Source: Thiotrichales bacterium 35-46-9
GTDB lineage: Bacteria; Pseudomonadota; Gammaproteobacteria; Thiomicrospirales; Thiomicrospiraceae
Reading direction: 5' to 3'
Assembly: GCA_002281095.1 (NCBI GenBank)
Contig: NCFI01000003.1
Span: 1-50,240, forward strand
DNA: 50,240 nt
This document shows, piece after piece, positions 1-50,240 of the stretch. Each line of letters begins with the position of its first letter. Within the stretch, counting starts at the first letter, position 1. The notes under the pieces are model-generated. The model worked only from the letters and a program-made list of their open reading frames with translations. It did no database searches and was not told the DNA's origin. The position numbers and the translations under genes were made by a program.

Positions 1-470
1 TTAAATTTCCTTATAAAGAACGTTTTTATAAAGAATTAAACGACTATTTAGCCACCATTTCACCCAGTAATTTGGCTATTTTAGGTGGGGACATGAATAT
101 TTCACACACTGATTACGATGTGGGTATCGGTGAAGTCAACGCCAAACGCTGGTTGCGTACGGGTAAATGTTCCTTTTTACCCGAAGAGCGTGAATGGTTC
201 GATCAGTTAATGCAGTGGGGTTGGACAGATACCTATCGTCATCAGCATCCTAACCCAGCCGAAAGTGAACGCAGTTATTCCTGGTTTGATTACCGCTCTA
301 AAGGATTTGAAGATACCCCTAAACGGGGACTACGCATTGACTTGTTGTTGGCTTCTGCGCCATTACAAACGCGCTTACTCAGTACGGGTATCGATTATGT
401 TACGCGTGGTATGGATAAACCTTCTGATCACGCTCCCGTGTGGGCAACTTTTGATGTAGTTAGCTTATGA
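1..470 (+). CDS. xthA: Exodeoxyribonuclease III, 5'-truncated by the window edge
   Basis: This is the C-terminal 155 residues of the abasic-site endonuclease and 3'-5' exonuclease of base excision repair. The open frame runs from base 3 with no start codon in view, so the gene begins outside the window. The segment holds the GDMNIS strand with the catalytic Asp and Asn, a [16 protein letters not shown] stretch, [18 protein letters not shown], and the terminal SDHAPVW motif with the catalytic Asp-His pair. All of these are typical of the E. coli XthA type. The stop codon overlaps the start of the following flavin reductase by 4 bases (ATGA), which suggests translational coupling. Identification is confident; only the N-terminal part is unseen. 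Confidence 0.95.
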
Positions 471-1150
471 ATCATTCAACATTGACCACTTTTAATAGTC
501 GAATTGTTGCAGTTAATCCCTTAGCAGGTAACTTAGTCGAGTTATTGCTAGAACGACCCAATCATTTTAAGTGGCAAGCGGGTGATTATCTCTGGTTGGG
601 TTTGGATGAAAACCAATTAAAACCTTTTTCCATTGCCAATTTGTCTGATGAACAGTCAGGTCATATTCAATGTGATATTGCCGTCACAGAAGCCTTAGCT
701 GAATGGTGGAAAAACCTGACGCAAGCAACAAGCTGTCTTATTAAGGGACCTGTTAACCAATATCACTGGCCAGAAGGTGATGCGCCTGTTTATCTGTTAG
801 CAGGTGGTACGGGAATTACGCCCTTATTGGCATTGTTAAAGGCACATGAGGCCGAGTTGAATGATCGCGTCGTAACGCTTTATTGGGGTGTACGTCGGCC
901 AGAATATCTATTTGCGCATGAATTACTGGATCATTTAACTAAAACCTATGCCAAATTTCATTGGCAAGCCATTATCTCTGATGAACATGAAGACTGGACT
1001 GGCGCCAAAGGTAACCTACCCGATGTCGTCATGCAAAGTATTAACGATGTTAAAAACGGTCAATGGTTAATTTGTGGGCCTTGGCCAATGGTACAGTTGT
1101 TGAAAAACTGGTTGATTGATCAGGGTGTTACGCCTCAACAAATTCAATAA
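467..1150 (+). CDS. NAD(P)H-flavin / ferredoxin reductase family protein
   Basis: The 227-residue protein has the two-domain layout of the ferredoxin-NADP reductase superfamily. An N-terminal flavin-binding barrel carries KPFSIAN (residues 52-58, the RxxS-like flavin motif position). It is followed by a nucleotide-binding domain with GGTGITP at 113-119 and a CGPWPMV motif near residue 205. This resembles Fre (flavin reductase), which passes electrons from NAD(P)H to free flavin. It ends shortly after the last helix, without the usual aromatic tail of Fre. It is coupled to xthA by a 4-base overlap and lies 13 bases before ccoS, so it may be co-transcribed with the oxidase-assembly gene. Its true electron acceptor cannot be told from sequence. 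Confidence 0.8.
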
Positions 1151-1163
1151 GGAAAAAACGGTC

Positions 1164-1373
1164 ATGGAAGTAATTTACGGACTGATCCCTAGTGTCATTA
1201 TTGTTGGCATTTTGGTGGTGTTAGCCATTATCTGGGCAGCCAAAAAAGGTCAATTTGATGATTTGGATGGGGCGGGTAGTCGTATTTTAATGAGTGATGA
1301 TGATAAACCCTTTGCCGATCCTGTTACAAAGCCGACGATTGAGCCGACAACAACGGATAAAACCAACGCTTAA
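1164..1373 (+). CDS. ccoS: cbb3-type cytochrome oxidase assembly protein CcoS
   Basis: This is a 69-residue single-pass membrane protein. One hydrophobic segment (about residues 4-26) is followed by the family hallmark KKGQFDDLDG and a RILMSDDD stretch. CcoS is needed for cofactor insertion into cbb3 oxidase. The ATG at 1164 was chosen because GGAAAA lies about 9 bases upstream and because family members begin at this point; an earlier in-frame start would run back into the flavin reductase gene. The last 50 bases overlap the convergent tesA gene. The rest of the usual ccoNOQP/ccoGHI cluster is not in this window. Confidence 0.88.
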   Translation: MEVIYGLIPSVIIVGILVVLAIIWAAKKGQFDDLDGAGSRILMSDDDKPFADPVTKPTIEPTTTDKTNA

Positions 1374-1971
1374 TGCGTTGCAAAATAATCGGCTGTGCTT
1401 TTTCATTAGGGTGTAAACCATCATCCTGCATGAGATTGGGATCGAGTGCCACATCAGCTAGAAAAAAAGGTTCTAATGGAATGTGTTCACTTTTGGCCAA
1501 TTGCTGATAGAGTGCTTTTAAGCGCTGACTGTATAAAGCGCCATAGTTAGGCGGCAAGCGGATACCCAATAACGCTACTTGTACGCCCTGTTTTTTTGCT
1601 AGTTGAATCATGTTACGCAATTTTTGTTCACTCAAGCGTAAGTCCTGACCGCGTAAGGCATCATTAGCACCCAATTCGATGATGAGCCAATCGGGTTGAT
1701 GTTGTGTCAGTAAAGCAGGTAAACGCGCCGCGCCGCCCATGGTGGTTTCACCACTGATGCTGGCATTGATAATACGGATATTGGTATCGGATGCTTGCCA
1801 CAAAGCAACCCAACCCTGCTGTGTCGAAAGGCCATAAGCAGCGGATAAACTATCACCTAAAATCAATAATTTAATCGGTTGATTCTGCGCCCAAAGCGCA
1901 TTAGCATAAGCCCACAGCCCCAAACAAAGGATGAATCCATGTCGCCAGTGCTTCAATTGTCTCAGGTGCAT
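1324..1971 (-). CDS. tesA: Periplasmic SGNH esterase, TesA (acyl-CoA thioesterase I / lysophospholipase L1)
   Basis: This is a 215-residue SGNH hydrolase. From the ATG at 1971 the protein starts with a basic n-region and a hydrophobic stretch ending ALWA-QN, a convincing signal peptide, so it should act in the periplasm. The four SGNH blocks are present: GDSLS with the nucleophile Ser at residue 41, SGETTMGG, GANDAL, and DDGLHPN with the Asp-His pair near the C terminus. It is divergent from ybbA and ybbP, the same neighbourhood as in E. coli, and its 5' end overlaps ybbA by 33 bases. A TTG start at 1989 is possible but would place residues before the signal peptide. The 3' end overlaps ccoS. 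Confidence 0.9.
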   Translation of the reverse strand: MHLRQLKHWRHGFILCLGLWAYANALWAQNQPIKLLILGDSLSAAYGLSTQQGWVALWQASDTNIRIINASISGETTMGGAARLPALLTQHQPDWLIIELGANDALRGQDLRLSEQKLRNMIQLAKKQGVQVALLGIRLPPNYGALYSQRLKALYQQLAKSEHIPLEPFFLADVALDPNLMQDDGLHPNEKAQPIILQRIKRWFYPLLSAQSSAL

Positions 1972-2607
1972 TATCAGGTTCCAGTTCAAGATTCGATACT
2001 GTCCATCTTAAAAGGCTGCGACTTAACTGTCCAGTCGGGAGAGCGCATTGCCATTGTTGGGCGCTCAGGGTCGGGTAAGTCAACACTGTTAGCGTTAATG
2101 GCTGGATTAGATGTGACGACCTCGGGTGAGGTTCAGTTGTTAGGCCAGTCATTAAGTCGGTTAACTGAAGACGAGCGTGCGGCTTTAAGGGCCACTAAGG
2201 TGGGTTTTGTCTTTCAGAATTTTCAATTATTACCAGGTATGACCGCTTTAGAAAATGTGATGATGCCTATGGAGCTGTTTGGTTTAGCGAATGCCAAACA
2301 ACGGGCAATGGAAGCATTGGATTCGGTTGAACTGGCGCATCGAGTAGATCATTTTCCTAATAGTCTTTCCGGCGGCGAACAACAACGTGTAGCCATTGCG
2401 CGCGCCTTGGTTACGCAACCAGCGATTATTTTTGCCGATGAACCTACCGGTAATTTAGACGAAACAACGGCGCATCATATTCAACAACTGCTGCTGAATT
2501 TACCCAATAGCACCAGCCTGATTACGGTCACGCACGATATGCAGTTTGCCCGTCAAAGTCAACGACATTACCTGCTTACCGATGGTCGTTTGGAGTTATC
2601 TGCATGA
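1939..2607 (+). CDS. ybbA: ABC transporter ATP-binding protein, YbbA/LolD type
   Basis: This is a 222-residue ATPase of the MacB/LolD class. It has Walker [10 protein letters not shown] at residues 41-49, the signature LSGGEQQ at 143-149, Walker B IIFADEPT at 163-170, and an H-loop THD near the end. The ATG at 1939 was chosen because AAAGGATG precedes it; upstream in-frame codons lie inside tesA. It overlaps the permease gene by 4 bases (ATGA), so the two form one exporter unit. YbbA-YbbP next to tesA is a conserved arrangement whose substrate is not firmly known; linkage to an esterase hints at lipid or toxic-ester handling. Confidence 0.9.
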
Positions 2608-5048
2608 CCTTAGCGGCGCGTTATTTTTGGCTAGGCTTGCGACGCGGTCAATTTCGTTGGTTGTGGTTGGCCATTCTACTGGCCAGTTTAAGTGTCACTT
2701 TTATTGAACAACTGGCACAAACGGTTAAAGCCAGTATGTTGGCCAATAGTGCCCAATTATTGGGTGCGGATGCGGTCATTAAAAGCAGTCGCCCGATTGA
2801 ATTGAACGAGTCGCAATTAGCCTTAACAGCCGAGTTACGTCAGGCGGAAAGAGTCAGTGTCATGACCATGGCTATGTCGGAAGATCGCTTTCAACTGGTT
2901 ACTCTACAAGCAGTCAGCCCAGACGTGCCCTTATTGGGTTCTGCTTATGGTTTGACTGACTGGCAAGCCAGTAGTCATGAAGTGCTGATTGATCCGGTGT
3001 TAGCGGCACAGTGGTCGTTGCAAGTGGGTGATGCCTTGGCTTTGGGCAATCGAACCTTTCGCATTAAAGGCATATTGGCAGAAGCCGACCCTTTGCAAAC
3101 GGTGGCTAGTCAGTTTGCGCCACAGGTGATTATTCCCCTAAAGGTTTTAGCCGAATTGGGGTTAACTGGTGCGGGTAGTCGTATTAGCTATGAACGCCTG
3201 TTTGCTGGCGATGAAGGGCGCATTAACCCACTCATGCAACAGCTTAAGCGCCAAACGCCAACGGAATGGCAACTGATTTCCAGTCAAACAGCCAGCGAAG
3301 ACTTAAATCAAACGCTGAATACGGCGTGGTTATTTCTCGATATTGCTGCCTTGGTGAGCCTATTGGTGGCAGGTTTGGCGGTATTAATTGCCAGTCGATT
3401 TTATTTGCCACAATGGCGTAAACAACTGGCGCTCATGCGTGCTTTGGGCATGACAAAAGGGCAATTAGCACGATTATTTGCTGCTCAACTGACCTTGATG
3501 GCGCTGTTTGCCAGTAGCCTAGGGGTATTATTAGGACAAGGCTTATTTGCTTTGAGCAGTGATTATTTGGCAACCTTGTTTGCCCATTTTCGTTGGGCAG
3601 CGCCTTGGTCTTCTAGCCTAATGGGGTTAATCAGTGCCAGTTTGGTGTTCTGGGCGTTCAGTTGGCCGATCTTCGTTAAACTGGTACACACCCCGCCACA
3701 ACAAGTTTTCCGAGCTGTCACACCACCACAAGCGCTTTGGTTGAGTGTGTTAGGAAGTGGTTCGGCGCTGATGGGTTTATTGGGCTTGTTGTTACCTTGG
3801 CATTTAGTCGCTTGGACCTTGGTGGCATTGGTGCTGGTCAGTTCGTTGTTGTGGTTAGTGGCAACGGCTGTATTGTGGGGGCTGTCGAAAGGGCAAACGA
3901 TTAGTAGCGGTTGGTTTGCCATTGCGTTAGCTAACGTTAGGCGTGATCCCTTGTTGTTTCGCCTACAACTCATCGCCTTTGGCTTGGTGCTCTATTTGTT
4001 GTTACTCATGACTTTGGTACAGCAACAATTGCTGGCGCATTGGCAAGCCTCCTTGCCACCTGAAAGCCCGAATGTGTTTGTCGTTAACGTACAACCCGAA
4101 CAACGGGATAATCTACAACAGCAATTACAGACCCTCTCTGCCAACGCCGAATTGATTCCGATGGTGCGTGCTCGGTTAACGCAGTTGAACAATCAGCCCA
4201 TTATCAGCGATTCACCACGTGCCAAACGTTTGCTTGATCGAGAAGCGAATTTGGCGGTACTAGATGCTTTACCGGCACACAATCGCGTTATAAATACCTT
4301 AGAAAACGCGAAGGATAATGTATTGCCCAGTGTTTCGGTAGAACAGGGTATTGCCGAATTGTTCAACATTCAGTTAGGAGATACACTCACCTTTGATATT
4401 GTCGGCCAGTCAGCCAGCTATGTCGTCACCAGTGTGCGTGAAGTGCAGTGGCAAAGTTTGCAGGCGAATTTTTTCTTTATTATTCAGCCTTCGGCTGCGT
4501 TGGAATTGCCAGTCACTTATCTTTCCAGTTTTTACACGCAATTGGGTTTGGTTGAGCAAACGCAGTTAAAACAGCGTTGGCAAGCCGATTTTCCGGGAGT
4601 GATGTGGATTGATGTGCAACAGTTAATCGACCAAGTGCGCACGCTGATGCAACAAGCCAGTATGGCGGTGAGTTTGTTAACGCTATTTACGCTCATAGCG
4701 AGTATCTTAGTGCTCTTGGCATCAACTAAAGCCTCGCAAGACGCGCGTTTACGTCAATGGTTGGTGCTGCGTACCCTTGGCGCTAACCAGCGTCAAATTC
4801 GCTTAATTGGACTGGGTGAATATGTGTTGCTAGGCTTACTGACGGGCTTATTTGCCAGCAGTTTGGCAAGCCTAACCAGCGCCTTAATGAGCGTTTATTG
4901 GTTGAAAATTCCCGTTTCGCTCAGTCCCAGCCTGTGGTTGGTTGGTTTAGTGGTCAGTAGTAGCAGCTTATTACTGATGGCTTGGCTGACGCAATCAAGT
5001 TATCTCAAATTGCATCCGCGCCAATTAGCGCAAGCGATTGAGGATTGA
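2604..5048 (+). CDS. ybbP: ABC transporter permease, YbbP type (double FtsX domain)
   Basis: This is an 814-residue membrane protein with the layout of YbbP. An N-terminal transmembrane helix is followed by a periplasmic region of about 200 residues. A first FtsX-type block of helices (about 245-345), further helices (about 375-470), a second soluble region, and a second FtsX block near the C terminus (about 690-800) follow. It has the length expected of this family and is translationally coupled to ybbA. The final stop codon lies at the A-tract edge of a leftward terminator hairpin, so the convergent terminator of the next block abuts the gene directly. Confidence 0.9.
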   Translation: MTLAARYFWLGLRRGQFRWLWLAILLASLSVTFIEQLAQTVKASMLANSAQLLGADAVIKSSRPIELNESQLALTAELRQAERVSVMTMAMSEDRFQLVTLQAVSPDVPLLGSAYGLTDWQASSHEVLIDPVLAAQWSLQVGDALALGNRTFRIKGILAEADPLQTVASQFAPQVIIPLKVLAELGLTGAGSRISYERLFAGDEGRINPLMQQLKRQTPTEWQLISSQTASEDLNQTLNTAWLFLDIAALVSLLVAGLAVLIASRFYLPQWRKQLALMRALGMTKGQLARLFAAQLTLMALFASSLGVLLGQGLFALSSDYLATLFAHFRWAAPWSSSLMGLISASLVFWAFSWPIFVKLVHTPPQQVFRAVTPPQALWLSVLGSGSALMGLLGLLLPWHLVAWTLVALVLVSSLLWLVATAVLWGLSKGQTISSGWFAIALANVRRDPLLFRLQLIAFGLVLYLLLLMTLVQQQLLAHWQASLPPESPNVFVVNVQPEQRDNLQQQLQTLSANAELIPMVRARLTQLNNQPIISDSPRAKRLLDREANLAVLDALPAHNRVINTLENAKDNVLPSVSVEQGIAELFNIQLGDTLTFDIVGQSASYVVTSVREVQWQSLQANFFFIIQPSAALELPVTYLSSFYTQLGLVEQTQLKQRWQADFPGVMWIDVQQLIDQVRTLMQQASMAVSLLTLFTLIASILVLLASTKASQDARLRQWLVLRTLGANQRQIRLIGLGEYVLLGLLTGLFASSLASLTSALMSVYWLKIPVSLSPSLWLVGLVVSSSSLLLMAWLTQSSYLKLHPRQLAQAIED

Positions 5049-5072
5049 AAAAAGCCCCCAAAGTTGGGGGGC
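5048..5072 (-). terminator. Leftward intrinsic terminator, copy 1 of a duplicated sequence
   Basis: Read on the minus strand, a G/C-rich hairpin (GCCCCC arm against GGGGGC with a six-base loop) is followed by six T. It sits just past the end of the HigA-type gene and touches the ybbP stop codon. A nearly identical copy is at 9960-9982. Confidence 0.8.
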
Positions 5073-5101
5073 AAAATGGTTTAGATTAATAGAACACTAT
5101 A

Positions 5102-6280
5102 TTACGCAAATAAATGCTTCACTTTCTTTAAGTTACGACGAAACAATGTGTAGTTTTTCTGCACACGATGCACTTGCCCGATTACGATACTGGGAGAAAT
5201 GCCCTGTTGCTTCGCCAAAGCAACAACTTGCGCATATTGGGTAATGCTCATTAGCGTATCATCAGATAGTGCAATGATTTCTTGTGCTAATTGATTGGCT
5301 TCTTGTTCAATCTTATCGCTGCTATTCGGGTTCAAATCACTGTCAATAATGGTTGTGCGTTCTTTGTTTAGATGCAAGTGAACGTGAGCTAACTCATGTA
5401 ATAAGGTAAACCAAAAGTTATCCAAACGGTCATGACGTAGCGTTAGTGCAACGACAGGATTCCCTTGCGGCGTCAAGAATGCCGCACCATCTAGATAGGT
5501 TTGTTCTAAATGCGGTTCGATAACGAAATGAATGCCATATTTGGCTAAAAAATCTTTTGCCAGCAAAGCGCCATTATCTAAAAAAGAATACTTAACGAGT
5601 TGTTGCATCGCTGCTTTATCAAAAGCACTATCACGGTACTTTTCGACAGACTGTTCGGCGCACTGTTGTAACACTTTTACTTGCCATGCCCAGAGCGCAT
5701 AGTAGTTCACATCTTTGTTAATGCTATTATGGGCGGTTGTTTTCATTAAGGCTGGTTTTAGTGCAAAACCTTGTTGCACGCTTGATATAAAAGAACGCAA
5801 CTCTTCCTCTGCTCGCTCTTTCAGCTCGGCGAAGCTGCCAGTAAAGTGAGTAAAATAGTCTTTTTTGAGCATATCTTTAAGCGGAAAAGCAAGCCAATCA
5901 ATGGTATCGACGGCTAGGTCTACTTTTTCGTCCTGCAAGAAAATACAGGCAGGCATACCTAACCCATTGACCAGTTTACGCATCATACCCAGGCTAAGTG
6001 GACGCTTACGATTAAGCACTTCTGAGGTTTTTGCTTTAGAACCAAAATATTCAACCATGTCACTTTGTGTTAAGTCTTTTTGATCCATAAAAAACTTAAT
6101 CGCTTCGATTGGGTCGGGCAAGTCTTGCGGGTAGTGAATGGCTTCGTATTGCTCAACTAGTATTGCTAACACTTCAAGCTCGTCTAACGCTTCTGAACCT
6201 TCCTTAGCATCCATTAATTCGCTAATGCGCTGCAAAGCCAGCTCGTAATCTTGCTCTGTTTTAATGGGTTTAATGTTCAT
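5102..6280 (-). CDS. higA: HigA-type antitoxin fused to an ImmA/IrrE-like metallopeptidase
   Basis: This is a 392-residue two-part protein. Residues 1 to about 120 match HigA antitoxins: an N-terminal helical region, PDPIEAIKFFMDQ, and a helix-turn-helix (about 66-105, TQSDMVEYFGSKAKTSEVLN). The C-terminal part carries a zinc-metalloprotease motif HELAH at 295-299 and a downstream EQEAN (Glu325/Glu327), the arrangement of ImmA/IrrE peptidases that cleave repressors. Ordinary HigA is only about 100-140 residues. The gene starts 2 bases after the HigB stop codon, in the toxin-first order typical of hig loci. By family knowledge the first half should neutralise HigB and repress the operon. The peptidase half may control antitoxin turnover, which is inference. 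Confidence 0.82.
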   Translation of the reverse strand: MNIKPIKTEQDYELALQRISELMDAKEGSEALDELEVLAILVEQYEAIHYPQDLPDPIEAIKFFMDQKDLTQSDMVEYFGSKAKTSEVLNRKRPLSLGMMRKLVNGLGMPACIFLQDEKVDLAVDTIDWLAFPLKDMLKKDYFTHFTGSFAELKERAEEELRSFISSVQQGFALKPALMKTTAHNSINKDVNYYALWAWQVKVLQQCAEQSVEKYRDSAFDKAAMQQLVKYSFLDNGALLAKDFLAKYGIHFVIEPHLEQTYLDGAAFLTPQGNPVVALTLRHDRLDNFWFTLLHELAHVHLHLNKERTTIIDSDLNPNSSDKIEQEANQLAQEIIALSDDTLMSITQYAQVVALAKQQGISPSIVIGQVHRVQKNYTLFRRNLKKVKHLFA

Positions 6281-6282
6281 AG

Positions 6283-6576
6283 CTAAATTGTCTCTGCATT
6301 AATTTTATCGTAATCGGCATGTGTGCCAATAAAGCGGACATAAACGATTTGTGCCGGATAGTTAATCCTGACAACCAAACGGTATTTGTTACCACAAATG
6401 TTAAAAACCACACGGCAATCTGCTAGGAAACTCGCCGAACTGTAAATTTTTTTAATGTCTTGGGTTGTTGTCCAGTTAGCTTTTGATGTACTTGCATGCC
6501 AAGTATCTAAAGCATTTTTTGCTTCTGGAAAGGTTGTCCAAAAATCAGTTAGTGTACGCTTACTAATAACTCTCAT
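6283..6576 (-). CDS. higB: HigB-type mRNA interferase toxin
   Basis: This is a 97-residue toxin of the HigB/RelE superfamily. Distinctive stretches are MRVISKRTL at the start, RVVFNICGNKYRLVV in the middle and VRFIGTHADYDKI near the end, all characteristic of the HigB toxin family that cleaves mRNA on the ribosome. It is the first gene of the operon, with a good promoter and a palindrome upstream. No strong ribosome binding site precedes the ATG, which would fit low toxin synthesis. The length is normal for the family. Confidence 0.9.
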   Translation of the reverse strand: MRVISKRTLTDFWTTFPEAKNALDTWHASTSKANWTTTQDIKKIYSSASFLADCRVVFNICGNKYRLVVRINYPAQIVYVRFIGTHADYDKINAETI

Positions 6577-6604
6577 AAAAACACAATGCTATTATTAAGC
6601 ATCC

Positions 6605-6632
6605 ATTATAGCGTTACCCAAAAAAAAATCAA
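6605..6632 (-). promoter_or_regulatory. Promoter of the higBA operon
   Basis: On the minus strand a -35 TTGATT (6632-6627) and a perfect -10 TATAAT (6610-6605) are separated by 16 bases, ending 28 bases before the higB start. A GGTAAC half-site within the spacer repeats the arm of the adjacent palindrome. Confidence 0.7.
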
Positions 6633-6634
6633 TA

Positions 6635-6660
6635 TAAAGTTACCAAAATTGGTAACTTTA
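6635..6660. promoter_or_regulatory. 26-bp palindrome, probable HigA operator (or terminator of the upstream gene)
   Basis: Two perfect 12-base arms (TAAAGTTACCAA and its complement) flank a 2-base centre. It lies just upstream of the higBA -35 box and includes the stop codon of the restriction-modification gene. HigA-type antitoxins bind such palindromes to repress their own operon. On the minus strand the palindrome is followed by a T-rich tract, so it could also end transcription from the upstream gene. Confidence 0.6.
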
Positions 6661-9600
6661 TCCCTCAACCATCCCCACCTCTTCCTCGCTCAACCCAAAC
6701 AGCGCATACACTGCCTGATTCATAGCGGCTTCTTTTTCGCTGATTTGCTGATTGAGTTGTGCGATCTGTTGACGGTTGCTGTTCACATAGTCTTCCCATT
6801 CGTCTTGGTCTTTGAGCGGAATGAGTTTGTCGCTGGCTTTCAGTCCAAAGCTCTTTTTAAGTTCGTTTTGCAGGCTGGTAAAGTCGAGCGCCCACCATGT
6901 CTGTGCTTTTTGCGTCAGTTTGGCGGTTTTATCGGCTGGGCACAGGTTGCTGACCAGTCTATGGGCTACTTTTTGCTCGATGGCGTAGCGTTGTTCGGTG
7001 AGGCTTTGGCAAGCCTGCGCCAACTCAGCAATCTGGGCTTTTTGTGCTTCGGTAGCGTCGGGAATGGGCAGGGTTTCCATGTACTGGGCGCGTAATTCAT
7101 AAAAACCACCTCGTACAGAAGGGGCAAGCGCAGTAATTAAAAACCAATAAGGGGCACTGTTTAATAAGCCTAGTAAAAACCAATCATCGGTTGGGATAAT
7201 GTAGCTCTTATCGTTTGAAAAACTACCATTGGTGTTGCGGTGAAATAAATGACTGGCACTAAAATGAGCATACTGAATTTTTGTTTCTTCAAACGCCTCA
7301 TAATAAGCACAAGCCCTTAATTCCCACCAAAATTCACCTTTATCAGTACGCTTTTTAGCAGGCACTTCAAACGGCTGCAAATAGGCAAATAAAGCGGAAT
7401 AGTGCTGACTAAACCATGCGCTCGCTTCTTCTTCACTAATGCTATCTGTTTGGTTCATTTGCTTTCTTGTCCAGAACTTAGGAATCGCAATGAGATACAA
7501 ATCCCGTGGTTGCGCGTGCCATTTTTTCAGGTCTTTGCCTTCTAAAAAGGGTTTAATCAGTTCATTGCTTTTGGCATCGGCAGCAATGAGCGCATCACGT
7601 GTGGCGCGATCAATAACAAAGGCTTCATTAAAGCCCGTTTTAATGCCGTAAAAAGGCGAGCCATAAACTTCTTTAAGCGTTTTGTGTCCTGACGTTAGTT
7701 TGGCACGTAGGTTGGCAAGTGCAGCACTTTCAAGCTGCCAACTCTCGTTTGTTAGTTGCGCCTGCGCCATGCTGCCTTGTTGTTGGGTAAAGGCTTGATT
7801 CAGGTTATCGGGCAAGTCATTTTGCAGCACCAACATGGCTAACTGATGCGCAGCATCGGGGAGTGACTTTTGCAGAATCACAATGGCGGGATAGGTGGTG
7901 ACCCCTTCAAAAATCTGCAAATCGCCAAAATCAACGATGGTTTTTAGGCAGGTGTGGCTGCGTAAAAACTGGCGCAAGGGTTCGCCACTGCCTGTCTTAA
8001 AAAAGGTCGAGGAAGAAATATAGCCCATCATGCCATTGGGCTTGAGCAATCGCGCGCCCAACTCAAAGAAATAGGCGTACAAGTCGGCAACGCCATGATA
8101 AACGGCATACTGGGCTTCTAACCAAGGTTTTAAGGCGCTAAACCGCTCTTGGCGCACATAGGGCGGATTGCCCAGTACCACATCGAAGCCACCCGTGGCG
8201 AAAATATCGGCAAAAGCCGTGTGCCAGCAGAAGGTGTCGCCTGTTACTGGCTCAGTCATCCCAAGGCTATTGCCTGCTTTCAGGTTACTATCTAAACTGG
8301 TGAGGGGTTTGCCATATTCGGCGGTTTTGAGCCATAACGACAGCTTAGTGATTTCGATGGATTCGGGGTTAATATCGACACCGAATAGGTTGTTATTCAG
8401 CACCTCTTTATTCAGGTCGAACACCCCCGCTTGCCCTGTAATCGTGGCAATGGCTTCGTTGGTACGACGATATTCGCCATGCAAGTAATCGAAAGCGGCA
8501 ACCAAAAATGCACCCGAACCACAGGCGGGATCGACCACCTTAATTTGTTTCAGTCGTTCTTGCCACGCATACCAAAATTGTAAGTCGGTTTGTTTGCCTT
8601 TTTTCCAAGTAATGGCCTCTTCTGTGACCTGACTGGCATATTGGCGCAATAAGTTATTAAATTCGTTTTGACAGTAAGCGCCAAGGGTGTGTTCGACAAT
8701 AAAGGCGGTGATATGATCGGGCGTGTAAACCACACCATGCAGTTTGCGCTTACCCGATACCGCTGTCGCTTTAGCTGTTTTGCTGAGGGTTCGCTGCCCG
8801 CTCGCTAGGCTTTCGGAAATTTCTTCTAAGTCGGCAATCGATTGCTCGAAAATATGCCCCAATACCGTTACCGACACATCGGAAGCAAAATCGTATTCGG
8901 CAATATTTTTGAAGGCTTCGCACAGGGCGTCGCTGATGGTGAGCGCGTCAAGCTGGGCATCAGGGGCAAAGAGTCCGCCATTGTAAGCAGGAATTTTTAA
9001 GTGTGCGTTGCCCTTGTCGATGGCGGTAAACAAGCCTTTGAAGTTGTCGTAAATAGGGCGTGGGTTATAAGGGTCGGCGTGCAAGTAGGCATTTTTGATG
9101 CTGTTGTCGGGAATCAGTCCACGATCTTCGGCAAAGGCAATGAAGAGCACACGGTCGAGCAATTTTTGTGCGGGTGCAATGAGTTCTGTGGGGGATTCGC
9201 TTGGGTTATCATTTATTAGATGGGCAATCAGCTGTTCGCGTACCGCTTTGTAGTCAGCGTAAAGTTGGGCGGTGATGTCTTTGTCGGCTTGTTCGGTGGC
9301 TTGTAATAGTTGGCTGGTGGTGTCGCCTAACAAGTTGTCTTGCGACAATAACAAACGCAAACGTGCATACTCAGCAGGTTGGTCAAGCGTTAACACATCC
9401 CAGCTTTCGTAACTTTGTAGCCCATGCCCGACAGCATACAAACGAATTTCACGATAATTACTGACCAATACCCATTTCGCGCCTTTAATGGCATTGGCGT
9501 ACTCCCATGCTTGCTGCACAGGTGTTTTGTGTCGTCCGGACATAATGGCATCGAGGTTAGGCGTATCCAGTCCTTTTAACTCGAAAGGGGCGATAATTTG

Positions 9601-9891
9601 CGACTCTCTGTCTTTACCAAAATGTCCTAAGGCAACATCGACAATACCGCCTTTTTTAATGCCCATTTCGTAGCTGGCACTGTATTGAGCATGAGTTGCT
9701 ACCGTGGTGTAATCGAGTAGGGTTACCAAAAAAGTCTGGATAAATGCACCATGCGCCGATTTTTCACCTAGCTTTTTTAAGCTACCGTCGTTAATGCTGG
9801 CTTGCCAATGATGAATGGCGGTGAGGTGGGCAGTAGGAATGGTTGACTGTGTTAGGTGTTTAGCAAGGACTTTGGGTAAGAATAGCGACAT
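6658..9891 (-). CDS. Single-chain restriction-modification enzyme (Eco57I/type IIG-like, N6-adenine methylase with nuclease domain)
   Basis: This is a protein of 1,077 residues. Near the N terminus VDVAL (Asp85) and FELK (Glu104, Lys106) make a plausible PD-(D/E)xK nuclease core. The methyltransferase part has motif I DPACGSGAF near residue 450 and the catalytic NPPY near residue 573, typical of gamma-class N6-adenine methylases. The C-terminal third contains the GFYELRAQYMETLPIP stretch found in TaqI/Eco57I-type specificity regions, then a helical tail. One chain therefore appears to hold cleavage, methylation and recognition. The ATG at 9891 was chosen over a TTG at 9915, which adds eight residues. 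No separate restriction or specificity gene lies nearby. It shares its strand with higBA. The recognition sequence cannot be read from the gene. Confidence 0.88.
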   Translation of the reverse strand: MSLFLPKVLAKHLTQSTIPTAHLTAIHHWQASINDGSLKKLGEKSAHGAFIQTFLVTLLDYTTVATHAQYSASYEMGIKKGGIVDVALGHFGKDRESQIIAPFELKGLDTPNLDAIMSGRHKTPVQQAWEYANAIKGAKWVLVSNYREIRLYAVGHGLQSYESWDVLTLDQPAEYARLRLLLSQDNLLGDTTSQLLQATEQADKDITAQLYADYKAVREQLIAHLINDNPSESPTELIAPAQKLLDRVLFIAFAEDRGLIPDNSIKNAYLHADPYNPRPIYDNFKGLFTAIDKGNAHLKIPAYNGGLFAPDAQLDALTISDALCEAFKNIAEYDFASDVSVTVLGHIFEQSIADLEEISESLASGQRTLSKTAKATAVSGKRKLHGVVYTPDHITAFIVEHTLGAYCQNEFNNLLRQYASQVTEEAITWKKGKQTDLQFWYAWQERLKQIKVVDPACGSGAFLVAAFDYLHGEYRRTNEAIATITGQAGVFDLNKEVLNNNLFGVDINPESIEITKLSLWLKTAEYGKPLTSLDSNLKAGNSLGMTEPVTGDTFCWHTAFADIFATGGFDVVLGNPPYVRQERFSALKPWLEAQYAVYHGVADLYAYFFELGARLLKPNGMMGYISSSTFFKTGSGEPLRQFLRSHTCLKTIVDFGDLQIFEGVTTYPAIVILQKSLPDAAHQLAMLVLQNDLPDNLNQAFTQQQGSMAQAQLTNESWQLESAALANLRAKLTSGHKTLKEVYGSPFYGIKTGFNEAFVIDRATRDALIAADAKSNELIKPFLEGKDLKKWHAQPRDLYLIAIPKFWTRKQMNQTDSISEEEASAWFSQHYSALFAYLQPFEVPAKKRTDKGEFWWELRACAYYEAFEETKIQYAHFSASHLFHRNTNGSFSNDKSYIIPTDDWFLLGLLNSAPYWFLITALAPSVRGGFYELRAQYMETLPIPDATEAQKAQIAELAQACQSLTEQRYAIEQKVAHRLVSNLCPADKTAKLTQKAQTWWALDFTSLQNELKKSFGLKASDKLIPLKDQDEWEDYVNSNRQQIAQLNQQISEKEAAMNQAVYALFGLSEEEVGMVEG

Positions 9892-9959
9892 TGTGCAAAA
9901 GCTCTGTAGGGGCAATCAATGGTTAGGATTTTAGCATAGATAGTTGGAGGTTATTGAAC

Positions 9960-9982
9960 AAAAAGCCCCCAAAGTTGGGGGC
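9960..9982 (-). terminator. Leftward intrinsic terminator, copy 2 of a duplicated sequence
   Basis: On the minus strand a perfect hairpin (GCCCCC / GGGGGC, loop of six) is followed by five T, 31 bases beyond the lipoprotein gene stop. Its sequence matches the 5048-5072 copy over 22 bases. Confidence 0.85.
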
Positions 9983-10012
9983 TGTTGACCGGTAATGAAC
10001 CTATCGAACGAA

Positions 10013-10456
10013 TCACAAATCCTTAAACACTTTCGTGTCCATTTTGATGCCCTTCTCGCCTGATTCAGTTCCCCAGACGCTAATTTTGACTGAGGCAACA
10101 TTGCCTTTAGGCAGGTAACGATCAATTAAATCACGCGCGCGCGGCGGTGAATTTTTATTGACATACTGGTTAATATTTTTGATGATGCAGGGATTATCGG
10201 GGTCAGAAACGGCGGCACGAATTTTACCCGATCCTTCAAAGACAAAACCGTCGTTACTTTCAAAAATGATCTCATGATAGTAATCGCCTTTTAAGGGCTG
10301 ATCGAAGCAAATCTTGGCCAAACGGCGGAAATCAGGTGAACCGCCTTCATTGCTGACCATTTCGATGGATTCAACTTTAACACGCGGTTGCTCACCGCAA
10401 CCGGCAATCAATAAACTGCTAGCGAGCGTTAGCCCGATGATAAGACGACGAAACAT
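10013..10456 (-). CDS. Lipoprotein of unknown function
   Basis: This is a 147-residue protein that begins with a lipoprotein signal: basic start MFRR, a hydrophobic core and the lipobox LIAGC with the lipidated Cys at residue 20. The Gly-Glu following the Cys does not give a clear inner-membrane retention signal. The mature part is charged, with two further Cys residues (in AKICFD and DNPCII), and shows no family that I recognise. AGAGGAAA before the ATG is a good ribosome binding site. It lies downstream of the Tim44-like gene but is separated from it by a strong terminator, so it probably has its own promoter. Confidence 0.75.
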   Translation of the reverse strand: MFRRLIIGLTLASSLLIAGCGEQPRVKVESIEMVSNEGGSPDFRRLAKICFDQPLKGDYYHEIIFESNDGFVFEGSGKIRAAVSDPDNPCIIKNINQYVNKNSPPRARDLIDRYLPKGNVASVKISVWGTESGEKGIKMDTKVFKDL

Positions 10457-10494
10457 GACAATTTCCTCTTAAACGTTGGTGCAGAATGATAAGC

Positions 10495-10522
10495 AAAAAA
10501 AAGACCAACATCACTGTTGGTC
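10495..10522 (-). terminator. Strong intrinsic terminator after the Tim44-like gene
   Basis: Minus strand: perfect 8-base stem GACCAACA / TGTTGGTC with a 4-base loop, followed by eight T. It ends the rsmC-like/Tim44-like transcript before the lipoprotein gene. Confidence 0.9.
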
Positions 10523-10553
10523 TCTAAGATGATCAATCAGTATTAACGCCTTA

Positions 10554-11468
10554 CTAAGCTTGTTGAATACCGGCTAACTTCCATTCGCCATCAGCTTCAC
10601 CGATGCGAACCAAATGCCAGAATTCATTAAAGGCGTGTGCAAAAGCACCAGCCTGTTCACTGACATAACCAGTAAATTGTACGGTTAACACCCAGCCATT
10701 GGCATCTTGGCTCATTTCGCGCACTTGCGCGCGTACTTCTTCAACGCGTGTTTGATTATCGTCAGCTTCGGCACTGCGTTGCGCTTTAAGTTGAGCAAAC
10801 AACTCTGGCGTGCTGAGTGCGCTCAAGGTCGCCCAATCCTGATTATCCCAAGCCGATTGCAATGCGACATACCAAGTTTCCGCTTGTTTAACGAATTTGG
10901 CTTCATCAAACCAAGTCGGGTAATTCGAACCCATCATCGCTGCCATACCTACGCTGTTACCGACATGGCTACCAATTTGGATGCCAGCAGAACCCGTTGT
11001 GTTCATAGGCTCTGCTTGACGATATTGTTGATTCGGCATGGGTGTAGCGGTTGCGGGCATGGGCATCGCCACTGCGCCTTTAGCTTGTTGGGCGCGACGA
11101 CGTAAGAAGAAGATCACACCGCCGGCAATTAATAACAGCAGAATGATGTCCATCGCACTAATGCCCTCAAAAGCACCACCCATAAAGGCGGCTGCCAACA
11201 AACCACCGGCAGCCAAGCCCATTAAGGGTCCCATCATGGATGGTTTGGCTGCTGCACCCGCCGCTGTGCCAGTAGCACCCGCTGCTGCGGGTTGTTGTGC
11301 TGGGCTAGTTGGCGCGCTTTTCGCATTACCTGCTGGAGAAGCTGGCGCGACATCGCGTTGCATACCCGAATTGCTTCCACTACCCATGCGTTTAGCAAAA
11401 GCTTCGGTGCTGACCATGCTGACACTCACCAACAGCGCCATAGCCACAGAAAATAGTTTTGCTTTCAT
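10554..11468 (-). CDS. Tim44-like domain membrane protein
   Basis: This is a 304-residue protein. An N-terminal hydrophobic signal (cleavage likely after AFA, residue 25) is followed by an Ala/Pro/Gly-rich low-complexity linker (about 35-80). A hydrophobic Gly/Ala-rich segment and a transmembrane helix (about 80-123) end in RRR. The C-terminal soluble domain (about 185-303) has the Tim44 pattern: FVKQAETWYVALQSAWDNQDWATLSALSTPELFAQL, then VTVQFTG-type strands and a FNEFWHLVR helix. Bacterial Tim44-like proteins are membrane-attached and poorly characterised. It starts 2 bases after the methyltransferase stop, so the two are co-transcribed. Confidence 0.85.
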   Translation of the reverse strand: MKAKLFSVAMALLVSVSMVSTEAFAKRMGSGSNSGMQRDVAPASPAGNAKSAPTSPAQQPAAAGATGTAAGAAAKPSMMGPLMGLAAGGLLAAAFMGGAFEGISAMDIILLLLIAGGVIFFLRRRAQQAKGAVAMPMPATATPMPNQQYRQAEPMNTTGSAGIQIGSHVGNSVGMAAMMGSNYPTWFDEAKFVKQAETWYVALQSAWDNQDWATLSALSTPELFAQLKAQRSAEADDNQTRVEEVRAQVREMSQDANGWVLTVQFTGYVSEQAGAFAHAFNEFWHLVRIGEADGEWKLAGIQQA

Positions 11469-11470
11469 TG

Positions 11471-12052
11471 TTAACCCTCTTTTACTGCACGTGAAATGGT
11501 GTAATCACGTCCTTGTTTGACTTTCTCATAATTACCGAACTGTTCATTAAAAGTGCGTTTCATATAATCGCGCAAGCCATTAATGGTGACGACAACAAGC
11601 TGTCCACCTGGTAACAAATGCTGATCTATATCATACAGGAAAATCGACATTAATTCCTTACCTACCTTAGCAGGAATATTCGATACAACGGTGCTAAATC
11701 GTTGATCTTTTGGTAATTGTGCCAGACCATTCGACAATAACACCTGTCCTTGGGGAATGCGATTGGCAATCAGGTTGCGACGCGCATAATCCACCGCGAC
11801 AAAGTCCTTGTCTAACATGGTAACACTGCCATTAGGGGCATCTTTTGCCAGAGCAATGCCTAAAGGACCATAGCCACAGCCCAAGTCTAAGATATGCTCG
11901 TCGGACTTAATATCGCAGTATTTCAGCAATAAATCGGTACCCGAATCAATCTCGCGCGGCGAAAAAAGTCCCCAAGTGGTGGTAAATTGCAATGAATGAC
12001 CACGCAATTCGGTGTTAAAATGCAGGTCTTGTTTGAGTGCGTCTATATTCAT
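11471..12052 (-). CDS. Class I SAM-dependent methyltransferase (RsmC-like)
   Basis: This is a 193-residue methyltransferase with motif I ILDLGCGYGPLGIALA and the SNIPAK motif (the NPP-like substrate position), as in the catalytic half of RsmC, the 16S rRNA m2G1207 methylase. It lacks the N-terminal pseudo-methylase domain of E. coli RsmC and matches the short one-domain form. FTTTWGLFSPREIDSGTDLL is also typical of that form. The ATG at 12052 was chosen because an upstream extension would be translated from the dispersed repeat at 12058-12144. Substrate assignment to rRNA is inference. Confidence 0.82.
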   Translation of the reverse strand: MNIDALKQDLHFNTELRGHSLQFTTTWGLFSPREIDSGTDLLLKYCDIKSDEHILDLGCGYGPLGIALAKDAPNGSVTMLDKDFVAVDYARRNLIANRIPQGQVLLSNGLAQLPKDQRFSTVVSNIPAKVGKELMSIFLYDIDQHLLPGGQLVVVTINGLRDYMKRTFNEQFGNYEKVKQGRDYTISRAVKEG

Positions 12053-12057
12053 GATGA

Positions 12058-12144
12058 TCTCTAAATACCCCAATGGGAAGGGGGTCTGGGGGAAGGGATG
12101 CATGTAAAACACATGTAACTCATTGAATTAATCCCTTCCACCAG
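12058..12144 (+). repeat. Dispersed palindromic repeat, copy C
   Basis: One of four related copies. The core 12086-12144 is exactly 59 bp, with ends CTGGGGGAAGGG and CCCTTCCACCAG (12-base inverted repeat, one mismatch). The attached arm starting CTCTAAA carries G-runs of 3, 5, 5 and 3 with spacers of 2-3 bases. It fills most of the divergent space before the rsmC-like gene and rep. Confidence 0.85.
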
Positions 12145-12151
12145 AGGTGAA

Positions 12152-12210
12152 ATAAGTTAGGGATGTTAAAAATGCCACTAAGTGGGATTTTTAGCGATGC
12201 CCTAACTTAT
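12152..12210. promoter_or_regulatory. Nested palindrome in the leader of rep
   Basis: Outer perfect 11-base arms ATAAGTTAGGG (12152-12162) and CCCTAACTTAT (12200-12210) enclose a second hairpin at 12168-12192. The inner stem is CCACT/AGTGG extended by AAAAAT/ATTTTT across one mismatch. The inner hairpin looks like a bidirectional terminator or attenuator between the repeat and the likely rep start. Confidence 0.55.
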
Positions 12211-12246
12211 AATGATGCCCCTTTCTCGTCTTTAGGTCAAATTTGC

Positions 12247-14244
12247 GTGCAACTCAATCCAGCTCAACAACAAGCGGTTCAACTTACGCAAGGTCAGGTT
12301 TTGGTGCTGGCAGGTGCAGGTTCGGGTAAAACGCGCGTTATTACGGAAAAAATCGCTTATCTGATCGAAAAAGAAGGCCACAACCCCAAAGGCATTTATG
12401 CCGTCACCTTTACCAACAAAGCCGCGAAAGAAATGCAAAGCCGCTTAACACAGCGTTGTGGCGAAGCGGGTCGTGGTGTGCAGGTATCGACTTTCCATAC
12501 ACTGGGGCTAGACATTTGCCGACGAGAATATAAAGCGCTGGGTATTCGCCATAGCTTCTCGCTGTTTGATGATGCGGATACGATGCAACTCTTGCGTGAG
12601 CTATCGCGTGATAGCGAAGTGGATAGTGACAAGCTAAAAAGTGCTCGTCATGCCATTTCGATGGCGAAAAACCGCCTGCAATCACCCGAGTGGTTATTAG
12701 CACAAGCAACGAATGAAGATGAAGCCTTTGTCGCACGTCTATATGCGGCCTATCAGGAAAGCTTACAAGCCTATTCTGCGCTCGATTTCGACGACTTAAT
12801 CGCCCGTGTGGTGTGGTTGTTTCAGCAAGATGCCGATATTCAACAAAAATGGCGTCATAAAGTACGTTATTTGTTGGTCGATGAGTATCAAGATACCAAC
12901 CCAGTGCAATACGAGTTAATGAAACGCTTAGCCGGTTCGCAAGGGCATTTTACCTGTGTAGGGGACGACGACCAATCCATTTATGCGTGGCGTGGTGCAG
13001 CGCCGGAAATTCTCAGTCAGCTACAACAAGACTACCCTAGCCTAACCTTGGTAAAACTGGAGCAAAATTATCGTTCCAGTGCGCGTATTTTGCAGGCAGC
13101 CAACCAGCTCATTACCAATAATCCGCATTTGTTTATTAAAAAGCTGTGGTGTGATCGCGGTCATGGCGACAAGATTCGCATTTTGGCTTGTCCCGACGAA
13201 ACCACCGAAGCCGAACGCGTGGTCAGTGAACTGTTGGTGCATAAAATTAAGAACCAAGGACAATGGCATAATTACGCGGTGCTCTATCGCAGCAACCACC
13301 AAGCGCGTTTGGTTGAGCGTGCCTTGCGCGAACAGGAAATTCCCTATCGCATTTCCGGTGGTCAATCCTTTTTCGATCGGGTTGAAATTAAAGACCTGCT
13401 CGCTTATTTGCGTCTGTTAGACAATCCTGACGATGATGCCGCTTTTTTACGCATTGCCAACACGCCTAAACGCGATATTGGCCCGCAAACCCTAGCCAAG
13501 CTGTCAGATTATGCCAAAGGGCGCGGCGTGAGTCTGTGTGCCGCTTGTAGTGAATTTGGGTTATCGCAACTCTTACCCGAGCGCGCGGTAGTGCAGTTGC
13601 AGCGATTTGCTGAATTTTTAGAGCGTTGGCGTCCTGCTTTGGGCGGCATGGAATTACCCAATCAGCTCATGCAGTTTTTGAGCGATTTGCAGTACGAAGT
13701 CTGGCTGATGGAAAACGGCGATAATCCCAAAAAAGCAGCGAGACAATGGCAAGCGGTACTCGATTTATTGCAATGGATCGGTCGTTTGGTGGAAAAGCAT
13801 GATGGTGCTTGGGGTTTGTCGGAATTAGTGCGTCATTTAACGCTCATGAACACATTAGAGCGCCAAAATGAGGAACAAGAGAAGGATGAGGTATCCCTCA
13901 TGACCTTGCATGCTGCCAAGGGGTTAGAATTTGGTCATGTGTTTTTGCTGGGCATGGAAGAAGGCATACTGCCACATCAAAACAGCATTGATGCCGGTAG
14001 CGTGGAAGAAGAGCGTCGTTTAGCCTATGTCGGTTTGACGCGTGCAGAACGCTCGTTAACGCTAAGTTATGCCCGTTCGCGCAAACGCTATGGTGAGCAA
14101 CAAAGTACCACCCCTAGCCGCTTTTTAGACGAGTTGCCGTTGGATGATATTTACTGGGAAGGTAAAGACGAACAAGCCGACACTGAAGCACAAGCCAAGG
14201 TGGCAGCGGATCATCTCGCTGCCATGAGGGCGATGTTGGGTTAG
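12247..14244 (+). CDS. rep: ATP-dependent DNA helicase Rep
   Basis: This is an SF1A 3'-5' helicase that helps replication forks past bound proteins. From the GTG at 12247 it is 665 residues (E. coli Rep is 673) and begins VQLNPAQQQAV, the family start. This start is preferred over the ATG at 12163, which would translate a palindromic leader. Motifs are in order: AGAGSGKTRV (Walker A), a TFTNKAA segment, DEYQDTN (Walker B), GDDDQSIYAWRGA, QNYRS, LMTLHAAKGLEF, GMEEGILPH and VGLTRAE. It lacks the C-terminal extension of UvrD, a second family member in this window at 33878. The weak start context suggests modest expression. Confidence 0.92.
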   Translation: MQLNPAQQQAVQLTQGQVLVLAGAGSGKTRVITEKIAYLIEKEGHNPKGIYAVTFTNKAAKEMQSRLTQRCGEAGRGVQVSTFHTLGLDICRREYKALGIRHSFSLFDDADTMQLLRELSRDSEVDSDKLKSARHAISMAKNRLQSPEWLLAQATNEDEAFVARLYAAYQESLQAYSALDFDDLIARVVWLFQQDADIQQKWRHKVRYLLVDEYQDTNPVQYELMKRLAGSQGHFTCVGDDDQSIYAWRGAAPEILSQLQQDYPSLTLVKLEQNYRSSARILQAANQLITNNPHLFIKKLWCDRGHGDKIRILACPDETTEAERVVSELLVHKIKNQGQWHNYAVLYRSNHQARLVERALREQEIPYRISGGQSFFDRVEIKDLLAYLRLLDNPDDDAAFLRIANTPKRDIGPQTLAKLSDYAKGRGVSLCAACSEFGLSQLLPERAVVQLQRFAEFLERWRPALGGMELPNQLMQFLSDLQYEVWLMENGDNPKKAARQWQAVLDLLQWIGRLVEKHDGAWGLSELVRHLTLMNTLERQNEEQEKDEVSLMTLHAAKGLEFGHVFLLGMEEGILPHQNSIDAGSVEEERRLAYVGLTRAERSLTLSYARSRKRYGEQQSTTPSRFLDELPLDDIYWEGKDEQADTEAQAKVAADHLAAMRAMLG

Positions 14245-14249
14245 AGGTA

Positions 14250-15275
14250 TTAAGACTCTTGTGCTAGGGCATCACGTTTGTTGTGGCGAATAGATGACCA
14301 AACGCCAGCAGAGATAAATAAAATCCCAATCAGACCGGTAATGAGCTCAGGCACATGAACGTGCATCGAAATCATCATAATGGTCGCTAAAGCACCAACA
14401 GCGTAATGCGCGCCGTGATCAAGGTAACGGTAAGCACTTAATGTACCCTGTCTAACCAAGTAAATGGTGATTGAACGCACAAATAAGGCACCAATGCCTA
14501 ATCCCAGCATAATAATAACGACATCTTTGGTAATGGCAAAAGCGCCAATCACACCATCAAAGCTGAATGAAGCGTCTAACACTTCTAGGTATAGAAAAGA
14601 CGCCAAGCCAGCTCGCCCCGCTGTACCAATCAAATCCATGTTCATTTCCATGAATTTATTAATCGAAGAGAGTAAAACAAAGGTGATGATGCCAGCTAAT
14701 CCGGCTACTAACGCCCCTGCTTGTTTTGCTTCGGGTAAAAAATGAGCGCTGGTTAGTAAGATAGCAAGGGCAAAGACGATTTCTAAAGATTCTAGTTTTC
14801 CCATGCGCCCTAACCAGGCTTCAAGGCTTCCTAGCCAATGAACATCACGTTCATCATCGAGAATGAAGCCTAAAAAGACCATCAGTAGGAACATGCCACC
14901 AAAAGCCGCTACTTGTACATGGGAAGACTCTAGGTGCATGGCATAAGTATCAGGATCGTTCAGTGCCATATGGGCTACGTCCCACATGCTCAAACTGGCG
15001 ACAATAGCGACAATGGCGAGCGGGAAGATCACACGCATGCCAAAAACGGCAATCAACATACCCCAAGTGAGGAAGCGTTGCTGCCAAACGGGATCCATTT
15101 TTTTCAGAATACCCGCATTCACCACCGCATTATCAAAAGATAAGCTGGTTTCAAGCACAATCAAAATGGCAGCAGTAAATAGTCCTGCCCAACCGGCCCA
15201 TAACCAAGCCAAATAGAGTGCCAGAATAGTAAAGCCGATAGACCAGCGAAAATGTTGAAAGAGATGCGCAAGCAT
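14250..15275 (-). CDS. DUF475 / TerC-like integral membrane protein
   Basis: This is a 341-residue protein with about nine hydrophobic segments and the acidic membrane motifs of the TerC/YkoY superfamily. ETSLSFDNAVVNAGIL lies in one helix (about 42-57), and LEVLDASFSFDGVIGAFAIT in a second, repeated helix (about 229-248). These Glu/Asp-Asn positions are thought to bind metal ions such as Mn2+ in relatives. It converges on rep with a 5-base gap and has its own promoter. The transported substrate is unknown; metal efflux or loading is inferred from family knowledge only. Confidence 0.85.
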   Translation of the reverse strand: MLAHLFQHFRWSIGFTILALYLAWLWAGWAGLFTAAILIVLETSLSFDNAVVNAGILKKMDPVWQQRFLTWGMLIAVFGMRVIFPLAIVAIVASLSMWDVAHMALNDPDTYAMHLESSHVQVAAFGGMFLLMVFLGFILDDERDVHWLGSLEAWLGRMGKLESLEIVFALAILLTSAHFLPEAKQAGALVAGLAGIITFVLLSSINKFMEMNMDLIGTAGRAGLASFLYLEVLDASFSFDGVIGAFAITKDVVIIMLGLGIGALFVRSITIYLVRQGTLSAYRYLDHGAHYAVGALATIMMISMHVHVPELITGLIGILFISAGVWSSIRHNKRDALAQES

Positions 15276-15303
15276 GGTTAACCCTATATCATAAATTTTA
15301 TTT

Positions 15304-15331
15304 ATTATCGCACAGATTTTTATTTATACAA
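15304..15331 (-). promoter_or_regulatory. Probable promoter of the DUF475 gene
   Basis: Minus strand: TTGTAT (15331-15326), a 16-base spacer and GATAAT (15309-15304), about 28 bases before the start codon in an A/T-rich region. Confidence 0.5.
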
Positions 15332-15337
15332 GCAACT

Positions 15338-18052
15338 TTACACTAACCAAGGTTCGGGCTTGTGAATGCCATAACCCTGTGCAAAATCAACGCCAATCAT
15401 GCGCAGTTCATTGATGATCTCTTTGTTTTCGACATATTCCGCTACGGTTTGCACATTAAACACGCGTGATAGTTGGTGAATATTGGCAACAATGGCGCGG
15501 TTAATCGCATCTTGGTGCATATTTTTAACAAAAGCGCCATCAATTTTCAGGTAGTCAATCGGCATTTGCCGTAAGTAGGCGAAGGAAGACAAGCCACTGC
15601 CAAAGTCGTCTAGTGCCAGTGCTGCACCCTTACTTTTAATTTGATGCATACACTGCATGGCTTGCGACAAGTTACTCATTAAAGCTGTTTCGGTAATTTC
15701 AAAGCAAACAAAGGGCATTAATGTGGCGTGCTCATCCAACTGTTGCAGGATAAACTGCATAAATTTCTCGCTGGCTAGAGATTGTCCTGACAAGTTGATA
15801 CTGAAAATGGTTGTATCACTGGCACCTGAACGATGTAAATGGGCGATATTCGTCAGGGCTGTGTTCACCACCCATCGATCAATTTGTTCCATAATGCCGT
15901 AACGTTCGGCAGCAGCAATAAATTGAGAAGGAAGGAGCATGTCATTTTTTTCGTCGCGCATGCGTACCAGCACTTCAGCGTGTCGATTGCCCTTGTTTAA
16001 GGGCAGCATACGTTGGATAAAGAGTGTCATGCGGCCATTTTCAATGGCGCGAGGAATGCGCTCTACCCAGGTCAGTTCTTCATGACGTTGACTGATTTCG
16101 ACGTTATCCGCGCTCGCATACTCAACACGATTACGTCCTTTTTCTTTGGCTAGGTAACAGGCTGTATCGGCGGCAATCAAGCATTGTTCAACAGACAGTT
16201 TTTGTTGATCAATGAGCACCAGACCAATACTGACACCAATCTGGAAGCGTTTTCCTTGCCAAATAAAAATAAAATGACGAATATCGTTGATCAGCTTATG
16301 ACAAACTTCAGTGGCTTCTGCTAACCGAGTATTGTAAAGAATTAGCCCAAACTCATCGCCACCCAAACGACCGAGTACGGCATTGTCTGGAAGATTGAGC
16401 ATAAACACATTGCTTGCTAACTGGCGTAATAGCTGATCACCCGCCATATGTCCTGCTGTATCGTTGACCACTTTAAACTGATCGAGGTCGAGATAGCAGA
16501 AGGCATGCTGTTGACCCGATTGATGTGCCAGTAAAATGGCGTTTTTCAGTTGATGTTCAAACTCATAGCGGTTGTATAAACCGGTTAAATGGTCAAATTT
16601 TGCCATGCGTTCGATTTGTTGACGCATTTCTTCCAAATGGGTGACGTCTTCTAGCACTAAGGTAGCACCATGAATCAGATTATCGGATTTATGAAGCGGA
16701 GAAAAAGTCACATCCAATAAAAGTGTGTCCCCTTCTTGCGTTTTGGTACGTATATTGTGTAACCGAACCAATGTTCCTTGATTTATGGCTTCAGAGAGAC
16801 TGCGTTCTATCTTCTCCAGTTCGTCGGAAAGCTCGTCTGGGAAAAGCCCCCTAAAGCTGAGTTCAAGACCAGCCTCCCACTGAATCGAAAAAATCTCACT
16901 CGCTTTGGGATTCATGAATCGGATTCGACCCTCATTGTCGGTCGTGATCACCCCTTCTCCCAGTGAGTTGAGTGTTGCTTTGGCTTGATTACGCTCATCG
17001 GTCAATGCTTGTTCAATTTCCCAGCGTTGCTGCTGTTGCGTTGCTTTATGGCGTAGTGAACTATAAATCAGTACTACCCAAATTCCCGCAATGAGTAGAA
17101 TGAAGAAGCCAGGCACCAGATTCAGTTGATTCAAGCTGGGTTTACTAGACAGAAAGAGTTGCATGGACTTGTCGGCAATACGGATGGATTGGTTCAGCTC
17201 AATACTGGGTAGCCAAGTTAAAGGCTGCTCGTCAGCAACTTGGGCGAGTTCACTGGTCCGCCATTCTTTGGCATTGCGTTGAGTTTGTAAACGCAGTGTT
17301 AGGTTCGTTCTAGCATCGATGCTTTTTTTCAATTGATTATTGATTAATTCTTCTAAAAACAATTCACTGCTGATCAGTAATTGAACGTGCTGCATGCGTT
17401 CTTTAGCGGGAATCTGCTCGACCGCATTGGTATCATAAATGGGTGAGAAAAGACTGATTCCATGCGCATTTTCAACAGAACTGTGTGACCAAGCGGCAGA
17501 AATACGGTTTTCTGCAATGGTTTTATTAATTGCGTCAAAGAATTGAAGATAGCTGTAAACATCTCTACCTAAGTGCTTTAAACTCATGACACGATCATTT
17601 TTGACATCACTCACGGGAAAGTAGATAACATCCATTTCCTGTTGATAATTGTCTGCGCTACCAAAAACCTGATAGTTTAGGTAGCCTTCATCCCGTTTTT
17701 TTTGTTCAAAGGCGTCCAGTTGTTTATCGGTTACTTTAGGGAGAATGAAAAAAGAAACATCCTGACGACTTTTACTGATTTCATTAACATAAATACGCAG
17801 ATTTCCGGCAAACTCACCTTCAATGCTGTGTAACGTCAGGATATTGGCGGCGATACCATGATGTAAAGAAATAATCGAAGCAATTTCACTGTTGGTTTTT
17901 TCTACAAAACTGATGAATTGTGCTTTCACTGTTTTGTTAAAGGCTTCTTGAGCTACCCAAATACTGAGCGCTGTTGCACTGGTCATAATCGCGATCGCGG
18001 CAATGGCGAATCGCCATCTTGGAAATGAAGCCTTGGGGGGGGTATTTTTCAT
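15338..18052 (-). CDS. Membrane CHASE-PAS-GGDEF-EAL cyclic-di-GMP protein
   Basis: This is a 904-residue membrane signalling protein. A first transmembrane helix (about 13-33) leads to a periplasmic CHASE-like region (about 60-300) with YFPVSDVKNDR and GISLFSPIYD. After a second helix (about 312-330) come a PAS domain (about 355-470), a GGDEF domain with intact LGGDEF near residue 564, and an EAL domain. The EAL signature reads EVL but keeps the catalytic Glu, FEITETAL, and DDFGSGLSSFAYLR with the metal-binding Asp pair. Both cyclase and phosphodiesterase could be active. No RxxD inhibitory site precedes GGDEF. It overlaps the preceding binding-protein gene by 4 bases, so the two are coupled. 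Confidence 0.9.
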   Translation of the reverse strand: MKNTPPKASFPRWRFAIAAIAIMTSATALSIWVAQEAFNKTVKAQFISFVEKTNSEIASIISLHHGIAANILTLHSIEGEFAGNLRIYVNEISKSRQDVSFFILPKVTDKQLDAFEQKKRDEGYLNYQVFGSADNYQQEMDVIYFPVSDVKNDRVMSLKHLGRDVYSYLQFFDAINKTIAENRISAAWSHSSVENAHGISLFSPIYDTNAVEQIPAKERMQHVQLLISSELFLEELINNQLKKSIDARTNLTLRLQTQRNAKEWRTSELAQVADEQPLTWLPSIELNQSIRIADKSMQLFLSSKPSLNQLNLVPGFFILLIAGIWVVLIYSSLRHKATQQQQRWEIEQALTDERNQAKATLNSLGEGVITTDNEGRIRFMNPKASEIFSIQWEAGLELSFRGLFPDELSDELEKIERSLSEAINQGTLVRLHNIRTKTQEGDTLLLDVTFSPLHKSDNLIHGATLVLEDVTHLEEMRQQIERMAKFDHLTGLYNRYEFEHQLKNAILLAHQSGQQHAFCYLDLDQFKVVNDTAGHMAGDQLLRQLASNVFMLNLPDNAVLGRLGGDEFGLILYNTRLAEATEVCHKLINDIRHFIFIWQGKRFQIGVSIGLVLIDQQKLSVEQCLIAADTACYLAKEKGRNRVEYASADNVEISQRHEELTWVERIPRAIENGRMTLFIQRMLPLNKGNRHAEVLVRMRDEKNDMLLPSQFIAAAERYGIMEQIDRWVVNTALTNIAHLHRSGASDTTIFSINLSGQSLASEKFMQFILQQLDEHATLMPFVCFEITETALMSNLSQAMQCMHQIKSKGAALALDDFGSGLSSFAYLRQMPIDYLKIDGAFVKNMHQDAINRAIVANIHQLSRVFNVQTVAEYVENKEIINELRMIGVDFAQGYGIHKPEPWLV

Positions 18053-19008
18053 GGCGTTTGTGTTCGATAAGCAATAGCGTTACGTTTGATATGAGCGGGT
18101 AACTCATATGGTGACAGTGACAATAAGGATTCGTTGATGTAAGGAATAAATTGTTGATTGGGAATAATGGGTATTTGCCAAGGTTGACTGCCTGCTAATA
18201 CAGCTGTTGTTAATTTGGCTGCCCAGCGTCCGAACTCTTCGGGTGATTTGGAAAGACTAAACATGACATAGGGTCGCATAAAGTCTTGGCTAGCGAAGGT
18301 GAATCGTTGGTTATGGGTTTTCAACCATTCAACTGCTTGTGACTCATTCCAACCTGCAATACCCTGATTGGTTCCCAAATGGATGGCATCGGCGTCTTGT
18401 GCTTTGACTACCGCTTTTTTCCAGTCGTTAAAGTTACGAACAAAAATATGCTCTACTGCTAATTGGTGTTGTTGCGCTGCTTGTTCAATGTAATGACTGT
18501 CTGTTCTTTCTAATGGGCTATCGGCACTTATCACAGCTAATTTATGTAAGGATTTCACTGTGTGGCGCAGGATTCGTAGTACCTCATGTGTGGGCCAAAC
18601 TTCGGTCATGCCGGTTGCATTATCCATGGGATAACCATAGGGCGTTGGATCCCAATTAATGCCGACATAAACAACAGGTATACGTGAGTTGCGCAGGTAG
18701 GGTTGAACCACATACTGACTGGAAGCATCGTCTGCTGCAATCACAATGTTCGGCTTAGCAAGCTTAATTAGGTCGGCAATTTCTTGCCCTTTTTGTTGCA
18801 GCAGTTCGTGAGAGCTGTGTTTCGCATCTAAGTAATAAGGGGTTATACGACATTGCTGCTGAGCGTCTTTTTGAAACTGTTGCTGAATGCGGTCACTCCA
18901 GTCATAGCCAGGACTATAAGCATTCAGATAAATGCAATGGGTTGCCAAAGCCTCTGTTGTCGCAAGCGACAGACAGAAAAACAGCGGTTTCAAAAAGTGC
19001 GAATGCAT
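18049..19008 (-). CDS. Orphan periplasmic binding protein, ABC_sub_bind family
   Basis: This is a 319-residue protein. From the ATG at 19008 it starts with a signal peptide (MHSHFLKPLFFCLSLATTEALA). The mature part shows the two-lobe binding-protein pattern seen in ABC_sub_bind (TrpX/PF04392-like) proteins: IVIAADDASSQYVVQPYLRNSRIPVVYVGINWDP, then HKLAVISADSPLERTDS and DADAIHLGTNQG. No ABC permease or ATPase gene is adjacent. It is sandwiched between a permease of another type and the CHASE-GGDEF-EAL gene, overlapping the latter by 4 bases. It therefore probably acts as the ligand receptor for the c-di-GMP enzyme. The ligand is unknown. Confidence 0.8.
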   Translation of the reverse strand: MHSHFLKPLFFCLSLATTEALATHCIYLNAYSPGYDWSDRIQQQFQKDAQQQCRITPYYLDAKHSSHELLQQKGQEIADLIKLAKPNIVIAADDASSQYVVQPYLRNSRIPVVYVGINWDPTPYGYPMDNATGMTEVWPTHEVLRILRHTVKSLHKLAVISADSPLERTDSHYIEQAAQQHQLAVEHIFVRNFNDWKKAVVKAQDADAIHLGTNQGIAGWNESQAVEWLKTHNQRFTFASQDFMRPYVMFSLSKSPEEFGRWAAKLTTAVLAGSQPWQIPIIPNQQFIPYINESLLSLSPYELPAHIKRNAIAYRTQTP

Positions 19009-19012
19009 GATG

Positions 19013-20188
19013 TTATGAGTAGTCCAACTGATGACGGTGTTTATGTTCGTAAACATCAAAAATGGTAATCGCCATGGCTGCCAGCATTGGGCCAAATATC
19101 AATCCCATCATACCAAAATGCAGCAAACCTGCAAAGGTTGATAATAGGGTTAACCAAGTATGGTCGAGCGCATTGCGTCCCGCGTCTTGTCGATATTGTT
19201 GACTGAGGCGCTGGATTAACACTGTGCGCAGCAGGTTATCAATGACGATACCGATAAAAACCGCACTGTATAACGCTGTGATCAGGGCCAACCAAGGTGA
19301 CCCTTCAATGAGGAAATAGAGTACTACAGGCCCCCACACTAACAATCCACCGACGACAGGTATAAATGAGGTAATGGCGAAAGCCAAGCCAAGGAATAAC
19401 CAAGGTAAGCCGAATACCAGCATCAATAGGCTAAAAGCCAGTCCTTGAATCATAGCGACGCCCAATACACTCACGGTGAGGACATTGGATAGGGCGGCAA
19501 AGCGTCTGAGAATAAAGTGGTCGAGATTATTAGATAAGGGCGATAAATTCACCAAGCGTTTAATAAAGCTTTGTCCGTCTCGGTAAAAGAAGAACAGACT
19601 GAATAAGGCAATGGCCATAAAGCCAATAAAACTGGTGATGCCACTGAATAGATTACTTGCTACCCATAAGCTTAATGCTTTGGTTTTTTCAACGATGGTG
19701 GGTAATTGTTGTTCGATGGTCTGCGCCACGCTATGCTGCAGATTCTCGGGTAGCGGTGTACTAGCCAATAAGCGCTGTTCGAGTTCACGAATAGAAGCTG
19801 GAGATTGTTGTCCTAACCAGTTTTGTAGCTGATTGAACACTTCTGCTCCCATACGTCCGCTTTCTGCCAATAAATAGCTTATGGGCAGGAAAACGACCAG
19901 AAAGGCTGCCGTTGTCATTAGCATCGCTGCACGATTGGCGTTCATGCGAGGTTGAACACTCAGCTTTTGGAACAAGGAATAGCTACTGGTGGCTAAGAGT
20001 AAGGCAAATAAAAAAGCCGGAATGAATTGGTTGAATAACCAAATGAGCGAAACCAAGGCGATGAGCAATAATGCCAAGAGAAAACTTTCTTCGTAGGGAT
20101 GTTTTTGCTGCATTGACTTGGCCTTTTTGATTAGTCGGGCATCGCTAAAAAGCTCGCTCTGCTTATTTTTTAGCGTACCCAAGTTCAT
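19013..20188 (-). CDS. AI-2E family transporter (TqsA/YhhT/PerM-like permease)
   Basis: This is a 391-residue polytopic membrane protein. It has an N-terminal helix pair (about 33-73), a third helix near 88-106, a cytoplasmic/amphipathic region, then a cluster of about five helices. These contain the family signatures FGLPWLFLGLAFAITSFIPVVGGLLVWGPVVLYF and GLIFGPMLAAMAIT. Members include quorum-signal exporters and Na+/H+ antiporters, so the substrate is open. It starts after repeat D and ends 4 bases before the binding-protein gene, forming a likely operon with it. The ATG at 20188 follows no strong ribosome binding site. Confidence 0.85.
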   Translation of the reverse strand: MNLGTLKNKQSELFSDARLIKKAKSMQQKHPYEESFLLALLLIALVSLIWLFNQFIPAFLFALLLATSSYSLFQKLSVQPRMNANRAAMLMTTAAFLVVFLPISYLLAESGRMGAEVFNQLQNWLGQQSPASIRELEQRLLASTPLPENLQHSVAQTIEQQLPTIVEKTKALSLWVASNLFSGITSFIGFMAIALFSLFFFYRDGQSFIKRLVNLSPLSNNLDHFILRRFAALSNVLTVSVLGVAMIQGLAFSLLMLVFGLPWLFLGLAFAITSFIPVVGGLLVWGPVVLYFLIEGSPWLALITALYSAVFIGIVIDNLLRTVLIQRLSQQYRQDAGRNALDHTWLTLLSTFAGLLHFGMMGLIFGPMLAAMAITIFDVYEHKHRHQLDYS

Positions 20189-20195
20189 TTTATTT

Positions 20196-20280
20196 CTGTA
20201 GGAAGGGACTAAATCAGAGGGTTACGTGCTATTACAGTACAGCCCTTCCCCCAGCCCCCTTCTCATTAGGATTTTTAGAG
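20196..20280 (-). repeat. Dispersed palindromic repeat, copy D
   Basis: The core 20196-20254 is again exactly 59 bp, with ends CTGTAGGAAGGG and CCCTTCCCCCAG (plus-strand reading, two mismatches in the left end). The A/T-rich outer end contains the lysA stop codon at 20275-20277. It separates lysA from the AI-2E gene; the transcript carries the G-rich strand, with G-runs of 5, 5 and 3. Confidence 0.85.
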
Positions 20281-21540
20281 GTCACCGTTTTTAAATAAGG
20301 TTTCACCACGCATCAGGTCTTCTAAGGTTTCTCGTACGCGCACGCATTGATGTTGATCACCATCGACCATAATTTCTGCCGCCCTAGGACGTGTATTGTA
20401 GTTAGAACTCATGACGAATCCATAAGCACCAGCCGATAAAACAGCAATATAATCATTGGGTTGAGAAGTTAGTTGGCGTGATTTTCCTAAAAAATCGCCC
20501 GTTTCACAAACAGGCCCCACGACATCGACTGATTGAGCTGCTTGCGCGTTATCGCATACATCGACAATCGCTTGCCAAGCATCGTAAAGGGCAGGACGAA
20601 TCAAATCGTTCATCGCTGCATCAATGACCATAAACGACTTGCCTTCATTTTCTTTGAGCAATTCTACTTTACTCAATAGTACGCCGTTGTTACCGACAAT
20701 GGCACGTCCGGGTTCTACTAGGATTTCAGTGTCGGGTTGTTGAATGGCGCCTAACAAGGCTTGCACATAAGCTGCGGGCGTGGGGGCTTGATCACTGTCT
20801 TGATAATCAATGCCCAAACCGCCACCCATGTCGATATGATGTAATCTGATCCCTTCGGCATTGAGTTGCTGTTGAAAAGCAACGACACGTTTAGCCGCTT
20901 CTTGAAGCGGCGCTAAATCGAGCAGTTGCGAACCGATATGGCAGTCGATACCTTGCACCGATAAATGGGCAGAAGCGGCAGCATGGCGATAGAGTGTCAG
21001 TGCTTGTGTAAAGGAAACGCCAAACTTGTTTTCTTTGAGCCCTGTTGAAATATAAGCATGGGTTTTAGGATCTACATCAGGGTTAACACGAATGGAAATT
21101 GGTGCAGCCGTATTCAATGTTTTTGCAACCGACTCCAATCGGTAAAGCTCTGCTTCTGATTCGACGTTAAAACACTTAATGCCGCTTTCCAAAGCGAAAC
21201 GCATTTCCGATTCGCTTTTTCCTACCCCAGAAAAAACCACTTTACTGGCATCACCGCCTGCTTTGAGCACACGCGCTAGTTCGCCACCTGAAACGATATC
21301 AAACCCCGCCCCTACCTGTGCAAGTGTCTGAAGCACAGCCAAGTTGCTATTGGTTTTGACGGCATAACAGACCAAATGCGGTTGCTGTGCAAAAGCGGTA
21401 TCAAATGCTTGCCAGCGTTGACGAATGCCTTGGCGACTGTAGACATAACACGGCGTACCATAGTGTTCAGCAATCTGCTGTAGATTGACCTGATCCATGT
21501 AAAGCGTGCCGTTGTGACGATGAATAGGAGTAACGTTCAT
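20275..21540 (-). CDS. lysA: Diaminopimelate decarboxylase
   Basis: This is the last step of lysine biosynthesis (meso-diaminopimelate to L-lysine plus CO2), PLP-dependent, cytoplasmic. At 421 residues it has normal length. The PLP lysine is Lys62 in CYAVKTNSN. HAYISTGLKENKFGV, IDCHIGSQL, MGGGLGIDY, EPGRAIVGN, the active-site CETGDFLG and a C-terminal GAYGFVMSSNYNTRPR are all in place. It is translationally coupled to lptM (ATGA overlap), the usual order in gammaproteobacteria. The stop codon lies inside a copy of the dispersed repeat. Confidence 0.96.
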   Translation of the reverse strand: MNVTPIHRHNGTLYMDQVNLQQIAEHYGTPCYVYSRQGIRQRWQAFDTAFAQQPHLVCYAVKTNSNLAVLQTLAQVGAGFDIVSGGELARVLKAGGDASKVVFSGVGKSESEMRFALESGIKCFNVESEAELYRLESVAKTLNTAAPISIRVNPDVDPKTHAYISTGLKENKFGVSFTQALTLYRHAAASAHLSVQGIDCHIGSQLLDLAPLQEAAKRVVAFQQQLNAEGIRLHHIDMGGGLGIDYQDSDQAPTPAAYVQALLGAIQQPDTEILVEPGRAIVGNNGVLLSKVELLKENEGKSFMVIDAAMNDLIRPALYDAWQAIVDVCDNAQAAQSVDVVGPVCETGDFLGKSRQLTSQPNDYIAVLSAGAYGFVMSSNYNTRPRAAEIMVDGDQHQCVRVRETLEDLMRGETLFKNGDL

Positions 21541-21677
21541 AGGATTTCTTTGTTGTGCGTGATTGAAGAAGGATTTAGGGGTTTATTTGCATCTGTCGGA
21601 GGTGGCGATAAATTGCCTTTTTTTCCGCAGCCTGTCAGCATCAGTAGTAATAAGACTGAGAGCAACCAATAATTCAT
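21537..21677 (-). CDS. lptM: Small lipoprotein LptM (YifL)
   Basis: This is a 46-residue lipoprotein. It begins with a short hydrophobic signal MNYWLLSVLLLLMLTGC with the lipidated Cys at residue 17, then the conserved GKKGNL and a Pro-rich, Asn-rich tail. LptM (LPS-assembly protein partner of LptD, formerly YifL) is typically encoded just before lysA, as here. The stop codon TGA overlaps the lysA ATG. The gene is short and easily missed. Function is by family knowledge; identity is supported by lipobox, GxKG motif, size and position. Confidence 0.88.
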   Translation of the reverse strand: MNYWLLSVLLLLMLTGCGKKGNLSPPPTDANKPLNPSSITHNKEIL

Positions 21678-21796
21678 AATCTTATCTCATGTATGTTCAT
21701 TCATATTTTACTGTAATTTAAGTTTTTTGGTGTGGTTTTGGCACTGCTTTTGCTCAAATATTCATCAATATGGGTTGATTGCCTAGCTGTGTTATG

Positions 21797-21810
21797 GTTT
21801 CACGTGAAAC
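21797..21810. promoter_or_regulatory. parS-like ParB binding site (14-bp perfect core)
   Basis: GTTTCACGTGAAAC is a perfect palindrome matching the inner 14 bases of the chromosomal parS consensus TGTTTCACGTGAAACA; only the two outermost bases differ. It lies between lptM and the PilZ gene, about 2 kb from a perfect copy. Confidence 0.75.
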
Positions 21811-21865
21811 GCTATGTTATGCTTACTATCCGTAGCGCTAATACTGATGAATTAGGAAGTTGTTC

Positions 21866-22816
21866 ATGCGAAATGTTCGCCGCCACTTTCGATTGGATGT
21901 GGTTATACCCGCTGTGATTAAACTGGCTGACCAGAATGAGGTGGTTCGTTTGGTCGTGCCCGAATTAGCCAGTGGTCAGTGGCAGTCATCTGAGGTTGCT
22001 TATGATCAGCAGCTGACGCAATTTAATCAGGCTTTGTTAGCCGAAAATGAATTGGCTGGTAAGGTAATCGGTGATTTAGTCTTGCGTGTCAATTTACTCT
22101 GTGAAACTATTATTTTATTGGTGCAAGGTCATTCGGTCTATGAAAGTATCGAGTTTTACAAAACGCGTCGAGGGAAAACGCCGCTAGCGATGCAATTAAA
22201 ACCAGGTAGTGCGACAGCAGATTTGCTACGTGCTTTTAATGCTAAATTAGACTTCTACTTTGATATTGTTGATAAGGCAATTCATAAGGCTTATGCTGAC
22301 TATCTGCAAGCGTTAGCACACAGTGAGTTTGTTTTCGATGAAAAGTTAGCTGACTTAACTGAAAAAGCGCATCACGGTAGTTTATTGGCTAAGTCTGTGT
22401 TGGCAATGGATGAAAAGTTAGCTCGTCATGTTCCTTTCTTAGTTAAGTTTCGTCAGGAAGTGAGCTATTTGGTGGATAAGAATGCTTGGCCATTAAGACA
22501 GTTAAATTTGAGCGCTGGTGGTGTTGGTTTCGTCAGTCGTGACCCTTATCCCAAATTTGCGCGTTTGCTGATTGATTTTCGTTTTCCGACAGCAGGTAAA
22601 GCCGAAGTGTTTAACATGACGGGAAATATTGTCAATAGTCGCCCTATTCCTGAAGGTTTCTATATTGCGGTTGAGTTTACGAATGCCAGTGAAGCCATAC
22701 AGCACCGGATTATCCTACTATTGCAGAATGAAGAGTTAAACCAATTGATTGCTTGGCAACGAGGGCGTCGTGCTAACGCATCGGCTAATCAAAACTCCCT
22801 GTTGGAAGGTTTGTAA
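21866..22816 (+). CDS. PilZ-domain c-di-GMP effector candidate
   Basis: This is a 316-residue protein with no signal or transmembrane segment. The N-terminal two-thirds is helical and of no family I know. The C-terminal part (about 208-300) looks like a PilZ domain: RQLNLSAGGVGFVS matches the D/NxSxxG motif, followed by a strand pattern LLIDFRFP, GNIVNSRPIPEGFYIAVEFTNASE. The first PilZ motif (RxxxR) is not clear. The ATG at 21866 is preferred to a TTG at 21860 because AGGAAG lies at correct spacing. It is followed after 1 base by a gene of unknown function, with which it is probably co-transcribed. Confidence 0.75.
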   Translation: MRNVRRHFRLDVVIPAVIKLADQNEVVRLVVPELASGQWQSSEVAYDQQLTQFNQALLAENELAGKVIGDLVLRVNLLCETIILLVQGHSVYESIEFYKTRRGKTPLAMQLKPGSATADLLRAFNAKLDFYFDIVDKAIHKAYADYLQALAHSEFVFDEKLADLTEKAHHGSLLAKSVLAMDEKLARHVPFLVKFRQEVSYLVDKNAWPLRQLNLSAGGVGFVSRDPYPKFARLLIDFRFPTAGKAEVFNMTGNIVNSRPIPEGFYIAVEFTNASEAIQHRIILLLQNEELNQLIAWQRGRRANASANQNSLLEGL

Positions 22817-22817
22817 T

Positions 22818-23246
22818 ATGGCGCTACTTCATCCTTATGAAAATTACTTGATTCGTCAGTTGCCGCCCAACGCACAACGGGCTGCCGAGGCTTTGCTGGC
22901 AAAAACTTCATTGGCTGAGTTGCTTGCGTTACGTGAAGAAAATCGCATTGATTTGTTTTTAATGGATCAAAACAAAGTGCCACACGAGTTGTGGCCAGAG
23001 ATTTTGCGAGCCGTGTTATTGGCAAGGGTTAGCTACTTTGAACCCTCGCCCTTGTTAGATCAGGAAAAGATTTTGTTGTTGGTTAAGCTGGCGGTTGAAA
23101 CCGTGGGTTTTTCCCTATCCACCCCTTTACCGCAAATTGTGAATGCCATCAAAGCCGACTATCCGCGCTTAACCAAGTGGCTGGCATTAATGGCGCAACT
23201 ATTGGCAAAAGTTAAATCAGCTCAGGTTAAACAAACCGCTGGATAA
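22818..23246 (+). CDS. Hypothetical protein after the PilZ gene
   Basis: This is a 142-residue, mainly helical soluble protein with no signal peptide and no family I recognise. It begins MALLHPYENYLIRQLP, one base after the PilZ stop, with GGAAGG about 8 bases before the ATG; this position and site decided the start. The tail is rich in Lys, Ala and Gln. The last 30 bases overlap the convergent cysM gene. Position alone suggests a role connected to the PilZ protein. Confidence 0.7.
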   Translation: MALLHPYENYLIRQLPPNAQRAAEALLAKTSLAELLALREENRIDLFLMDQNKVPHELWPEILRAVLLARVSYFEPSPLLDQEKILLLVKLAVETVGFSLSTPLPQIVNAIKADYPRLTKWLALMAQLLAKVKSAQVKQTAG

Positions 23247-24113
23247 GTAGCGATCACCTCGATCGCAGACAATGCAAACAATACAGGCATTTTCAGTTTC
23301 TTGCGCTAATTGCAAGGCGCAGGTCATGGCACCGCCGGAAGAGACGCCGCTAAAAATCCCCTCCTCTCTTGCTAATCGGCGCATGGTATTTTCGGCGCTG
23401 GTTTGGTCAACATCCATAATGCGATCGACTCGCCTCGCATCATAAATGCTCGGTAAATATTCGGCAGGCCAGCGACGTATGCCTGGAATTTGGGCGCCAT
23501 CGGCAGGTTGTACGCCAACAATTTGAATGTGAGGATTTTGTTCTTTTAAGAACATACTGGTACCCATGATGGTGCCTGTGGTTCCCATGGCGGAAACAAA
23601 ATGCGTGATTTTGCCAGCAGTTTGTCGCCAGATTTCAGGGCCTGTTGTTAAATAGTGTGCCATGGGATTGTCGGGATTAGCGAATTGATTGAGTAAAAAA
23701 CCATCGCCATTCGCTTGCATAGATAGGGCTAAATCTCGCGCCCCTTCCATACCTGTTTCACGTGAAACAAGAATCAGTTCTGCGCCATAAGCAGCCATCG
23801 CATCCTTGCGTTCTTGCGTCATGTTGTCGGGCATAATCAACTTGATTTTATAACCGCGCATAGCCGCAACCATCGCTAAAGCAATGCCTGTGTTGCCGCT
23901 AGTGGCTTCAATCAGCGTGTCTCCGGGGCGAATTTCTCCACGTTTTTCGGCTTGTAAAATCATGTTGAAAGCCGGACGATCTTTAACGGATCCGGCAGGA
24001 TTGTTGCCTTCAAGTTTACCCAGAATGACGTTGCCACGTGTGTCTTGATAAAGACGCTGGATTTGAACCAGTGGAGTGTTGCCGACGGTGTCGGCTAGTG
24101 TGTGATAGCCCAT
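23217..24113 (-). CDS. cysM: Cysteine synthase B
   Basis: O-acetylserine (or thiosulfate-using) sulfhydrylase of cysteine biosynthesis, 298 residues, PLP-dependent. The PLP lysine is Lys44 in GSVKDRPAF. TSGNTGIALAMVAA and the phosphate loop GTTGTIMGT follow. VGVQPADGAQIPGIRRWPAEYLPSIYD is typical of CysM rather than CysK. It starts 6 bases from the trmB stop on the same strand. A perfect parS palindrome lies within the coding sequence, where it encodes Val-Ser-Arg-Glu-Thr. The 3' end overlaps the convergent unknown gene. Confidence 0.94.
   Translation of the reverse strand: MGYHTLADTVGNTPLVQIQRLYQDTRGNVILGKLEGNNPAGSVKDRPAFNMILQAEKRGEIRPGDTLIEATSGNTGIALAMVAAMRGYKIKLIMPDNMTQERKDAMAAYGAELILVSRETGMEGARDLALSMQANGDGFLLNQFANPDNPMAHYLTTGPEIWRQTAGKITHFVSAMGTTGTIMGTSMFLKEQNPHIQIVGVQPADGAQIPGIRRWPAEYLPSIYDARRVDRIMDVDQTSAENTMRRLAREEGIFSGVSSGGAMTCALQLAQETENACIVCIVCDRGDRYLSSGLFNLS
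23754..23769. promoter_or_regulatory. parS site, exact 16-bp consensus, inside cysM
   Basis: TGTTTCACGTGAAACA is identical to the chromosomal parS consensus bound by ParB (Spo0J family). In other bacteria parS sites often lie within genes and near oriC. Together with 21797 this makes two sites within 2 kb. Confidence 0.85.
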
Positions 24114-24119
24114 CTTTCA

Positions 24120-24851
24120 TTACGCCTTAGGTTGATTGATGTAGAGCAAATCCCAAACGCCATGGCCTAAACGCTGACCGCGACGTTCAAACTTGGTTTC
24201 GGGGCGGTAGTTAGGCTTGATAGCATAATTTCCCTGCCCTGCACTGTTACTAAAGTCTGCAAAGGTATCCATCATTTCCAGCATCCACTCGGCATAGGGT
24301 TGCCAGTCGGTAGCGCTGTGAAAGACTCCTTCAGGCGAGAGTCGTGAATGAAGTAACTCTAGAAAAGGAACCTGTACAATGCGGCGTTTGTGATGTTTGG
24401 TTTTATGCCAAGGATCAGGGAAGAATAACAAGACACGTGCTAGGCTATGCTCAGGAATCATGTGCTTCAAGACTTCTACTGCGTCGTGGCTCATGACGCG
24501 AATGTTGGTTAGCCCGAGCTGCTGTACTTGATTGAGCAGGCTACCGACACCGGGACGATGCACTTCGATACCGATAAAGTTGATGTTCGGCATAGCAGCA
24601 GCCATATGCGTTAAACTATGTCCCATGCCAAAACCGATTTCGCACCAAACTGGGTTATCATTAGCAAATAGCTCGGTAAAGTTGAGCTGGTGATCGGCTT
24701 GGTAATTGATGCCAAATTTCGGTAAGAGTTCGTTGAGTGCTCTTTCTTGTGCGGGGGTGCATCTGCCCTCTCGGCGTACAAAACTTTTAATTTCGCGGCG
24801 GTACGGGGTATCGCTGTTTTGCGGTAGAGGAAGGCTCTGTGTCTCAGTCAT
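24120..24851 (-). CDS. trmB: tRNA (guanine-N7-)-methyltransferase
   Basis: It makes m7G46 in tRNA using SAM. At 243 residues it has normal length. WCEIGFGMGHSLTHMAA is motif I, FIGIEVHRPGVGSLL follows, and LLFFPDPWHKTKHHKRRIVQ is the family signature. ATDWQPYAEWMLEMM and PETKFERRGQRLGHGVWDL close the protein. The first about 50 residues form a variable extension before the core. The start codon overlaps the start of divergent mutY by 13 bases; a GGAA lies upstream on the minus strand. It is probably co-transcribed with cysM (6-base gap). Confidence 0.95.
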   Translation of the reverse strand: MTETQSLPLPQNSDTPYRREIKSFVRREGRCTPAQERALNELLPKFGINYQADHQLNFTELFANDNPVWCEIGFGMGHSLTHMAAAMPNINFIGIEVHRPGVGSLLNQVQQLGLTNIRVMSHDAVEVLKHMIPEHSLARVLLFFPDPWHKTKHHKRRIVQVPFLELLHSRLSPEGVFHSATDWQPYAEWMLEMMDTFADFSNSAGQGNYAIKPNYRPETKFERRGQRLGHGVWDLLYINQPKA

Positions 24852-25891
24852 GGGAAGAAGGTTCCTTTAGTGAACGGTTATTAGCGTGGTTCGATCATTA
24901 TGGTCGCCATGATTTGCCTTGGCAACACCCGGCGACACCTTATCGTGTGTGGGTGTCAGAGGTCATGCTACAACAAACGCAAGTGGCTACGGTGACTCCC
25001 TATTTCGAGCGTTTTATGGCGCAGTTTCCCAATGTTGATTCCTTGGCGAGTGCATCGGTCGATCAGGTCTTAGCCTTGTGGAGCGGACTGGGCTATTATG
25101 CCAGAGGGCGCAATTTGCATAAAGCGGCACAAGTTATTGTGCGCGACTTTATGGGTCAACTGCCAAATAACGCGGCAGCATTAATGAGCTTACCCGGTAT
25201 TGGTCAGTCAACAGCGCACGCCATTTTATCTTTGGCCTATCAACAACCCACCGCTATTTGCGATGGTAACGTGAAACGCGTTTTGGCGCGTTGGTTAGCC
25301 CTGCCCTTACCGATTGAATCTAAAGAAGCACAGCAGCGCTTATGGCAAGTGGCCGATGAGTTACAGAGTCGTGCGCGCCCAGGTGCTTATACGCAAGCGA
25401 TTATGGATTTAGGGGCTACCTTGTGTACACGCACAAAACCACGTTGTGAGCAGTGCCCCCTAGTACAGGATTGTGCTGCCAGAAAGAGTGATCAAACGGT
25501 TACCACTTGGCCACTACGCAAAGCTAAAGCCAGTAAATCGCTTCATTCAGTTAACCTATACTGTTATATGAGCACGGATGGAGCGATTTGGTTAGAGGCC
25601 CCGCAACAACAAACAGGTATTTGGGGTGGCTTGCACCAATTGCCTCAAGCTCCTTTATCACATTCGAAAGAATCGTTTACGCCATTAAGCCCGATTAAGC
25701 ATGTTTTCACGCATCAGGTATGGCAGATTACGCCCTACGTTACCGTCATGACGCAGAAAGCAGATGAGCAGCAGTTGTCTAACAATGGCTTATGGTATAA
25801 TCCTAATCAAATAAATCAATCAGTCGCTAGACCCGCTGTGGTAGATAAGTTGCTGAAATATTGGGCATTACATCAAGGAAGTTTATTATGA
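24839..25891 (+). CDS. mutY: Adenine DNA glycosylase MutY
   Basis: It removes adenine opposite 8-oxoguanine. It is 350 residues. The HhH-GPD domain contains [13 protein letters not shown] (catalytic Glu41), the [12 protein letters not shown] hairpin and the [12 protein letters not shown] segment (Asp142). The iron-sulfur cluster Cys196-x6-Cys203-x2-Cys206-x5-Cys212 is complete. A NUDIX-like 8-oxoG recognition domain forms the last about 120 residues. The GTG start is supported by AGAGGAAG at proper spacing; no ATG lies near it in frame. The stop overlaps the yggX start by 4 bases, the usual gammaproteobacterial mutY-yggX pairing. Confidence 0.95.
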
Positions 25892-26157
25892 GTCGTCGCG
25901 TATTTTGTGCACGTTTGAAGCAAGAAGCAGATGGCCTGCCTTATCAACCTTATCCAGGTGAATTGGGCGAACGTATTTTCAACGAAATTTCGGCAGAAGC
26001 ATGGAAACAGTGGTTAGCGCAGCAAACGATTTTGATTAACGAATATCGTTTGTCCTCGATGGATCCTAAGGCTAAACTTTTTTTGCGCGAGCAAATGGAG
26101 GAGTTTTTGTTTGGGGATGCTAACCTTGCCATGCCAGAAGCCTATAAACCCAGTTAA
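25888..26157 (+). CDS. yggX: Fe(2+)-trafficking / oxidative damage protection protein YggX
   Basis: This is an 89-residue cytoplasmic protein starting [31 protein letters not shown], with the conserved Cys7 and the [25 protein letters not shown] tail. YggX protects iron-sulfur proteins from oxidative damage and is typically coupled to MutY, as here. The ATG at 25888 overlaps the mutY stop; AGGAAG precedes it. Confidence 0.95.
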
Positions 26158-26163
26158 CAGAAC

Positions 26164-27402
26164 ATGATCATTAAACCGCAACAACAATTGCTGGACGTGT
26201 ATGTCGGTCGGCAACCCATTTTCAATCGTGAGATGCAACTTTATGCTTATGAGCTGCTCTTTCGTAATGGGGATGGCCAGAATGCTGCCTCGGTAACCGC
26301 TGAAGACTCTGCTACAGCTCAAGTCATCGTGAACGCATTTGCTGAAATCGGTTTGTCGAACTTAGTCGGACAACAAAAAGCGTTTCTCAATTTTACAGAA
26401 CAGTTTTTATTGGCGGAAAACAACAGTATTTTCCCAATAAACCAAGTGGTTATTGAATTGCTAGAAACGATTCAACCGACGCCGGCGGTGATTAGTGCGG
26501 TACGTGGGTTGCGCGAAAAAGGTTATACCATCGCTTTAGATGATTTCTTTTACAGTGATGAGTTTAAGCCGTTAATTGCTTTGGCGAATATTATTAAAAT
26601 TGATATTCTGGCCGTTGGTGTACGGCAACTTCCCCAACACGTGCAAGCCATTCGTGCAACCAATGCTTCGGTTCGTTTGCTAGCGGAAAAAGTGGAAACG
26701 CAGGCACAGTTTGAGTTATGCAGGGCTTTGGGAATGGATTATTTTCAAGGTTACTTTTTTGCTCGCCCGCAAATTGTGAAAGGACATGGGTTAGCCAACA
26801 ATAAGCTTGCCATTCTGAATCTTTTGGCCAGTGTCTATGATCCTGACATTGATATGGGAGAGTTGGCCGAAATTATTGGCCACGATGTCGGCTTAACCCA
26901 TAAATTATTAGCTTTTGTACGTAGCTATCCTGGCAATGAAACCATCCAAATTAACTCTATTAAAGACGCAGTGTTGCGTTTCGGGCTACAAAAATTACAA
27001 AGTTGGGTCAGTATTTTGGTATTGGCAGGTAAAGATGATAAAACACCAGAACTGTTCAAAACTGCATTGATTCGTGCTCGCTTCGTACAGTTATTGGCAG
27101 AACATGCCGCCTTGCCGCAACGAGAAAGCTTTTTTATGGTCGGATTGTTTTCTTGTTTAGATGCCTTGATGGACGCGGATATGCCCACTTTAATGGCCGC
27201 CATGCCCTTGCATGAGTCGATCAAGAACGCGTTGATCGAGAAAACAGGTGTTATGGGTGAAGCACTGAGTTGCGTTTTAGCGATTGAACAAGGAAAGATT
27301 GAGCAGACCAGCTTCATGCAGATGAATGCGGGAGAAATTTCGAGCTATTACATGCAAGCCATGTGGTGGACAACGATTACCTGTGCCAACTTAGTTAAAT
27401 AA
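26164..27402 (+). CDS. EAL-HDOD signalling protein (YuxH type)
   Basis: This is a 412-residue soluble protein. The N-terminal half is an EAL-like domain that begins VYVGRQPIFNREMQLYAYELLFR and is probably catalytically dead: the signature reads ELL and the metal-binding motif is DDFFY instead of DDFGSG. The C-terminal half is an HDOD domain (about 200-390) with LAEIIGHDVGLTHKLLAFV and INSIKDAVLRFGLQKLQSW. Such proteins bind rather than degrade c-di-GMP or act as scaffolds; the pathway served here is unknown. It follows yggX after a 6-base gap and could be co-transcribed. No strong ribosome binding site is visible. Confidence 0.88.
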   Translation: MIIKPQQQLLDVYVGRQPIFNREMQLYAYELLFRNGDGQNAASVTAEDSATAQVIVNAFAEIGLSNLVGQQKAFLNFTEQFLLAENNSIFPINQVVIELLETIQPTPAVISAVRGLREKGYTIALDDFFYSDEFKPLIALANIIKIDILAVGVRQLPQHVQAIRATNASVRLLAEKVETQAQFELCRALGMDYFQGYFFARPQIVKGHGLANNKLAILNLLASVYDPDIDMGELAEIIGHDVGLTHKLLAFVRSYPGNETIQINSIKDAVLRFGLQKLQSWVSILVLAGKDDKTPELFKTALIRARFVQLLAEHAALPQRESFFMVGLFSCLDALMDADMPTLMAAMPLHESIKNALIEKTGVMGEALSCVLAIEQGKIEQTSFMQMNAGEISSYYMQAMWWTTITCANLVK

Positions 27403-27528
27403 CAGCGCATCGCTTAAAACCTCGTTTCGCTTTATTTTTAGCCCACCCGTTAAGGTTTTTTAGAGGTCAGCAATGTTAAATTTACCATCTATTGTGGTTG
27501 TTTTAATGTAATTAACTAGATATGGTTG

Positions 27529-27557
27529 TTGCAAAATCAGTCGCTTAGCGTTAAAAT
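27529..27557 (+). promoter_or_regulatory. Promoter of rpmE2
   Basis: TTGCAA (27529-27534), a 17-base spacer and TAAAAT (27552-27557), about 38 bases before the L31 start codon. The remaining space back to the EAL-HDOD gene shows no clear Zur-like palindrome. Confidence 0.6.
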
Positions 27558-27595
27558 GTTCGTTTATTTCAGACACCAAATAACAGGATTTTGCC

Positions 27596-27835
27596 ATGAA
27601 AGAAGGCATTCACCCAAAATACAATCCAGTGGTTTTCCAAGACATTACTACTGGTGATATGTTTATTACGCGTTCTACGATGAACACTAAGCAAACCATT
27701 GATGTTGATGGTAAAACTTACGGTTTAGTGCGTTTAGAGGTTTCTAGTTCGTCTCATCCTTTCTACACAGGTCAACAAACCTTAGTGGATACTGAAGGTC
27801 GTATCGAGAAATTCCGCAACCGTTACAAGCGTTAA
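27596..27835 (+). CDS. rpmE2: 50S ribosomal protein L31, type B (zinc-independent)
   Basis: This is a 79-residue protein beginning [28 protein letters not shown], with the C-terminal [28 protein letters not shown] common to L31. It contains no Cys, so it is the C-minus, zinc-free form often induced under zinc limitation. It may be the only L31 or a backup paralogue; this cannot be told here. A strong terminator-like hairpin lies 35 bases downstream, inside the next gene. Confidence 0.95.
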
Positions 27836-27849
27836 TAGCGGAGCTCTGC

Positions 27850-28689
27850 GTGAGCCTATTGCGTCCTGTAAAAAGCCTAGCTCTTGTCGCTGGGCTTTTT
27901 GCTTTTTGGGCAAGCACGACGACTTGGAACTCGGCTTTTGCTAGTGATGATTGTACGCCACTCAAAATTGATCAGCGTGTGAAAATTGATGTGGTGTATG
28001 ATGGCAGTACCTTCTTCGTTGGTGATACGGTTGTTATGTTAACGGGGGTGCATGTTCCGATTGCGGCACGACATTTGCGCGCGCCACAACCCTTGGGTAA
28101 AGCGGTTGCGCAGGCCGTTGGTGAGCTGGTACGTCGAAGTAAAGGTCAGTTAAATCTCGAGTATGACCAGTTAAGCTCTCAAAATGGGCGTGTCTTGGCG
28201 CATGCCTATTTGGGTGACGGACGTAATTTGGCGCTAACTTTGTTAGAAAATGGCTTTGCTTTGGTCAACACTCAGTTACCGAATAGTTTGCATGCTCAAT
28301 GTTACCGTCAGGCAGAATCGCGTGCTAGGGCAGCAAAATTGGGGTTGTGGCAATTTCAGGATATGGGCGTCCCAGTGGTTGAATCAAAAGCACTAACAGG
28401 AGAGCGTCGAGGCTTTCAAATTGTTCGTGGTACCATTGTGAATGCGGAACAAAAGGCACGCTATTTTTCCTTGACCATGGATACGGTGAGTTTGCGAATT
28501 CCTAATGAATCGTTGAAATGGTTTGATGTTAAGGCTTTGCTGGCTTTGAAAGGGAAAACAGTTGAAATTCGAGATGAATTTACCTTTTATCGTAATCATA
28601 TGGTGGCTTCCCTAGAGCATCCAGGTCAAATTGATTTATTGGCCGATGCTTTTTACGACGGTCTTGCTAACGCTAAGTCAAAGCGCTAA
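27850..28689 (+). CDS. Secreted protein with degenerate staphylococcal-nuclease fold
   Basis: This is a 279-residue protein. The GTG start has GGAG 6 bases upstream and gives a good signal peptide with cleavage after AFA (residue 31). Residues about 40-165 resemble the SNase (thermonuclease) fold: VVYDGSTFFVGDTVVMLTGVHVP, then QNGRVLAHAYLGDGRNLALTLLENGFALV, then AESRARAAKLGLWQF. The catalytic Arg and Glu of the RLIGIDAPE-type segment are replaced (MLTGVHVPIAAR), so nuclease activity is doubtful; the third Arg (GRVLA) is kept. A C-terminal domain of about 110 residues is unassigned. A terminator-like hairpin is encoded in the signal peptide codons. Confidence 0.78.
   Translation: MSLLRPVKSLALVAGLFAFWASTTTWNSAFASDDCTPLKIDQRVKIDVVYDGSTFFVGDTVVMLTGVHVPIAARHLRAPQPLGKAVAQAVGELVRRSKGQLNLEYDQLSSQNGRVLAHAYLGDGRNLALTLLENGFALVNTQLPNSLHAQCYRQAESRARAAKLGLWQFQDMGVPVVESKALTGERRGFQIVRGTIVNAEQKARYFSLTMDTVSLRIPNESLKWFDVKALLALKGKTVEIRDEFTFYRNHMVASLEHPGQIDLLADAFYDGLANAKSKR
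27870..27900 (+). terminator. Intrinsic terminator for rpmE2, inside the signal-peptide codons of the next gene
   Basis: A 12-base stem (AAAAAGCCTAGC / GCTGGGCTTTTT, one T-G wobble) with a 7-base loop ends in five T, then GC and five more T. It lies from codon 7 to codon 17 of the SNase-like gene. Confidence 0.7.
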
Positions 28690-28703
28690 AATCGTGCCTT
28701 GTT

Positions 28704-28731
28704 TTGGGCTTTGCGTGTGTCTCGTTATAAT
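28704..28731 (+). promoter_or_regulatory. Promoter of hemE
   Basis: A perfect -10 TATAAT (28726-28731) with TTGGGC at -35 (28704-28709), spacer 16. The transcript would start near 28738, about 60 bases before the hemE ATG. Confidence 0.7.
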
Positions 28732-28752
28732 GTTGAACAGATAAAACCTTAA

Positions 28753-28771
28753 CTCGGTGCGTAGCACCGAG
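28753..28771 (+). promoter_or_regulatory. Leader hairpin of hemE
   Basis: Perfect 8-base stem CTCGGTGC / GCACCGAG with a 3-base loop GTA in the 5' leader, with no T tract, so it is not a terminator. It ends 28 bases before the start codon; it may stabilise or regulate the mRNA. Confidence 0.5.
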
Positions 28772-28799
28772 AATTTCGACCCTTGTGAGAAAATTAATT

Positions 28800-29873
28800 A
28801 TGTCAGCTGAATTGAAAAATGATCGTTTTTTACGCGCCCTCCTCCGTCAACCGGTCGATACCACACCTGTTTGGATGATGCGTCAAGCGGGTCGTTATTT
28901 ACCAGAATATCGTGCTACCAGAGCCAAAGCAGGCAGCTTTATGGCGTTATGCACCAATCCTGAGTTGGCTTGTGAAGTCACCATTCAGCCATTAGCCCGT
29001 TATGATTTAGATGCGGCCATTTTATTTTCCGACATTCTCACCATTCCTGATGCCATGGGCTTGGGTCTGAGTTTTGCCCAAGGTGAAGGTCCACAGTTTG
29101 CTCGTCCTATTACCTGTAAAGCTGATGTCGATAAGATTGGTGTGCCCGATCCCGAAACGGAACTCAAGTATGTCATGGATGCGGTGCGAACCATTCGTCG
29201 CGAATTAGCTGGTCGTGTACCTTTGATTGGTTTTTCGGGTTCTCCTTGGACTTTGGCGACCTATATGGTTGAAGGTGGCAGCAGCAAAACCTTCTCAAAA
29301 ATCAAAGCGATGATGTATAACGAGCCAGCTACTCTGCATGCGTTGCTAGACAAGTTGGCACAATCGGTTACCAGTTATTTGAATGCGCAAATTGCGGCAG
29401 GTGCGCAAGCCGTACAAATTTTTGATACTTGGGGCGGTGCTTTATCAACGCCTGCTTTCCGTGAGTTTTCATTACGCTATATGCAGCAAATCAGCGCTGG
29501 GCTGACTAAGGAAGCTGATGGTCGTCGTGTACCGCTGATTGTCTTTACTAAAGGCGGTGGACAATGGATTGAGGAGATTGCTGTCGGTGCCGACTGTGTC
29601 GGACTGGATTGGACAGTTGAGCTGGGTGATATCCGTGCACGTTTGGGCGATAAAGTGGCGCTACAAGGCAATATGGATCCTGGCTTACTCTATGCTCAAC
29701 CCGAGATTATTGATGCGGAAGTAGCGCGTATTCTTGCCAGCTTCGGTCAACATACGGCAAATTCAGGTCATGTGTTTAACCTAGGGCATGGTATTCATCC
29801 GGAAATCAATCCTGAACATGTTAAGGCCTATGTCGATGCCGTTCACAAGCACGGTTTCCAATACCATCAATGA
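28800..29873 (+). CDS. hemE: Uroporphyrinogen decarboxylase
   Basis: It converts uroporphyrinogen III to coproporphyrinogen III in heme synthesis. It is 357 residues from the ATG at 28800, which matches the family start ([34 protein letters not shown]). The GTG at 28785 would add five unconserved residues. Conserved active-site segments include [41 protein letters not shown] and [15 protein letters not shown]. It has its own promoter and leader hairpin, and is followed by a hairpin terminator. Confidence 0.97.
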
Positions 29874-29881
29874 AGGTATCT

Positions 29882-29908
29882 CTAAAAAGTGCTTTTTGCT
29901 CTTTTTAG
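29882..29908. terminator. Hairpin terminator after hemE
   Basis: Perfect 8-base arms CTAAAAAG / CTTTTTAG with an 11-base loop, 9 bases after the hemE stop. The right arm supplies a T-rich end; it could act in both directions. Confidence 0.6.
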
Positions 29909-29930
29909 TGACCTTCATGTTGTGTTTTAG

Positions 29931-30013
29931 CTGGTGGAAGGGTATTAATTCAGCAATTAAATGTGATTTATGTTTAACCCTTCCCCCAGAGCCCCCATCC
30001 CTTTAAATTTTTG
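29931..30013 (-). repeat. Dispersed palindromic repeat, copy A
   Basis: The core 29931-29989 is exactly 59 bp with ends CTGGTGGAAGGG and CCCTTCCCCCAG on the plus strand. The extended arm continues to an A/T-rich end before rsuA. The G-rich strand (minus) has runs of 3, 5, 5 and 3 G separated by 1-4 bases. Confidence 0.88.
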
Positions 30014-30024
30014 AAAAAAATTTC

Positions 30025-30726
30025 ATGACGTTATTACAAGCCATTCAAAGTCAAGGCGTCGGCAGTCGTAAGCAATGCTTGGCGCTCATTGAGCGTGGTC
30101 ATGCACTCATTGATGGTGAGGTGTGCCTTAAGCCGAAACAAGTAGTGTTGCCGGAGCAAGTCAGTTTTTATTACGATGATGAACTCTGTGTTTGGCAGGA
30201 TCGCATTGTCATTATGATGCATAAGCCATTGGGTTATGAATGCTCTGCCAAGCCGCAACATCATCCCAGCGTGTTAGATTTGTTGCCGAGTATTTACCGA
30301 GCGCGTGGTGTGCAACCTGTCGGTCGTTTGGATGTGGATACCAGTGGCTTATTACTACTTACCGATGATGGTCAGCTTATTCACCGTTTAACACATCCCA
30401 AACGTCACGTGCCGAAAACCTATCAAGTTACCACATGTGAGCCTTTGAATGAAACGCAAATAAACGCGCTGTGGCAAGAGATCGAGCTGAATGATGAGCC
30501 AAGGCCCGTTAAAGCGATTTCGGTGCAACAGACGGCTTCTAACGAGCTATTATTGGTTATTGATGAAGGACGCTATCACCAAGTCAGGCGTATGTTAGCG
30601 GCTGTGGGTAACAGTGTAGATAAGTTGTCACGTATTCAAATGGGCGCCCTGCCCTTACCCGATGATTTGCCGCCAGGTGCATGGCGCAGCATTGAAGAAG
30701 CGGATATTGGTATTGAATTGCGTTAG
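30025..30726 (+). CDS. rsuA: 16S rRNA pseudouridine synthase RsuA family
   Basis: This is a 233-residue protein. It has an N-terminal S4-like RNA-binding part (about 1-50, SRKQCLALIERGHALIDGE) and a catalytic domain with HKPLGYECS, GRLDVDTSGLLLLTDDG (catalytic Asp), and EGRYHQVRRMLAAVGN. RsuA makes pseudouridine 516 in 16S rRNA; the paralogues RluE and RluF are possible alternatives, but length and the S4 domain favour RsuA. No strong ribosome binding site is seen; repeat A ends 11 bases before the start. Confidence 0.88.
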   Translation: MTLLQAIQSQGVGSRKQCLALIERGHALIDGEVCLKPKQVVLPEQVSFYYDDELCVWQDRIVIMMHKPLGYECSAKPQHHPSVLDLLPSIYRARGVQPVGRLDVDTSGLLLLTDDGQLIHRLTHPKRHVPKTYQVTTCEPLNETQINALWQEIELNDEPRPVKAISVQQTASNELLLVIDEGRYHQVRRMLAAVGNSVDKLSRIQMGALPLPDDLPPGAWRSIEEADIGIELR

Positions 30727-30732
30727 TATCCG

Positions 30733-32016
30733 TTATTCGACGCGATTGCGTCCATTCCGCTTTGCCAAATAGAGTCGAGCATCTGCTTCACCAATATAGT
30801 GATTGACCACTTCTTTGGTGACAAAAGAAAGGTTACTGGGTTCAATGGTGGTGGTGCCAATACTCACCGTATAAGTCATCAATTGATCTTGTGGCGTGAG
30901 GATGCTCTGTTGTCGCACTTCAATAAGGATTTTTTGTGCGATCTGTTGTAAATCCTGCGCATTGGTGGACGGAACCAGCACCAAAAACTCTTCACCGCCA
31001 AAACGGAAAATAAAGTCAGATTTACGCAAAGTGCGCTTCAAAATATCGGTAAAGTTTTGAATGACCATATCGCCCGCTAAGTGACCATAGGTGTCGTTAA
31101 TGTGTTTGAAGTTATCCAAATCCAGCATCAGTAGTGCGCAGGTGCTTTCCGTTGCTTTGGCAATTTCAATTTGCGCACTCAGAATTTTATCGAGCAAATG
31201 GCGCGTGAGCACTCCAGTTAGTGGGTCTTTGTGATATTCCGTAATCATCATCATGTCATTCAAAATGGCGATCTCGGCGCCAATTTCAAGTGAGATGTAA
31301 TCTAAACGACCCATTAAATGAATGAGTTGTTTATGACTTACGCGGTCTGATTGGTGTTGAGTTAAAACGTCTTTACCCAGTTTATGCAATTTAATATGCA
31401 GGCGTTCGACCTCTTTAAAATGGCTGGTTGATTTAATCATGGGAATCACTTGCCCATGTAACCAGCGACCAAAAGTACAGCGATTATGATCCAATTCTAC
31501 GGGGGGATCGGGTTCTATGCCTTGCAATTGATTAATCAGTTGCAGCATCCATTGCAAATGATTTTGATAGTGTACCAGTAGGTTCTTTTCACTCAAATTC
31601 GCCAAATGCGACAGGCGAATATGGTTTTTGACCGCCAGTTTGCGCAGATAATGATGAAAATAGGCTACCGATACCTTTTTTTCGATACGGTCAAAACCTT
31701 GGTTCAGTGCGATGACTTCTTGGCAGTTTTGTCCATTAACCAGACTACCCAGCACACTACGAGCGAGTGCCATTAAATCACTGTGAATGAGTGGATAGCT
31801 AAAGTCGTTTAGCAAACAAGCTTGTACAAAGCTATCAGTTTGTTCATCTTCGTTATCAGGTGTGAGTTCGGAAAAGAGTTGCTGTAGCAAGGTTCGACGC
31901 AGTTCTTGTCCTTGCTGGTATTCTTGATTGGCTTGGCGTTCATCACCAAGCTCAGGATATAGCTCAACGAGCAGGGGTTGTATGACTGATTGAAAGTTTT
32001 GCCATGGAATCGTCAT
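30733..32016 (-). CDS. Diguanylate cyclase with zinc-sensing CZB domain (DgcZ-like)
   Basis: This is a 427-residue soluble protein. The N-terminal about 145 residues are helical and of unknown family. A CZB-like region follows (about 146-225): a His in YQNHLQWM, then LDHNRCTFGRWLHG with Cys180, and a further His in KLHKLG, the His3-Cys zinc set of chemoreceptor zinc-binding domains and of E. coli DgcZ. The C-terminal GGDEF domain has DPLTGVLTRH, MLDLDNFKHINDTYGH and FRFGGEEF, with the inhibitory RxxD (RKSD) five residues before it. It should be an active cyclase under product inhibition. The ATG at 32016 is preferred because GAGAAG lies just upstream. It converges on rsuA. Confidence 0.9.
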   Translation of the reverse strand: MTIPWQNFQSVIQPLLVELYPELGDERQANQEYQQGQELRRTLLQQLFSELTPDNEDEQTDSFVQACLLNDFSYPLIHSDLMALARSVLGSLVNGQNCQEVIALNQGFDRIEKKVSVAYFHHYLRKLAVKNHIRLSHLANLSEKNLLVHYQNHLQWMLQLINQLQGIEPDPPVELDHNRCTFGRWLHGQVIPMIKSTSHFKEVERLHIKLHKLGKDVLTQHQSDRVSHKQLIHLMGRLDYISLEIGAEIAILNDMMMITEYHKDPLTGVLTRHLLDKILSAQIEIAKATESTCALLMLDLDNFKHINDTYGHLAGDMVIQNFTDILKRTLRKSDFIFRFGGEEFLVLVPSTNAQDLQQIAQKILIEVRQQSILTPQDQLMTYTVSIGTTTIEPSNLSFVTKEVVNHYIGEADARLYLAKRNGRNRVE

Positions 32017-32049
32017 TGAACTTCTCACACTGAACTAGCTGAACGAGAT

Positions 32050-32076
32050 AAAGGGGGTTCTGATGTGATAACCCCC
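32050..32076 (-). terminator. Hairpin terminator after rho
   Basis: Stem GGGGGTT / AACCCCC with a 10-base loop, just past the rho stop on the minus strand, followed only by TTTAT, so it is a modest intrinsic terminator. Confidence 0.5.
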
Positions 32077-32086
32077 ATTGTCATAA

Positions 32087-33346
32087 TTAACCGCCGCGCT
32101 TCATAGCCGCAAAGAACTCATCATTCGTTTTACTGGCTTTGAGGCGATCGTTGAGGAACTCAATCGCTTCGGTATCACCCATATTGCCCAGGAACTTGCG
32201 CACAATCCACAGCATGTTCAGTTCATCGGCTTTGGTGAGTAATTCTTCACGGCGTGTACCTGAACGTTTGATATTGATCGCAGGGAAGACGCGACGCTCG
32301 GCAATGTGGCGATCCAAGTGGACCTCCATGTTGCCGGTGCCTTTAAATTCCTCGTAAATGACATCATCCATTTTAGAGCCTGTTTCGACCAGTGCCGTCG
32401 CCAAAATGGTCAGTGAACCACCTTCTTCGATGTTGCGTGCCGCACCAAAGAAGCGCTTAGGACGGTGCAAAGCATTGGCATCGACACCACCGGTGAGAAT
32501 TTTACCGGATGAGGGCGCAACGGTATTGTAAGCACGCGCTAAACGGGTAATCGAGTCAAGCAGAATGATGACATCGCGTTTGTGCTCAACCAAGCGTTTG
32601 GCTTTTTCAATGACCATTTCGGCCACTTGTACATGGCGATTCGCTGGTTCATCAAAGGTAGAGGCAATGACCTCGCCTTTAACGGTACGCTGCATTTCCG
32701 TCACTTCTTCAGGACGCTCGTCAATGAGCAATACGATGAGGTAAGCATCGGGATGGTTGACGGCAATGGAGTGAGCGATGTTTTGTAACATCATGGTTTT
32801 ACCGGCTTTAGGTGGCGCGACAATCAAACCACGCTGCCCCTTACCAAAGGGTGCTACTAAGTCGATGACACGAGCGGTAATGTCTTCGGTTGAGCCGTTA
32901 CCAATTTCCATGCGCAAGCGTTTAGTGGCGTGCAAGGGCGTTAGGTTTTCGAACAGGATTTTGTGCTGGGCTACTTCTGGCGGCTCAAAGTTGATGCTAT
33001 CGACTTTCAGTAAGGCAAAGTAGCGTTCGCCATCTTTAGGGGTGCGAATACGACCTGAAACCGTATCACCTTGGCGTAGCCCAAAACGACGAATTTGACT
33101 GGGTGAGACATAAAGATCATCGGGACCAGAGAGGTAAGTGCCCTCTTCGGTACGCAAGAATCCGAACCCGTCTGGTAAAATTTCGAGTACGCCAGAGCCT
33201 GAAATGTCCTCGCCTTTTTTGGCGTGGTCTTTCAGTAGAGCAAAAATAATATCTTGTTTGCGCGCGCGCGTTAATTCAAGTCCAAGGCTGTTAGCCAGTT
33301 CTTGTAGTTCGGAAATATGACGTTTTTTGAGTTCGTTGAGATTCAT
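32087..33346 (-). CDS. rho: Transcription termination factor Rho
   Basis: This is a 419-residue hexameric RNA-dependent ATPase. Domains in order: N-terminal helical domain ([24 protein letters not shown]), cold-shock-like RNA-binding domain (about 48-120, [14 protein letters not shown]), and the ATPase core. The core has Walker [10 protein letters not shown] (about 178-186), [10 protein letters not shown], Walker [18 protein letters not shown], and the secondary RNA-binding Q and R loops. Length and sequence are canonical (E. coli also 419). It lies behind trxA, a gene order kept in many gammaproteobacteria. A GC-rich hairpin lies in its 76-base leader. Confidence 0.98.
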
Positions 33347-33386
33347 GCGATTACTTTATGATCCAGAAAGGGAGAGAACGGAAGAC

Positions 33387-33416
33387 TGGGGAAGGGCAAG
33401 ACTTGCCCTTCCCAGA
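33387..33416 (-). repeat. Hairpin between trxA and rho, resembling a collapsed copy of the dispersed repeat
   Basis: Ends CTGGGGAAGGG and CCCTTCCCAG (plus-strand reading) meet almost directly as a 14-15 base stem with one bulge. The ends match those of the 59-bp repeat cores but the 35-base middle is missing. There is no T tract, so a leader or mRNA-stability role is as likely as termination. Confidence 0.5.
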
Positions 33417-33422
33417 AGTTGG

Positions 33423-33752
33423 TTAAGCTAAGTTACTGTTTAAGAAATCGGTTAATTGAGATTTAGATAACGCACCAACGCGAGTAGCGACAACTTGGCC
33501 GCCTTTGAGCAACATGAGTGTCGGAATGCCACGCACACCAAACTTAGGTGGTTGTGCAGGGTTTTCATCGATGTTCAATTTAGCAACAACGACTTTACCC
33601 GTGTATTCTTGCGCCACTTCATCTAAAATGGGGGCAATCATTTTACACGGACCACACCAAGGTGCCCAAAAATCAAGCAAAACAGGCAATTCAGCTTTGA
33701 TAATGTCTTGTTCAAAAGTGCTATCAGAGGTGTGTAGAACTAAATCGCTCAT
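33423..33752 (-). CDS. trxA: Thioredoxin 1
   Basis: This is a 109-residue cytoplasmic thiol-disulfide carrier. The active site WCGPCK has redox Cys33 and Cys36. The cis-proline loop GIPTLMLL and GVRGIP are present, and FDQD-like acidic positions and a [10 protein letters not shown] strand are typical. One difference is [11 protein letters not shown] where AxxYGIRG is usual. GGGAGAACCCC before the ATG holds the ribosome binding site. It is followed by rho on the same strand. Confidence 0.96.
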
Positions 33753-33877
33753 GGGGTTCTCCCGTTGAGTAAAAGAAAAAATTAAGTGGATAAGTTGTGT
33801 CAGACAAGTCGCATTAGCGATGCGATTAAGACTAGTCGAATCTATATTAGGTCATTTGTACAGGGTTTTTAACAAAA

Positions 33878-36070
33878 ATGCAAGCAAAAAATCAAGCGGT
33901 GTGGCAAGAGGGTCTGAATGACGCACAATTATCGGCTGTCACCACGCGTCTTCCCTATGCGCTTGTGTTAGCAGGGGCAGGGAGTGGTAAAACTCGTGTT
34001 CTCATTGCGCGTATGCTCTACTTGCTGAGTGAGCGCGGTTATGGCCCTGCACAGGTATTAGCCTTAACCTTTACCAATAAAGCGGCAGGTGAAATGCGTC
34101 ATCGTTTATCGGCTGTCTTTCCTTGGGCTAATCATGTGTGGATGGGTACTTTTCATGGCATTGCGCATCGTTTATTACGACTTCATGCGCGTGAAGCCGA
34201 TTTGCCGGATAGTTTTACGGTGATTGATAGTGAGGATCAGCAACGCCTGTGCAAGCGTATTTTACGTGAGCATGAAATTGACGAAAAAGTGCTATCGAGT
34301 AAGACGCTGGCTTATTTGATTGGTCGCGAAAAAGATCAGGGTCGTCGTGCTCATGACGTTGCTCAGGCTTATGGTGAGTTGCCTTGGCTACCGCTATACG
34401 AAGCTTACGAGCAACAATGTCAGGTGTCTGGCTTAGTTGATTTTGGTGAGTTGTTGTTACGCAGTTACGAGTTGTTACTAAAACATCCTGCGTTGCTGGC
34501 ACATTATCAGGGGCGTTTTCGGGAAATTTTGGTGGATGAGTTTCAAGACACCAATCGATTGCAATATCAGTGGTTGAAATTACTTGCCGGTGAAGGTTGT
34601 GGCTTGTTTGTGGTCGGTGACGACGACCAGTCCATTTATGGTTGGCGTGGCGCGGAAGTGGCCAATATTCGTGATTTTACCGAAACCTGCGTACCCTGTG
34701 ATATCGTGCGCTTAGAGCAAAACTATCGTTCGACGCAAACCATTTTGTCTGCGGCGAATGCGGTGATTGCCCATAACCAAGGGCGTATGGGTAAAGACTT
34801 GTGGTCGGCGCAAGGCGAGGGCGAAAAAGTCGGTCATTATGCGGCCATTAACGAGTTCGATGAGGCGCGCTATATTGTGCAAGGCATTCGTCGCTGGCAG
34901 GAAACGGGCGGTGCTTTGGCCGATGTGGCGGTGCTGTATCGCTCTAATCATCAGTCGCGCGTGTTGGAGCAGGTGTTAACGCGCGAAGGCATTCCTTACA
35001 AAGTCACCGGTGGTATGCGCTTTTTTGAACGTGCCGAAGTGAAGGATGCTTTGGCTTATACGCGCTTGTTGTTAAATCCGCAAGACGACGCGGCTTTTGC
35101 GCGCGTGATTAATACGCCGACACGTGGTTTGGGTGAAAAGTCGTTAGCAAAAATCGCCCTGCTGGCGCAGCAACAGCATTTAAGCCTGTTAGAAGCAACA
35201 AGCTGGATGGTAGAAAAAGGCGGCTTTTCTGGAAAAGCCTTGCAAGGTGCCAGTACTTTTGTCGCCCTGTTTAAGCAGTGGCAGGCTTTGCGTTCAGGAG
35301 ATGTAGCCTTGTTAATGGAAGCCATTATCAAAGAGTCGGGGCTGTGGGATTTTTATGGTCAGGATGGGCTAACGGGTGAGGGGCGACAAGAGAACTTAAC
35401 GGAGTTGGTGAATGCTGCCAGTCAATACCAAGTGGATGAAGATGCGGCAGAGGCCTTAGCCATTACCGATCCCTTATTGCTATTTTTAGCGCAAACGGCC
35501 TTAGACGCTGGTGATAAGGGTGATACGGAGCGGGATTTGGCACAGCTGATGACCATTCATGCCGCAAAAGGGCTAGAGTTCGCGTGGGTGGCGGTAACGG
35601 GGTTGGAAGAGGGTATTTTTCCTTTATCACGTGCCTTAGAAGATGCCGATGGGCTGAGCGAGGAGCGCCGCCTGATGTATGTGGCAATGACACGTGCGAA
35701 ACAATCCCTCTTGTTAACAAGTTGTTCGATGCGTCGTTTTCATGGTGCAGAAAGCCTGATGCAGGTATCACGTTTTGTGCAGGAAATTCCCACCGAGTTG
35801 ATTCAGTCGATTGGTGCTTATCAACGATCGGCTGTTAGTGCCTATAGTCAGTCCTCTGACAGAAGCCTTGAACCTGCCGCATCCGTTCAGCCAAACAGCG
35901 ATGTGCCTTTCCCGAAAGGCAGTAAGGTGATTCATGCCCGTTTTGGTGAGGGGCTGGTCGTTGCCGTCGATGGGTTGGGTGAGGATGGTCGGGTGCAAGT
36001 GCGCTTTTGCGATGCGACACGTTGGTTGTTATTAAGTGTCGCCAAATTAGAACGCTGGCAGGGTGAATAA
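33878..36070 (+). CDS. uvrD: DNA helicase II UvrD
   Basis: This is a 730-residue SF1A helicase for mismatch and nucleotide excision repair (E. coli UvrD is 720). Motifs in order: LNDAQLSAV Q-motif, AGAGSGKTRV, TFTNKAAGEM, DEFQDTN, GDDDQSIYGWRGAE, QNYRST, MTIHAAKGLEF, GLEEGIFP and VAMTRAKQ. The C-terminal Tudor-like domain of UvrD is present (VIHARFGEGLVVAVDGLG), which distinguishes it from Rep at 12247. It is divergent from trxA. A hairpin terminator and repeat B follow it. Confidence 0.96.
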   Translation: MQAKNQAVWQEGLNDAQLSAVTTRLPYALVLAGAGSGKTRVLIARMLYLLSERGYGPAQVLALTFTNKAAGEMRHRLSAVFPWANHVWMGTFHGIAHRLLRLHAREADLPDSFTVIDSEDQQRLCKRILREHEIDEKVLSSKTLAYLIGREKDQGRRAHDVAQAYGELPWLPLYEAYEQQCQVSGLVDFGELLLRSYELLLKHPALLAHYQGRFREILVDEFQDTNRLQYQWLKLLAGEGCGLFVVGDDDQSIYGWRGAEVANIRDFTETCVPCDIVRLEQNYRSTQTILSAANAVIAHNQGRMGKDLWSAQGEGEKVGHYAAINEFDEARYIVQGIRRWQETGGALADVAVLYRSNHQSRVLEQVLTREGIPYKVTGGMRFFERAEVKDALAYTRLLLNPQDDAAFARVINTPTRGLGEKSLAKIALLAQQQHLSLLEATSWMVEKGGFSGKALQGASTFVALFKQWQALRSGDVALLMEAIIKESGLWDFYGQDGLTGEGRQENLTELVNAASQYQVDEDAAEALAITDPLLLFLAQTALDAGDKGDTERDLAQLMTIHAAKGLEFAWVAVTGLEEGIFPLSRALEDADGLSEERRLMYVAMTRAKQSLLLTSCSMRRFHGAESLMQVSRFVQEIPTELIQSIGAYQRSAVSAYSQSSDRSLEPAASVQPNSDVPFPKGSKVIHARFGEGLVVAVDGLGEDGRVQVRFCDATRWLLLSVAKLERWQGE

Positions 36071-36081
36071 CATGGGGAATT

Positions 36082-36111
36082 TCTAAAAACCTTGCTGCGC
36101 AGATTTTTAGA
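36082..36111. terminator. Hairpin terminator after uvrD
   Basis: Perfect 8-base arms TCTAAAAA / TTTTTAGA with a 14-base loop that itself holds the palindrome CTGCGCAG, 11 bases past the uvrD stop. It resembles the hairpin after hemE and, like it, precedes a copy of the dispersed repeat. Confidence 0.6.
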
Positions 36112-36132
36112 CTTCCCTGTTTAATTTTTTGG

Positions 36133-36218
36133 CTGGTGGAAGGGTATTAAATAATGTATTTACATGTTACTAAAACTACCCCTCCCCCCAGAACCCCCAA
36201 CCCTATAAATTTTTGGAG
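36133..36218 (-). repeat. Dispersed palindromic repeat, copy B
   Basis: The core 36133-36191 is exactly 59 bp, with ends CTGGTGGAAGGG and (C)CCTCCCCCCAG. The extended arm reaches the ribosome binding site of ychJ. The G-rich (minus) strand has G-runs of 3, 5, 6 and 4 separated by 2, 4 and 1 bases. Confidence 0.88.
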
Positions 36219-36225
36219 ATATTCC

Positions 36226-36609
36226 ATGGAGTGTAACTGTGGTTCTGGTAACACGTGGAAGGCGTGTTGTGCGCCGCTATTATTGCAAGGAAAGTCGGCG
36301 GCAACGGCAGAGGCGTTAATGCGTTCGCGTTATGTGGCTTATGTGCGAAGAGATGGTGATTATTTGTATAAAACTTGGGCCAGTAGTACTCGTCCCAGTA
36401 AAGCCAGTTTGAAGCAGTTAGCAGCAACCGATTGGCAAGGATTGACGGTAATACGCACCGAGCGAGGTGGTGCGGATGATAGCACGGGTGTGGTGGAGTT
36501 TATCGCGCATTGGCGTGATGAACAGGGTAATCTTCAGGAAATGCACGAAGTGAGTGAGTTTGTGCGCGAGAAAGGACGTTGGGTTTACTTGAAAGCTCAA
36601 GCCTCTTAA
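36226..36609 (+). CDS. ychJ: YchJ family protein (SEC-C-like N-terminal motif)
   Basis: This is a 127-residue protein. It begins MECNCGSGNTWKACCAPLL, a zinc-binding SEC-C-like motif with Cys3, Cys5, Cys14 and Cys15. It continues with the YchJ core: AEALMRSRYVAYVRRDGDYLYKTWASSTRP, an NTF2-like middle, VVEFIAHWRD and HEVSEFVREKGRWVYL. The function is not established in the family. The ATG at 36226 was chosen from the TTGGAGA site and the family start. Its stop codon lies in the centre of a 24-base palindrome. Confidence 0.9.
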   Translation: MECNCGSGNTWKACCAPLLLQGKSAATAEALMRSRYVAYVRRDGDYLYKTWASSTRPSKASLKQLAATDWQGLTVIRTERGGADDSTGVVEFIAHWRDEQGNLQEMHEVSEFVREKGRWVYLKAQAS

Positions 36610-36619
36610 GAGGCTTGAG
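36596..36619. terminator. 24-bp perfect palindrome between convergent ychJ and the chemoreceptor gene
   Basis: Two 12-base arms, CTCAAGCCTCTT and its complement, meet without a spacer and contain the ychJ stop codon. No T tract follows on either side, so termination is plausible but unproven. Confidence 0.5.
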
Positions 36620-36630
36620 TAGGAGCGGAT

Positions 36631-37899
36631 TTACACTTTGAACTGGTGCGCTTGCTGTTCGAGCTGTGTTGCAAGAGATTGTAAATGTTCACTGGCGGCA
36701 AGCGTGCTACGCATGGCAGAACTGCTATCTTGTGCCATACTAACAATATCGGCCACTTCACCAGCAATACGGTCAGCCTCTGCCAATTGCGATTGCATCG
36801 CTCTGGCGATATCTTGAATACGTTGCGAGGTGAGTGTCGCTGATTCTTGAATTTGCGCTAAGGATTCACTCGCTTTATGGCTATGTGAAACGCCTAACTC
36901 GACTTGTTCGACCGTGCTACGCATGCGACGCACTGCCGCTTCTGTTTCGCGTTGAATGGTATGAATGACTTGCGTGATTTCACCAGTTGCTTGACTGGTA
37001 CGAACCGATAGGGAGCGGACTTCGTCGGCCACAACGGCGAAGCCGCGACCTTGTTCACCAGCACGAGCCGCTTCAATGGCAGCGTTAAGGGCTAGCAGAT
37101 TGGTTTGCTCAGCAATGTCACCAATGGTACTGACAATACCGCTGACACGCTCCGACTCTTCGCCTAGCTTAGAAATCGCATCGGCCATTTGTGAAACTTC
37201 ACTGGCTAAATGTTCAGCCGTATCAGCCGCCTGTTTCGCTACTTGGCTACCGTTTTCAGCATATCGCCAAGCTTCTTTGGAAATGTGCGATGCTTCTTCA
37301 ACCTTATCGTTTACTTGGTGTACCGTGTGTTGAATAGAGATTACTGAACGAGAAACTTGATCGGCACGGTGCTGTTGACGTTCAGTAGCATCCAGGACGT
37401 GTTGAGCGGTGCTGGTCATTTGGCTGGCCGCGCTACTCACTTGTTCGCTGCCAATCGTCATGGCTTTGAAAACATTCTGTAGGCGTTGAATCAGTCGGTT
37501 AAAGGCTTTAGCCATACGGTGAATTTCATCTTGATGGTGATTCAAGGGAATTCTGTGACTAATGTTACTTTCTTGCTCCATGCGGGTCATCGATTTTTCG
37601 AGATGCACTACTGGGGTGGTAATGGAATGGGCAATATGACGCACGACAAGGAATAGCACGCCCTGAAAGACCAATTGCATCATCCACATGGTACCGTTGA
37701 ACCAGGCTAATTTATCTTGTAGGCTGGCGCTAACGGGTTCGTCACTATGATCAGCTAATGCGGTATGAACCAAATCTTCGACCGATATACTTATTAATAC
37801 CTGTGCGCTGAGTGTCATAATGGCAACGGATAGTTGCGTCATGACTTGTAAGCGTGTTTGCATACTTAAATTTTGCCACCACTGGCTGATAGGGTTCAT
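36631..37899 (-). CDS. Methyl-accepting chemotaxis protein
   Basis: This is a 422-residue chemoreceptor. From the ATG at 37899 (CAGGAG upstream) it has a first transmembrane helix (about 21-42), only about 30 residues of periplasmic loop, and a second helix (about 66-88). A HAMP domain (about 88-140) and a long coiled-coil signalling domain follow. The hairpin tip reads [42 protein letters not shown], here slightly varied as VSTIGD. The small periplasmic loop leaves little room for ligand binding, so it may sense within the membrane or through a partner. No pentapeptide CheR tether is seen at the C terminus. Confidence 0.92.
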
Positions 37900-37967
37900 T
37901 TTCCCACTCCTGAACAAAGCTAAAACAGTGAAACGTTAAAAGCATAAAACATGCCATTTTCTGTAGT

Positions 37968-38480
37968 TTAGCTCCACAGGAAGCGCAACCATAGTCCTAT
38001 TGTGCTGATGTAGCCGAGTTCTGTGGTGCTGATTTTGCCTTCTGAATTGATAAAAACAGAGGTAGGTAGTGCCTTGGCGCCAAAGGCGGCTAACCATTTA
38101 CCATCGGGGTCGTTCATCATCAAGGCAGGATTGTCTTCTGGATGATCGGCTAACCATTGTGCTAATTCGTCGGCTTCGGTTTGTACCACGATCATCAGCA
38201 CGGGGTAGTGTTTGGCAATGTGGGTAATGTTGCCATGATTGGCCACACAGACAGGGCACCAAGGCGCAAAAAAGTGAATGAGTAGAGGTTGTCCAGCAAA
38301 GTCAGATAAGGCAATAGGCTGCCCCGTTAGACTGACCCCAGCTAATGCAGGTGGTTCACCCGTTACCACATCTTGATGTTGCCAAGCGCGAACAGCGAGG
38401 ATAATCACTAAAATAATGACAGCATCTCTCAGCCAGCCTTTCCAGCGTGAGGATGTCGGTTGAGTTGCAGGCGTACTCAT
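37968..38480 (-). CDS. Membrane-anchored thioredoxin-fold protein disulfide oxidoreductase (TlpA/ScsD-like)
   Basis: This is a 170-residue protein. An N-terminal transmembrane anchor (about 17-32) precedes a thioredoxin-like domain facing the periplasm. The active site is WCPVC with Cys75 and Cys78, and the cis-proline loop is ALPTSVF. The tail TELGYISTIGLWLRFLW matches a short family of protein disulfide oxidoreductases near ScsD/TlpA. The ATG at 38480 overlaps the folB stop by 4 bases, and folB lies upstream, so the two are one transcript. Substrates are unknown; a cytochrome c or copper-resistance role is conceivable. Confidence 0.82.
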   Translation of the reverse strand: MSTPATQPTSSRWKGWLRDAVIILVIILAVRAWQHQDVVTGEPPALAGVSLTGQPIALSDFAGQPLLIHFFAPWCPVCVANHGNITHIAKHYPVLMIVVQTEADELAQWLADHPEDNPALMMNDPDGKWLAAFGAKALPTSVFINSEGKISTTELGYISTIGLWLRFLWS

Positions 38481-38833
38481 AATGCGTGACGTGTAATCTG
38501 TACGCCAACGCTTTTGGCTGGTTGAATGGCGTGAGGTTTGCTGAGTTTGAGTGTGACCCAAGCAACACGTTGGTCGGCTAGGCAGAGTTGCGCCAGGTCT
38601 TCTGCTAAGGTTTCGACCAGTTCGGTATGCTGTTGTAGGCAGCGTTCGGCTAATTGCTGGCAGAGTTGTGCGTAGTCTAGTGTATCTGCTAAAGCATCAC
38701 TTTGAGCAGCAGGACGCAGATCAAAGCCGATGTGAATATCTAATAGGATTTCCTGAGCGGCATTTTTTTCATGCTCATAAACGCCAATTCGCGCAGGAAG
38801 TCGCAATTGTTCAATAAAAATATGGTCATTCAT
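38477..38833 (-). CDS. folB: Dihydroneopterin aldolase
   Basis: Folate biosynthesis enzyme that cleaves dihydroneopterin; 118 residues. It starts MNDHIFIEQLRLPARIGVYEHEKNAAQEILLDI, with the family RIGVYxxE motif holding the active-site Glu, and continues with DTLDYAQLCQQLAE, LVETLAEDLAQLCL and VTLKLSKPHAI, where the catalytic Lys lies. The ATG at 38833 was chosen by homology; upstream in-frame codons are not conserved. It is coupled to the thioredoxin-like gene. It is divergent from plsY, as folB commonly is. Confidence 0.94.
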   Translation of the reverse strand: MNDHIFIEQLRLPARIGVYEHEKNAAQEILLDIHIGFDLRPAAQSDALADTLDYAQLCQQLAERCLQQHTELVETLAEDLAQLCLADQRVAWVTLKLSKPHAIQPAKSVGVQITRHAL

Positions 38834-38909
38834 CGCAATGCAATCTTTTTTATGGGGGTAATTTGCGTTAGCATAACACAATATTTTTTAATTAATTAGG
38901 ACATGGCGC

Positions 38910-39500
38910 GTGGTATTAGATCTGATTTGGGTATTATTGGCTTATCTGCTGGGATCGGTTTCTAGTGCGATTATTGTCTGTCGATTAATGGGTTTGCCAG
39001 ATCCAAGGACTGAAGGTTCGGGTAATCCGGGAGCAACTAACGTTTTACGTATTGGCGGTAAAAAGGCGGCTGCTTTGACCTTGTTAGGCGATATGCTTAA
39101 AGGCTATTTGCCGGTTGCTCTCGCTGTCTGGTCTGGCTTGGCGCCTGAAGTGATTATTGCCATCGGTGTGGCTGCTTTTGTCGGGCATTTGTGGCCAGTA
39201 TTTTTTGCCTTTCAAGGTGGAAAAGGGGTTGCGACTGAATTGGGAGTGCTGTTTGGCTTGCATCCTGTTATTGGTTTGGTGATTGCTGGTGTCTGGTTGC
39301 TGATTGCGAAGGGAATGAAAATTTCGTCTTTAGCTGCCTTAATTGCCATGACGCTTGCGCCTGTGATGGTGTGGTTTTGGACGCAAGGTGAATTGAGTTG
39401 GACCTTGGGTGTGGCGATGATGAGTGTGATGTTAATGATTCGACACAAAAGCAATATTCAGCGTTTACTTAGCGGTGAGGAAACGAGCATTGGCCGTTAG
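38910..39500 (+). CDS. plsY: Glycerol-3-phosphate acyltransferase PlsY
   Basis: This is a 196-residue membrane enzyme that acylates glycerol-3-phosphate from acyl-phosphate, the first step of phospholipid synthesis. It has five hydrophobic segments and the three PlsY motifs: GSGNPGATNVLR, GHLWPVFFAFQGGKGVAT, and a C-terminal RHKSNIQRLLSGEE. A GTG start at 38910 is used; TTAGGA lies about 9 bases upstream and a nearby ATG is in another frame. The 3' end overlaps the next gene's start region, so the binding protein is probably co-transcribed. Confidence 0.94.
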   Translation: MVLDLIWVLLAYLLGSVSSAIIVCRLMGLPDPRTEGSGNPGATNVLRIGGKKAAALTLLGDMLKGYLPVALAVWSGLAPEVIIAIGVAAFVGHLWPVFFAFQGGKGVATELGVLFGLHPVIGLVIAGVWLLIAKGMKISSLAALIAMTLAPVMVWFWTQGELSWTLGVAMMSVMLMIRHKSNIQRLLSGEETSIGR

Positions 39501-40788
39501 TACGGGTTTTTTTGCTTGGCTCAAGCAAGGCCTGCAGCGCGGCTGGTTGTGGTTGTTTGCGGTTAGCTTTTTGGCGCTTGCTAGCGTTGCTATTGGTTTT
39601 TGGTGGCCAGCAAAGCCTATTTTGGTTGGCGTGGTTCATTCACAAACAGGGACGATGGCGTCAGCAGAAGGCGGTGTATTGCAAATGACTTTGGCAGCCA
39701 TCAACTATCTCAATCAACAAGGAGGTGTGTTGGGTCGACCCGTCAAACCAGTGGTTATGGACGGTGCTTCGGATGCCCAGCAATTTGCTAAAGCTGTTGA
39801 TTCTTTAATCGTTGATCATGGTGTTGTTGCTATTTTTGGTGGTTGGACTTCAGCATCACGACGAGCCATGTTGCCTGTCATTGAGCAACATAAGGGACTC
39901 TTGGTTTATCCCGTACAATATGAAGGCTTAGAGGAGAGTCAAAACATTATTTATACGGGTACAACGCCGACTCAACAACTCAATTTAGCGATCACATGGA
40001 TGCTTGAGCATTTTGGTTCTCGCGTGCTGTTGGTGGGGTCGGATTACATTTTTCCTCGTGTTGAAAATACCATTGCTCAGTTAGTGCTTAAACGTTTAGG
40101 AGCTCAGGTGTGTGGCGAATACTACATTAAGCTGGGTTCAGCGAGTGTCGATGGTTTAGCGAATATGGTCGCTGAATGCAAGCCAGACTTTATCATTAAT
40201 ACGGTCAATGGTAGTGATAATTTGGCACTGTTTCGGTTGCTGCGTCAGGAGGGTGCCAATCTTCCATTAATGTCATTGAGCATGGATGAACTTCAGTTGC
40301 AGCAGTTAATTGTGGCCTTAGGTGAGCGTGTCGCCAAAGAACATTATGTTGCAACCGGTTACTTAAGCTCGCTTGAGACACCAGAGAATCGGGAGTTTAA
40401 GGCACGCGTTGCCAATGTAACTAATCATCATCAGTTAGATGTGCGTTATATTTCAGCAGCGATGAAATCGGCTTGGGATGGTGTCTTTCTCTGGGCGCAA
40501 GCGGTCAATGCGGCCTCAGAGTTATCAGCTGAGCAAGTGTTGCATGCCATTGAGGGAATGTCATACGCTTCGGCAACCGGCCCAGTCACCGTCGATCCTT
40601 TCAATCGACATTTGTGGCAACCCGTATTTATTGGTAAGGCCCAGGCGAATGGACAGTTTGCGCTTGAATGGCAAACCACTTCATTGGTTGAGCCCGAACC
40701 TTGGCCATTAGGGCTACCTAAGCATGCTTGGCAACGTGTTGTGCAAAGTTGGTATGATATCTGGGGACAGCAATGGCAAGCTCCGTGA
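39490..40788 (+). CDS. Orphan UrtA/AmiC-like periplasmic binding protein
   Basis: This protein of about 432 residues has an N-terminal hydrophobic anchor (residues about 13-35) and then a type I periplasmic binding fold of the Peripla_BP_5 (urea/amide-binding UrtA, FmdD, AmiC) family. Telling segments are VGVVHSQTGTMASAEGGVLQM, GGWTSASRRAMLPVIEQHKGLLVYPVQYEGLEES, GSDYIFPRVENT, and AMKSAWDGVFLWAQAV with MSYASATGPVTVDPFNRHLWQPVFIG. Start choice: TTG at 39490 with GAGG 9 bases upstream, or GTG at 39475. No urea transporter genes are near. It overlaps the next GGDEF gene by 16 bases, so it probably feeds that enzyme. The ligand may be a small amide. Confidence 0.82.
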   Translation: MAVSTGFFAWLKQGLQRGWLWLFAVSFLALASVAIGFWWPAKPILVGVVHSQTGTMASAEGGVLQMTLAAINYLNQQGGVLGRPVKPVVMDGASDAQQFAKAVDSLIVDHGVVAIFGGWTSASRRAMLPVIEQHKGLLVYPVQYEGLEESQNIIYTGTTPTQQLNLAITWMLEHFGSRVLLVGSDYIFPRVENTIAQLVLKRLGAQVCGEYYIKLGSASVDGLANMVAECKPDFIINTVNGSDNLALFRLLRQEGANLPLMSLSMDELQLQQLIVALGERVAKEHYVATGYLSSLETPENREFKARVANVTNHHQLDVRYISAAMKSAWDGVFLWAQAVNAASELSAEQVLHAIEGMSYASATGPVTVDPFNRHLWQPVFIGKAQANGQFALEWQTTSLVEPEPWPLGLPKHAWQRVVQSWYDIWGQQWQAP

Positions 40789-42572
40789 AAGCTCCCCTAA
40801 GTCTATCAATTAAGTTATGGCGTTGGTTATTGCTCGTGGCACTTTTGCCAATGCTAATCTTGGCAACGCTTGTGCAATGGCATATGGAGCAAAGATTGGT
40901 AGAGCAGCAACAAGCCCATCTTTATAATTTAGCCCGTGAAAAAAGTCGACTCATTAGTGAGGTTTCTCTGGCAACTAAATCCTATTTAGAAAGTTTGGCT
41001 GAGCGCACGGTATTTGCAGACTTGCTCGTCAATGAGCATAATCCTCGCGCTCAGTTAGAGGCGATGCAGTTGTCGCAAGCTTTATTGAACCGACAAAGTT
41101 ATTACCATGATGTCATATTAGTAAATCGTTCTGGTCAGGTCGTTTATACGCTCAAGCAAGAATCGGATTTGGGTGTCAATTTGCGCGAGGATACTTGGAT
41201 TGATACGGGAGCAGGATTGGCTTTTGATCAGTCGCGTCGACTGTTAACCACGGTCGTTACTCCGGTTCGTTATTATGAGCCTTCTTCACGCTCAGCTTCT
41301 TTTATGGCGACACCTGTGTGGAGTCCACAGGGACGTTGGCTGGGTGTATTAATGGTGCAGCTCAATCAAGAGTGGTTAGCAGAGGTTGCACAAAGTGGTG
41401 TCGGAACCACGCGCACGGGAGAGGTAGTTTTATCCCAGCTCAATGGATCAGGCAAGTTGGAAGTGGTGGCTCCGTTACGTTTTGATCGTAAAGCTGCCAT
41501 ACGTGGACGCTTGCTTGATGAGTCGCATGAGGTACCAGCCAATCTTGCTATTAAAGGTGATGAGGGCTGGGGGATTGGTGTTGATTATCGTCATGAACGC
41601 GTCTTAGCAGGTTGGGTTTATGTACCCAGTATGCAATTGGCATTAGTGGTAAAGCAGGATGAGTCTGAAGTACTTTCCTCTTTACATACGATGCGTTTGT
41701 ATACCTTAGCATTGCTGTTGGTTGTGATTCTACTGGTTTCCCTGTTGTCAATCGCTATCAGTCAGCGACTAACAAGACCTTTGCTAGCCATTATTGATAC
41801 CTTGCAACAATTAAAATCGGGAAGATGGCATTTGCGCGTGGCAGATGAGCAATTGGAAAGCGAGGAGGCGGCGCATCTGGTTTCGGGTATTAATCAGTTA
41901 GCGGATACCATCGAGGAGCAGTTAGAGCGATTACAGCATCAAACGACCGAGTTGGAGTATCAGGCCCAAACTTTAGCCCAGTATAACCAAGATTTGGAAG
42001 AAGCTGTGCGGGAGCGAACGAAAGAGTTAGCACAGCTCAGTTTGATTGATCCGATGACGGGCTTATTTAATCGTCGTCATTATATTGAAGAGGGCGTTCG
42101 TTTATGGAAAACGGTGGCACGCCAGCGTCAGTGTTTGATGTTTGCTTTATTGGATGTGGATCACTTTAAATTGTTTAATGATAGTCGTGGTCATCAGATG
42201 GGCGATGAAGCACTGACCTTGGTAGCTCAATGTTTACAGCAAACCTGTCAACGCAGTAGCGATTTGGCTTTCCGTATGGGTGGGGAAGAAATGGCGGCTT
42301 TGGTTGTCGTTAAGGATGTCGACGACGCGATGGAGCTGGCTGAGCGTCTGCGTGTGGCGGTGGAGTCTAAAGCAATGATGCACCCACGTAGTCCAATTAA
42401 AGGTATTTTAACGGTATCCATTGGCGTAGCGTTATTGGATGCACGAGCCTGTCAGCATGCCAGCGAAGCGAACTTAGATGGACTGTATCGCTTGGCAGAT
42501 GAAGCACTTTATCGCGCTAAGCATCAGGGTAGGAACCAAGTCGTGCTTGCACGGGAAATATTGGGTTGTTAA
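40773..42572 (+). CDS. Membrane diguanylate cyclase (Cache-HAMP-GGDEF)
   Basis: This is a 599-residue protein. A first transmembrane helix (about 16-35) is followed by a Cache-like periplasmic region (about 45-290). A second helix (about 308-332), a HAMP domain with LTRPLLAII (about 333-390), and a coiled coil (about 390-425) lead to the GGDEF domain. The domain has DPMTGLFNRRHYIEE, LLDVDHFKLFNDSRGH and the signature GGEEM, with Met in place of the usual Phe; the inhibitory RxxD (RSSD) is five residues before it. It is translationally coupled to the binding protein upstream, whose ligand it may sense. Confidence 0.9.
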   Translation: MASSVKAPLSLSIKLWRWLLLVALLPMLILATLVQWHMEQRLVEQQQAHLYNLAREKSRLISEVSLATKSYLESLAERTVFADLLVNEHNPRAQLEAMQLSQALLNRQSYYHDVILVNRSGQVVYTLKQESDLGVNLREDTWIDTGAGLAFDQSRRLLTTVVTPVRYYEPSSRSASFMATPVWSPQGRWLGVLMVQLNQEWLAEVAQSGVGTTRTGEVVLSQLNGSGKLEVVAPLRFDRKAAIRGRLLDESHEVPANLAIKGDEGWGIGVDYRHERVLAGWVYVPSMQLALVVKQDESEVLSSLHTMRLYTLALLLVVILLVSLLSIAISQRLTRPLLAIIDTLQQLKSGRWHLRVADEQLESEEAAHLVSGINQLADTIEEQLERLQHQTTELEYQAQTLAQYNQDLEEAVRERTKELAQLSLIDPMTGLFNRRHYIEEGVRLWKTVARQRQCLMFALLDVDHFKLFNDSRGHQMGDEALTLVAQCLQQTCQRSSDLAFRMGGEEMAALVVVKDVDDAMELAERLRVAVESKAMMHPRSPIKGILTVSIGVALLDARACQHASEANLDGLYRLADEALYRAKHQGRNQVVLAREILGC

Positions 42573-44545
42573 GGCATATCCTGCGGATCAACGTCTAGAA
42601 ATACCCTAACCCCAGTGACCTTGCCTTCGGGTTGTTGCAGAAAGGCGAGCAAGTTGTCGATGGTGGCATGCAGGTCGGCACGTTGTTCGGATTGTAGCCA
42701 GAGCAGTTCCCGATAGTGATACTGACGCTTATGCATCAGTGCGGGCATGGGGCCAGCGACTTGCACCTTGGTGTGTTGGCACAGTGGTAAGAGTTTTTCC
42801 AGTTGCGCTTGCACCCGATCTAAGTGTTTCCCTTCCGCCAATAACCAAGCGCTGAAGCTAAAAGGCGGTAGTTGTGTGTCGCTTCGCTCCTTCAGCAATT
42901 GTTGGGCGATTTCGGCATAGGGCTTGGTTAACAGTGATTGCACAAAGTCGTGATGGGGCTGATGGGTTTGTAGCAGCACCTGCCCCGCTTGCGAGCCACG
43001 TCCAGCGCGTCCAGAAACTTGAATCACCAACTGCGCTAGACGTTCCAATGAGCGAAAATCACGTGCAAAGAGGGCAGAATCGACATCAATAATACCGACC
43101 AGCGCAATACCGGCAAAATCGTGACCTTTCGCCAGCATTTGTGTGCCTAAAATAATGCAGGGATCCCCAGCACGAATTTGCGCGAATAGATTGTTGAGTT
43201 TGTCTTTGCCTTGGGTGCTGTCTCGATCAACACGCAGAACGGGTGTATTGGGGAAATGTTGCTGCAAGGCTTCTTCGACTTTTTGTGTGCCTTGTCCGAC
43301 CAGATGCCAATGACTGGAACCACAGCTAGGACACTGGGCAGGTGCTTGTTCGACTTTGCCACAATGGTGACAACGCAAATTGGGTGCGTGACGGTGAAAG
43401 GTGTAGGGCACCTCACAGGCGGGGCAGTCGAGCGTATGACCACAATCGTGACACATGAGTACGGGTGAGTAACCGCGTCGGTTTAAGAAGAGTAATACTT
43501 GTCCCTGTTCCGCTAGTGTGCGTTCAACAGCGGATAGCAGTTGTGGAGACAGAGCACCATCCAGCTTTTGTTGGCGCATATCAATGGTGAGCATCGTGGG
43601 TAAGGTTTGTTGATTAGCTCGTTGCGTTAAGGTGAGTAAGTGCAATTTACCTTGATCGACATTGGCCAAACTTTCTAAAGAAGGCGTGGCACTGCCAAGC
43701 ACAATCGGACAAACTTGTTGTTTGGCGCGCATGAGCGCGACATCGCGGGCATGGTAACGAATGCTGTCTTGCTGTTTGTAAGCGCTGTCGTGTTCTTCAT
43801 CGACAATAATGAGCCCTAACTTGGGTAGGGGGGCAAAAATGGCGGATCGGGTGCCGATGAGCAGTAATGGATGTCCTTGTCGTGTCAGTTGCCAAACTTG
43901 CGCACGTTGGCTATTGGTGCGTTCTGAATGCAAGAGCACGGGTTCGGTATTCAGTCGCTGCGCCAATCGGCTGACCATCGGTGCAGTGAGTCCGATTTCG
44001 GGTACCAGCATTAACACCTGTTTCTCTTGTTGCAGCACTTGGTTAATCAGTTGGGCGTAAACTTCGGTTTTGCCACTGCCCGTCACGCCCATGAGTAACC
44101 AAGCTTTGAAGTCTCCGAATGACTCTGCTATCTTGTCGCTGGCGTGTTGCTGTTCTGCGTTTAGGTTCACTAAGGCAGCTTGTCCCAGTTCGGGCGCTTT
44201 AAGTGGCTTGGCGGGTCTTGTTGGTTGTTTGCTTAAGCGCAATTGTGGCGGTAGTGCTGTTTCCAGCAATCTGCCCCAATCGGCGTGATAGTAACGCGCG
44301 CACCAAGCCAAGAGTTTCAATTCGCTTTCTTGCCACAAAGGGGCGTCGTCTAAGGCGCTGACAATGGATTTGACGGCATACTCGGCATCGGTGGGCGCTT
44401 CGATGGTGGCTAACACAACCCCAACCAGTTGGCGCTGACCTAAGGGGACGAGCACGCGTGTGCCTGCAGCGAGCATGAGATCGCTACCGTAAGTGAGGGC
44501 GGGTAGGGGTGTGCCGCTAACAGCGACCAGATAGTGGGTATTCAT
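42569..44545 (-). CDS. priA: Primosomal protein N' (replication restart helicase PriA)
   Basis: This is a 658-residue helicase that reloads the replisome at stalled forks (E. coli PriA is 732). It has an N-terminal DNA-binding part (about 1-105), Walker A GVTGSGKTEVY, DEEHD Walker B, and GSATPSLE. The cysteine-rich zinc region lies at about 367-415 (CHDCGHTLDCPAC, LRCHHCGK, CPSCGS), followed by GTQMLAKGHDF and QVSGRAGRG. It converges on the GGDEF gene with a 4-base overlap. Its own upstream region also serves the divergent TRAP genes. Confidence 0.96.
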   Translation of the reverse strand: MNTHYLVAVSGTPLPALTYGSDLMLAAGTRVLVPLGQRQLVGVVLATIEAPTDAEYAVKSIVSALDDAPLWQESELKLLAWCARYYHADWGRLLETALPPQLRLSKQPTRPAKPLKAPELGQAALVNLNAEQQHASDKIAESFGDFKAWLLMGVTGSGKTEVYAQLINQVLQQEKQVLMLVPEIGLTAPMVSRLAQRLNTEPVLLHSERTNSQRAQVWQLTRQGHPLLLIGTRSAIFAPLPKLGLIIVDEEHDSAYKQQDSIRYHARDVALMRAKQQVCPIVLGSATPSLESLANVDQGKLHLLTLTQRANQQTLPTMLTIDMRQQKLDGALSPQLLSAVERTLAEQGQVLLFLNRRGYSPVLMCHDCGHTLDCPACEVPYTFHRHAPNLRCHHCGKVEQAPAQCPSCGSSHWHLVGQGTQKVEEALQQHFPNTPVLRVDRDSTQGKDKLNNLFAQIRAGDPCIILGTQMLAKGHDFAGIALVGIIDVDSALFARDFRSLERLAQLVIQVSGRAGRGSQAGQVLLQTHQPHHDFVQSLLTKPYAEIAQQLLKERSDTQLPPFSFSAWLLAEGKHLDRVQAQLEKLLPLCQHTKVQVAGPMPALMHKRQYHYRELLWLQSEQRADLHATIDNLLAFLQQPEGKVTGVRVFLDVDPQDMP

Positions 44546-44595
44546 GTGATCACCATTCTAGCCAGTCGATTGGGTGAACGCAATTATTGTGTCGG

Positions 44596-44625
44596 TTGAC
44601 TGCTGAATTACGGTAAAATTATCAA
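44596..44625 (+). promoter_or_regulatory. Possible promoter of the TRAP transporter genes
   Basis: TTGACT (44596-44601), an 18-base spacer and TATCAA (44620-44625), 34 bases before dctQ. The -10 is weak; the nearby TAAAAT has no -35 at standard spacing. Confidence 0.35.
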
Positions 44626-44658
44626 AGAATTAAACAAATAAGATAAAGGAACAAGGTG

Positions 44659-45180
44659 ATGGTGCGAGTGATTGAGCGCGCTTTTGATGGGCTGGCGACC
44701 TTATTGGCTTGGTTGATGATTGGGCTTGCGGTGTTGGCGACCAGTGTGTTGGTGTTGCGTTATGGTTTTGGTCTGAGTACCACTGCGGTACAGGATGCGG
44801 TCATTTATCTCAATGCGGGCTTAGTGATGCTGGGATTGTCAGTCACTTTGCTGGCAAATGCGCATGTGCGTGTCGATGTGCTGTCAGATCGTTGGCCTAC
44901 GCCGTTACAGGCCTTGCGTGATTTACTGGGTGTGATTTTTTTAGTGCTGCCCATGTTGGCTGTAACCGCATGGCATGGCTGGGACTATATTGCTCGTGCA
45001 TGGGTCATGGGCGAAGGCTCTGGTGATGCCGGTGGATTAGGTGGTGTCTATTGGTTTAAGTCGTTGATTCTCGTTGGTGTGGCTTTATTGTTTGTCGCCG
45101 CTTTGGTGTTTGCCTATCGCGCTTTTCGGGTATGGCGCGGTGAAGCACCAGCCTTACCAGCTCAATCGCATTTAAGCTAA
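44659..45180 (+). CDS. dctQ: TRAP transporter small membrane subunit (DctQ)
   Basis: This is a 173-residue protein with four transmembrane helices (about 9-29, 46-64, 91-109 and 135-155). It is the small permease of a tripartite ATP-independent periplasmic transporter. The sequence DAVIYLNAGLVMLGLSVTLLANAHVRVDVLSDR is typical of DctQ. The ATG at 44659 is preferred to GTG at 44656 because AAAGGA is spaced for it. The large subunit follows 12 bases later. The periplasmic solute-binding DctP gene is not adjacent, so the substrate cannot be guessed. Confidence 0.9.
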   Translation: MVRVIERAFDGLATLLAWLMIGLAVLATSVLVLRYGFGLSTTAVQDAVIYLNAGLVMLGLSVTLLANAHVRVDVLSDRWPTPLQALRDLLGVIFLVLPMLAVTAWHGWDYIARAWVMGEGSGDAGGLGGVYWFKSLILVGVALLFVAALVFAYRAFRVWRGEAPALPAQSHLS

Positions 45181-45192
45181 GGAGTGCTGATA

Positions 45193-46554
45193 ATGGAATG
45201 GTTAGCCTTAGTTTTTTTTGCGTTCACCTTTGCCCTATTGTTAATGGGCTTCCCCGTTGCCTTTACTTTAGCGGGCGCTTCATTAATTTTTTCGCTGTTT
45301 GCGGTGCTGATCGGCGCCTTTGATGCCGACTTTTTAGCGGCTTTACCCAGTCGTATTTGGTCGCTCATTACCAACGGTCAGTTGCTGGCAATTCCGCTGT
45401 TTGTGCTCATGGGAGTGCTGCTAGAAAAATCGCGTTTGGCAGAAGATTTACTGGTTACCACTTCTAAATTATTGGCAGGGGTAAGGGGTGGACTGGCCTT
45501 AGCCGTGGTGGGTGTCGGCGTGTTGTTAGCCGCTAGTACCGGTATTGTCGGTGCCACTGTGGTTGCTATGGGCTTGATTGCCTTGCCTGCTATGCTGAAA
45601 GAAGGTTACGACCCTAAACTCTCTTGCGGACTCATTTGTGCCTCGGGAACCTTGGGGCAGATTATTCCGCCGTCGATCATTTTGATTTTGTTGGCCGATA
45701 TTTTGTCGTCTGCTTATCAGCAAGCTCAGTTGAAAATGGGTAATTTCAGCCCAGAAAACCTTTCGGTGGGCGATTTATTCGCTGGTGCGCTCATTCCCGG
45801 TGTTCTTTTAGCGGTTATGTACGCCTTATTTATGATCTGGCACGCACGTAAGCAGCCGCCCATTCCGCTAGCCGATTTACCCCCGAAACCCAGTTGGCAA
45901 GAAATCATGACCTCTCTGGTGCCACCGCTATTATTGGTGGTGCTGGTGCTCGGTTCGATTATTGCCGGTTATGCGACGGCAACCGAATCGGCGGCTGTCG
46001 GTGCGATGGGCGCACTTTTGTTGGGGCTGGCGCGGGGTCGTTTGAATCTCGCTGCATTGCAAGCGTCTGGCTTAGAATCGGTGAAAGTGAATAGCATGAT
46101 TTTTGCCATTCTCATCGGTGCGATTTTCTTCTCCTTGGTCTTCCGTGGTTTGGGTGGTGATGATGCGGTGCGCGAGTTGCTTGAATCCATCCCCGGTGGT
46201 GTGGTGACGGTGATGATTGTGGTGATGCTGTTTTTGTTCATCCTTGGCTTTTTCCTCGACTTTATCGAAATCACTTTCGTCGTTGTGCCGATTGTGGCGC
46301 CGATTCTGCTGATGATGGGTGTTGATCCGGTGTGGTTGGGCATTATGATTGCCATCAACTTACAAACGTCTTTTTTAACGCCGCCCTTTGGTTTTGCCTT
46401 ATTCTATTTACGCGGTGTGTTACCGCCCAACATTCCCTCCTCCGATTTATACAAGGGCGTGATTCCTTTTATTGGACTGCAACTGTTCATGCTGTTATTG
46501 TTAAGCTTGTTTCCAGCACTTGCAACTTGGTTGCCGAAGGTGATTTATGGTTAA
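45193..46554 (+). CDS. dctM: TRAP transporter large membrane subunit (DctM)
   Basis: This is a 453-residue membrane protein with about 11-12 helices and the DctM signatures GFPVAFTLAGASLIF, IPLFVLMGVLLEKS, AASTGIVGATVVAMGLIALPAML, SGTLGQIIPPSI and SFLTPPFGFALFYLRGV. It uses a Na+ or H+ gradient to import a solute delivered by a binding protein. The ATG at 45193 is preferred; AAGGAG lies 8 bases upstream. It overlaps the next gene by 8 bases. The pair lacks a DctP in view; the binding protein may be encoded elsewhere. Confidence 0.93.
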   Translation: MEWLALVFFAFTFALLLMGFPVAFTLAGASLIFSLFAVLIGAFDADFLAALPSRIWSLITNGQLLAIPLFVLMGVLLEKSRLAEDLLVTTSKLLAGVRGGLALAVVGVGVLLAASTGIVGATVVAMGLIALPAMLKEGYDPKLSCGLICASGTLGQIIPPSIILILLADILSSAYQQAQLKMGNFSPENLSVGDLFAGALIPGVLLAVMYALFMIWHARKQPPIPLADLPPKPSWQEIMTSLVPPLLLVVLVLGSIIAGYATATESAAVGAMGALLLGLARGRLNLAALQASGLESVKVNSMIFAILIGAIFFSLVFRGLGGDDAVRELLESIPGGVVTVMIVVMLFLFILGFFLDFIEITFVVVPIVAPILLMMGVDPVWLGIMIAINLQTSFLTPPFGFALFYLRGVLPPNIPSSDLYKGVIPFIGLQLFMLLLLSLFPALATWLPKVIYG

Positions 46555-47326
46555 AAACCGTCCCCCAGCACAAAAAGTGCGCGAACAACGCGCGCAAGAA
46601 GCCGCTATTTATGGCGAAAACGCCTGTCGTGCCGCCTTGCTGAATCGTTTTGACGATGTGGTGAAAGCCTTTTTTACCGATGAAACTGCGCCGCGTTTTG
46701 CCGATGCCATGCGTGCCTTGGCCGCTTCTCGTAAGGCCTATAAGGTGGTTGATGAGGCCGAATTAGAACGCATCACCGGTAGCGGTCATCATGGCGGCGT
46801 TAGCCTGGTGGTGAAAAAACCGTCCGTCATTAGTGCGCTGGATTATCTCGATGCCATGAGCGAAGCCAGTCACGACTGCGTACTGGCGCTAGATGGCATT
46901 AGCAATCCGCACAATTTGGGCGCCATTATGCGCTCGGCGGCGCATTTTGGTGTGCAAGGACTGATTTTGCCCGATCCCGATCTACTCTTTTCCGGTGCTG
47001 CCGCGCGTGTGGCCGAAGGCGGTGCCGAGGTGCTTTATCCCATTAACGGAACCGATTTTGTGCCTGTATTGTCGCTATTTCGTAAAGCAGGATACACCTT
47101 GTTAACGACCTCGAGCCATCGCGGTAAAGACTTGTATCGCACGAAATTGCCTGCCAAAGCGGTGATCGTCTTTGGTGAAGAGCAAAGCGGTGTGTCGAAA
47201 AAAGTGGCCTCGATGGGTGACTTGCCGATCAAAATTCCCGGTACAGGCGCAGTCGAATCCTTGAATGTCAGCGTCGCTACGGCACTGATTTTAGGTGAAT
47301 GGTGGCGTCAGGAAGGCGCAAATTAA
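46547..47326 (+). CDS. yfiF: TrmH/SpoU-type RNA methyltransferase, YfiF-like
   Basis: This is a 259-residue SPOUT-family 2'-O-methyltransferase. An N-terminal substrate-binding part (about 15-100, REQRAQEAAIYGENACRAALLNRFDDVVKAFF, HHGGVSLVV) is followed by the SPOUT core with SNPHNLGAIMRSAAHFGV, a FGEEQSGVSK loop and VESLNVSVATALILGEWWRQE. The pattern matches E. coli YfiF (including RRQRAEE/YGENACQA and GEWWRQ) rather than RlmB. It lacks the about 80-residue basic N-terminal extension of E. coli YfiF. The target RNA is unknown. It overlaps dctM by 8 bases. Confidence 0.85.
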   Translation: MVKNRPPAQKVREQRAQEAAIYGENACRAALLNRFDDVVKAFFTDETAPRFADAMRALAASRKAYKVVDEAELERITGSGHHGGVSLVVKKPSVISALDYLDAMSEASHDCVLALDGISNPHNLGAIMRSAAHFGVQGLILPDPDLLFSGAAARVAEGGAEVLYPINGTDFVPVLSLFRKAGYTLLTTSSHRGKDLYRTKLPAKAVIVFGEEQSGVSKKVASMGDLPIKIPGTGAVESLNVSVATALILGEWWRQEGAN

Positions 47327-47341
47327 GGAAGGAGTAACCCT

Positions 47342-47767
47342 ATGGCAGCGATCATTTGGTTTGCGTTAACAGGACTATTAGTGATATCCGAGTTGATACT
47401 GGGCAGTCTTTACTTGCTGGCTCTGGCCTTGGGTACACTGGCCGCAGGACTGGTTGCTTATTGGGAATATGGGCTGTCTTGGCAATTACTCACCGCATTT
47501 GGCTTGTCATCATTAGCAGCATGGATTGTCTGGCTGAATCGACGCAGTAACCAAGCAGCGCCTGAAGCAATGGATGATCCTGATATTGGTCAGTCGGTGG
47601 TGCTGGTATCGCTTAATCCACTGCTGGTGCATTATCGTGGTGCCGACTGGCAAGCCGAATGGCATCTCAATCCACCCGAGCAAGCGCAAGCTGGCGCGGA
47701 GTATTCTATTATTGCTAAACACGCCAATCGACTGGTGATCGGCACCCATCTCTCCCATTCATCTTAA
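47342..47767 (+). CDS. NfeD-family membrane protein (YbbK-like)
   Basis: This is a 141-residue protein with two or three N-terminal transmembrane helices (about 3-65) and a C-terminal OB-fold domain (about 78-135, GQSVVLVSLNPLLVHYRGADWQAEW). It is the short NfeD form that partners stomatin/QmcA proteins in membrane microdomains; the qmcA gene follows after 12 bases. A strong ribosome binding site (AAGGAAGGAG) precedes the ATG. Confidence 0.88.
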   Translation: MAAIIWFALTGLLVISELILGSLYLLALALGTLAAGLVAYWEYGLSWQLLTAFGLSSLAAWIVWLNRRSNQAAPEAMDDPDIGQSVVLVSLNPLLVHYRGADWQAEWHLNPPEQAQAGAEYSIIAKHANRLVIGTHLSHSS

Positions 47768-47779
47768 AAGGATCAGACC

Positions 47780-48667
47780 ATGGAACCGACTATTTTTGCC
47801 TTGTTTATGCTCATCGCTGTGGCAGCGGTGATTATTGCCAAAGGGATTGTTATTGTGCCACAGCAAATGGCCTTTGTCGTTGAGCGATTAGGGCGCTATA
47901 ACGGTACCCTTGATGCAGGGCTACATATCATTATCCCGATGATTGATCGTATTGCTTATCGTCATTCCTTAAAAGAAGTCCCCATGGATGTGGCACCACA
48001 AGTGTGTATTACGCGCGATAATACACAGGTTCAAATCGACGGTATTTTGTACTATCAAGTCACCGATGCTAAGTTGGCTTCTTATGGTAACGAAAACTAC
48101 AGTATGGCCATCGAAAGCTTGGCTAAAACCTGTTTACGTTCGGAAGTGGGTAAGCGCGAGTTGGATAAATTACTCGAAGACCGTCAAACGATTAATGTCG
48201 CTGTGGTCAGTGCTTTGGATGAAGCTTCAATTACTTGGGGTGTGAAAACTCTGCGTTATGAGATTAAGGACATTAACCCACCGCATGAAGTGTTGGCTTC
48301 GATGCAGCTACAAATTACCGCTGAACGGGAAAAGCGTGCCGCTATCGCCCGTGCCGAAGGCGAGAAACAAGCCGCCATTGCTCAGTCGGAAGGGGAAAAA
48401 CAAGCCGCCATTAATGCCGCTACCGGTGAAGCTGAAGCCCTACGCTTGGTAGCCGAAGCCAATGCCGATGCCATCGCCAAAGTCGCTGCCGCCACCGAGT
48501 TAGCAGGCGGTATGCAAGCGGTGAACCTAAAAGTGGCAGAACAGTATGTGCAAGCCTTCGCTCAGTTAGCGAAAACGGGTAACACCATTATCGTACCCGC
48601 CAATGTATCGGATATTTCGGGCATGTTAGCCAGCGCCATGAGTGTGTTGAATACGGTGAAGAAGTAA
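47780..48667 (+). CDS. qmcA: SPFH/band 7 protein QmcA (stomatin-like)
   Basis: This is a 295-residue membrane protein. It has one N-terminal helix (about 6-27) and an SPFH domain (about 28-190, VPQQMAFVVERLGRYNGTLDAGLHIIIPMIDRIAYRHSLKEV, VQIDGILYYQVTDA). A long Ala/Glu-rich coiled coil (about 185-250) contains tandem AEGEKQAAI and SEGEKQAAI units. This is the flotillin-like stomatin partner of NfeD, often tied to membrane quality control. The repeats of the GEKQAAI unit are conserved in the family. The next gene marks the start of the accessory tail. Confidence 0.93.
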   Translation: MEPTIFALFMLIAVAAVIIAKGIVIVPQQMAFVVERLGRYNGTLDAGLHIIIPMIDRIAYRHSLKEVPMDVAPQVCITRDNTQVQIDGILYYQVTDAKLASYGNENYSMAIESLAKTCLRSEVGKRELDKLLEDRQTINVAVVSALDEASITWGVKTLRYEIKDINPPHEVLASMQLQITAEREKRAAIARAEGEKQAAIAQSEGEKQAAINAATGEAEALRLVAEANADAIAKVAAATELAGGMQAVNLKVAEQYVQAFAQLAKTGNTIIVPANVSDISGMLASAMSVLNTVKK

Positions 48668-48679
48668 GAGTAAATAGTA

Positions 48680-49318
48680 ATGAGACAAAGCGTAAAGATA
48701 GCAGGGGATTTAACCGTCTCTGATTGGAAGACTCTTTCCGCAAAGCTTCGCAAAGATATGGATAACCCTGACCTCTGGGAAGAGGCTTTTGGTTACCTTG
48801 AGACAAGACTTGAAACGCGGTATCTGAAGCCAATCGAACACATTAAAGAAAATGGAAGTAACGAAGGGGAAGGGTTTGCAATTGTGGCAATCATCTGCTC
48901 CATAATTGAGGCAATGGAGTCCTTTTATCAGGGCAAGAGCTACCGCAAAGGCACCAAATCAACCCCAATTGACACAAACACCGAGTACTACAGAAGTCAG
49001 CCGATATTCGAGAGTTTTTTGCAGAGTCGAGAGCCATTTAAAAGTCATTTTGCAGTTGCTGGGTTGGCCACCAGTTTTTATGAGGACGTTCGGTGCGCCA
49101 TTCTCCATGAGGCTGCTACGCGTGGCGGATGGAAAATTCGAACCGACACAAGTGAGCTTCTCGAGCAGCAAGGAAGCAATTTGGTTCTTAATAGAAATTT
49201 ATTTGTTGATGCGATTAAAGATTACTTGGTGCGCTACAAAACAGAATTATTTTCTGACAGCACTTTAAAAGAGGCGTTTATACGCAAGTTTGATTCAATC
49301 TGTGCAAGCGCAAAATAG
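48680..49318 (+). CDS. Unknown protein with a HEPN-like R-x4-H motif
   Basis: This is a 212-residue soluble, mostly helical protein. Residues about 130-155 read as a helix with EDVRCAILHEAATRGGWKIR, in which Arg138-x4-His143 fits the R-x4-6-H motif of HEPN domains, many of which are RNases in toxin or defence systems. The match is by motif and helix content only; no family name is assigned. The ATG at 48680 follows the qmcA stop by 12 bases, with AAGTAAGAG-like bases before it. It is followed by the YGSL protein, possibly as a small cassette. Confidence 0.6.
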   Translation: MRQSVKIAGDLTVSDWKTLSAKLRKDMDNPDLWEEAFGYLETRLETRYLKPIEHIKENGSNEGEGFAIVAIICSIIEAMESFYQGKSYRKGTKSTPIDTNTEYYRSQPIFESFLQSREPFKSHFAVAGLATSFYEDVRCAILHEAATRGGWKIRTDTSELLEQQGSNLVLNRNLFVDAIKDYLVRYKTELFSDSTLKEAFIRKFDSICASAK

Positions 49319-49393
49319 TCGCCCGCCCGAACCTGTTCAAAAAGCCGCGCTGGTCAGTCAAATCAAATTTTATATATTTAGGGAGTCAGCCGC

Positions 49394-50002
49394 ATGACAA
49401 CCATTGGAATTCTCGCTTACGGTTCACTGATTGAAGATCCTGGCAGTGAATTATCCCCCCTAATCGTCGAGCGCAAGACGGGAGTGGAAACGCCTTTTCG
49501 CATCGAATTCGCTCGTTCGAGCTCGTCGCGTTGTCACGCCCCAACGGTTATTCCGGTCGAGAATGGCGGCTCGCGCGTCAAAGCAACAATCCTTGTCCTC
49601 AAAGCAGGCGTAACGCTGCAACAGGCAGAGGACTTGTTGTGGAGAAGAGAGACAAGAAGTGAACGCTCAGAGAAACACTACGTCCGCCCTTCTGAGCCCA
49701 GTCCCAATCAAGTGATCGTTGAAAGTCTAGAAAGTTTCAACGGCATCGACGTTGTTCTCTACACGAGCATAGGTTCCAATATCGACAACTTGACCCCCAC
49801 AAGACTTGCTGAGCTAGCGATTGCAAGTGCGAGAGATAAAGCGGGGGAAGATGGCAAAGACGGAATCAGCTATCTTATTTCCCTGAAACGCCACGGTATC
49901 TCTACGCCTCTTATGCCTGCCTACGAATCTGAAGTTCTTAGGCTAACGAATGCTTTTAGCCTAGAGGTCGCGTTAGGAAAGTGTCGTGGTGAAGGCGTAT
50001 AA
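49394..50002 (+). CDS. Protein with gamma-glutamylcyclotransferase-like YGSL motif
   Basis: This is a 202-residue soluble protein. It opens MTTIGILAYGSLIEDPGSEL; the Tyr9-Gly10-Ser11-Leu12 loop is the substrate-binding motif of the gamma-glutamylcyclotransferase-like fold (GGCT/AIG2/BtrG). LLWRRETRSE could supply the catalytic Glu. The C-terminal 80 residues are not typical of known enzymes. GGGAGT lies 8 bases before the ATG, and an A/T-rich stretch upstream may be a promoter. Its function here is unknown; position next to a HEPN-like gene and a VapC toxin suggests an accessory role. Confidence 0.65.
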   Translation: MTTIGILAYGSLIEDPGSELSPLIVERKTGVETPFRIEFARSSSSRCHAPTVIPVENGGSRVKATILVLKAGVTLQQAEDLLWRRETRSERSEKHYVRPSEPSPNQVIVESLESFNGIDVVLYTSIGSNIDNLTPTRLAELAIASARDKAGEDGKDGISYLISLKRHGISTPLMPAYESEVLRLTNAFSLEVALGKCRGEGV

Positions 50003-50029
50003 CCTTGCGGTCTACCGGACGCTGCCCTT

Positions 50030-50102
50030 ACTGTCATTAGTACCAGAGAAGCCCCTCAACTACCTTCAGGGGTGGCGTAGTTGCTGGTAACAAAACTAAC
50101 GC
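50030..50102. other. Structured non-coding spacer between the YGSL and VapC genes
   Basis: The 114-base gap holds nested inverted repeats: CAACTAC / GTAGTTG around a 14-base loop, flanked by ACCAG / CTGGT and TTAGT / ACTAA. It has no clear T tract. It may be a convergent terminator or the scar of a mobile element; no more can be said. Confidence 0.35.
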
Positions 50103-50116
50103 CCTGCTTCGCAAGG

Positions 50117-50240
50117 CTACCACATCACCGCTACATCGTAATGCTTAAAGAAACCGTCGGCACTGAGTAACACCATGTCTTCTGCTTTGGTTTGTGCTAT
50201 TAGCAACCGATCAAAAGGGTCTTTGTGAATAGGTTGCAGT
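50117..50240 (-). CDS. VapC-like PIN-domain toxin, 5' part beyond the window
   Basis: This is the C-terminal 40 residues of a PIN-domain protein, read on the minus strand, ending TAG at 50117. The segment HKDPFDRLLIAQTKAEDMVLLSADGFFKHYDV is the VapC signature: DPFDRLLIAQ is the third acidic cluster and LLSAD the fourth. VapC toxins cleave RNA (often tRNA) and pair with a VapB antitoxin, which would lie past the window edge. A GC-rich hairpin lies just beyond the stop. Confidence 0.85.
   Translation of the reverse strand, partial: LQPIHKDPFDRLLIAQTKAEDMVLLSADGFFKHYDVAVMW

What the first reader, a model, noticed from the sequence alone, without database searches (positions are those of the whole stretch)
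27870..27900. Strong terminator encoded within a signal peptide
The hairpin that best ends the rpmE2 transcript (12-base stem, T5-GC-T5 tail) lies inside codons 7-17 of the SNase-like gene. The same bases encode a good signal peptide. Expression of the secreted protein from the rpmE2 promoter would then depend on read-through or on ribosomes melting the hairpin, a possible attenuation mechanism linked to translation.
Basis: partly seen in the sequence, partly recalled or inferred. Interest (0 to 1): 0.5.

Follow-up and report, generated by a model that had tools for sequence, protein, structure and literature searches.

The report
Transcription terminator doubling as signal peptide
The stretch of DNA that looks like the transcription stop of a ribosomal-protein gene also spells the export signal of the secreted nuclease encoded next to it, and this double use is seen in dozens of families of the same bacterial class, so the nuclease can probably be made only when the stop signal is overrun.

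Summary
A 12-14 bp hairpin with a T5-GC-T5 tail (27868-27907; -21.1 kcal/mol, z -6.7) follows rpmE (L31) and lies inside codons 7-17 of an SNase-family gene (GTG 27850). The start codon is 5' of the hairpin, so full-length SNase mRNA from any promoter must pass it.

It is not local. All 4 held genomes of the genus keep it; 7 of 7 amino-acid-invariant stem codons are codon-invariant, against 25 of 123 after codon 20. Of 124 class loci with rpmE before SNase, 95 show a terminator, in 88 inside the open SNase frame (48 families). Strong terminators: 79 of 124 against 5.2 in synonymous shuffles; 0 of 394 later gene segments. Embedded SNase starts hug the rpmE stop and mostly lack a Shine-Dalgarno motif. 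Four SNases not directly beside rpmE lack it. Other genera of the window's family mostly have the terminator between the genes.

Best reading: rpmE's terminator doubles as signal-peptide code; SNase comes from read-through mRNA, probably translated by coupled ribosomes. Termination in the cell and any regulation are untested.

The parts
27529..27557 (+). possible rpmE promoter (TTGCAA-17-TAAAAT)
   Evidence: consensus scan only, 9 of 12; the scan found 9 sites against 10.1 in shuffles, so weak
27596..27835 (+). rpmE, 79-aa ribosomal protein L31; stop TAA 27833-27835
   Evidence: Pfam PF01197 96.6 bits; ORF
27840..27843 (+). GGAG, possible Shine-Dalgarno for the SNase start; the 14-nt rpmE-SNase spacer is 27836-27849
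   Evidence: sequence; spacer length kept in 4 of 4 genus genomes, GGAG in 2 of them
27850..28689 (+). SNase-family gene, 279 aa, GTG start; SNase domain at 28033-28353
   Evidence: PF00565 47.8 bits, residues 62-168; domain place also
27850..27942 (+). signal-peptide code (MSLLRPVKSLALVAGLFAFWASTTTWNSAFA, cleavage before SDDC judged by eye)
   Evidence: translation; no signal-peptide predictor was available
27868..27902 (+). terminator hairpin, main arms 27870-27881 and 27889-27900, loop 27882-27888
27896..27907 (+). U-tract T5-GC-T5 (the first five T also pair with the A-tract 27870-27874)

Best explanation
One stretch of DNA does two jobs. As RNA it is the intrinsic terminator of rpmE (A-tract, stem, U-tract). 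As code it is the n- and h-region of the signal peptide of the next gene, an exported SNase-family nuclease (A-tract = Lys, stem = Ser-Leu-Ala ... Ala-Gly, U-tract = Leu-Phe). Most rpmE transcripts would end at about 27900-27907. The SNase start is upstream of the hairpin, so only the read-through minority encodes SNase. These messages would be translated mainly by ribosomes that have just finished rpmE and restart at GTG 27850, 14 nt after its stop; a ribosome a few codons into SNase melts the 5' arm, which can also help the polymerase through. Shown by sequence: the hairpin, its place, its conservation at DNA level beyond the amino acids, its recurrence in the class, the close stop-start spacing, the lack of an SD motif at most class starts, and its absence in 4 SNase genes not directly beside rpmE. 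Inferred: that it terminates in the cell, the read-through share, and the ribosome's part.
For: Hairpin strength. Genus: stem arms AAAAAGCCTAG/CTGGGCTTTTT identical in 4 of 4 genomes at 57-88% SNase identity to the window; one in-frame codon inserted in the loop region of L002; the hairpin holds the densest 10-codon block of invariant codons in the gene. Class: 124 of 130 fetched SNase loci have rpmE upstream; a terminator in 95, inside the open SNase frame in 88, with an upstream start in 82 (46 families), and of these 42 (29 families) with no usable later start. Amino-acid-preserving codon shuffles: mean z -3.24 over 88 hairpins against -0.13 in 1792 other windows (hairpins pre-selected); without pre-selection 79 of 124 strong terminators against 5.2 expected, and 0 of 394 downstream segments. 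Reading phase of the 5' arm 57:13:4 of 74. SNase start overlapping or within 30 nt of the rpmE stop in 72 of 77; start to hairpin median 25 nt; SD motif at 4 of 77 SNase starts against 53 of 76 rpmE starts. U-run shorter when embedded (mean 5.2 of 77 against 6.4 of 29). A pyrL intrinsic terminator in a reporter cut downstream expression about 18-fold (PMC5021804, passages).
Against: No RNA data. 29 of 124 loci show no terminator by my scan, so many rpmE-SNase pairs do without it. In 40 of the 82 a later ATG/GTG/TTG exists and could be the start; the 88 include loci where a later start looks better (L113, L127). SD and spacing counts depend on my choice of start (ATG first, most upstream). The window itself has GGAG before its GTG, so independent initiation is possible there. 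Embedded hairpins are stronger than intergenic ones (median -14.8 against -9.5 kcal/mol; genome GC not corrected), which argues against a simply weakened terminator. In genus g28, L103 has lost the innermost stem pair (-15.8 to -12.2 kcal/mol). Only 4 control SNase loci lack rpmE, two of them near contig ends. Of 25 class rpmE loci without SNase, 8 show no terminator.
Confidence: 0.77

Rival explanations
1. Regulated attenuator: the hairpin is a switch. Ribosome supply or rpmE translation sets how often the polymerase reads through, so the nuclease is made under a particular condition. (A stricter version of the best explanation.)
For: Start-to-hairpin distance clusters around 25 nt, near a ribosome footprint (footprint size recalled), and starts sit at the rpmE stop; seen in dozens of families.
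Against: No sensor or alternative structure was found; Rfam gave no match, and I did not search further for an antiterminator. A constant leak explains the same data.
Confidence: 0.3
2. Overlap without control: close packing made the signal peptide and the terminator share bases, both are now held by selection, and the level of read-through does not matter. (A weaker version of the best explanation.)
For: Non-coding rpmE terminators already look like a signal peptide in at least one frame in 24 of 40 cases against 4.8 in shuffles, so the overlap is easy to reach; 29 of 124 loci have no terminator found.
Against: The arrangement is frequent over the class although other genera of the window's family show that the two can be separated.
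Confidence: 0.35
3. The hairpin is not a terminator but an mRNA element of SNase, for instance slowing early translation of an exported protein or protecting the RNA.
For: It lies at a fairly fixed place early in the ORF.
Against: A U-tract was required by my scan and is present in the window; 4 of 4 SNase genes with signal peptides but no rpmE directly upstream lack it; 12 of 25 rpmE loci without SNase have a terminator of score 25 or more (17 of any score); in other genera of the family an intergenic terminator stands at a similar distance from rpmE.
Confidence: 0.08
4. SNase really starts downstream of the hairpin and the upstream frame is open by chance.
For: 40 of 82 class loci have some later in-frame ATG/GTG/TTG; in genus g249 (L105) a good signal peptide starts at an ATG after the hairpin; in 6 of 35 family loci the frame is open across the terminator although a later start exists.
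Against: In the 4 genus loci no later start leaves a signal peptide; the hairpin lies in the open SNase frame in 88 of 95 loci with a terminator; 42 loci have no usable later start.
Confidence: 0.08

Closest known systems
E. coli frd-ampC: the frd operon terminator acts as the ampC attenuator
   Same: An upstream operon's terminator gates a downstream exported enzyme (PMC11838884 states the overlap; passages read; growth-rate control by ribosome binding is recalled).
   Different: There the hairpin lies in the leader and ampC has its own promoter (promoter overlap stated in the passage, leader position recalled); here it lies inside the signal-peptide codons, so no promoter can avoid it.
pyrBI (pyrL) translation-coupled attenuation
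   Same: Intrinsic terminator at a translated leader; a close ribosome prevents the hairpin (passages in PMC5021804).
   Different: pyrL is a leader peptide; here the terminator sits in the protein gene itself and belongs to the preceding gene.
ORF-internal 3' ends found by Term-seq (Adams et al. 2021, PMC7815308)
   Same: [quoted passage not shown] coli (abstract start in the listing; passages).
   Different: 'signal peptide' and 'rpmE' do not occur in its main text.
Termination-reinitiation coupling of gene pairs (PMC6728339, search listing only)
   Same: Stop and start codons close or overlapping; mostly no SD motif here.
   Different: Here combined with a terminator just inside the second gene.

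Membership tests
Intrinsic (Rho-independent) terminator | GC-containing stem followed by a U-tract | tested here: met
   class loci
Intrinsic (Rho-independent) terminator | RNA 3' ends at the U-tract in the cell | not testable with these tools
   no RNA data held
SNase (PF00565) protein | SNase domain above the curated cut-off | tested here: met
   47.8 bits, cut-off 21
Exported protein with a Sec signal peptide | n-region charge, hydrophobic core, A-x-A cleavage site | tested here: inconclusive
   seen by eye in the translation; no predictor run
Attenuator in the strict sense | termination responds to a signal | not testable with these tools
   needs expression data
Attenuator in the strict sense | terminator lies between any promoter and the body of the controlled gene | tested here: met
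   start codon is 5' of the hairpin and no usable later start in the 4 genus loci
Termination-reinitiation coupled pair | start overlapping or within tens of nt of the upstream stop | tested here: met
   14 nt in the window; 72 of 77 embedded loci within 30 nt or overlapping
Termination-reinitiation coupled pair | downstream translation depends on upstream translation | not testable with these tools
   needs mutants
Known Rfam riboregulator | match to an Rfam family | tested here: not met
   0 matches up to E 1 in 27300-28900

The most novel reading that the evidence does not exclude
Across the class the rpmE terminator is a ribosome-gated switch written into the signal peptide of an exported nuclease, linking the enzyme's output to L31 translation; and it shows a general route by which export signals arise: the A-tract, stem and U-tract of a terminator read as lysine, small residues and a Phe/Leu-rich core, so a gene that extends upstream through its neighbour's terminator gains a signal peptide and a built-in brake at once.
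Probability: 0.3. Interest if true: 0.86.

Novelty: new variant of a known kind. Interest (0 to 1): 0.68.

Why it matters
A terminator that is also protein code of the next gene ties transcription, translation and export signals into one set of bases, and it is found in dozens of bacterial families. Methods that expect terminators only between genes would miss such sites. It makes two questions testable with simple reporters: how well ribosomes protect genes from terminators in their own first codons, and where signal peptides come from. Ten answered searches of the open paper library listed no paper that I recognised as describing it; I judged by titles, abstract starts and the passages read, and most subscription papers are not in that library.

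Tried and rejected
Rejected: a chance hairpin; a purely local feature; an independent promoter as a way round the hairpin (geometry; in the 4-16 nt before the start the 4 genus loci show no -10-like hexamer of 5 of 6 or better). Rfam gave nothing. My first idea, that the genus had newly captured an intergenic family terminator, was dropped when the class survey showed embedding widely and the tree put the genus beside all other genera of its family; the root is not inferred, so 'ancestral' is likely, not shown. In that tree genus g28, which I read as embedded, was labelled intergenic by my distance rule, and g28 is not among the 77 embedded loci. The covariation count on equal-length hairpins (123 of 144 and 172 of 176 paired cells against 102.4 and 158.7 when 3' arms are dealt anew) is biased, since hairpins were picked for pairing. 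The class sample is 130 of the 150 match rows listed, a cut list; 20 rows, mostly low-scoring or fragmentary, were left out before counting. The 29 intergenic loci hold two places twice (G011, G004) and 25 come from the window's family; draws partly on the same set. A P. aeruginosa 3'-end paper (PMC8297930, passages) has no mention of rpmE in its main text; the locus tags PA5048 and PA5049 tried there were recalled. Structure prediction and fold search were not used.

Full report
What is there. The window (contig 19 of a 1.83 Mb, 144-contig genome) carries rpmE, 27596-27835, and, 14 nt on, a 279-aa SNase-family gene with GTG start at 27850. Bases 27868-27902 fold into a hairpin of -21.1 kcal/mol, z -6.7, followed by a T-rich tail. 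GTG 27850 is 5' of the hairpin. A full-length SNase message must contain it, whichever promoter is used.

The genus. Only 4 genomes of the genus are held. All 4 keep the 14-nt spacer, the GTG and the hairpin, at 57-88% SNase identity to the window. Of 8 stem codons 7 are amino-acid-invariant, and all 7 are codon-invariant; after codon 20 it is 25 of 123, Met and Trp excluded (Fisher p 3e-5). The hairpin holds the densest 10-codon block of invariant codons in the gene. L002 has one extra codon, in the loop region and in frame. So the bases are held for more than the amino acids.

The family. 57 of 62 family genomes have an SNase match. In the 30 loci (29 of the window's family, one other) an rpmE match lies in all 30, and in the printed, oriented stretches rpmE precedes SNase. 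In 35 loci of the other genera the scan puts the terminator outside the open SNase frame in 24, inside it but with a later start in 6, and finds none in 5, although by eye L008 and L017 do have one with a long loop. By my choice of start SNase begins 69-455 nt after the rpmE stop (L025, 882, is an outlier), and 18 of 34 have a -10-like hexamer (5 of 6 or better) 4-16 nt before it, against 10% in shuffles and 6 of 77 embedded loci.

The class. SNase matches at E 0.001 were found in 198 of 370 class genomes, some of them weak, and rpmE in 350 of 370. I took 130 of the 150 listed SNase rows (30 loci plus 100 stretches); 124, from 124 genomes and 60 families, have rpmE upstream. They include the window and three others of its family. 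A terminator was found in 95; in 88 (48 families) it lies in the open SNase frame before the conserved Cys, in 82 (46 families) with a start codon upstream, and in 42 of these (29 families) with no later start that would leave 15 codons before that Cys. The peptide reads roughly [K/R]-A-[L/P/S]-x-x-[G/S]-A-[L/F]-F, with varied stem sequences (my reading). In 29 no terminator was found. A test without pre-selection compared all 124 with copies whose codons were shuffled synonymously: strong terminators in 79 against 5.2 expected; 0 of 394 same-length segments further down the same genes. For the 88 embedded hairpins, which are pre-selected, the mean z against synonymous shuffles is -3.24, against -0.13 for 1792 other windows, and the hairpin is the most extreme window of its gene in 71 of 88.

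Controls. Six of the 130 SNase loci have no rpmE match in the DNA fetched. Two look like other SNase types; the other four have signal peptides and no terminator of score 25 or more (best 17.9), but two of them hold only about 144 and 201 nt upstream because the contig ends. Of 25 class rpmE loci without an SNase match, 17 show a terminator candidate of any score within 150 nt, 12 of score 25 or more, and 8 none. The hairpin thus tends to go with rpmE and enters the signal peptide when SNase abuts it.

Another lineage. Genus g28 (4 genomes, L101-L104) has ATG 9 nt after the rpmE stop and the hairpin in RVPRKGALFVLG; later GTG and TTG codons exist there, so its start is less certain. In L103 one base change costs the innermost stem pair (-15.8 to -12.2 kcal/mol). 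In sister genus g249 a start after the hairpin looks more likely (L105), a result against universal embedding.

How it likely works. Of 77 embedded loci (most from the class sample, plus L002-L004 and L107) SNase starts overlap the rpmE stop in 15, lie 0-15 nt after it in 44, 16-30 in 13 and farther in 5; the hairpin base is a median 25 nt from the start; an SD motif is seen at 4 of 77 SNase starts but 53 of 76 rpmE starts. This fits ribosomes restarting after rpmE; the window, with its GGAG, could also initiate anew. U-runs are shorter when embedded (mean 5.2 against 6.4, p 1.4e-6), but stems are stronger, so net strength cannot be judged. In a published reporter the pyrL terminator lowered downstream expression about 18-fold, and ribosome stalling in an efp mutant lowered it further (PMC5021804, passages). 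So I expect low, read-through-driven SNase with some protection by ribosomes. That part is inference.

Origin. A quick SNase tree of 163 rows (LG+G4, no bootstrap) puts the window genus beside all 35 other family rows (family node 97*, the 35 rows 89); the labels embedded, intergenic and none need 41 changes against 71.8 in shuffles. The window genus may keep an old arrangement that its sister genera left, but the root is not inferred and 54 of 160 inner branches are open. Non-coding rpmE terminators translated in three frames give a signal-like frame (K/R, then a hydrophobic 8-mer) in 24 of 40 cases against 4.8 (sd 2.0) in dinucleotide shuffles. Terminators are built in a way that reads as a signal peptide, which may explain how the overlap arose and recurs.

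Literature. Ten answered searches of the open library (one search failed for its wording) listed no paper that I recognised as describing this arrangement. Nearest are frd-ampC, pyrL and ORF-internal 3' ends.

Changes after checking: the rpmE-without-SNase control was recounted (17 of 25, not 18), the g28 base change was found to lie in the stem, not the loop, and confidence was lowered slightly (0.78 to 0.77) for these.

Noticed in passing
L005, L011, L012, L021, L029, L042 (upstream of SNase): In other genera of the family SNase has a TACAAT -10-like hexamer only 6-7 nt before its ATG, hinting at near-leaderless mRNAs.
   Followed up: partly
L025: In G035 something seems to lie between rpmE and SNase: the SNase Cys codon is 972 nt after the rpmE stop, with a long open frame starting soon after rpmE.
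   Followed up: no
L022 (G034): The SNase match in this genome contains an in-frame TAA.
   Followed up: no
L240 (G000:C3:13856-14158): The genome has a second SNase-domain gene with an ordinary-looking signal peptide and no terminator found in it.
   Followed up: partly
L113, L023, L024 (genus g7): Here the SNase frame is open across the terminator although a better start lies after it; an open frame alone is not proof of embedding.
   Followed up: yes
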